Source: a virus. From it: a stretch of 31,715 bases of DNA. The notes beneath the pieces are model-generated. The model was not told where the DNA came from and made no database searches. It was given only the letters and a program-made list of their open reading frames with translations. Where the stretch lies: IMG/VR virus record IMGVR_UViG_3300032046_000133, positions 1 to 31,715 of that record; one strand, written 5' to 3'. A program made the translations under genes and the position numbers. The first letter of the stretch is position 1; each line of letters starts with the position of its first letter. Shown here in pieces: positions 1 through 31,715 of the stretch.

Positions 1-1
1 T

Positions 2-76
2 GATAATGATATTGCACAGCCAGTAACTAATAAACCAAGACAAGGAACCGTGCTACATGTCGGAAGAACAGACTAA
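2..76 (+). CDS. 3' end of an upstream gene (partial)
   Basis: An open frame enters from the left edge and encodes about 24 residues (DNDIAQPVTNKP..., ending HVGRTD) before a TAA at 74-76. The other two forward frames stop early, at base 1 and at 24-26, so this is the only frame that could carry an upstream gene into the sigma gene. It would overlap the sigma start at 57 by 20 nt, which is acceptable in a phage this compact. The fragment is too short to identify. It may also be chance. Confidence 0.35.
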   Translation, partial: DNDIAQPVTNKPRQGTVLHVGRTD

Positions 77-815
77 AAAGAATAAGTTCGCTAAGCCAAA
101 GAGGAAGAGAATAATAAAGAGGAAGCCCGGCACGATTTCCTTGAATTACTTTGGTCAAGACACACAAGATTCAATAGTAAAATATCAAAAAGAAGATAAT
201 CAAGAAGATAAAAAGAAAATCTATGTTAAGGAAGTCCTCCCAGCATTTGATTCTCTCACAGAAAACCTTATCAATGTGTATGGTTTCAAAATCACACACG
301 AATCAAAGAAGGATCTTAAGTCAGAATGTTTAGAATTCTTATACAGGACTGTACCAAAGTTTGATGAAGAAAAAGGTTCAAAGGCCTTTTCCTACTTCAA
401 CGTTGTTGCAAAGAACTGGTTAACAATAAGATCAAAACAGAATGTAAAAAGGATAAAAACTTATATCAGTGCTGATGATAGAGAAAGCTTCACTGAAGCC
501 GATCTAGATCTTTTTGAATCCCACAACATTGTTCCATCATATGAAGAACTAATTGCTATTAATGAACAAGGAAAACTGTTAAAAGATACTCTTGACAAGA
601 TGCGTGAGAAGGTTAAGACAGACAATGAAAAACTTTGTCTTAATGCCATTGAGCAGATTGTTGAGAACCTAGATGACATTGACATTCTAAACAAAAGAGC
701 AATCCTGTTATATATAAGGGAAATTACAGGACTTTCGAGTAAACAACTCTCAGTCGTTTTGTCGTCCCTTAAAAAAAGATACAAAGAAATGAAGAAACTA
801 GGGGAAAATGATTAG
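57..815 (+). CDS. 55: T4 gp55-like late-transcription sigma factor
   Basis: The 252-residue protein resembles the T4 gp55 class of divergent sigma factors, which direct host RNA polymerase to phage late promoters. The first 25 residues are very basic. A sigma region-2-like helical block spans about residues 85-138: an E/C-rich helix, then KFDEEKGSKAFSYF (101-114), then KNWLTIRSKQ and a basic tail. That FD-x-EKG-x-KAFSYF pattern is typical of gp55 homologues in T4-related phages, which is family knowledge rather than a search result. The C-terminal region, about 190-245, is helical and could contain a helix-turn-helix (LYIREITGLSSKQLSVVLSS), making the protein longer than T4 gp55. ATG 57 is preceded by GGAA about 12 nt upstream. 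The last 15 codons lie in a perfect 51-bp repeat whose second copy sits at 1835-1885, after the inserted endonuclease gene. The gene itself is intact. Confidence 0.75.
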   Translation: MSEEQTKKNKFAKPKRKRIIKRKPGTISLNYFGQDTQDSIVKYQKEDNQEDKKKIYVKEVLPAFDSLTENLINVYGFKITHESKKDLKSECLEFLYRTVPKFDEEKGSKAFSYFNVVAKNWLTIRSKQNVKRIKTYISADDRESFTEADLDLFESHNIVPSYEELIAINEQGKLLKDTLDKMREKVKTDNEKLCLNAIEQIVENLDDIDILNKRAILLYIREITGLSSKQLSVVLSSLKKRYKEMKKLGEND

Positions 816-818
816 TTT
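768..818 (+). repeat. 51-bp direct repeat, copy 1 (functional 3' end of the sigma gene)
   Basis: The sequence from CTTAAAAAAAGAT at 768 to ATTAGTTT at 818 is repeated without mismatch at 1835-1885, an offset of 1067 bp. This copy encodes the last 15 residues of the sigma factor (LKKRYKEM... to END), its TAG stop at 813-815 and three bases beyond. The flanking base differs on both sides (C767 versus T1834; T819 versus G1886), so the exact repeat is 51 bp. Confidence 0.97.
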
Positions 819-848
819 TAAAGAAAGTCTCATACATAACCTCCCCTG
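799..848 (+). promoter_or_regulatory. possible hairpin in the endonuclease leader
   Basis: TAGGGGA at 799-805 can pair with TCCCCTG at 842-848 (six Watson-Crick pairs plus one U-G) across a loop of about 36 nt. The stem would cover the end of the sigma gene and end 18 nt before the endonuclease ATG. Hairpins in the leaders of phage homing endonuclease genes are known to restrain their translation. Here the structure is only a pairing possibility, not a demonstrated element. Confidence 0.2.
832..847 (+). repeat. leader element shared by both GIY-YIG cassettes, copy 1
   Basis: The 16 bases ATACATAACCTCCCCT match ATATACAACCTGCCCT at 12862-12877 in 13 of 16 positions. Both lie between the left edge of the inserted cassette and the endonuclease start codon, 29-43 nt before the ATG when measured from the shared AACCT. 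It may be part of the mobile cassette or a common control element. Confidence 0.4.
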
Positions 849-866
849 GGTACAATACTTATTAAT

Positions 867-1859
867 ATGGAATTCATATTCAATGGTCACTCTAAAGAAA
901 GTGGCATATACAAAATAACAAATAAAGTAAATGGTAATGTATACATTGGTTCTGCCAAAGAATTTAAAGAACGTGTTAGGAATCATTTAAATTCTCTTAA
1001 AAAGAATAAACATCATAACAAACATCTTCAAGCATCGTGGAACAAACATGGTCCCGATGCTTTTATGTTTGAAGTTGTGGAAGTTACGGTTGGAACAATG
1101 CGGCAGCGACGGTTGTTAGAAGAACGATATATTAAAAAGCAAATGAAACTTGGTAATTGTTTTAACACTAAAGTAAAAACAATTAAAAGACAAGGCCCAT
1201 GGTCTTCTACTCCAGAAGAATCCAAAAGAAAACTTAGTGAATCACTAAAAATGTCTTGGACAGAAGAAAGGAAACGAGAATATTCTGAATTTCGTTGGCC
1301 TGAAGAAGAACGAAATAAGCAATCGCTCCGTTCTAAAGAATTATGGCAAGACCCTGAATATCAAGAGCACATGAGAGAAATTCGTACTGGTCAAACTCGT
1401 TCTGATGAAACAAAACAAAAACTTCGTGACCAAAAACTTGGGGAGTTAAATCCAATGTTTGGGAAAGATTTTTCTGCAGAACATCGAGAGAATATGGGTT
1501 TATCAAGAAGAGGTAAAAAACTTGGACCAACATCGGATGAAACCAAGAAAAGAATAAGTGATTCAAGAAAAGGTAAGGGTTGCATTCCTTGTAGTGAAGA
1601 AAAGAGATTAAAGTTATCGCTGGCTAACAAAGGAAAGAAACCGTCACAACTTGCTATACAAAGAACCATAGAAACGAAAACCAAGGAATATGATGTGTGG
1701 TTGTTATCTCCAGAAGGAAATGAAATATTTCTTAATAAGATCACCAAAGACTTTTTAACAACATACGGTTTGAGTAATGTCGGTCTAAACAAGTTGTTGA
1801 ATAAAAGAATAAAAAATCACCGTGGTTGGGTTATCTTAAAAAAAGATACAAAGAAATGA
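867..1859 (+). CDS. free-standing GIY-YIG homing endonuclease, I-TevI-like, with NUMOD3 repeats
   Basis: The 330-residue protein has an N-terminal GIY-YIG nuclease domain: GIY at 13-15, YIG at 26-28, the probable catalytic Arg36 in FKER, and a probable metal-binding Glu85 in EERYI. The wording closely follows I-TevI (SGIYKI, YIGSAK, NKHG). Residues about 115-260 hold NUMOD3-type basic repeats (NPMFGKDFSAEHREN, RRGKK, SRKGKG), which grip the DNA minor groove in this family. Residues about 274-323 form a terminal DNA-recognition module (LLSPEGNEIF ... HRGWVI). No clear Shine-Dalgarno precedes ATG 867. The gene lies between the sigma gene and the nucleotidase gene. Its last codons (about LKKDTKK) and TGA stop come from the second copy of the 51-bp repeat, read one frame away from the sigma reading. 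It would cut cognate sites in related phages to spread itself. No intron core is evident around it. Confidence 0.93.
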   Translation: MEFIFNGHSKESGIYKITNKVNGNVYIGSAKEFKERVRNHLNSLKKNKHHNKHLQASWNKHGPDAFMFEVVEVTVGTMRQRRLLEERYIKKQMKLGNCFNTKVKTIKRQGPWSSTPEESKRKLSESLKMSWTEERKREYSEFRWPEEERNKQSLRSKELWQDPEYQEHMREIRTGQTRSDETKQKLRDQKLGELNPMFGKDFSAEHRENMGLSRRGKKLGPTSDETKKRISDSRKGKGCIPCSEEKRLKLSLANKGKKPSQLAIQRTIETKTKEYDVWLLSPEGNEIFLNKITKDFLTTYGLSNVGLNKLLNKRIKNHRGWVILKKDTKK

Positions 1860-1885
1860 AGAAACTAGGGGAAAATGATTAGTTT
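1835..1885 (+). pseudogene. 51-bp direct repeat, copy 2 (displaced duplicate of the sigma 3' end)
   Basis: This is a perfect duplicate of 768-818. In the sigma frame it still reads LKKRYKEM... to the TAG at 1880-1882, but a TAA lies a few codons upstream and no sigma start precedes it, so it is a non-functional exon-like fragment. The endonuclease ORF uses its first 25 bases in another frame as its own terminus, with stop TGA 1857-1859. It marks the right edge of the inserted unit 819-1834 plus repeat. Confidence 0.9.
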
Positions 1886-1921
1886 GAAAAAAGTTTAAGA
1901 CAATGACGTATCCTTTTATGC

Positions 1922-1950
1922 TTGCAATTCCATGATAAATCGTGTATAAT
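1922..1950 (+). promoter_or_regulatory. sigma-70-type promoter for the nucleotidase gene
   Basis: TTGCAA (1922-1927) is followed after exactly 17 bp by a perfect TATAAT (1945-1950). The transcript would start near 1957, only a few bases before the tandem ATGs at 1961 and 1964, so the message would be nearly leaderless. No Shine-Dalgarno is present there. The site lies to the right of the endonuclease insertion, so it probably predates it. It looks like a host-sigma (early or middle) promoter rather than a late one. Confidence 0.55.
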
Positions 1951-1960
1951 TAACGACATC

Positions 1961-2674
1961 ATGATGGACGAACAAACAAAATTAATGCTGCGCAACAAAA
2001 TCAATATCCTATTGGAAGAGATCCTCGACAACAAAGAGGAATCTCCTTTCCAAATTTATTGTGACATGGATGGTGTGCTTGTAGATTTTGAGGGAGGCAT
2101 TGTCAATACAGGAAATCTCTTGTATGACAAGATTTCAAACAACATAGAAGCCTATCGTAATGCTGACAAGAATGATCCAGCACAAAAGAAAATGGCATTG
2201 GCCTACAAATATTTTAAAAAGGTACAGGAGCAATATGGACCTGACAAGGTGGGTTTTACCTTTAAGGATTTTGAGAGCCGTGAAACGGGCGCCAAGGCCT
2301 TTAATCAGATGATGTATTGGTATATCGCAAGCAACAAGAAGTGGTGGGTTGATTTGGACTGGGCTCCAGGTGGAAAAGAGTTATGGGCAGCTATCAACCC
2401 AATGAATCCAATCATCTTAACTTCGCCAGTAGGAACATTGTCAGCAGAAGGTAAGAGGGTTTGGTGTCAGAATCATCTTGGTTTGTCGGGTAATAAGGTT
2501 ATTGTGGTAGACAACAAGAACATAGATACTGGAGACAAGATTGGTATCCTTATTGATGATAGGGTAAAGTCTATCAAGGCTATTGAATCTGTCGGAGGTA
2601 TTGGTATTCTACATGTTACTGGAGATGTTGGAACTACTCTAAAGACACTTGAAAAGATATTAAGAAATCAGTGA
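1961..2674 (+). CDS. HAD-superfamily 5'-nucleotidase / 5'(3')-deoxyribonucleotidase-like phosphatase
   Basis: The protein has the HAD signatures in order. Motif I is IYCDMDGVLVDF at about residues 32-43, with nucleophile and acid Asp35 and Asp37. A motif II Ser/Thr lies in ILTSPVG, a motif III lysine may lie near NKVIVVDNK, and motif IV is ILIDDRVKSI with paired Asp. The long insert between motifs I and II (about residues 45-130, with WWVDLDWAPGG) fits the C1 cap of the deoxyribonucleotidase group, which dephosphorylates nucleoside monophosphates. A role in adjusting the nucleotide pool during phage replication is inference. An in-frame TTG at 1922 would add 13 residues, but it coincides with the -35 box of a good promoter, so I start at ATG 1961 (237 aa); ATG 1964 is equally possible. 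It is the only likely metabolic enzyme in the window, sitting between the sigma gene and the baseplate genes. Confidence 0.75.
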   Translation: MMDEQTKLMLRNKINILLEEILDNKEESPFQIYCDMDGVLVDFEGGIVNTGNLLYDKISNNIEAYRNADKNDPAQKKMALAYKYFKKVQEQYGPDKVGFTFKDFESRETGAKAFNQMMYWYIASNKKWWVDLDWAPGGKELWAAINPMNPIILTSPVGTLSAEGKRVWCQNHLGLSGNKVIVVDNKNIDTGDKIGILIDDRVKSIKAIESVGGIGILHVTGDVGTTLKTLEKILRNQ

Positions 2675-2684
2675 GAAGCGTACT

Positions 2685-2690
2685 TATAAT
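2685..2690 (+). promoter_or_regulatory. isolated TATAAT box before the small acidic gene
   Basis: A perfect TATAAT lies 16 nt before ATG 2707, within TACTTATAATACAG. No -35 match is found 16-18 bp upstream. It could be a sigma-70 -10 element, a late-promoter variant, or simply AT-rich leader. Confidence 0.25.
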
Positions 2691-2706
2691 ACAGTAAAGG
2701 TATTAT

Positions 2707-3126
2707 ATGACAGATTCTTATGATGACGATGATAGCAGTGAAGAGTTTCTCCCAAAGACTCCAAAAGAACTAGAGAAGGAAGCTGAGAAGAATATAGAAG
2801 ACTTCGCTGAGCTTCTTGGGACCTTATCTTCGTTGCATGATAGAAAAAAGAGTCTCTGGAAACAGATATACACCAATGCAGTTCTTGATAGACGCAATGC
2901 CTATATCATGTTTGGAGATCTTTATCAAAAGGTTCACCAAAGTCCAACCGAACATGCTGTTCATGGGCAAACACTTTCAAAGTATCTTGAGAGAATGAAC
3001 AAGTCCAATGAGCAATTGATTAGACTTGCAGAAATCCTTGATGATGCTGTTGAAATGGATGAAGACGACATTACAGATCAAGATTCCTTCTTTGAAAAGA
3101 TGGAAAGTGCCAACAAGAAAAAGTGA
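2707..3126 (+). CDS. small acidic conserved phage protein, probably tail/baseplate associated
   Basis: The 139-residue protein starts with a run of Asp/Ser/Glu (DSYDDDDSSEEF) and ends with a Lys-rich tail. Its centre (about 35-110) is predicted helical, with the segment RRNAYIMFGDLYQKVHQ and then EHAVHGQTLSKYLERMNKSNEQL. I recall similar short proteins next to gp5-like hub genes in marine T4-related phages, but I cannot assign a function. AAGG about 7 nt before ATG 2707 is a good ribosome-binding site. The next gene begins 10 nt after its stop, so the two are probably co-translated. It may be an assembly or scaffolding factor; that is a guess from position. Confidence 0.6.
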   Translation: MTDSYDDDDSSEEFLPKTPKELEKEAEKNIEDFAELLGTLSSLHDRKKSLWKQIYTNAVLDRRNAYIMFGDLYQKVHQSPTEHAVHGQTLSKYLERMNKSNEQLIRLAEILDDAVEMDEDDITDQDSFFEKMESANKKK

Positions 3127-3136
3127 TCATTAAACA

Positions 3137-4693
3137 ATGCGTAGCAGCAGTGTACAAAGAGAAATAATTGGTGGCGATTCAACTACTAGCATTGGAGACG
3201 ATCTCCATGCAGTTAAGACTCGTGGTGCAGCACCGCTTTTACAAAAGGCAGTTGTTATAGAAGTAATTGTTGATCCAATGTCTTTAACAGAAGACGAAAA
3301 AGATAACATTGCGGATCAAGTAAACAATCCAGAACTTGTTAGTGTAATTCCAGCCAACAGTGTTATAGCAATGATAACCAGTAATGCTGGTGGACAAGGT
3401 GCTGCTACCAACACAATATTGTTTCCATTCTTCTCTAGCCATGTACAGATGCCTGTAAAGGTTGGAGAAACTGTTTACGTCCTTTATGAGGATTACTCTG
3501 ATACAGGAACAAAGATGGGCTTCTGGTTTACTAGAATCAGTTCTCAGGGCACTGTTGAAGATGTAAACTATACACATTATGATAGAATGTTTGATTCAAC
3601 GATGAATCCAGACAACTATGATCTTGCTGACCGTTCTATTGCCAAACCAGATTATCCAGGTCCAGGCTTTCAAAATGGTGGTGGAACTACAGAGACAGTA
3701 ACCTTACAAACAGATACTTCTGTTAGTAAGAAACAAGATCCATTTGATCAGATAAAGGCATCGTCAAAAAGTAATGTTTTAACTACAAATGAACCTGTTC
3801 CACGTTTTAAGAAAAGGCCTGGAGATTATGTTATTCAAGGTTCAAACAATACTCTTATCTCTCTTGGAGAAGATAGGATTGGTCCATTGGAAAGTCCTGA
3901 TGACATCAAGGGTCAATCTGGTACTATTGATATAGTTGTTGGCAGAGGAAGAAAACTTGGAAATCCAACCGATGAAGATTTTTCCAAGACTACATCTGCT
4001 CGTGTTGTTAGAAACACAAAAGGTGAGATTGAAACAGATAAGGCTCCATACAGACAAGGTTGGACAAGAAAAGATAATCCAAAAGAGGGAGATCCCGATC
4101 TTGTCAATGATGCTGCAAGATTCTATGTTTCTATGCAAACCAATGCAGATAAAAACTTTGGTTTACAACTAAGTTCCAATAACTCTTTATCTCTACCAGA
4201 GCTTCCTGCTGCTAGTAAAACAAGTTCCTTCAATAAATCATTTGTTGTCGGTAAAGCTGATCATATAAGATTGATAGCCAGAAAAGATGATAATGAGAAT
4301 GTTAAGGGAACGGTTCTCCTAATAAGAGAAGGAGAAGAAGATGCTGATCTTGGTTATTTCTTTATAGATGATAGTGGGCAAGTTCAGATAGAAGGTAGAA
4401 ACATCTATATAGGCAAAGCAACAGATGAGAAGAATCCAGTTGTTTTGTATCAGAACTATGAGAAGACTATCCTTGCATTACAGGCACAAATTGATATTTT
4501 GACTAAAGGTTTCGCAGATCTTCTTGCTGGTAACTTTGGAAATCTTGGAGCACCAATTCCAGGTATACTCACTGCTAGTCCTGCTGTAGCAGCTGCCATT
4601 CCAGAACAAAAGGCTGTTGTTGAAGGGAATACTAAGCCAGAACAGCATTCAGATAAAATCTTTGTTGAGAATTCGATTAAATTTGGTGGTTGA
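3137..4693 (+). CDS. 5: gp5-like baseplate central hub/spike protein with OB-fold region, no lysozyme domain
   Basis: The 518-residue protein carries a region at about 65-155 (ILFPFFSSHVQMPVKVGETV, VLYEDY, GFWFTRISSQ) that matches the OB-fold domain of gp5/VgrG-type hub proteins, where the tail tube meets the puncturing device. T4 gp5 follows its OB domain with a lysozyme and a triple-stranded beta-helix. Here no lysozyme catalytic pattern is seen. The middle (about 180-420) is polar and beta-rich, and a C-terminal helix (LALQAQIDILTKGFADLL) is followed by an Ala/Pro-rich tail. That layout suggests a trimeric spike that lost, or never had, a fused muralytic domain. No strong ribosome-binding site precedes ATG 3137. 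Its neighbours, gp25- and gp6-like genes downstream, support the hub assignment. Confidence 0.7.
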   Translation: MRSSSVQREIIGGDSTTSIGDDLHAVKTRGAAPLLQKAVVIEVIVDPMSLTEDEKDNIADQVNNPELVSVIPANSVIAMITSNAGGQGAATNTILFPFFSSHVQMPVKVGETVYVLYEDYSDTGTKMGFWFTRISSQGTVEDVNYTHYDRMFDSTMNPDNYDLADRSIAKPDYPGPGFQNGGGTTETVTLQTDTSVSKKQDPFDQIKASSKSNVLTTNEPVPRFKKRPGDYVIQGSNNTLISLGEDRIGPLESPDDIKGQSGTIDIVVGRGRKLGNPTDEDFSKTTSARVVRNTKGEIETDKAPYRQGWTRKDNPKEGDPDLVNDAARFYVSMQTNADKNFGLQLSSNNSLSLPELPAASKTSSFNKSFVVGKADHIRLIARKDDNENVKGTVLLIREGEEDADLGYFFIDDSGQVQIEGRNIYIGKATDEKNPVVLYQNYEKTILALQAQIDILTKGFADLLAGNFGNLGAPIPGILTASPAVAAAIPEQKAVVEGNTKPEQHSDKIFVENSIKFGG

Positions 4694-4705
4694 TATTTAT
4701 GATCA

Positions 4706-5467
4706 ATGTCAATCAATGGATTAATACCAAGACTTTTTAGAAGTGTAGGACCAACTGGAACTAACACTGCTGAAACAACTATTACTAAGCAAGGTCAGAT
4801 AATAGAATTCAGGAGAGTCAAGGGTCTTGGTCAGATTGTAATAAAAGAACTTACTGATTACATCTCTTTTGATTTGTTAATCAATCCTTTTACTGTTACA
4901 CGCCTTATATCTTCTCAGATAACTTCCAGTAATATAACTTCAAGCGTTGGAGAATTCACTTATCTTAGTGGAACAAATGTTTCTGGAAGTCAAGCCACCT
5001 TTACTCAATTAACAGGAAGTGCTACACTTACTACTTTCTTTACGTCAAGTTATGCTAAAGTAACTCAAATAACTGGATCACATCAAAAATTGATTGATGG
5101 TACGAATGCTTTTGTTGCTGGTCATGGCATATCAATACAAAATCATTTTGGTGGAGCTGTTGGAATATCATCTTCAATGATAATAACTCCAGTTAAGACT
5201 AGTACATACACAGCTGTTGTTGGAGATGTTATCTTGGCAGATATATCTGCTGGTGGTTTCACTATAAATTTGCCTGATGCTACAGTTGCGTCAAATAAAA
5301 ATGGTGAGATTATAATCAAGATTCATGATACGGCAAGTGGTAATACTTTAACAATAGACGGAAATGGTTCACAAACTATAGATGGTTCTACCACCAAGAC
5401 ATTAACTACAGATTATGCTTCAATGTGGTTGAAGTGTGATGGCGCAAACTGGTGGAAATTAGTTTAG
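4706..5467 (+). CDS. tail-fibre/spike-like virion protein
   Basis: The 253-residue protein has an N-terminal part (1-70) that may anchor it to the baseplate, then a Ser/Thr/Gly-rich repeating stretch at about 70-130 (ITSSNITSS, SGTNVSGSQ, LTGSAT) typical of fibrous trimers. The C-terminal domain, about 165-253, follows a widespread phage tail pattern: TYTAVVGDVILAD, FTINLPDA, IIIKIHD, TLTIDGNG, IDGST, ending in WLKCDGANWWKLV. It probably folds as a beta-structured tip or trimerisation domain. It lies between gp5-like and gp25-like genes, so it is likely a short fibre or spike attached near the hub. Function in receptor contact is inferred. Confidence 0.6.
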   Translation: MSINGLIPRLFRSVGPTGTNTAETTITKQGQIIEFRRVKGLGQIVIKELTDYISFDLLINPFTVTRLISSQITSSNITSSVGEFTYLSGTNVSGSQATFTQLTGSATLTTFFTSSYAKVTQITGSHQKLIDGTNAFVAGHGISIQNHFGGAVGISSSMIITPVKTSTYTAVVGDVILADISAGGFTINLPDATVASNKNGEIIIKIHDTASGNTLTIDGNGSQTIDGSTTKTLTTDYASMWLKCDGANWWKLV

Positions 5468-5484
5468 GAAGTTTGTTTAGGTCC

Positions 5485-5491
5485 TATTTAA
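5485..5491 (+). promoter_or_regulatory. TATTTAA motif, candidate late promoter element
   Basis: TATTTAA sits 4 nt before the ATG of the gp25-like gene. The same heptamer, or TATTTAT, also precedes the genes at 4706, 7876, 14795 and 23444. It could be the -10-like box read by the gp55-like sigma factor (T4 late consensus TATAAATA), but AT-rich leaders produce such words by chance. Confidence 0.25.
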
Positions 5492-5495
5492 CCAC

Positions 5496-5966
5496 ATGGC
5501 GATATCTTTCAAAAATGTAGGCGTAAGAAAAGACGCAGCACAGAATGATGTACTTGATAAAAACAAGTCTCTGATGCCTATTGGTATTAAAACTCCAATG
5601 CAACTTAGTCAACGTGGACCAGAGTTGTTAGAAATGCATTTTGATCTTGGAGATCAAATTAGTGATAATCTAAAGAATCTTATTCTTACAAACCATGGTG
5701 ATAGAGTAATCCAATATAACTTTGGCGCAAACCTTAGACCTTTACTGTCTGAATATATCAATAAAGACAATTTTGACAATGAAGCTATGTTGAACATCAA
5801 TACAGCTGTTTCAAAATATATGTCGTTCGTTAGTTTATCAGACTTTGAATCAAGTGTTTTTCAGGCTGTTGACGGAATAACCAAAATTAGAATTAAAATC
5901 ACATACACAATACCATTACTTAATCTACAGAATCAACTAATGGAACTTGATCTAACCCTCATTTAA
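5496..5966 (+). CDS. 25: gp25-like baseplate wedge subunit
   Basis: The 156-residue protein belongs to the gp25/IraD-like family by its diagnostic core TNHGDRVIQYNFGANLRPLL (about 67-88), followed by helices and a closing beta strand (ELDLTLI). T4 gp25 is 132 residues, so the size fits. In contractile systems this protein is part of the wedge that joins the inner baseplate to the first sheath ring. The gp6-like partner starts 13 nt downstream. The ATG at 5496 follows TATTTAA by 5 nt, and AGG lies about 13 nt upstream. Confidence 0.93.
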   Translation: MAISFKNVGVRKDAAQNDVLDKNKSLMPIGIKTPMQLSQRGPELLEMHFDLGDQISDNLKNLILTNHGDRVIQYNFGANLRPLLSEYINKDNFDNEAMLNINTAVSKYMSFVSLSDFESSVFQAVDGITKIRIKITYTIPLLNLQNQLMELDLTLI

Positions 5967-5978
5967 TAGGATAACATT

Positions 5979-7838
5979 ATGGCTACCGGCTCCAAAAAAG
6001 AATTACTTAAAAAGATCAAGCAAAGAAAGTACCTAAATAAGGACTTTGATGGATTCAAACAAGATCTTTTGGAATATGCAAAGACATATTTTCCAGACAA
6101 CATCAAAGACTTTTCTGAAACAAGTTTTGGTGGATTGTTCTTAGAGTTGGCAGCTTATGTTGGTGACGTTCAATCCTTCTATCTTGATCATCAGTTTCAT
6201 GAAATGAATCCTGCAACTGCTACAGAATCAGCAAACATAGAGACTCATCTTACAAACGCAGGTGTCCCAGTTGTTGGAGCATCTCCTGCTGTTGTAGATC
6301 AAACATTTCTTATAGAAATAAAGGCAAGCAATCCTACAGGAGAACAATATGTTCCAAACTCTGCTGCATTACCAATTATTTCTGCTGGATGCACTGTAAA
6401 GGCTGATAATGGGACACAGTTTGAGTTGGTAGAAGATATCGATTTTACAGAACTGAATGCAAATGGAGATTACACTGCTGAAGTAACTGTTGGCAATAGA
6501 GATGTTAATAACAATCCAACTACTTTCATTATGTCTAAAAATGGACAGTGTATTTCTGGGTTTACTGGAACTGATACTTTTTCTGTCGGTTCTTTTTCTG
6601 CCTTTAAGAAGATTACTCTTTCAAAAGAGAATGTTACAGAGATAACTCGTGTTTATGATAATCAAGGTAATGATTATTACGAGGTAGAATACCTTACACA
6701 AGATACCGTGTTTGAAAGATTGAAAAACTTAGAGAGTGATAATGGCATTGTTAAAGATGCAATGACTATTAAGCCAGCTCCATTTAGATTCATTTCAAAC
6801 ATGTCTTTGAATACACGGCTAACAACTCTAACTTTTGGTGGTGGAAGTGCAGAGTCACTAGATGATGATATCATTCCAGATCCAAGTGAGTTTGCTATTC
6901 CATTATATGGCAAAAGAAACTTCTCAAGATTTACCCTAAACCCAAATAATCTTTTGCAAACAACCACTCTTGGAGTAATAGCTCCAAACAGTATCATAAC
7001 AGTTGAATACAGATATGGTGGTGGTTTATCTCATAATGCTGGACCAAGATCCATAAGAGGCATATCTTCTGCTACTTTAACATTCCCAAACAGTCCAAGT
7101 GCAGCCGAGTCTCAGTTTGTAAGATCAAGTCTTGATTCAGTAAACATAGAGAAAGCTGCTGGTGGTGAAGATGCACCTACAATTACTGAACTAAAAGGAA
7201 GAATCCCGGCAATTAAAGCTTCACAATCAAGAATTGTTACAAAGGAAGACTTACTAGCTAGAATCTATACGATGCCATCTAATTTTGGTAGAGTGTTCCG
7301 AGCTGCAGTTCATAAGAGTTCTACAAATCCTTTGGCAACAGAATTGTTTATTGTATCAAGAGACTCTGATGGAAAGCTTACAACCTCTCCAGATAAACTA
7401 AAAGAGAACCTGTCAACCTTCATCAATGAATACAGATTGACAAATGATGCAGTTGACATCCTTGATGCCAGAATAATAAATCTTGTTATTGATTTTTCTA
7501 TAACAGCGGAAGCTGGTGTAAACAAACAACTTGTAAAACAGTTGATCATAGAAAAGATTAAACAATATTTCAGCACCAGAAACTTTGAGATAGATCAACC
7601 TCTAATGTTGAATGATATAGAGAACGTAATTTATAACAACATTGGTGTCATGTCAGTTAGCAGAATTGAAGTCAAAAACATTTCTGGTGAATATAAACCA
7701 ACCTCAACTTCAACTCCCAGATCTTATTCTGGTGATAGTTATGAGTTGGTATCTAAGTCTAAAATCATTTATCCACCAAAGGGCGGCATATTTGAGATAA
7801 AATACAGTGAGTTTGATATACGTGGAATAGTCCAGTAA
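5979..7838 (+). CDS. 6: gp6-like baseplate wedge subunit (Baseplate_J family)
   Basis: The 619-residue protein starts with the characteristic gp6 segment: KTYFPDNIKDFSETSFGG at about 31-48, then LELAAYVGDVQSFYLDHQF. It continues with beta-rich insert domains. The region at about 385-470 has the Baseplate_J pattern (TELKGRIPAIKASQSRIVTK, DLLARI), and the end is KGGIFEIKYSEFDIRGIV, typical of gp6 homologues. T4 gp6 is about 660 residues, so this is essentially full length. It forms the dimeric wedge ring that drives baseplate conformational change and binds gp25 and gp7-type partners. AGGA 8 nt before ATG 5979 is a good ribosome-binding site. Confidence 0.93.
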   Translation: MATGSKKELLKKIKQRKYLNKDFDGFKQDLLEYAKTYFPDNIKDFSETSFGGLFLELAAYVGDVQSFYLDHQFHEMNPATATESANIETHLTNAGVPVVGASPAVVDQTFLIEIKASNPTGEQYVPNSAALPIISAGCTVKADNGTQFELVEDIDFTELNANGDYTAEVTVGNRDVNNNPTTFIMSKNGQCISGFTGTDTFSVGSFSAFKKITLSKENVTEITRVYDNQGNDYYEVEYLTQDTVFERLKNLESDNGIVKDAMTIKPAPFRFISNMSLNTRLTTLTFGGGSAESLDDDIIPDPSEFAIPLYGKRNFSRFTLNPNNLLQTTTLGVIAPNSIITVEYRYGGGLSHNAGPRSIRGISSATLTFPNSPSAAESQFVRSSLDSVNIEKAAGGEDAPTITELKGRIPAIKASQSRIVTKEDLLARIYTMPSNFGRVFRAAVHKSSTNPLATELFIVSRDSDGKLTTSPDKLKENLSTFINEYRLTNDAVDILDARIINLVIDFSITAEAGVNKQLVKQLIIEKIKQYFSTRNFEIDQPLMLNDIENVIYNNIGVMSVSRIEVKNISGEYKPTSTSTPRSYSGDSYELVSKSKIIYPPKGGIFEIKYSEFDIRGIVQ

Positions 7839-7853
7839 AAAACTGATGGTTCA

Positions 7854-7860
7854 TATTTAA
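7854..7860 (+). promoter_or_regulatory. TATTTAA motif before the 513-residue structural gene
   Basis: TATTTAA lies in the 37-nt gap after the gp6-like gene, 15 nt before ATG 7876 and just before the ribosome-binding site AAAGGAAA. It is one of the recurring TATTTAA sites and a candidate late promoter element. Confidence 0.25.
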
Positions 7861-7875
7861 TCAAAGGAAATCCAT

Positions 7876-9417
7876 ATGTATCGCTTACTCAGTGCATCAA
7901 AAGACACTTACATCACCAACAGGGTAATAGCCAACTCTCGTTCCATTGATTCAAACACTGGACAAGCAGGTACTCTTGATCTTTTCAAATTATACGGTGA
8001 AACCACACTAACTTCTGAAACTGGGAGTCTTGTTACAGAACTATCCAGAATCTTAATCAAGTTTGATTATGGTCAGATATCTCTGTCAGATATTGCTAAC
8101 CCAACCTTTACCGCTTCACTTGTTCTTAAAGATGTATACGGCGGGCAGACAACTCCATCCAACTTCACAATTGCTCTCTATCCGCTCTCTAGAGCCTTTG
8201 ATGAGGGAAGAGGTAGTGATGTAGTCTCCTATAGAGATCTTGACACAGCGAATTTCCTAAAAGCTTCTACGACCGTTTCTTGGGTTGTTACCGGAGCTAA
8301 CTCTTTTGGCAATCTTGGTGACACTGTTGATACCATAGTTTCTGGAGACATTGGATTTGGTTTGCAATCATTGGGTGTGTTCAAAACATTTGATCGTGGT
8401 GATGAAGATGGCGTGTTTGACATAACAACCTTAGTATCAGCATCAGTTGCAGGAATGATTACAAATCATGGGTTTAGACTATCTTTTATTCAATCAGAAG
8501 AAACAGACGATAAAACCAGGTTTGTTAAGCGTTTTGGTAGTAGACATACTTTCAACAAGGCGTTACAACCAAAACTAAACATAGAGGTTGTAGATAGAAT
8601 ACGTGATACTGGTGGTGATCCACAGTTTGGCGTTAGTCAAAGTTTCTTCTTGTATAACCAGGTTCGTGGAAACTGGGTAAATCTTAACTCTGGTTCAAAT
8701 CAGATAGTTGGTAATGATTGTTTGATGCTTAAATTGGAATCTAGTAAAAGTATCAGTTATACCACTTCAAGTTATCAAGCAAACTTTAGTGCAAGCATTA
8801 ATCATTTAACAACAAGTGTTGTGTATTTCTCACAATCATTCACTGGTTCACAATACAATAACATGACAGGAATATATGACGCTAATTTCATGTTAGATTT
8901 TGTAGATACTGCTGGTCTTAGTTCATTTGTTGGCTCAAATAATGAAATTTCAATGAAAGCATCTTGGATTAGTTTAGACAGAACAGTAACTTACTCAACA
9001 AACTACTTTCTGTTTAAGAGACTTCTTGGAAGTTACGAGAATTCAAATGAAAAGAATTATGTTGTTAATGCTGTCAATCTTAAAGAATCATATACACATG
9101 CGGATAAAACAAGAGTTAGAGTAGTTGCTCAGAATCTTGACAACATGCAAATTGCTACTAGATATCCATCTAGAATGACTTCTACTATTATACCTGATAT
9201 GAGATGGAGATTAACAAAGGCATATTCAAATGATGTAGTCATTCCATTCTCTACATCTACAATAATGTCTACCGATACTCAAGGCATGTATTTCGATCTA
9301 TTCATGCAAGACTTGGATGTAAATGAAGTCTATGAGTTAGAGTTTCTTATCAAGAATGATCTTGGTAAAGATATTGTTGTCCAGAATAAAGGATTTACAT
9401 TTAAGGTTGTTCCATAA
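7876..9417 (+). CDS. virion structural protein with DNRLRE-like N-terminal domain
   Basis: The 513-residue protein opens with YRLLSASKDTYITN and a first domain (about 1-235) with SRILIKFDYGQIS and ASLVLKDVYGG. This is the pattern of DNRLRE/CBM-like beta-sandwich domains, where a 'dTyi' start is followed by 'LLrFd' strands. The second half (about 236-513) is Ser/Thr-rich beta structure (YTTSSYQANFSASINH, FSQSFTGSQYNN) ending in a compact strand domain. Such proteins occur in the baseplate regions of large phages. A role in wedge decoration or sugar binding is inference. AAGGAAA about 8 nt before the start is a good ribosome-binding site. Its TAA overlaps the next ATG (TAATG), so translation is probably coupled. 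Confidence 0.6.
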   Translation: MYRLLSASKDTYITNRVIANSRSIDSNTGQAGTLDLFKLYGETTLTSETGSLVTELSRILIKFDYGQISLSDIANPTFTASLVLKDVYGGQTTPSNFTIALYPLSRAFDEGRGSDVVSYRDLDTANFLKASTTVSWVVTGANSFGNLGDTVDTIVSGDIGFGLQSLGVFKTFDRGDEDGVFDITTLVSASVAGMITNHGFRLSFIQSEETDDKTRFVKRFGSRHTFNKALQPKLNIEVVDRIRDTGGDPQFGVSQSFFLYNQVRGNWVNLNSGSNQIVGNDCLMLKLESSKSISYTTSSYQANFSASINHLTTSVVYFSQSFTGSQYNNMTGIYDANFMLDFVDTAGLSSFVGSNNEISMKASWISLDRTVTYSTNYFLFKRLLGSYENSNEKNYVVNAVNLKESYTHADKTRVRVVAQNLDNMQIATRYPSRMTSTIIPDMRWRLTKAYSNDVVIPFSTSTIMSTDTQGMYFDLFMQDLDVNEVYELEFLIKNDLGKDIVVQNKGFTFKVVP

Positions 9418-12400
9418 TGGATGACAGCGCAAAGAGACTAAGAACAGTAAAGCCACCATTATTTTCTCCATCGGTTAACCGATATTACAAAGATGGTTCG
9501 GCCAATGATTCTTATGTTTCAAAAACTGATTCAGAACTTCAAAGTTCTACTGCTCTTGGTATTACTGGCTCCTTCAGATATAACATTCAAGAGGATGGAC
9601 TTGTATCTACACAACAATTGAATATTGATTGGAGTGATTTCTCTAATCATACTTTTTTCAACAGTGCGCAGGTAAAGACTAATATAGCATTTGAAAAGAT
9701 CATCAATGAATTTCCTTTCGATGGAACAAAAAAAGAGATAGAACTTTTCATGGATGGGATAACAGGTTTTGAGAAGTGGGTATATGATAGACTTCCAAAA
9801 AACAAAGGTTATCTTTTCTTTTCCGGTTCTGCCAATTCTTCTGACACTGGCACAGTTGTCCAAGTAAAAGACTCTGAGGGATCTTTATATCCAACAGTTT
9901 CAAGAGCTACTTCTGGTAAAACTATTTTGGACCCTGGAACAGATTCCATGACTGTTGAAATGCACTTGTATGTTGCAAGTCAATCTCTTGGTGATAGAAA
10001 CCAATACGTGTTATCAAAGATTAGTGGAAGCAATGGATTTGGAATTGTCTCAGAAATAATTGGATCAACTTCTGCTTCCTCAAATGTTTCTATGTTGGTT
10101 TGTCAGAATGGACTTCAGGATAAAGTAACCATTCCGGTTGAATTTAACACATGGCATCACCTATCTTGGGTATGGGACAGAACCCCAGGAATAGAAACAA
10201 TTTTTGGATACAAAGATGGCATGTTGACAACTTCAAGTTCAATGCCGATTGAGTTTGATTCTTTCACTACTAATGGAGCTACAGTATATGTTGGTTCTGG
10301 TAGTGCTGTTGGAACATTTACTCCAAACAACACATTCTCTGGCTCCATAGATGAATTGAGAATATGGCATTCTGTTAGAAGCACATCCGAACAAAAAGAT
10401 AATAGAACAAAACCAGTTTATTCAAATGGTAAACTTAAACTTTATTTCAAGTTTAATGAACCAACAGGAAGTCAAACAAATCTTGTTTTAGATTATTCTG
10501 GCAATTCATTGCATGGCAAGTTAAACACAACTGGCGTCTCTCTTGGAGTACGAGAACTTTCTGGAAGTTTCACATCTGGTGATTCTCCAATGGTTAATGA
10601 ACCATTAAGTTTAAGCCCAGTATTATTTCCAAATGTAACAGACACTTTGAATCTTAAGTTAGAGCTCTTGGTTAGTGCATCAAGATATGATAATGAAAAT
10701 CCAAACATCATAACAAAACTTGTTCCACCACATTACTTTGATGAAGGTCAAAGCATGGAAGGATTTGAGAATCTTGAAGGAGATATCATCTATTCCAATA
10801 CCAATGGTGACAATCCAAGAGAAAACAATCTTGGTTCAACACAAGTTTTACTTTCTCTTCTTTACACATGGGCAAAATTCTTTGATGAAATGAAACTTTA
10901 CATTCAAGCCTTCTCTTCATTAAACAAACTCTCATATGATGAAACAGATACAATCCCAAATGATTTCTTAAGTGTGTTTGCTAGAACTGAAGGAATAGAT
11001 TTGCCTCCACTTTTCGTTGGTAGCTCTATTGAACAATATATTGAAGGTCAAAATCTAGATAATACAACCTCTTATAACATATTCAGTCTACAATCAGTAC
11101 AAAATCAGATTTGGAAAAGAATCCTTATCAACCTTCAAGACATAGTAAGATCTAAAGGAACAATCCATTCGGTCAAGGCATTCATTAGAGCTGTTGGTAT
11201 TGATCCAGACAGTAATTTTAGAATAAGAGAATATGGCGGACCAACAAAAAACCCAATAGAGTTTAACAGAGAGACAAGAACAGAATCTTCTACAATGTTG
11301 AATTTCTCTTCAAGTATCAATATCTTGAATGGCTCTCAATTTACCAATGGAAGTCCGGGCCTTATAGTATCTGAACTTCTAACTGGTTCAAAAACAGAAC
11401 CTGGTTGGCCATATGCTGGTCCAAATGCTGAAAGTAACGGTTTACTAACCTCTGGTTCATTCACATTTGAAGGCACCTACAGGTTCCCTACGGCGTTTGG
11501 TTATATCAATAGTCAATCACTAGCCAGACTACAATTGACGGGCTCAGAGGCCCTTGTGAGCGGTTCTATACTAATGAATCTTGTTGCCGATAAAGCCAGC
11601 AACAACATCACTCTATACTCACAAGTTAATCCAACTGCAAGTATCCAGGAATTGAAATTACAGTTGACTGGAGTTGATATCTTTGATGGTCAAAAGTGGT
11701 ATGTTTCTTTTGGTAAGCAAAGAAATGATGATCCAGAATCTGATTCTGTTGTTTCTGCATCTTATTTCATAAGAGCTGCTAGAAATGATGGTGGACAAGT
11801 AGTAGAGCAATACACAACTTCTTCCTACGTGTTAGAATCATCAACCTCTGTGTTTAATAATAAGCTTGTTGGTATGGATGGCATAGTATTGAAGATTGGT
11901 AATGAAGTACCAAACCTATTGACCGGAAGTGCTCCAATATTTGTTACAAGTTCTGTTGGTACTTCTACATTCCTACAAGGTCGTGTTGGTCAGATCAGAT
12001 TTTGGTCAAAATACCTGAATGATGTTGATTGGAAAGAACACGTTAGATACTATCGTTCTGTTGGTGTAAGAGATCCAAGTAAAAACTGGAACTTTGCAAG
12101 CACAAACGTTAGTGGATCATGGAACAGATTAAGACTTGATGTTTCTACAGATCAACCAGATACAACAACAGATTCTACAGGCAAGTTACATCTTACAGAC
12201 TTTACGCAAAACAACCTTGGCATGTCTGGTAGTGGTTTCTTATCTTCTACAACTGTAGTTGTCCCAGAACAATATAGATTTAGTTTTATGTCACCAAAGA
12301 TAGATCAAGGTGTAACGACTAACAAGGTAAGAATCAGAGGATTCCAGGATGCTAGTAAGGTTGAAGCTTCACCATGGGCAAATCAATCTCCAGTAACTGA

Positions 12401-12854
12401 AGTTAATCCATTTGAAGAATCATCAGACAGCACCAAACTCTCAATTGATTTCTCTATCATTGATTCATTAGATCAAGATATCATGACAATTTTCTCTAGT
12501 TTAGAGGAGTTAAACAATATCCTTGGTGATCCAAACCTACAGTTTGCTAGTGATTATAAGGGTTTAGAAACAATAAGAGACTTATACTTTAACAAGCTTA
12601 ATGACAAGATCAATATAAAGGGATTCTTCGAGTTCTATAAGTGGTTTGATACTAACATTGGAACATTTGTTGAGAGACTATTACCAAGAAAGACAGACTT
12701 TCTTGGAACCAACTTTGTTATAGAGAGCCATCTACTTGAAAGGGCGAAAGTACAATATCACTCTGAAGATATCTATCTTGGAGAAGACATCAGAAGTGGC
12801 TTAAAAGATAAGATTTTGTTACAACTTATTACTGGCAAAATAGGACTTTACTAA
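9417..12854 (+). CDS. large baseplate/tail protein with two LamG-like domains
   Basis: The 1145-residue protein has two concanavalin A/LamG-like modules. The first is at about 175-326 (MTVEMHLYVAS, TWHHLSWVWDR, GSIDELRIWHSVRS) and the second at about 680-873 (SFTFEGTYRF, KWYVSFGKQRND, GRVGQIRFWSKYL). Between them is a helical segment (LLSLLYTWAKFFDEMKLYI) and, at about 578-610, SKGTIHSVKAFIRAVGI and IREYGGP. This resembles the 'KGT' segment of tail protein I/gp7-type wedge proteins. The C-terminus (FFEFYKWFDTNIGTFVERLL, then GTNFVIESHLLERAK) is shared with large marine-phage baseplate proteins I recall. The most likely role is a gp7-like wedge component with surface sugar-binding modules; this is inference. 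It starts at a TAATG overlap. Its own TAA was probably once part of a TAATG with the gene now at 13792. Confidence 0.6.
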   Translation: MDDSAKRLRTVKPPLFSPSVNRYYKDGSANDSYVSKTDSELQSSTALGITGSFRYNIQEDGLVSTQQLNIDWSDFSNHTFFNSAQVKTNIAFEKIINEFPFDGTKKEIELFMDGITGFEKWVYDRLPKNKGYLFFSGSANSSDTGTVVQVKDSEGSLYPTVSRATSGKTILDPGTDSMTVEMHLYVASQSLGDRNQYVLSKISGSNGFGIVSEIIGSTSASSNVSMLVCQNGLQDKVTIPVEFNTWHHLSWVWDRTPGIETIFGYKDGMLTTSSSMPIEFDSFTTNGATVYVGSGSAVGTFTPNNTFSGSIDELRIWHSVRSTSEQKDNRTKPVYSNGKLKLYFKFNEPTGSQTNLVLDYSGNSLHGKLNTTGVSLGVRELSGSFTSGDSPMVNEPLSLSPVLFPNVTDTLNLKLELLVSASRYDNENPNIITKLVPPHYFDEGQSMEGFENLEGDIIYSNTNGDNPRENNLGSTQVLLSLLYTWAKFFDEMKLYIQAFSSLNKLSYDETDTIPNDFLSVFARTEGIDLPPLFVGSSIEQYIEGQNLDNTTSYNIFSLQSVQNQIWKRILINLQDIVRSKGTIHSVKAFIRAVGIDPDSNFRIREYGGPTKNPIEFNRETRTESSTMLNFSSSINILNGSQFTNGSPGLIVSELLTGSKTEPGWPYAGPNAESNGLLTSGSFTFEGTYRFPTAFGYINSQSLARLQLTGSEALVSGSILMNLVADKASNNITLYSQVNPTASIQELKLQLTGVDIFDGQKWYVSFGKQRNDDPESDSVVSASYFIRAARNDGGQVVEQYTTSSYVLESSTSVFNNKLVGMDGIVLKIGNEVPNLLTGSAPIFVTSSVGTSTFLQGRVGQIRFWSKYLNDVDWKEHVRYYRSVGVRDPSKNWNFASTNVSGSWNRLRLDVSTDQPDTTTDSTGKLHLTDFTQNNLGMSGSGFLSSTTVVVPEQYRFSFMSPKIDQGVTTNKVRIRGFQDASKVEASPWANQSPVTEVNPFEESSDSTKLSIDFSIIDSLDQDIMTIFSSLEELNNILGDPNLQFASDYKGLETIRDLYFNKLNDKINIKGFFEFYKWFDTNIGTFVERLLPRKTDFLGTNFVIESHLLERAKVQYHSEDIYLGEDIRSGLKDKILLQLITGKIGLY

Positions 12855-12855
12855 T
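12849..12855 (+). repeat. 7-bp flanking repeat TACTAAT, left copy
   Basis: TACTAAT contains the last codon and TAA stop of the LamG protein. The same heptamer recurs at 13787-13793, where it supplies the endonuclease stop and the start of the next gene's ATG. The flanking bases differ on both sides. Confidence 0.6.
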
Positions 12856-12861
12856 TTTAGA

Positions 12862-12877
12862 ATATACAACCTGCCCT
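12862..12877 (+). repeat. leader element shared by both GIY-YIG cassettes, copy 2
   Basis: ATATACAACCTGCCCT matches 13 of 16 bases of 832-847 in the leader of the first GIY-YIG gene. It begins a few bases inside the left edge of the inserted segment. Its function is unknown. Confidence 0.4.
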
Positions 12878-12910
12878 CAAATTATTATTGTTGGTAAAAG
12901 GAAATAAACA

Positions 12911-13792
12911 ATGGAAACAAATTATCTGGGCAACTTTATGAAAAGTGGTGTATATAAAATATACAACAAAGAAAATGGCCGCATTTATATTGGGTCTGCA
13001 AAAAGATTCAAAGAACGATATATGGGACATTTTTCTTCTCTTAAAAGAAATAAACACCATAATATATTCCTTCAAGGAGATTTTAATAAATTTGGAGAAC
13101 AATGTTTCTTGTTTGAAGTTTTAGAAGTAGTACCTGGAGATAAATCTAATCGACAAATTAAAGAACAAGAGTATATCAACAAATATTATGATAATCAATT
13201 GCTTTGTTACAATTTAGACAAAAAAGCTAAACTTAGTGCGGCAGATATAAAACAAAAAAAAGAGCATTCACAAAAAAAATCAGAACTGTTGAAAATTAGG
13301 TGGGCGACAGATTTAACTTTTAGAGAAAAAATGAGTGGCAAAAATCATCCAAGATTTGGTAAAGAAATCCCGGAACATATAAAATTAGCCTTACTAAAAT
13401 CTCTAGTCGGAAACACTCATTTTAAAGGAAAGAAACATACAGAAATTGCTAAAAAGAAACTTTCTGATAAACACAAGGGTAAGAAAATATCCAAAGAACA
13501 AAAAGAAGCACATTCAAAATTAATGACTGGCAGAAAATTATCTTTAAAGCATAGAAACAATATTAGTCTTGGAAACATTGGTAGAAAACAGTCTGAACAC
13601 CAAAAAAGTGCTGTTTCTTTAAAGAATTCAAAACTTTTCAATATAGAATTGATATCTCCTGATGGTAATGTTTTTGGACCAATCAAAAATTTGGCCAAAT
13701 TTGCAAGAGATCATAATTTATCATCACAGAAACTTCATTTGTTAATAACAAAAAAAAGAAAAAGTCATAAAGGCTGGAAGTTGGTATACTAA
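12911..13792 (+). CDS. free-standing GIY-YIG homing endonuclease with NUMOD3 repeats (second copy)
   Basis: The 293-residue protein is a diverged paralogue of the first GIY-YIG gene. It has GVY at 13-15, YIG at 26-28, Arg36 in FKER, the KRNKHHN stretch and Glu85 in EQEYI. NUMOD3-type repeats follow at about 141-232 (NHPRFGKEIPEHIK, FKGKKHTEIAKKKLSDKHKG, GRKLSLKHRN, GRKQSEHQKSA). The terminal recognition module is at about 243-290 (IELISPDGNVFG ... HKGWK). AAGGAAA before ATG 12911 is a clear ribosome-binding site, unlike in the first copy. An internal Met10 would give an I-TevI-like start (MKSGVY). It lies between two structural genes, and its stop shares bases with the next ATG (TAATG at 13790-13794). 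The flanking genes are unbroken, so this is a scarless insertion at a gene boundary. Confidence 0.93.
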   Translation: METNYLGNFMKSGVYKIYNKENGRIYIGSAKRFKERYMGHFSSLKRNKHHNIFLQGDFNKFGEQCFLFEVLEVVPGDKSNRQIKEQEYINKYYDNQLLCYNLDKKAKLSAADIKQKKEHSQKKSELLKIRWATDLTFREKMSGKNHPRFGKEIPEHIKLALLKSLVGNTHFKGKKHTEIAKKKLSDKHKGKKISKEQKEAHSKLMTGRKLSLKHRNNISLGNIGRKQSEHQKSAVSLKNSKLFNIELISPDGNVFGPIKNLAKFARDHNLSSQKLHLLITKKRKSHKGWKLVY

Positions 13793-13793
13793 T
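13787..13793 (+). repeat. 7-bp flanking repeat TACTAAT, right copy
   Basis: This is identical to 12849-12855. It provides the endonuclease's last codon and TAA and the first two bases of the ATG at 13792. Removing one copy with the cassette would give a direct TAATG fusion of the two structural genes, as seen at 9417 and 27418. Confidence 0.6.
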
Positions 13794-14721
13794 GGGCGTT
13801 TCAACAGTAGATGAGAATGCGAGTTCTGACAGTACAGAATTTAAACCATTTGACGAATCAAGATCAAGTGAGTTAAAACTATCTGCGCATATTACTCTTG
13901 TAACTACTGGAAGCAATCCAGGTATGGATACCAGAGATATTGATGGATTCAGACAAGGTATCGAAATAACCAGAAACTCTCACAGATTTAAAGGATCTGG
14001 TGGTAAGATTTGGTCTGGAAACACTAACGGTTATACAGTCATAAGAACCGTTGGTCAATCTTTATCTTTTACTGACTATGAAGGCACAAAGATATTTGAA
14101 GAGACACAAACCTTTGACCCAATCACCTATATTAGTTCTTCTGAAGATGTTTGGTTTGATTCTACTATAGATGATCAACCAATTGGGAATAAAGAAGCTA
14201 ACTTCCAGCCATTCACAATCAAGTCTAGAGATGGAAAGAATGCTGGTAATGATCCAGACGGTCTTCATGATATAAGAGGTGCTGTAGAAGATGGCAATCA
14301 ACAATATGATGTTCTTAATGGATTTACATCACGAGTAGAACAGTTTATTTCGTTAGAAAGCAACTACATCGCACCATTCTTAGACAACTCAGGAAAGATA
14401 TTGTCTGGTACTTTTGTTACTGCGTCCTATCTTAAAGCAAATGGTGTCTTGAATCAGACTAAAATGGTTGTTGCACCATTCGATGATCTTACAATAAACA
14501 AGTTTGCGAACTTGTTCTCTGGTTCAAATCATACTGACATAAGATTTGTTGTTACAATGAGTAATCTTGTTTTGTCTGGCAGTGACATAAATTATGATGA
14601 GGATATCAGAGAAAGACTTAATAGAAAATCTGCTACAGCAGGATATTCTGTGTATGGTCCAACTGCTGGACAAGAGGGTACAGACAGTATTGCGTTTAAT
14701 GGTTGGATAAAAGGCAATTAA
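13792..14721 (+). CDS. virion protein of unknown function
   Basis: I do not recognise a domain in this 309-residue protein. It is acidic and polar, with many Gly/Ser/Asn/Asp turns (GFRQGIEITRNSHRFKGSGG, WSGNTNGYT), consistent with an all-beta virion protein. The C-terminal part has INYDEDIRERLNRKSAT and then GYSVYGPTAGQEGTDSIAFNGW. Its position between LamG-containing and other large structural genes, and its ancestral TAATG coupling to the LamG gene, suggest it is made together with that protein and may be its partner. The present start overlaps the stop of the second GIY-YIG gene, so its translation may now depend on ribosomes finishing the endonuclease. Confidence 0.6.
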   Translation: MGVSTVDENASSDSTEFKPFDESRSSELKLSAHITLVTTGSNPGMDTRDIDGFRQGIEITRNSHRFKGSGGKIWSGNTNGYTVIRTVGQSLSFTDYEGTKIFEETQTFDPITYISSSEDVWFDSTIDDQPIGNKEANFQPFTIKSRDGKNAGNDPDGLHDIRGAVEDGNQQYDVLNGFTSRVEQFISLESNYIAPFLDNSGKILSGTFVTASYLKANGVLNQTKMVVAPFDDLTINKFANLFSGSNHTDIRFVVTMSNLVLSGSDINYDEDIRERLNRKSATAGYSVYGPTAGQEGTDSIAFNGWIKGN

Positions 14722-14758
14722 GGCTATCCAACAAAGGCATGAAACATATATTATGTAA

Positions 14759-14787
14759 TTGACACAAAAAACAAAGTCAACTATTTA
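14759..14787 (+). promoter_or_regulatory. possible promoter before the 713-residue structural gene
   Basis: A perfect -35 box TTGACA (14759-14764) is followed after exactly 17 bp by TATTTA (14782-14787), which is a poor sigma-70 -10 but matches the TATTTAA motif seen before other structural genes. The 73-nt gap is one of the longer ones in the structural run. Initiation would fall close to ATG 14795, which has no Shine-Dalgarno. Confidence 0.3.
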
Positions 14788-14794
14788 AAGCAAT

Positions 14795-16936
14795 ATGCCA
14801 CGCAGCAATAAAAGATCAAGAATTAAAGGACTTCCACCGAAAGCACTATTGCAAGCAATGGATGCTCATTCGGGGTCTTTCCCAACCATATCACGAACTG
14901 TAACTGATAACAGGACTGGAAGATTTAATGTCCAGTTTGATGATACAAAGACAATAAATTTCACTTTACAAACTGGCTCACTCGGTGCTGGAGTTGGTCT
15001 TACACAATTAATCACTTGGTCTTTAGGTGGAAATACAATAAGTTCCTCTGCAACAACATACGTTAATTTTGGACAAGATATGTCTTCAAGTTTGACTGGC
15101 GTATTGCTTCTAAGAAAAGGAATTGCAGATACTCATTTATCTTTTGACAATCCAAATGGCCAGGCGTTTCAACCTTTCAAAGAAGATTCACACCAAGACA
15201 CAAAGACATTGAGTGCGAATGTTTTTTATGCGTCAGGTTCTTCTGTTGATGAGATTGGTACAGAAGGGTTTGAATCTCCATTGTGGTCAAAAACAAAGAT
15301 TGTTATTGATTTAACACCAAAAGTTGCTCATTCTGTTGCAATAAGAAATCACGTTTCTACAAGCAGAAACTACCCAATGGCATATTGGAACAATGATTTA
15401 AAGGTATGGGAAGGTATTGGCACTGGCAAAGAGTTTAGTCACGAAGATTATTTTTATACTTCTGGTACTGTTGCAACTTCAATTGTAACAAATGCTTATG
15501 AGAAGTTTTTTAAAGAACAAACCATTGGTTTTGGAGGAGGATTCCCAACTCCACTTTTTCGTATCGCAGATGTTGACACAAATAATGGTAACTTTCCACA
15601 AAATGCTGGTGCTCCTATAGATAATTTCATGTTTCCAGCCCATAACAAATATGCTGGTTCAAGTTCAAACTTGATAGACATGTCACAATATATAGATCAA
15701 CCATTTGTCTTAGAAAAAATAGTCCTGGAAATTAGTTGCGGATATGAATCAAATCGTGCCTTTGGGTTTTGGACAACAGGTACACCCACAGAATCATTTT
15801 TGCCATATTACACCCCACCAGTACAAATTTGTAATTTTTTCATTCTTAATCAGTCAAATGGGCATAAACAAAACTTTTCCAGAGAAACAACAATTTATAG
15901 CGGATCAATAATAAGCAAACTAACACTTTCAGCAAGTACCGAAAGTGCTTACAGTAATTCTACCAGAGAATTAGTTACTTGGGCAGATGTTTGTCATGCT
16001 GCAACATATACAAACCCAGAATCTGTGTCAGATTATTTAGTACAAGATGGTTTTGCGTACATATACCCTGGTTCAATCACAGGAAATCGACTTGCAACTT
16101 ATTATAGTAGAAATTTCACATATAATTTTACTGCTGTCGCTGGGGCTATTTTATTTGGTAATTTACTCGCTGCTGGAGTAATTGGGTCACAAGATAGAGA
16201 ATTTAAAATGGGAAATTCTGGGTCTTATTCATATTTTACCTCAATTACTGATTACAAAGCCAAACATCCAGAATTTGATTCTGTTGCTGGCCATGATGGA
16301 ACTTTAAGTGGCCAATATAACTCAGATATAACAAATATTGGTTATCAAGGTTGGAATCGTTTTCTGCAACTTAGCATGTCATGTAAGGCTCCTATTAAAA
16401 AACAAAATACTGGTGTTTTAACACTTTGGGATTATTATTTTGGGCAAGGTTCTACAACATCTGCTAGAAAAGTTACACACGGAGTAATGGCTGGAAATAA
16501 CAATTCAGGAAGAGGTTTTAACAATAAACCAAGCGGCAGAGATTTTAAAAACAACATTAGAAATGCAGATGAAACACAGAAAAGTTCTTTTGATTTAACT
16601 TCTAGGGTTACATTTACTCATGGGCATACAGTTGGTGTGACACAGAGTATTAATGCTTATAAAGAACAACAAATCGTCAATCCATATTTGTTATTGCCAA
16701 GTGACAAACTTATATTTGGATGGCAGTTGCCAGTTGCTGATCTTTTTTGTGCATCCTCATTTCCGGTCGGCGGAGTAGATTACAATTTTGCTCACACACT
16801 TGGACCAGAAATGACATTTGCTCATGCTCCTGCCAAGATTACTCTTTATGGTTCTTATATCAAAGAAGGTAAAGAACACCACGACACACTTAATCAACTT
16901 CTTACTTCAAATGCTATTCACGAGATCATAGGATAA
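14795..16936 (+). CDS. large virion protein of unknown function with an internal hydrophobic segment
   Basis: The 713-residue protein has a basic N-terminus (MPRSNKRSRIKGLPPKAL) and then long Gly/Ser/Thr/aromatic-rich beta segments. No family is recognised with confidence. Residues about 446-465 (TAVAGAILFGNLLAAGVIGS) form an unbroken apolar Gly/Ala-rich stretch, unusual inside a soluble virion protein. The C-terminus (PYLLLPSDKLIFGWQLPVAD, MTFAHAPAKITLYGSYIKE) looks like a compact, conserved domain. The likely role is a baseplate-associated or fibre structural protein, judged only from position and composition. The next gene begins 6 nt after the stop. Confidence 0.6.
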   Translation: MPRSNKRSRIKGLPPKALLQAMDAHSGSFPTISRTVTDNRTGRFNVQFDDTKTINFTLQTGSLGAGVGLTQLITWSLGGNTISSSATTYVNFGQDMSSSLTGVLLLRKGIADTHLSFDNPNGQAFQPFKEDSHQDTKTLSANVFYASGSSVDEIGTEGFESPLWSKTKIVIDLTPKVAHSVAIRNHVSTSRNYPMAYWNNDLKVWEGIGTGKEFSHEDYFYTSGTVATSIVTNAYEKFFKEQTIGFGGGFPTPLFRIADVDTNNGNFPQNAGAPIDNFMFPAHNKYAGSSSNLIDMSQYIDQPFVLEKIVLEISCGYESNRAFGFWTTGTPTESFLPYYTPPVQICNFFILNQSNGHKQNFSRETTIYSGSIISKLTLSASTESAYSNSTRELVTWADVCHAATYTNPESVSDYLVQDGFAYIYPGSITGNRLATYYSRNFTYNFTAVAGAILFGNLLAAGVIGSQDREFKMGNSGSYSYFTSITDYKAKHPEFDSVAGHDGTLSGQYNSDITNIGYQGWNRFLQLSMSCKAPIKKQNTGVLTLWDYYFGQGSTTSARKVTHGVMAGNNNSGRGFNNKPSGRDFKNNIRNADETQKSSFDLTSRVTFTHGHTVGVTQSINAYKEQQIVNPYLLLPSDKLIFGWQLPVADLFCASSFPVGGVDYNFAHTLGPEMTFAHAPAKITLYGSYIKEGKEHHDTLNQLLTSNAIHEIIG

Positions 16937-16942
16937 GCTTTA

Positions 16943-19864
16943 ATGAACGATCAATATATACTTGCTTCTAATGGTGACTACTCTGGTTCATACACAGATG
17001 ACATTTATGTTACAACCATGGTAAAACAAACAAACCTTAGTGAAGGTTTGTTGTTGCATCAAATTACTCATAGTTGGACTGATGGTGTTTCAAGAATTCC
17101 AGATGTGTTTTATACCTTTGATAACACTATTGCTGATAGTAACCCAATAGGCCGTGCTGTTGGTCTTAATCTTACCTTCTTTACATCAAGTACAGGAGCA
17201 ACCCAATATGATCCGGGACCTCATCCCGGAATGAAAGCATATGCTTTTGATGGAAGAACAATTCTTTCTGGAGTTCTTTATAAGAAAGTGGGAGCAGTAG
17301 ATACTGGTGCAGATACAGTTTTTGGTGGTAAATCAAAACAGTTTACCATAGAGTTTTTGATGAAACCAAAGTCAAGAACTAGAGAAGGATATGTGGAATC
17401 AAACTCCTCAAATTCTCCAAGATTAGATTGGGATGGAAATGGTTTCAAGGGCGTTGGAAGCATGTATGATTTGGTTACTGCTGATATAGGTTTTAGTTAT
17501 GATGCAAACAGCAGAGGAATGTTTGGTATATTCTCAAGTAAGTCAAGCACACATAAAGATGTAACAGACGCTACTGGTGGAGCAAATAAGTTTTTTCCAA
17601 AATCTATCTTTTGTTATGGACACGACTTAATAGAACACCCAACCTTAAACACAATATCTTCATTACATGGATCAAGAACAACTGGGTATGTATATGATGA
17701 CGGTGATTGGAAAACAAATGCTCAAGATGGCAGGTACAATTACACTGACAACAAATCTATTTGTTCTGTCAATGATTTTGATTCAAAAAGACCACAAACT
17801 TATTTATTAGACCAATGGCAGTATGTAGTAATAACAAGAGATACCTCTTCATATAAAGTTTATGTCAATGGTGAGTTGATAGATAAAATAGAGAACAAAC
17901 CAATGACCATTAATGCTGGTCACATAGCATTATCTGGTTCAGAACTTCAAAATTATGCACCATACGCTAGTATTACTTTTGGTATTAATCCAGAAGTTCT
18001 TTGGAGAATACAAGCAGCACAAGATGTAATCAATGGTACTCCAGTATATTTTAGTAATCCAGCAGTAGAAACTGGACCTTATTCAAAACCATGGCATGCT
18101 AATATAGGCACAGCAAACTTGAATAGAAATGGTTGGCCGGGGATGTTGCGGAACATCTCAAGTTCTATAACAACATTATACGGTGAGTCTCAGGCAGCAC
18201 AAGGATTGGATATTTTTGGAACATATCCTACCGACACAACACCTGGTGCCGGAATTGGACAAACTGGGCCTTCTCTTGATGCAGTTTTGGATACATTAAT
18301 GTGGTCAGGCTCATTATCACATTGGAGATTATATCAGGGAGCTGCATTAGATGAAACATCAATTAAGAAAGCCTATGATAAAATTTTCGTTCCAACATAC
18401 TCAACACAAAAGATAAAAATTGGAAGTAGAACTGATAATTCTTACCAAAACACAGTATTCCATGATCAATTTTCAAAAAGTGATGGAATGAATCAATCCC
18501 CATATTATTATGATCAGTGGAAAGCATCTTCTCAACTAAAAAACATAGAAATAAAACAATTGTCATTGTCACCAGATTTGACAAATGGGACACAAGATGT
18601 TTTATATTCTAGTATTATTGGAGCTTTGAGCAGCTCACAATATTTTGGCAAGAACAATAATTTTATAGGTTATGAAGATGTACAAGAAACATACTATGAT
18701 TCTTTAGTCCCGGCTCCAGTAGATTATCATGAAGCAAATGGTGCACAAATTATTTTATTGCAATCTGGTTCAAAACCAAATTCAGATAAATTTGGAAGAG
18801 TACACTATTCTTCAAACACAGCGTTTGCTTTACCAATTGTTGGTAAAGGGTTACCAGACTCGTTTCTTAATGCAACTCCTGCTGCAGAAGTAAATACAAA
18901 TTTAATTGTATCAGGTTCAACAACCTTATCAATTGGAGATGTTTTGTGGCCTTATTTTTTCCCATTTGAAGCAAAATACAAAGGTTTTAGTAGGTTAAAG
19001 AAACCGTCAAACAAATTAACAAAAAATTATACAGCCAAAATGGGAGATTCTGGTTCTGTGGGTGTTATATCTTGGATAACTGATTTTTATGGGTTTGGGG
19101 CAGCTAAGTCTAGCCAGGATGGAGTTTTAAATTCTCCTGTTAGTACAAACATTTTCTCAGGAATGCTTTTTAGAATATCCACCAAAACAGATAGACCAAC
19201 TAGCAGTGATTTGTTTAATACAATCACAAACGCCGATTTTTCTCTAAATGACACTAAACAATTTATAAATAATGGAAATTTGGTTGGATTGGCCGGTTCT
19301 GGTTTGTGGAATAAAAATCTGTTAGTTCCACCAGATCTAGTAGATACATATAAAACTTATTATGGTGTTGGTAGAAAATATAATTTAATGTTTCATGGAC
19401 TTGGAATGGGAAATGTTGAAAGAACAGACGCTCAAGTTTCACAAGAGTCAACTGGATCTTATTGCATGGACGGTGGACCAGGTTTTGCAGGATATACTGG
19501 AAAGACAGGGACATATTCATATTACGATACTGGTAACGGAGTTGTAAGTTTGATTAACAGTTCTATTTATGGAGTTGGAGCACAAGTTGCTGGTTGGAAA
19601 TATGGTTTGTACAGTGCTATCCCAACCAAAAACAAAGTAATCTTCAGAAGAGATCATTTTGGACACATGAGAGACATGCTTGAACAAAGACCATTTACAA
19701 AATTTTCTTTGGAAGAAAAGAACACTACAACAGCAAGCCCAATAAAGATTAGATTTGTTGCTGACTCTCAAGCATCTCTTACAAGTAGTTTAGGATTAGA
19801 TCCCAATGACAGTGGTATTTATCATTACGAATATGCTTCTGGCAAACCTTTCATAGAAAAGTAA
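16943..19864 (+). CDS. large virion protein with an expanded LamG-like domain
   Basis: The 973-residue protein contains a concanavalin A/LamG-like fold spread over about residues 130-480: KQFTIEFLMKPKSR, then LLDQWQYVVITRDTSSYKVY with VNGELIDKIENKP, then SGSLSHWRLYQGAALDETSI. The canonical fold takes 150-200 residues, so loops of more than 100 residues are inserted between its strands. The remaining C-terminal half has no recognised domain; it is Ser/Gly/Tyr-rich beta sequence. LamG modules often bind glycans or other surface polymers, so this could be an adhesin or a decoration of the tail. It follows the 713-residue gene by 6 nt and precedes the next gene by 6 nt, so all three are probably one translation unit. 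Confidence 0.6.
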   Translation: MNDQYILASNGDYSGSYTDDIYVTTMVKQTNLSEGLLLHQITHSWTDGVSRIPDVFYTFDNTIADSNPIGRAVGLNLTFFTSSTGATQYDPGPHPGMKAYAFDGRTILSGVLYKKVGAVDTGADTVFGGKSKQFTIEFLMKPKSRTREGYVESNSSNSPRLDWDGNGFKGVGSMYDLVTADIGFSYDANSRGMFGIFSSKSSTHKDVTDATGGANKFFPKSIFCYGHDLIEHPTLNTISSLHGSRTTGYVYDDGDWKTNAQDGRYNYTDNKSICSVNDFDSKRPQTYLLDQWQYVVITRDTSSYKVYVNGELIDKIENKPMTINAGHIALSGSELQNYAPYASITFGINPEVLWRIQAAQDVINGTPVYFSNPAVETGPYSKPWHANIGTANLNRNGWPGMLRNISSSITTLYGESQAAQGLDIFGTYPTDTTPGAGIGQTGPSLDAVLDTLMWSGSLSHWRLYQGAALDETSIKKAYDKIFVPTYSTQKIKIGSRTDNSYQNTVFHDQFSKSDGMNQSPYYYDQWKASSQLKNIEIKQLSLSPDLTNGTQDVLYSSIIGALSSSQYFGKNNNFIGYEDVQETYYDSLVPAPVDYHEANGAQIILLQSGSKPNSDKFGRVHYSSNTAFALPIVGKGLPDSFLNATPAAEVNTNLIVSGSTTLSIGDVLWPYFFPFEAKYKGFSRLKKPSNKLTKNYTAKMGDSGSVGVISWITDFYGFGAAKSSQDGVLNSPVSTNIFSGMLFRISTKTDRPTSSDLFNTITNADFSLNDTKQFINNGNLVGLAGSGLWNKNLLVPPDLVDTYKTYYGVGRKYNLMFHGLGMGNVERTDAQVSQESTGSYCMDGGPGFAGYTGKTGTYSYYDTGNGVVSLINSSIYGVGAQVAGWKYGLYSAIPTKNKVIFRRDHFGHMRDMLEQRPFTKFSLEEKNTTTASPIKIRFVADSQASLTSSLGLDPNDSGIYHYEYASGKPFIEK

Positions 19865-19870
19865 TAAACA

Positions 19871-20824
19871 ATGAGCGGAATAATAAACAACAAATCTAGG
19901 GTATTTGATGTAATCCTTACCACGGAAGGTAAAAGACAAGTTGCCGAAGGCTCTTTGAGAGCTTCCTATTATTCCTTTACTGATTCTTCTACCATTTACA
20001 ATAGAGATACGATAGAGTCTGGTAGTCTTACTGAGACACATAGGTTTGTTTTGGAAGCGGCAAATAGTCCATATGATCAAATAACCTTTGAATCTAGTGA
20101 TGCTGGCTTGCTTACTGGTTTTCCTATATCTGGATCTGAGAAATACTCGTTCATTAATGGCAGAGTTTATTCTGGTTCACAAGAGAATAATAGTTCTCCA
20201 GTTACTGGTTCTCAATTCTCTACAGTTGTTGGAGGATTGTTATCAAGTTCAATAGATGCTTTCAAAAACCAACTAATATTGAAAAGTCCTGAAATTATTG
20301 ATGACAGACCAATAAACTTTGTTATCAGTAATGGAAATGTAGAATTCACTATTACAAGCGATACGATTGGGAAAAATAAGGTTGGCACAGCAAGAGTAGA
20401 CCACATTGAATCATTCTTCCAAGATAAAAGATTGAGTCATATTCCAAACTTTCAATTCTTACCTCCAGTAAATAAACCAAGCACAGGTGAGATTGTTGGT
20501 ACTCCAATAGGAAACTATATCAACGTACAACAACAGAGAATAGAAACCCTAAAAGAACTAAAAGATGAATTGAAAACTTATGGAACTGACTATGAGAAGT
20601 CCATAAGCTTCCTTGAGACTTCTCAAGAAAACAATATGATTGGTCAAATGTTTGAGATAGCCAATGGAGAAGTTAGAAAATTAGATGTCATAGACTTTGG
20701 TAACTTTGAAGATAGCGGAGAACATGTATTTTTCGTTGGTAAAGTATTTATAGACGACTTAGAGACGCAAACCTTTGTCCACATGTTTACCTTAATCTTC
20801 TCAGGATCAAACAATGTCCATTAA
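19871..20824 (+). CDS. conserved virion protein with N-terminal 'ILTxxGKxxVA' motif
   Basis: The 317-residue protein begins with FDVILTTEGKRQVAEG and ASYYSFTDSSTIYNRDTI, a pattern I know from structural proteins of T4-related marine phages. It is related in wording to the N-terminus of the protein at 30833 (LDAVLTDKGRELLA). Residues about 75-130 are polar (ISGSEKYSF, YSGSQENNSS). A helical segment lies at about 220-245 (QQQRIETLKELKDELK), and the C-terminus is beta-rich. Its exact role is unknown; it could be a wedge or sheath-adjacent component. The last 11 nt overlap the next gene's start at 20814, which has AGGA just upstream. Confidence 0.6.
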   Translation: MSGIINNKSRVFDVILTTEGKRQVAEGSLRASYYSFTDSSTIYNRDTIESGSLTETHRFVLEAANSPYDQITFESSDAGLLTGFPISGSEKYSFINGRVYSGSQENNSSPVTGSQFSTVVGGLLSSSIDAFKNQLILKSPEIIDDRPINFVISNGNVEFTITSDTIGKNKVGTARVDHIESFFQDKRLSHIPNFQFLPPVNKPSTGEIVGTPIGNYINVQQQRIETLKELKDELKTYGTDYEKSISFLETSQENNMIGQMFEIANGEVRKLDVIDFGNFEDSGEHVFFVGKVFIDDLETQTFVHMFTLIFSGSNNVH

Positions 20825-23423
20825 AATCAAGCTTCCAAAACAGACTGACATTATTTCCATGCCAAGTGATCCTGCCATATTGCATGATATTACTAAAGAT
20901 GGGTTTTATGTTTACAAAATCAAGTATCTGTTTGATCCAACCCATTGGGTTTTTGTCAAAAACGGCAAAAATAAACACATGCCATCAACTGTCGTTCTGA
21001 ATGTATTAAGCACTGAACAAGTTGCTTCTGTTTCAAAGATATTTGACAGAAAGATAAAGCCCGAAGATATCGAAAAAGATTGGGCAAAAGAAATTACTCA
21101 ACATGACTCAAAACAAAAAGAGTTAACGAGGCAATTAGAGAACAGTATACTTCTAAGTTACAAATCAGATTTTACAAAAAAGATTCCTAACAACCTTACA
21201 AAAGAAATAACAAAGGCAAACAATCTTACTGATAACAAAAAAATAGTATTGACCAAAAAAATGTCTAGTAAGACAGTTGCGGTGTCTGAGTTACACAAAG
21301 AAAAGGTGCACCCAAAACTTGATGTTAACAGAGATGTTGATTTGAGAGCGGTCAAACTCGGTATTAATCCAACTCTTTTTGATGACAGAAAAATAATGAA
21401 AATCAAAAAACAGTTATTGTACCATGGTGGATTTGATCCGGCAGCAGTGTTCGGTGCTCGAAGTCACAGTGTTATATCTTTAGGCAGAGCTGTCTCAGGT
21501 ACATTGATGACAAAAAAGTCTTTTGGTAAACTTGTTAATTCTTCAAACATTACCGCAAAGAACTCACAAAAAACTATTGTAAAAGCAGCCTCATTATCAC
21601 ATCTAAATAAAATCAAACACGCAGCACATAAATTAAAGTCATTACAGAATATAGTTGCTAAGAGTCACGGCCATACAACCAACAATGATTTGAAATCGAC
21701 AACAGATCTGTCAACAACAAAAAGCACTCCAATATACATAATGGAAGAATCACATCTCTTAGAGATAGTGGAAATGCTTTATATTCCTATTGACTTAATC
21801 ACAGTAAAAGACTTTAGACTAAAATTTGAAGTAAGATCAGCAAAGGGAGCTTTATTCCAAAAGGAAGAAGTTATTGTCAAGCATGAAGACAACGTTGCTA
21901 ACAAACTTGTTCCAGCATTAGCTCCAGATATTAAAATTTCATCTATAAACAAGCCAGGAAAGTTCTTAATTGAACTAACACAAAATGATGAAAATGCTCA
22001 ATCCATACACCTTTATAGAAGAGTAATCCCACTTGATGAAGCAATAACAAATGCCAGGTATACATTCGTCAAGACTGTATCTTTAGAAAAGGGAGAACAC
22101 CCAATTATAGTAGAAGATAACTTTGCAAGTATAAACCCAATAATTTATAGAGCAATTTCTGCCTCTTCTAATGGAAGTCTTGGAGGAGAGTTTGCAAGTT
22201 TAGTCCTGAATCAAACTAGAAGTAAGATGGCACAAAAGTCTTCATTGGTACGTAGACCAAGTTTTGTCTGTTTAACTACAAAGATAGTAAACAATAGAAT
22301 TGAACTTAACGTTTCTAACATTCCATCGGAACCAATAGCACTAAAGATACAAAGAAGAGACCTTACTATACATGAGAAGGAATTCACCAATGTAACAGAC
22401 ATGATTTTATTGCATGATGGTAAAGAAAATGATATGACGGTTTATGATAACTTTGTTAAAGATGGTAGAATCTACGAATATAGTGTAAAACTATTATATG
22501 AAGATGGTTTTGAAGTGGTTGCTAATAATAATGTTATCGTCGAATATATTAATTTGTTGACCAACGTTGTTCATCTCCAAACAAGTGCTCCAGTAATAAC
22601 AACAAGAGACAAAGATTTAGATGTCCAGTTTGCAATAACAAAAGAAGTCGTGCTTACCAACACAGACTACATAAAAGCCATGTTAAGAGAACAAGGTCTA
22701 AGTGATGAATTTCAAGCTGACATAACCGAAAATAAAGACAAGCTTCAGGATTTGTTCTTTGTTAGAATCGTTAGAACAAATTTGGAGACTGGTGAACAAG
22801 AAGATTTTGGCGTTATTGATTCAAACATGTTCTCTGACAATAAGTTTGGCTCAGTTAAGAGTGTCAAACCTCTTGAGTCTGGTATTAAATATCTATATTC
22901 GATTTACGCCCATGCAAGAGCAACTAACACTCTTCTATCAAACATGGAAACAACTGTCACCACGAGGGGTCTGACGAGCACCTACAAGCCTTCCAAGTGG
23001 AAACATCCGGTTACATTGAAGAGTGGTAATATAGTCACAGAAAACTCTATCAAGGCAAACTATGGCAAATCAGAGTTTACCCTTGGCAATGTAGTTGACA
23101 TCAAATATGTTGAACTTGATCTAACACAAACAAAACCAGTTGTTACTACAGTGAAGACACATAATCTTGGTCCCAATTTTAATCTTATTGATTGGACTAT
23201 AAGCGGCAATGCAAACAAGATAGATCATTTCATCATTACTCTTGATATGTCTGGTAATAAAACAATTGTCGGCAAATGTCACAACACTACTCAATCAAAT
23301 AGTTTTCAGTTTGTTGATTTGTTGGATAATTTAGAAGTTGGATCAATGAAGTATGGTATAACGCCAGTCTATTACGACTACTCAACAGGTCAAGAAGTTT
23401 TTGCAGATGAGATACTTATTTAA
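20814..23423 (+). CDS. large virion protein, Lys-rich N-terminal half, Fn3-like C-terminal half
   Basis: In this 869-residue protein, residues about 90-310 are unusually rich in Lys, Asn, Ser and His (TKKIPNNLTKEITKANN, AAHKLKSLQNI), probably extended or helical. From about 360 onward there are three or four stretches with the strand rhythm of fibronectin type III-like domains: FLIELTQNDENAQSIHLYRR, LNVSNIPSEPIALKIQRRD and, near the end, LIDWTISGNANKIDHFIIT. Fn3-like modules are common in tail proteins. It overlaps the previous gene by 11 nt. The protein at 27418 has a related Fn3-like region and the two may interact; that is inference. No enzyme motif is seen. Confidence 0.55.
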   Translation: MSIKIKLPKQTDIISMPSDPAILHDITKDGFYVYKIKYLFDPTHWVFVKNGKNKHMPSTVVLNVLSTEQVASVSKIFDRKIKPEDIEKDWAKEITQHDSKQKELTRQLENSILLSYKSDFTKKIPNNLTKEITKANNLTDNKKIVLTKKMSSKTVAVSELHKEKVHPKLDVNRDVDLRAVKLGINPTLFDDRKIMKIKKQLLYHGGFDPAAVFGARSHSVISLGRAVSGTLMTKKSFGKLVNSSNITAKNSQKTIVKAASLSHLNKIKHAAHKLKSLQNIVAKSHGHTTNNDLKSTTDLSTTKSTPIYIMEESHLLEIVEMLYIPIDLITVKDFRLKFEVRSAKGALFQKEEVIVKHEDNVANKLVPALAPDIKISSINKPGKFLIELTQNDENAQSIHLYRRVIPLDEAITNARYTFVKTVSLEKGEHPIIVEDNFASINPIIYRAISASSNGSLGGEFASLVLNQTRSKMAQKSSLVRRPSFVCLTTKIVNNRIELNVSNIPSEPIALKIQRRDLTIHEKEFTNVTDMILLHDGKENDMTVYDNFVKDGRIYEYSVKLLYEDGFEVVANNNVIVEYINLLTNVVHLQTSAPVITTRDKDLDVQFAITKEVVLTNTDYIKAMLREQGLSDEFQADITENKDKLQDLFFVRIVRTNLETGEQEDFGVIDSNMFSDNKFGSVKSVKPLESGIKYLYSIYAHARATNTLLSNMETTVTTRGLTSTYKPSKWKHPVTLKSGNIVTENSIKANYGKSEFTLGNVVDIKYVELDLTQTKPVVTTVKTHNLGPNFNLIDWTISGNANKIDHFIITLDMSGNKTIVGKCHNTTQSNSFQFVDLLDNLEVGSMKYGITPVYYDYSTGQEVFADEILI
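23417..23423 (+). promoter_or_regulatory. TATTTAA motif before the 1324-residue gene
   Basis: TATTTAA overlaps the stop codon of the preceding gene and lies 20 nt before ATG 23444. It belongs to the recurring TATTTAA set and may be a late promoter element, though here part of it is fixed by coding constraint. Confidence 0.2.
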
Positions 23424-23443
23424 GATTCAATCATCATGCAATT

Positions 23444-26400
23444 ATGAATAAAAAAACACGACCAAAAACTAAGCTTCAGATAAATCCTGCTGTACAGCGT
23501 ATTGCATCATCGACGATTAAAATACAGTCTGCGGTTAAGAACAGTGCGATCAAGAACAATTTGATCAAAACCAATGTTCTGACAAAACCAAATGTTGCTC
23601 AAGGACTTATCCGTAGTGCTATATCAGCAATTGGTCCAATAGCCATTTCTAGAGGAAGAAACAACGGCAAAAAGATTGATACAAGCGGTGACAGTTTTGA
23701 TACTTCAGAACTTACAATAGCAAATGACAAGTTCCAACCAGCAGGAACATCTGATGGTATTTCTGTTCTAAGACCAGAGATATTGTCTCTGTTTAATTTT
23801 CATGCCATCTATTCTGGTGACTCCAGCAAAAGACAATTAAATTCATATGGCAAATTCATTGAATTGAATCATCAGGCTTCATATCTGCATAGAGATACAA
23901 CAATAGAATTCTTCAAAAATCTTACAGATTCACTTGCGTCTGTCAATGTTGAAGATGATGCAAAAAAGAAGTTAACTGATATACAGTTTGCGAGCTCTAA
24001 AAACAACCTTGAGAATCTTTTGAAGATTCTGGCATATGAAATATATGTCGTTAATAGTCTCAATGCTATGGAAGATAAGTTTGACATAAAGAGTCTTAGT
24101 GATTATAGATTCAAGACTGACAACCATCTCACTGTCAAAGAAATCTTTACTCAGAAGATGGGATACACTCCAGATCAATACAACATGTTTACAAACAGTA
24201 AGGTCTATATGCAGATGGCAATAGATCTTAAGAACATGCTTGAAAATTACAGCTTCAATCTATTAAACATTACAGATGCAGACAGAAAAAAAGACAGTGA
24301 TCCAACAAAACTGGATATCACATATTCCACAACAAATAATTTTAAGTTCAAAATCGAACAACTTAATGGCCAAAAACAATCTGTTAATGCATTAGAGAAA
24401 ACTACTTTTGACAAGTTTGTGAACTCAATGCCAACGAACGCTACAAACAGAGTAAGAATTCTTCTTACCTTGATCAGTAAGGAGCTTAGAGTCTCCAAGG
24501 TGCTTGGCAACAAGAACATCTCCAAATTAATAAAAGATCTCTATAATGCTGGAGATGTTGGTAGTCCATTTGACAACATTATTGGCATACCTCAAGATAG
24601 TATTTTTAAAAGACCAAATGCACCAGAAACAAGTCTTGTTAGTTTAGCTTACATTGATGTAGATAAAAGTTTGAATGCCAACAAAAACTCAACTGCTAAA
24701 AACTATGTGTTGCCATTTGAAAAGAAGTATATTGATACTGTCGATAAATCTTCAACATACATCCCAGGTTCTTCTTATTTTATAGACAGCATATTCAACA
24801 CCAACGGAGAAAGTCTAAACCTAGCTCCTCTTAATGCCTATGTTGATCAAGTTACCAATAATACAATGTTTGGTTCGGCTGTCATTAAAAATTTGTTAGA
24901 GTTACAAGATGAAATAAATCCATCTCCACTTAGACCAAAAGGCATGTATAACCTGCTTCTTACTTTTATGGCTTGGGCGCTCGGAGATTTGTCAAATTCA
25001 AGTCCGATAAGTCCACATCAACAATCTTCAATCATTCTAACTTCCATAATAAAACTTGCAAGTAAAGACAAGGAACTTAAGCATTTGTTGTTCCAATATT
25101 TTATCTTAGCTGGCATACACAATGATAACCAATCGGATTCTATTGGTGGTGATCTATGGGATGGAATAAAGACAGAAATTGCTGATTTGAGAAACATCCC
25201 ATTCTTTAAAACTATTGATCCAAAAAACTTCATTCAAGACAGTTTTAATCCAAATGGTCTAATCCTTGATACTTTTTCTACAGATAGTTTAGATCTAACC
25301 TTTAAAAACAGTTACAGCACACAACTAGATTCATTGGCAAAGGCAATTGAAGCCAGAGTAGCAAAACTTACTTTAAACAAGAAAGTTATCTCTGTGCCGA
25401 ATTCAACAGTAAACAGTGTGGTGAATGCACAATCTTATGTGGCAAAACAACATAAGTCAAAAGCCAATGGACATCTTGAAGGTACAGACATCACTCAAGG
25501 TCAAATTTCTACTGCATTGGCCAAATCATCTGATGCTATTGGTTTGATTAAGATGTTTTCTTCTTTCATAACAGAGATTAGCAAGCAAGCATCAATACAA
25601 TCTGAAAAAGCCTTTATGATACCAGACAGTGCTGGCGGTGGTGGAAGAACACGTTTCAACTTCATTAGTCCTTCAGCCATGTTGTTGATGAATTTTGAAC
25701 TTTTTTGCAGCTTTATAGAAAAGTATCTGACTGCTGAGTTTGTACCTTTAGAAAAGGGTTCTGGATTAATCGCAACATGGGACACTAAAATAAACTCAAC
25801 CGTAATTGATGCATTCAAAGAAGTAATTGCCGATGCAGCTCCAGGTTCTAGTAAGAAGACTAATCCAACCATTGGAGACTTGCTTGTAGGTGCGCTGACA
25901 CAATTTAATCACAATCCTCCCAAAAAAGACAGTTTGGAATATACCTTGTTGAACGAAATTCATGCCAACAAAGACAAACTAATAGAAGAAGACAATGTAG
26001 TTATTAGCATTGTTGATGCTTTTGAAGTTATATCTAAAGCAGCCAAAGAGGCAAAAGACTCTGCCAACAGTATGTTTACTGATGAAAAGATCAAACAAAC
26101 ATTACTTGATTTGAGTTATGCAAGAAAGATAGACACAACTACTGGAAAAAGATTGAACGGTACAAGTATGGATCATTTTTATTATCCATACACCTATGAA
26201 AAATTAAAGCAATTAAAAGACAAGCAACAACTTGATCTTAGTGTGAATTCTTACTTTAACATCTTGGAAAGATTTACACTGCCAGAAAACATTCAAAACC
26301 TAAATGAACTTTTTGATCTTAGTAATAAGAAAACAAGTATGGCTATGAACGTCGTCCATAAAGATGTTAAGAACGCAATGTATTCTTACCTTGCGTCAGA

Positions 26401-27418
26401 AGACCTTAGCGAAGTCAACAACAGTGCAAACACAAGAGTAAAAATATTGTCTGTTGGTATTCCAGCAGGATTCAAATCAAACCTTGTTGATAGATTTACT
26501 TACAAAAACATCTCTAAAACCAAAAAAGATCTCATTAAAGATAAACAGACTGATCTTATCAAAGTAAATGTTTACAAGAGAGAAACAAGGTATAGCGACA
26601 TTCTATTCAAACCACAAACATTTCTTTTCGACATGAGTATGTTCCAATTACAAACAGGAATCATTGCAGCAAAACCTGCATTGACAGATGACTTCTCAAA
26701 CATACTAAAAAAAATAGTATTAACTAACTACGATCCTTCCGACGGAACATTCAATGTTCTTGGAATCTCTATGTCTGAAAACAATTTACTAAATTCAACT
26801 GACATAAAGAAACTTGATCAATATAATCTTATATCTGATAAGTCCAAGGAAAAATTATTTAAAAACCATGTAGAGAGTTATTTGCTTGAGACGTACATAA
26901 ACCTTATGACTGGTATTAAATTGAATGAAGAGACGTTTACGGTTGATTCTGACGCTACCATAGGTTTAAATGAAAGAAGACTTACAGCTCAGACATCTCG
27001 TTTTGACAAAAATTTTGAGACACTATTGTTAACATATATAACAGAAGTGTTGAAAGAAAAAGTACCAAATGGTTCAACCTTGGAATCCCTATTGGAAAAC
27101 AATGATGTTAGTTCAAATGTAAAAGGCATAATAAGAACCATGGCTTTTGGTAATGAGTTATATACTCCAGGTACAGTACGTTCTAAAGTGTTGAATCGAA
27201 AGACTTTTGAAAAAGTGTTAAACATGAAGGTAAACATTGACAAGTTTGAAGTCAATGTTACAGATACAAATAAAACAGCTAGCGGAAAGGCTGCACTTGA
27301 ACAAGCAAGAAGTCAAGGTCTATTGAGAATGGTAGAAGATAGAACATATTTTGTCAAAAGAGATGAAAATGATATTATACTTGAAGACTTGTTTGTTACA
27401 GTAGAAAATATAATCTAA
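23444..27418 (+). CDS. very large virion protein of unknown function (1324 aa)
   Basis: This is the largest protein in the window. The first 85 residues are basic and low in complexity (KKTRPKTKLQINPAVQ, IKIQSAVKNSAIKNN). The rest is a mix of helical and polar segments with no family I recognise. A Gly-rich hinge at about 727-732 (SAGGGGRT) precedes a helix with FELFCSFIEKYLTAEF. There is no signal peptide or clear membrane segment. The helix content and length could suit a tape-measure-like or large baseplate protein. I do not favour the tape-measure idea, because long heptad-rich coiled coils and the usual hydrophobic stretches are not evident. Its TAA overlaps the next ATG (TAATG at 27416-27420), so it is probably co-translated with the Fn3-like gene. 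Confidence 0.6.
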   Translation: MNKKTRPKTKLQINPAVQRIASSTIKIQSAVKNSAIKNNLIKTNVLTKPNVAQGLIRSAISAIGPIAISRGRNNGKKIDTSGDSFDTSELTIANDKFQPAGTSDGISVLRPEILSLFNFHAIYSGDSSKRQLNSYGKFIELNHQASYLHRDTTIEFFKNLTDSLASVNVEDDAKKKLTDIQFASSKNNLENLLKILAYEIYVVNSLNAMEDKFDIKSLSDYRFKTDNHLTVKEIFTQKMGYTPDQYNMFTNSKVYMQMAIDLKNMLENYSFNLLNITDADRKKDSDPTKLDITYSTTNNFKFKIEQLNGQKQSVNALEKTTFDKFVNSMPTNATNRVRILLTLISKELRVSKVLGNKNISKLIKDLYNAGDVGSPFDNIIGIPQDSIFKRPNAPETSLVSLAYIDVDKSLNANKNSTAKNYVLPFEKKYIDTVDKSSTYIPGSSYFIDSIFNTNGESLNLAPLNAYVDQVTNNTMFGSAVIKNLLELQDEINPSPLRPKGMYNLLLTFMAWALGDLSNSSPISPHQQSSIILTSIIKLASKDKELKHLLFQYFILAGIHNDNQSDSIGGDLWDGIKTEIADLRNIPFFKTIDPKNFIQDSFNPNGLILDTFSTDSLDLTFKNSYSTQLDSLAKAIEARVAKLTLNKKVISVPNSTVNSVVNAQSYVAKQHKSKANGHLEGTDITQGQISTALAKSSDAIGLIKMFSSFITEISKQASIQSEKAFMIPDSAGGGGRTRFNFISPSAMLLMNFELFCSFIEKYLTAEFVPLEKGSGLIATWDTKINSTVIDAFKEVIADAAPGSSKKTNPTIGDLLVGALTQFNHNPPKKDSLEYTLLNEIHANKDKLIEEDNVVISIVDAFEVISKAAKEAKDSANSMFTDEKIKQTLLDLSYARKIDTTTGKRLNGTSMDHFYYPYTYEKLKQLKDKQQLDLSVNSYFNILERFTLPENIQNLNELFDLSNKKTSMAMNVVHKDVKNAMYSYLASEDLSEVNNSANTRVKILSVGIPAGFKSNLVDRFTYKNISKTKKDLIKDKQTDLIKVNVYKRETRYSDILFKPQTFLFDMSMFQLQTGIIAAKPALTDDFSNILKKIVLTNYDPSDGTFNVLGISMSENNLLNSTDIKKLDQYNLISDKSKEKLFKNHVESYLLETYINLMTGIKLNEETFTVDSDATIGLNERRLTAQTSRFDKNFETLLLTYITEVLKEKVPNGSTLESLLENNDVSSNVKGIIRTMAFGNELYTPGTVRSKVLNRKTFEKVLNMKVNIDKFEVNVTDTNKTASGKAALEQARSQGLLRMVEDRTYFVKRDENDIILEDLFVTVENII

Positions 27419-29304
27419 TGTCAACTACCCTACCATCTAAAAAAATTGTAATAGCAGACGCACCAGAGATTGGTGCATTTAAGGCTAAATTCGTCTACAA
27501 TTATTTTGAGAAAGACGAAAGACAAAATGATTCTGGTCTGATCTCAAAAGAGTTTGTTACAAAGAGACCATCTGAAGGTTTTGATGCGCAGTTTGTCAAT
27601 TCCAAAGCCTTTAATCGTTTCACTTCCAGATACATTCAGTTTGATTGGAAACCTAACCTTGAAACAGAATCCATCAAAGATGCCAATATTACAATAAAAG
27701 ACAACATCAAGAAGGTTCACTTTGAACAAGACTTCCTTGGTGAAGATTATACAAGTTTGGTATTTCAAGATTCTGGCAAAGATGGAAAAATGCAATATTT
27801 TTTCAAAAGGTTGCTTCAACAACAAAAGAATCAACAAGATCCAAACGCAGCTGAAATTACAATACAACAATCTCCAATGGATGCTGTAAAAACTATGTTG
27901 GAAAAGACATCAGATGTTATTGAACCTTCACTTGTTTGTGATTCAATGATAAATCTTGAATCAGATGGCTATGTCTTTTTAGATAAGAACAACGATAAGA
28001 TCACAACAGACTCTCTATTGAAAGAGATGGCCAACGTAAAAACATTTGGTCACATAAACAGCAAGTTCTTATGGACAATAATGAAATCTGCCTTGGAGGG
28101 GAATCTTAATGTGTTTGAAGATGAAGTTCTTGCTGCCAAAGACAAATACAAGCAGATAGAACAGAATGCTCAAAACGTATCTAATAACTCTGTTGTATCA
28201 AGTCAAGATTATGACATTGAAATTCAAGAGTATGTCGGAGAACCTAAAAAAGTAGAAACCAATGGTTATTCTCCAAAGAAACAAATTCTTGGTTACATTA
28301 TTGACAAAACAGAAAAAGACATTAATGACAATGTTACTACCTGTGACCCAATTATCATTGAAAACCCAAACATTGCTACAACTATTGATTTGAAGGTAAA
28401 ATATGGTTCAACGTATTACTATAGCATAAGAGCAATATATTACGTAGAGACACAAGCAGAAGAATCAGACACTGGTGAGTTGTACATCATCGCTCATCTT
28501 CTTTCTTCTAAGAGTTCTATAACAAGAGTTGTTCCATGTATTGAAACCGTGGCACCACCACCTCCAGCAGATTTTGATGTAAGATGGGATGCAAACAAAG
28601 CACAACTAGCATTAGAATGGAACTTCCCAATAAACCCTCAGAGAGACATTAAGAAATGGCAAATCTTCAGAAGGTCTTCTATTAAAGAAGCATTCCAGTT
28701 GATTAAGGTTTATGACTTTAATGATTCAACCATTGTTGCTGATGATGGGCAAACAGAATATCCAAGTCCGTATCTGATAGAAAAATTGGTTAATCCTCAA
28801 ACTTTCTTTATTGATCATGAATTTGTCAAAAACAAATCTACTGGAGAATATCCAACTTTTATTTATGCAGTTTGTTCGGTGGATGCTCATGGGCATTCTT
28901 CAAACTATTCTATTCAGGTTGAGTGTACCTTTAACAGATTTAAGAACAAGCTGCTAAAGAAAATGGTATCTCATTCTGGTGCACCTAAACCATTCCCAAA
29001 CTATTATTTGTTGATGGACACCTTTGTAGACGTAATGAGAACTTCCAGAAAGAACAACTCTGTGAAGGTAGTCTTCAGCCCAGAATATCTTAAGGTTGTT
29101 GATAACGAAAACAACGATTTGAGGCTTATCAAAACTGGGTTAAATGAGTCGTATAAGATAAACCTGATCAACCTTGATATTCAAGATCAGCAAAACATCG
29201 AAATCAACATAAAAGACATGAGATTGACTGAAGATAAGACCAAGGACAATCTGACAAAAGACAAAAAGACTGTGTTTAGAACAAAAAGAAGAATTAATAG
29301 ATAG
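27418..29304 (+). CDS. virion protein with Fn3-like domain
   Basis: In this 628-residue protein, residues about 380-500 fit a fibronectin type III-like fold. It starts after a Pro-rich linker (VAPPPPADFDVRWD), then LALEWNFPINPQRDIKKWQI and FRRSS, then FIYAVCSVDAHGHSSNYS, the usual F/G strand pattern. A preceding region (YYYSIRAIYYVET) may be a second Fn3 module. The N-terminal 270 residues are polar and unrecognised, and the tail is strongly basic and acidic mixed (DKTKDNLTKDKKTVFRTKRR). The gene is coupled by TAATG to the 1324-residue gene. Its TAG (29302-29304) overlaps the convergent endonuclease gene and the left arm of a perfect hairpin, so transcription probably ends here. Confidence 0.6.
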   Translation: MSTTLPSKKIVIADAPEIGAFKAKFVYNYFEKDERQNDSGLISKEFVTKRPSEGFDAQFVNSKAFNRFTSRYIQFDWKPNLETESIKDANITIKDNIKKVHFEQDFLGEDYTSLVFQDSGKDGKMQYFFKRLLQQQKNQQDPNAAEITIQQSPMDAVKTMLEKTSDVIEPSLVCDSMINLESDGYVFLDKNNDKITTDSLLKEMANVKTFGHINSKFLWTIMKSALEGNLNVFEDEVLAAKDKYKQIEQNAQNVSNNSVVSSQDYDIEIQEYVGEPKKVETNGYSPKKQILGYIIDKTEKDINDNVTTCDPIIIENPNIATTIDLKVKYGSTYYYSIRAIYYVETQAEESDTGELYIIAHLLSSKSSITRVVPCIETVAPPPPADFDVRWDANKAQLALEWNFPINPQRDIKKWQIFRRSSIKEAFQLIKVYDFNDSTIVADDGQTEYPSPYLIEKLVNPQTFFIDHEFVKNKSTGEYPTFIYAVCSVDAHGHSSNYSIQVECTFNRFKNKLLKKMVSHSGAPKPFPNYYLLMDTFVDVMRTSRKNNSVKVVFSPEYLKVVDNENNDLRLIKTGLNESYKINLINLDIQDQQNIEINIKDMRLTEDKTKDNLTKDKKTVFRTKRRINR

Positions 29305-30712
29305 GTTGTTTAACAAACAACCTCTGACCAGCATCATATAGTCTATACCAGCATAATTCTTCTGCGTGTTGTTTCTCAGATAGTTGTCTATCATCCATGT
29401 TTGCTCGACACTTAAGTCTGTTATATCTATTCTCTCCATCTGTCCATTGCCAACCAGCAGTATCTTTTATTAATTTAAAACCCTTAGAAGGCAGGTGTAA
29501 ACCAGTACCATATCGCAGATCAACCCAGTTGTGAACCTCTGTTATAGAGCCTGTTGGATAGCTTCTTTCAATATGTTTCAATAGTTTTGAAAAACCTCCG
29601 ACGACTGTGAGATTTGTCTTTGTACAAAACCTTTCAACATTCAGAATTTGACCCTTCTTTTTATACGACATTAGACAAACAAGAACATTAGTTTTCAAAT
29701 CGTAAAGACCAATATGTTTTGCCTTTATTGCTCCCATTAAATGGTTGTTGTATAAAAATTCATTCGCAATAGATTGTTCTACTGGCTTTATCGATGTTTT
29801 TCTTGCTTGTGTTTTGTTAACTGTTTTACCAAGGGCATTATTTACTATTGACTTTACAATCTGAGCCTTGTTATAGACCTCATCTTCATAAAACTGAAAG
29901 AGTCTAATACCTTTATCTTCAAATTCTTTTCTTGCTTTGAAATGGTAAGACTTATCTTTTTGTTTCTCTGAATGCCAATATAATCCGTCAACATTCACAT
30001 ATATTGATTCAGATAGTTTGAAGTCAGGTCTAAGCGCTCGACTCAAACATTCTGGCTTTTTATTATAATGTGGTATTTCAAACAAAGTCTCGGAAAATAC
30101 TTCAAGTTTAGTTTTGTTTGATTTCCAATTTTCAAAAAAAACAGCCAAATCATTTGAGGATATATCTTTTCCTTTAAAGTTAGTGATTAAACTAGTGTAT
30201 GATGGGGCACCTGTATCTTGTTTTCTAATCCAATCTTGCAAGTGTTCTCCAGTGTCTATAATAAACCTGTCAGATATTTTTTCACGCTTGATGACCTTCG
30301 TTTCTTTTAACTTTGAAATATTATCAACGCCATATTTTCTGATCAGAGTCTCTTTGATCTTATCTTTAACAGTCTCTGATTGAAATATTTGTTCAACCCC
30401 ATACTTTTTTAAGTTTGTCTTTTTAACCTTTTTTTTGGTCTGCTCACCATGTAAAGAACAAACATTGCCATACTTTTCAATATTGGTTTTTGATCTATTA
30501 TCTATGGCACGTTTTGGGTGACATGACATCTGACTAAACACACTTTTAGGTACAGCGAAAAAAAACTCGCCCTGGATTGCATCATAAAATTTACACTTAT
30601 GTTTCCAACCAACAAAACCATCTTCACAAAGTTCTATGTCAAGTCTACCTTGTTCATCAAATCGTTTTTTGACAACCTCAAAGGTTAATTTTTCATTGTA
30701 TTTTTTCGTCAT
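29294..30712 (-). CDS. Vsr-like (EDxHD-type) homing endonuclease with KYG repeats
   Basis: The 472-residue protein has three modules. First, Tyr-Gly repeats spaced exactly 23 residues apart (Y81, Y104, Y127 in EKYG, KKYGVE, RKYGVD), the DUF723-like DNA-binding repeats of phage endonucleases. Second, a Vsr/very-short-patch-like nuclease core at about 203-290: SETLFEI, RPDF (228-231), VDGLYWHSEK with Asp242 and His247, and GIRLFQFYEDE. Third, a C-terminal domain (about 305-470) with NEFLYNNHLMGA, IGLYDL, VVGGFSKLLKHIERSYP and the 'D-x-R' segment, often found fused to these nucleases. It is unrelated to the two GIY-YIG genes and runs against all other genes. Its 3' end overlaps the Fn3-like gene by 11 nt. 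It is a selfish element inserted between structural genes. The leader has no strong ribosome-binding site. Confidence 0.85.
   Translation of the reverse strand: MTKKYNEKLTFEVVKKRFDEQGRLDIELCEDGFVGWKHKCKFYDAIQGEFFFAVPKSVFSQMSCHPKRAIDNRSKTNIEKYGNVCSLHGEQTKKKVKKTNLKKYGVEQIFQSETVKDKIKETLIRKYGVDNISKLKETKVIKREKISDRFIIDTGEHLQDWIRKQDTGAPSYTSLITNFKGKDISSNDLAVFFENWKSNKTKLEVFSETLFEIPHYNKKPECLSRALRPDFKLSESIYVNVDGLYWHSEKQKDKSYHFKARKEFEDKGIRLFQFYEDEVYNKAQIVKSIVNNALGKTVNKTQARKTSIKPVEQSIANEFLYNNHLMGAIKAKHIGLYDLKTNVLVCLMSYKKKGQILNVERFCTKTNLTVVGGFSKLLKHIERSYPTGSITEVHNWVDLRYGTGLHLPSKGFKLIKDTAGWQWTDGENRYNRLKCRANMDDRQLSEKQHAEELCWYRLYDAGQRLFVKQPIY
29303..29323. terminator. perfect 9-bp inverted repeat at the convergent gene ends
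   Basis: AGGTTGTTT (29303-29311) and AAACAACCT (29315-29323) are exact reverse complements separated by AAC. The hairpin overlaps the stop codon of the + strand Fn3-like gene and the last codons of the - strand endonuclease gene. Its location suits a bidirectional terminator. However, neither strand has a proper U-tract after the stem and the stem is not GC-rich, so termination is inferred. Confidence 0.4.
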
Positions 30713-30832
30713 ATCAAACCATACCCGTTTCTAACATTGTCTATACATGAATCTAAATTTCATCCTATAATGATAACATAATTTTTTTACGCAACTATAC
30801 TTAAATTACAACAAACATAAATAGGATATCAA
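30713..30832. other. 120-nt divergent intergenic region
   Basis: This is the longest gene-free stretch in the window, lying between the start of the - strand endonuclease and the + strand structural gene at 30833. It is AT-rich, with TATAAT at 30766-30771 on the + strand but no -35 at suitable spacing, a run of seven T (30782-30788), and a T4-late-like CATAAATA at 30816-30823. Any promoter for either gene should lie here. Confidence 0.5.
30816..30823 (+). promoter_or_regulatory. T4-late-like promoter box CATAAATA
   Basis: CATAAATA matches the T4 late promoter box TATAAATA in 7 of 8 positions and lies 9 nt before ATG 30833, directly followed by GGATATCAA. Because the reversed endonuclease gene separates this gene from the structural run upstream, a promoter is needed here. 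The very short distance to the ATG, with the Shine-Dalgarno AGGA inside it, is a weakness. Confidence 0.35.
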
Positions 30833-31546
30833 ATGGGATTTTTACAAGGAGATACGAATAATATTATTTTAGACGCCGTTCTAACTGACAAGGGTCGTGA
30901 ATTGCTTGCCAAGAACGATGGATCATTTTCTATTGTTAAGTTTGCTCCTGGTGACGATGAGGTTGATTATACAATCATTAAGAAGTTTGGTAGAACTGTT
31001 GGTAAAGAGAAGATTGAAAAGAACACTCCAATATTTGAAGCCCTAACTAATGGTCAACTATCACAGAAACATAGACTTGTTAGCTTGTCAAACCCAAATC
31101 TAATAAGACTTCCTTCATTGTCATTTACTGGTGAAGGTGTAGATTCTACTAACAATCTTTTGGCTCTTGGTACAACCACAATCAAGACAAGACGTATCAC
31201 AATCTCTCAACAAATTCAAGATGAAACAACAATAGACGTTGAATTGAGAGATCAGGCGTTTGTTGTTGAGATGTCAAATCTATTCTTACAGGTTGAAGAC
31301 AACTCTCCAGACAGTATTGATGGAAATCAAAGATCAACTTATCTTTTGACAAGAGACTCTGGTGAAACATCTACTGGTGGTTCTAGATTGACCTTTACTC
31401 TCAGAACAAAGGCAATCACAGAATCTCAATATCAGATTTATGGTGCTCCATCCAATAAGAACATCATTAACACATTCGTTAGAATTTCTGGCATTCAAAG
31501 TGGTGCTGTGTTAGAATTCCAAGTACAAATTACAAAGTCTCAATAA
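30833..31546 (+). CDS. conserved virion protein with 'VLTDKGRELLA' N-terminus
   Basis: The 237-residue protein begins with NIILDAVLTDKGRELLAKND, then FSIVKFAPGDDEVDYTII. This signature is one I recognise from a widespread structural protein of T4-related and other large marine phages: the 'LT-x-x-GR-x-x-LA' stretch followed by a 'f-i-x-kF-a-x-GDDE-v-dY' stretch. Its precise place in the virion is not known to me. Residues about 60-237 are beta-rich (TIKTRRITISQQ, RLTFTLRTKAI). It resembles the first 40 residues of the protein at 19871, hinting at a shared N-terminal assembly domain. AGGA about 8 nt before ATG is a good ribosome-binding site. The next gene starts 26 nt after its stop. Confidence 0.7.
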   Translation: MGFLQGDTNNIILDAVLTDKGRELLAKNDGSFSIVKFAPGDDEVDYTIIKKFGRTVGKEKIEKNTPIFEALTNGQLSQKHRLVSLSNPNLIRLPSLSFTGEGVDSTNNLLALGTTTIKTRRITISQQIQDETTIDVELRDQAFVVEMSNLFLQVEDNSPDSIDGNQRSTYLLTRDSGETSTGGSRLTFTLRTKAITESQYQIYGAPSNKNIINTFVRISGIQSGAVLEFQVQITKSQ

Positions 31547-31571
31547 CATTTACTAATCAGAAGAGGAAAAA

Positions 31572-31715
31572 ATGGCCGTATTTAAAGAGCTCGTCGCAGA
31601 CGATGTAAAAACTCAGAAATCATATTTGAATCAATTAGTTGATATCAATAACTTGGATATTTCTGGTAGCACAACAAGAAAGAAATATCAAGTATATGTG
31701 ACTGGCGGAGTTGGT
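31572..31715 (+). CDS. virion structural protein, N-terminal fragment (cut by window end)
   Basis: A start at 31572, with GAGG about 7 nt upstream, opens a frame of 48 codons that runs to the window edge: MAVFKELVADDVKTQKSYLN, then DISGSTTRKKYQVYV and TGGVG. This N-terminus resembles structural proteins of T4-related marine phages found beside 'VLTDKGR' proteins, from memory and without a search. It is probably co-expressed with the gene at 30833. Its length and domains beyond residue 48 are not visible. Confidence 0.7.
   Translation, partial: MAVFKELVADDVKTQKSYLNQLVDINNLDISGSTTRKKYQVYVTGGVG

Follow-up and report, generated by a model that had tools for sequence, protein, structure and literature searches.

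What process leaves a free-standing nuclease gene between two identical copies of the end of a phage sigma gene? The question is raised by a viral DNA stretch of 31,715 nt from IMG/VR (IMGVR_UViG_3300032046_000133), referred to here, at its full length, as the window. The results of our analysis point to a homing endonuclease gene (HEG) that probably entered the 3' end of the sigma gene together with a copy of that end.

The repeat and its gene neighbourhood

The features of the window that bear on this question are the following.

57-815, plus strand: predicted late sigma factor gene (gp55-like family), intact, a 252-aa ORF with 68 related loci
768-818, plus strand: repeat copy 1, the present tail of the sigma gene (51/51 bp against 1835-1885)
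819-866, plus strand: intergenic leader of the HEG, with the motif AACCTSCCCT at 838 and again before the second GIY-YIG gene (12868)
867-1859, plus strand: predicted free-standing GIY-YIG HEG with NUMOD3, 330 aa
1835-1885, plus strand: repeat copy 2, the putative leftover sigma tail, or stub (51/51 bp against 768-818)
1964-2674, plus strand: 5'-deoxyribonucleotidase-like gene after the stub (PHROG 2643, 2e-16; Pfam NT5C below the cut-off)
2707-3126, plus strand: conserved gene, in most relatives the next gene after sigma
12911-13792, plus strand: second homing endonuclease gene of the GIY-YIG/NUMOD type (34% alignment identity with the first)
29294-30712, minus strand: third nuclease gene (phrog_3339 homing endonuclease, 2e-52)

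The sigma identity of the product of the uninterrupted ORF 57-815 is supported indirectly, by matches of its family members. The window protein itself gave no Pfam and no PHROG match, 8 of 16 aligned members of the family matched phrog_234, 'late sigma transcription factor', and a search of solved structures with the family returned nothing useful.

Comparison of the window with itself confirmed what an earlier note on this DNA had claimed, namely, that bases 768-818 and 1835-1885 are identical (51/51 bp, spacing 1067) and that the first copy completes the late sigma gene: copy 1 comprises the final 15 codons and the stop of the intact ORF, plus 3 bp. The second copy, placed by the note just after the GIY-YIG gene, has to be relocated, as it overlaps the end of that gene. 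Copy 2 provides, in a frame different from that of sigma, the final codons (..LKKDTKK) and the stop of the ORF 867-1859, and thus the junction falls inside the nuclease gene or right at its end. It is marked by the left edge of copy 2, at about 1835, which corresponds to sigma codon L238. The 51-bp identity is far beyond chance: no equivalent match, with up to three mismatches allowed, occurred in 100 dinucleotide shuffles of the window, and no other direct repeat of at least 24 bp was reported in the window with a 16-base seed. Ungapped extension of the repeat gives 58 bp with 2 mismatches, and for about 30 nt beyond the exact repeat the two copies are still weakly similar (p ~7e-4 against shuffles, several lengths having been tried).

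In both copies (808-830 and 1875-1900), ATGATTAGTTT stands after AGGGGAAA and overlaps the sigma stop. In copy 1, ATGATTAGTTT would read MISFKE.., similar to MINFKE.., with which the gene after sigma begins in the related locus L045; possibly, its two occurrences are remnants of an old overlapping start.

The product of 867-1859 matched Pfam GIY-YIG (PF01541, 3.3e-9, above the cut-off), NUMOD3 (5.1e-15) and the homing endonuclease family PHROG 314 (4.7e-27). In a 3-sequence alignment with this nuclease, GIY, YIG, R36, H40, E85 and N100 are invariant. The presence of the GIY-YIG catalytic residues and of a NUMOD module, with no intron or intein setting, assigns the gene, which starts 52 bp after the sigma stop, as a free-standing HEG, and its product is presumably an active endonuclease. 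A search of the window against Rfam gave no RNA match.

A motif of the type AA(A)ACCTSCCCTC..TACT is present in the window only ahead of the two GIY-YIG genes (838-847 and 12868-12877), and also about 25-35 nt before start codons in L037, L044-L047, L074, L077-L079 and L082. Perhaps it serves as a promoter of the phage; taken by itself, the degenerate pattern showed no enrichment over shuffles. Repeats at the HEGs of L077, L078/L079 and L074 were rejected as stubs, since they resemble this intergenic motif (AACCTGCCCTC..TACT), which is found elsewhere.

The flanks of the two other nuclease genes of the window (12911-13792 and 29294-30712) contain no significant duplication. At the former, sited between two genes, a flanking duplication is not detectable; the latter is antisense and shares 11 bp with the end of the gene before it. 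The nucleotidase-like gene (1964-2674) lies between sigma and the conserved gene at 2707 and is apparently inserted relative to most related phages. In IMG/VR, its relatives comprised two matches at about 35% identity, with no sigma found nearby. The distance between the sigma stop and the homologue of the gene at 2707 is below 150 bp in 51 of the 62 relatives in which both were located.

Related sigma loci and other nuclease loci

Among the 68 loci in IMG/VR that encode sigma relatives, none has a duplicated sigma tail, and the longest repeat between tail and downstream sequence is 13-14 bp (L014 and L066, whose downstream sequence is too short, do not count in this check). The earlier note had named two tail copies in relatives as the observation that would contradict its reading; no related sigma locus has two. 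The nearest relative, L001 (67% identity), has one tail followed by another gene. An exact 26-mer of the repeat had no match in IMG/VR, the first 6 kb had none in a distant blastn search against annotated phages, and a genome collection searched with the sigma alignment gave none. No HEG-less genome of the window's own species was found in the sequence searches; HEG and duplication are lacking in relatives more distant than that.

The sigma loci L007 and L008 share 99.2% identity over 4120 bp as far as the sigma stop codon; after it they are entirely different. The slot after sigma contains an HNH-like/NUMOD3 gene in L007 (4317-5117) and a GIY-YIG gene in L008 (4649-5640), the latter encoding a nuclease 54% identical to the product of 867-1859; the two loci are alike again from a common CTCAAACACTAG, with which the final three codons of the nuclease gene are encoded. 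An HNH-like/NUMOD3 gene follows sigma also in L010. The presence of different nucleases in the nearly identical L007 and L008 indicates that the slot takes whole nuclease cassettes, and the three loci together indicate a site where such cassettes come and go. A sigma-tail stub was not seen in L008; CTCAAACACTAG was considered as a decayed sigma tail, and is too short for a call.

These loci bear on two other explanations of the repeat. Two metagenomic variants might have been joined in assembly through a common 51-mer, and the repeat is indeed short and known from a single contig. However, the flanks at both junctions are unique, the HEG frame runs into copy 2 to a stop, and a homologous HEG is present right after sigma, independently, in L008. 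Additionally, several unrelated contigs have the same layout with diverged copies, as described below, which is impossible by k-mer joining. We regard such an artefact as very improbable. Copy 2 might alternatively be kept for a function of its own, for instance because the HEG needs it as stop and 3' end, or the nucleotidase gene as a source of expression signals, its origin being incidental. While the last codons and the stop of the HEG are read there, the homologous HEG of L008 ends without such a copy, and the stubs found at other loci are decayed gene fragments. As an account of the repeat this is improbable, whereas as a later use of copy 2 it is compatible with the best explanation.

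To see how general the layout is, 80 GIY-YIG relatives were fetched, and the upstream and downstream flanks were compared with each other for 86 nuclease loci and for 350 genes serving as controls. High flank-similarity scores were obtained for 10 of the 86 nuclease loci versus 5 of the 350 controls (Fisher p = 7e-5, a rough value, as duplicates were kept). Among the ten, two represent motif repeats or perhaps paralogues, and the enrichment is taken from this first Fisher test only, a second one having used hand-entered post hoc counts. Two of the five high-scoring 'controls' are nucleases of other families (L036 and L095), with a gene end and a stub arranged as at the GIY-YIG loci, and one lies between two nuclease genes. 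The stub cases were picked by score, after which the top-scoring loci were read by eye; all are in metagenomic viral contigs. Most of the surveyed HEG loci, including the second GIY-YIG gene of the window and L008, have no detectable stub, and no clear stub was seen in any of 12 loci from the annotated phage collection. Similarities at L152 and L112, which could reflect paralogous genes, were left uncounted, and a repeat of phage G was rejected because it looks like a terminator hairpin.

The stub cases repeat the layout of the window with diverged copies: the nuclease separates a gene end supplied in frame from a stub of the old one. The targets include a structural-looking gene and genes for groEL, primase, a methyltransferase, a receiver-domain protein, a glycosyltransferase and PTH2, and in this survey sample heads are replaced more often than tails. 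A tail case is L093, where the upstream gene ends with DCLDGGSY* and DCLDGGTY* is found one base after the nuclease stop. In L124 (3810-5859), a groEL head ending with TLGPRGRTVALFHKE precedes the GIY-YIG gene, and an intact viral chaperonin gene with its own diverged head follows it; the upstream head stub is native-looking. Other head cases are L118 (MSYTVTNFKTKK ahead of the nuclease and a full MSYTVTNFRTKK gene after it), L088 (head stub of an FkbM-type methyltransferase), L140/L143 (a primase head, the nuclease being on the opposite strand), L141 and L145 (heads ending with IYLDDV/IYLDDI ahead of the nuclease and a receiver-domain gene after it), and L095 (head of PTH2).

Which of the two ends is native can be judged at L036 (1707-3210, also L164) and L018 (1710-3210, also L165), where a glycosyltransferase head is followed by the nuclease, a second head, a group I intron (Rfam RF00028) and the gene body. 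The same glycosyltransferase gene is uninterrupted in eight relatives. The L036 stub matches the uninterrupted, HEG-less L035 at 51/54 bases, while the supplied head matches L035 at 37/54 and the stub itself at 39/54 bases. Between L036 and L018, identity amounts to 89% in the nuclease gene and 95.4% in the supplied head and intron, versus 80% in the gene body and 65% in the upstream region, and the two stubs break at one codon (KVIT). These base matches and identities indicate that nuclease and supplied end travel together, the stub being the native end; a native stub and a foreign supplied head are thereby shown for L036/L018. The nuclease, the foreign glycosyltransferase head and the group I intron appear to move as a unit there, with the native head left behind. 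The diverged copies and the foreign end of L036/L018 lend substance to the proposal of the earlier note that the element lands in a coding sequence and keeps it whole by supplying or duplicating the tail.

Possible installation of the element

By analogy with L036/L018 and L093, copy 1 was probably supplied together with the element and copy 2 is probably the native sigma tail. The break would then have occurred exactly at, or close to, where copy 2 begins on the left (~1835), a position that end trimming could shift. We consider it probable that a free-standing GIY-YIG HEG entered sigma at its 3' end by one-sided break repair, as part of a unit that carries a gene end. The unit would comprise the sigma tail, the short leader and the endonuclease gene. 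In a mixed infection, the enzyme would cut a HEG-less sigma gene near codon L238. The homologous, sigma-body side of the break would then invade the HEG-carrying donor and copy its sigma tail, leader and HEG. The recipient's 51-bp tail and downstream DNA, having no match beyond the donor HEG, would be joined illegitimately to the end of the copied HEG. The outcome would be a whole sigma gene with the donor tail, and a recipient tail turned into a stub that gives the HEG its last codons and stop. Later recombination between the copies could remove 1067 bp, an intact sigma gene remaining. In the case of the window, we infer the direction, the cut position, the repair route and this reversibility. 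A recognition site wholly within the retained sigma sequence would lead to self-cutting, which means that the phage must owe its protection to bases left of 768 or to the context.

An inserted in-phase end and a second end beyond the ORF are both present in the window, as copy 1, which completes sigma, and copy 2 at 1835-1885. Several points count against this reading: the copies in the window are identical, no HEG-less genome of the same species was found, the T4 free-standing enzymes cut far from their own gene, the phage could be exposed to self-cutting, and most surveyed loci are without a stub, the recurring cases being from metagenomic contigs. Because of the identity, a foreign origin of either copy is not demonstrable in the window, where a local duplication would look alike. 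The HEG would in that case have been joined at a break near codon 238, and the tail would have been recopied from a sister genome by template switching; neither copy would be foreign, and the element would carry no tail. The zero mismatches over 51 bp are in line with such an event, as is the end of the exact repeat 3 bp past the stop codon, after which the sequences differ. In contrast, the weak similarity over about 30 nt past the repeat fits two homologous alleles better than a switch to unrelated DNA, the supplied end at L036/L018 is foreign and travels with the HEG, and the copies are diverged in the other cases. We consider local duplication unlikely.

The identity itself may mean that donor and recipient shared this stretch, that the tail was copied locally during repair, or that conversion occurred later. 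The earlier note took the zero mismatches as a sign of a recent event or of continuing conversion, which is possible and is not forced by the data, as the sequences past the stop differ and are weakly similar. Such a combination of difference and weak similarity is expected of a donor closely related to the recipient.

Integrases that insert at tRNA genes restore the gene end by a short identical segment, and the restored sigma end would resemble what an integrase-like element leaves when it duplicates an att-type segment at the end of a gene. This likeness, drawn by the earlier note, proved misleading. Insertion of the integrase/tRNA type was rejected, given that the target is a sigma gene, that the sole long gene in the 1067-bp unit encodes a GIY-YIG/NUMOD3 endonuclease and not an integrase, and that the window has no Rfam RNA match. 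The copies of other members are moreover diverged and not identical, and the anatomy is that of fungal mitochondrial homing ORFs (PMC3630166). Site-specific recombination is in our view extremely improbable.

Taken beyond the window, the survey raises the question whether gene-end-replacing homing elements form a general class in phages, in which a gene head or tail is swapped for a donor version by one-sided homing and a native stub is left. We see the chances of such a class, which would use GIY-YIG and at least two other nuclease types, as evenly balanced. If it exists, the stub would record the approximate cut site, divergence of the supplied end would account for immunity to renewed cutting, and recombination between the flanking copies could restore the empty site.

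Comparison with known systems

Free-standing GIY-YIG genes that lie beside critical genes and spread by break repair and co-conversion are known from the intronless homing of the T4 Seg and Mob enzymes, which the window element resembles (PMC2988022). The T4 review mentions no duplication of a target-gene end, however, and the free-standing enzymes known from T4 have their cleavage sites hundreds to thousands of bp away from the enzyme gene (PMC2988022). For the T4 td intron, one-sided homing events have been described in which illegitimate repair made the junction at microhomology (PMC2988022), and the window element was probably installed by one-sided double-strand-break repair. If this reading is right, a free-standing nuclease gene can enter genomes that are homologous on one side only, with the target gene spared, and the cut sites of many uncharacterised phage nucleases can be read approximately from the stub edge.

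In collaborative homing, a HEG lies beside a gene with an endonuclease-free intron (discussed in PMC10448857). The unit of HEG, gene head and group I intron at L036/L018 is similar, while a leftover native head is absent from the description of collaborative homing, and the window has no intron (PMC10448857). Certain mitochondrial introns of Tremella fuciformis carry a duplication of the N-terminal part of the host gene and can replace that part (PMC7315562). As mobile elements with a copy of a part of the host gene they resemble the window element and especially the head-stub cases, L036/L018 also holding a group I intron; the Tremella duplication is located within the intron, whereas the window element is without intron and affects the 3' end of the gene (PMC7315562). 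Ends of chaperonin, primase, sigma factor and glycosyltransferase genes could, if our reading holds, be exchanged between phages by this route, giving mosaic genes.

In the literature searched, with most subscription journals outside its scope, we found no earlier phage report of a gene-end-carrying HEG, and priority is not established. The closest counterparts are the gene-end-carrying mobile ORFs of fungal mitochondria, described for atp6 of Allomyces and for atp6, atp9, cox2 and nad3 of Glomus (PMC3630166). In these, as in the window, an endonuclease ORF is located near the 3' end of a gene, an in-phase C-terminal segment is supplied, and the native segment lies downstream (PMC3630166). The plan of Glomus atp9 is almost the same as that of the window: an inserted end at 175-225 (51 positions), a GIY-YIG ORF at 334-1119, and the native end directly after it, at 1120-1171 (PMC3630166). 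The inserted fungal ends are diverged (63.5% nucleotide identity in atp6) and were inferred to be horizontally acquired, while the window is from a phage, concerns a late sigma gene and has two identical copies (PMC3630166). On the strength of this analogy, the window element is best read as a phage counterpart of the fungal ORFs, which, if right, would tie phage homing to a process known mainly from fungal mitochondria.
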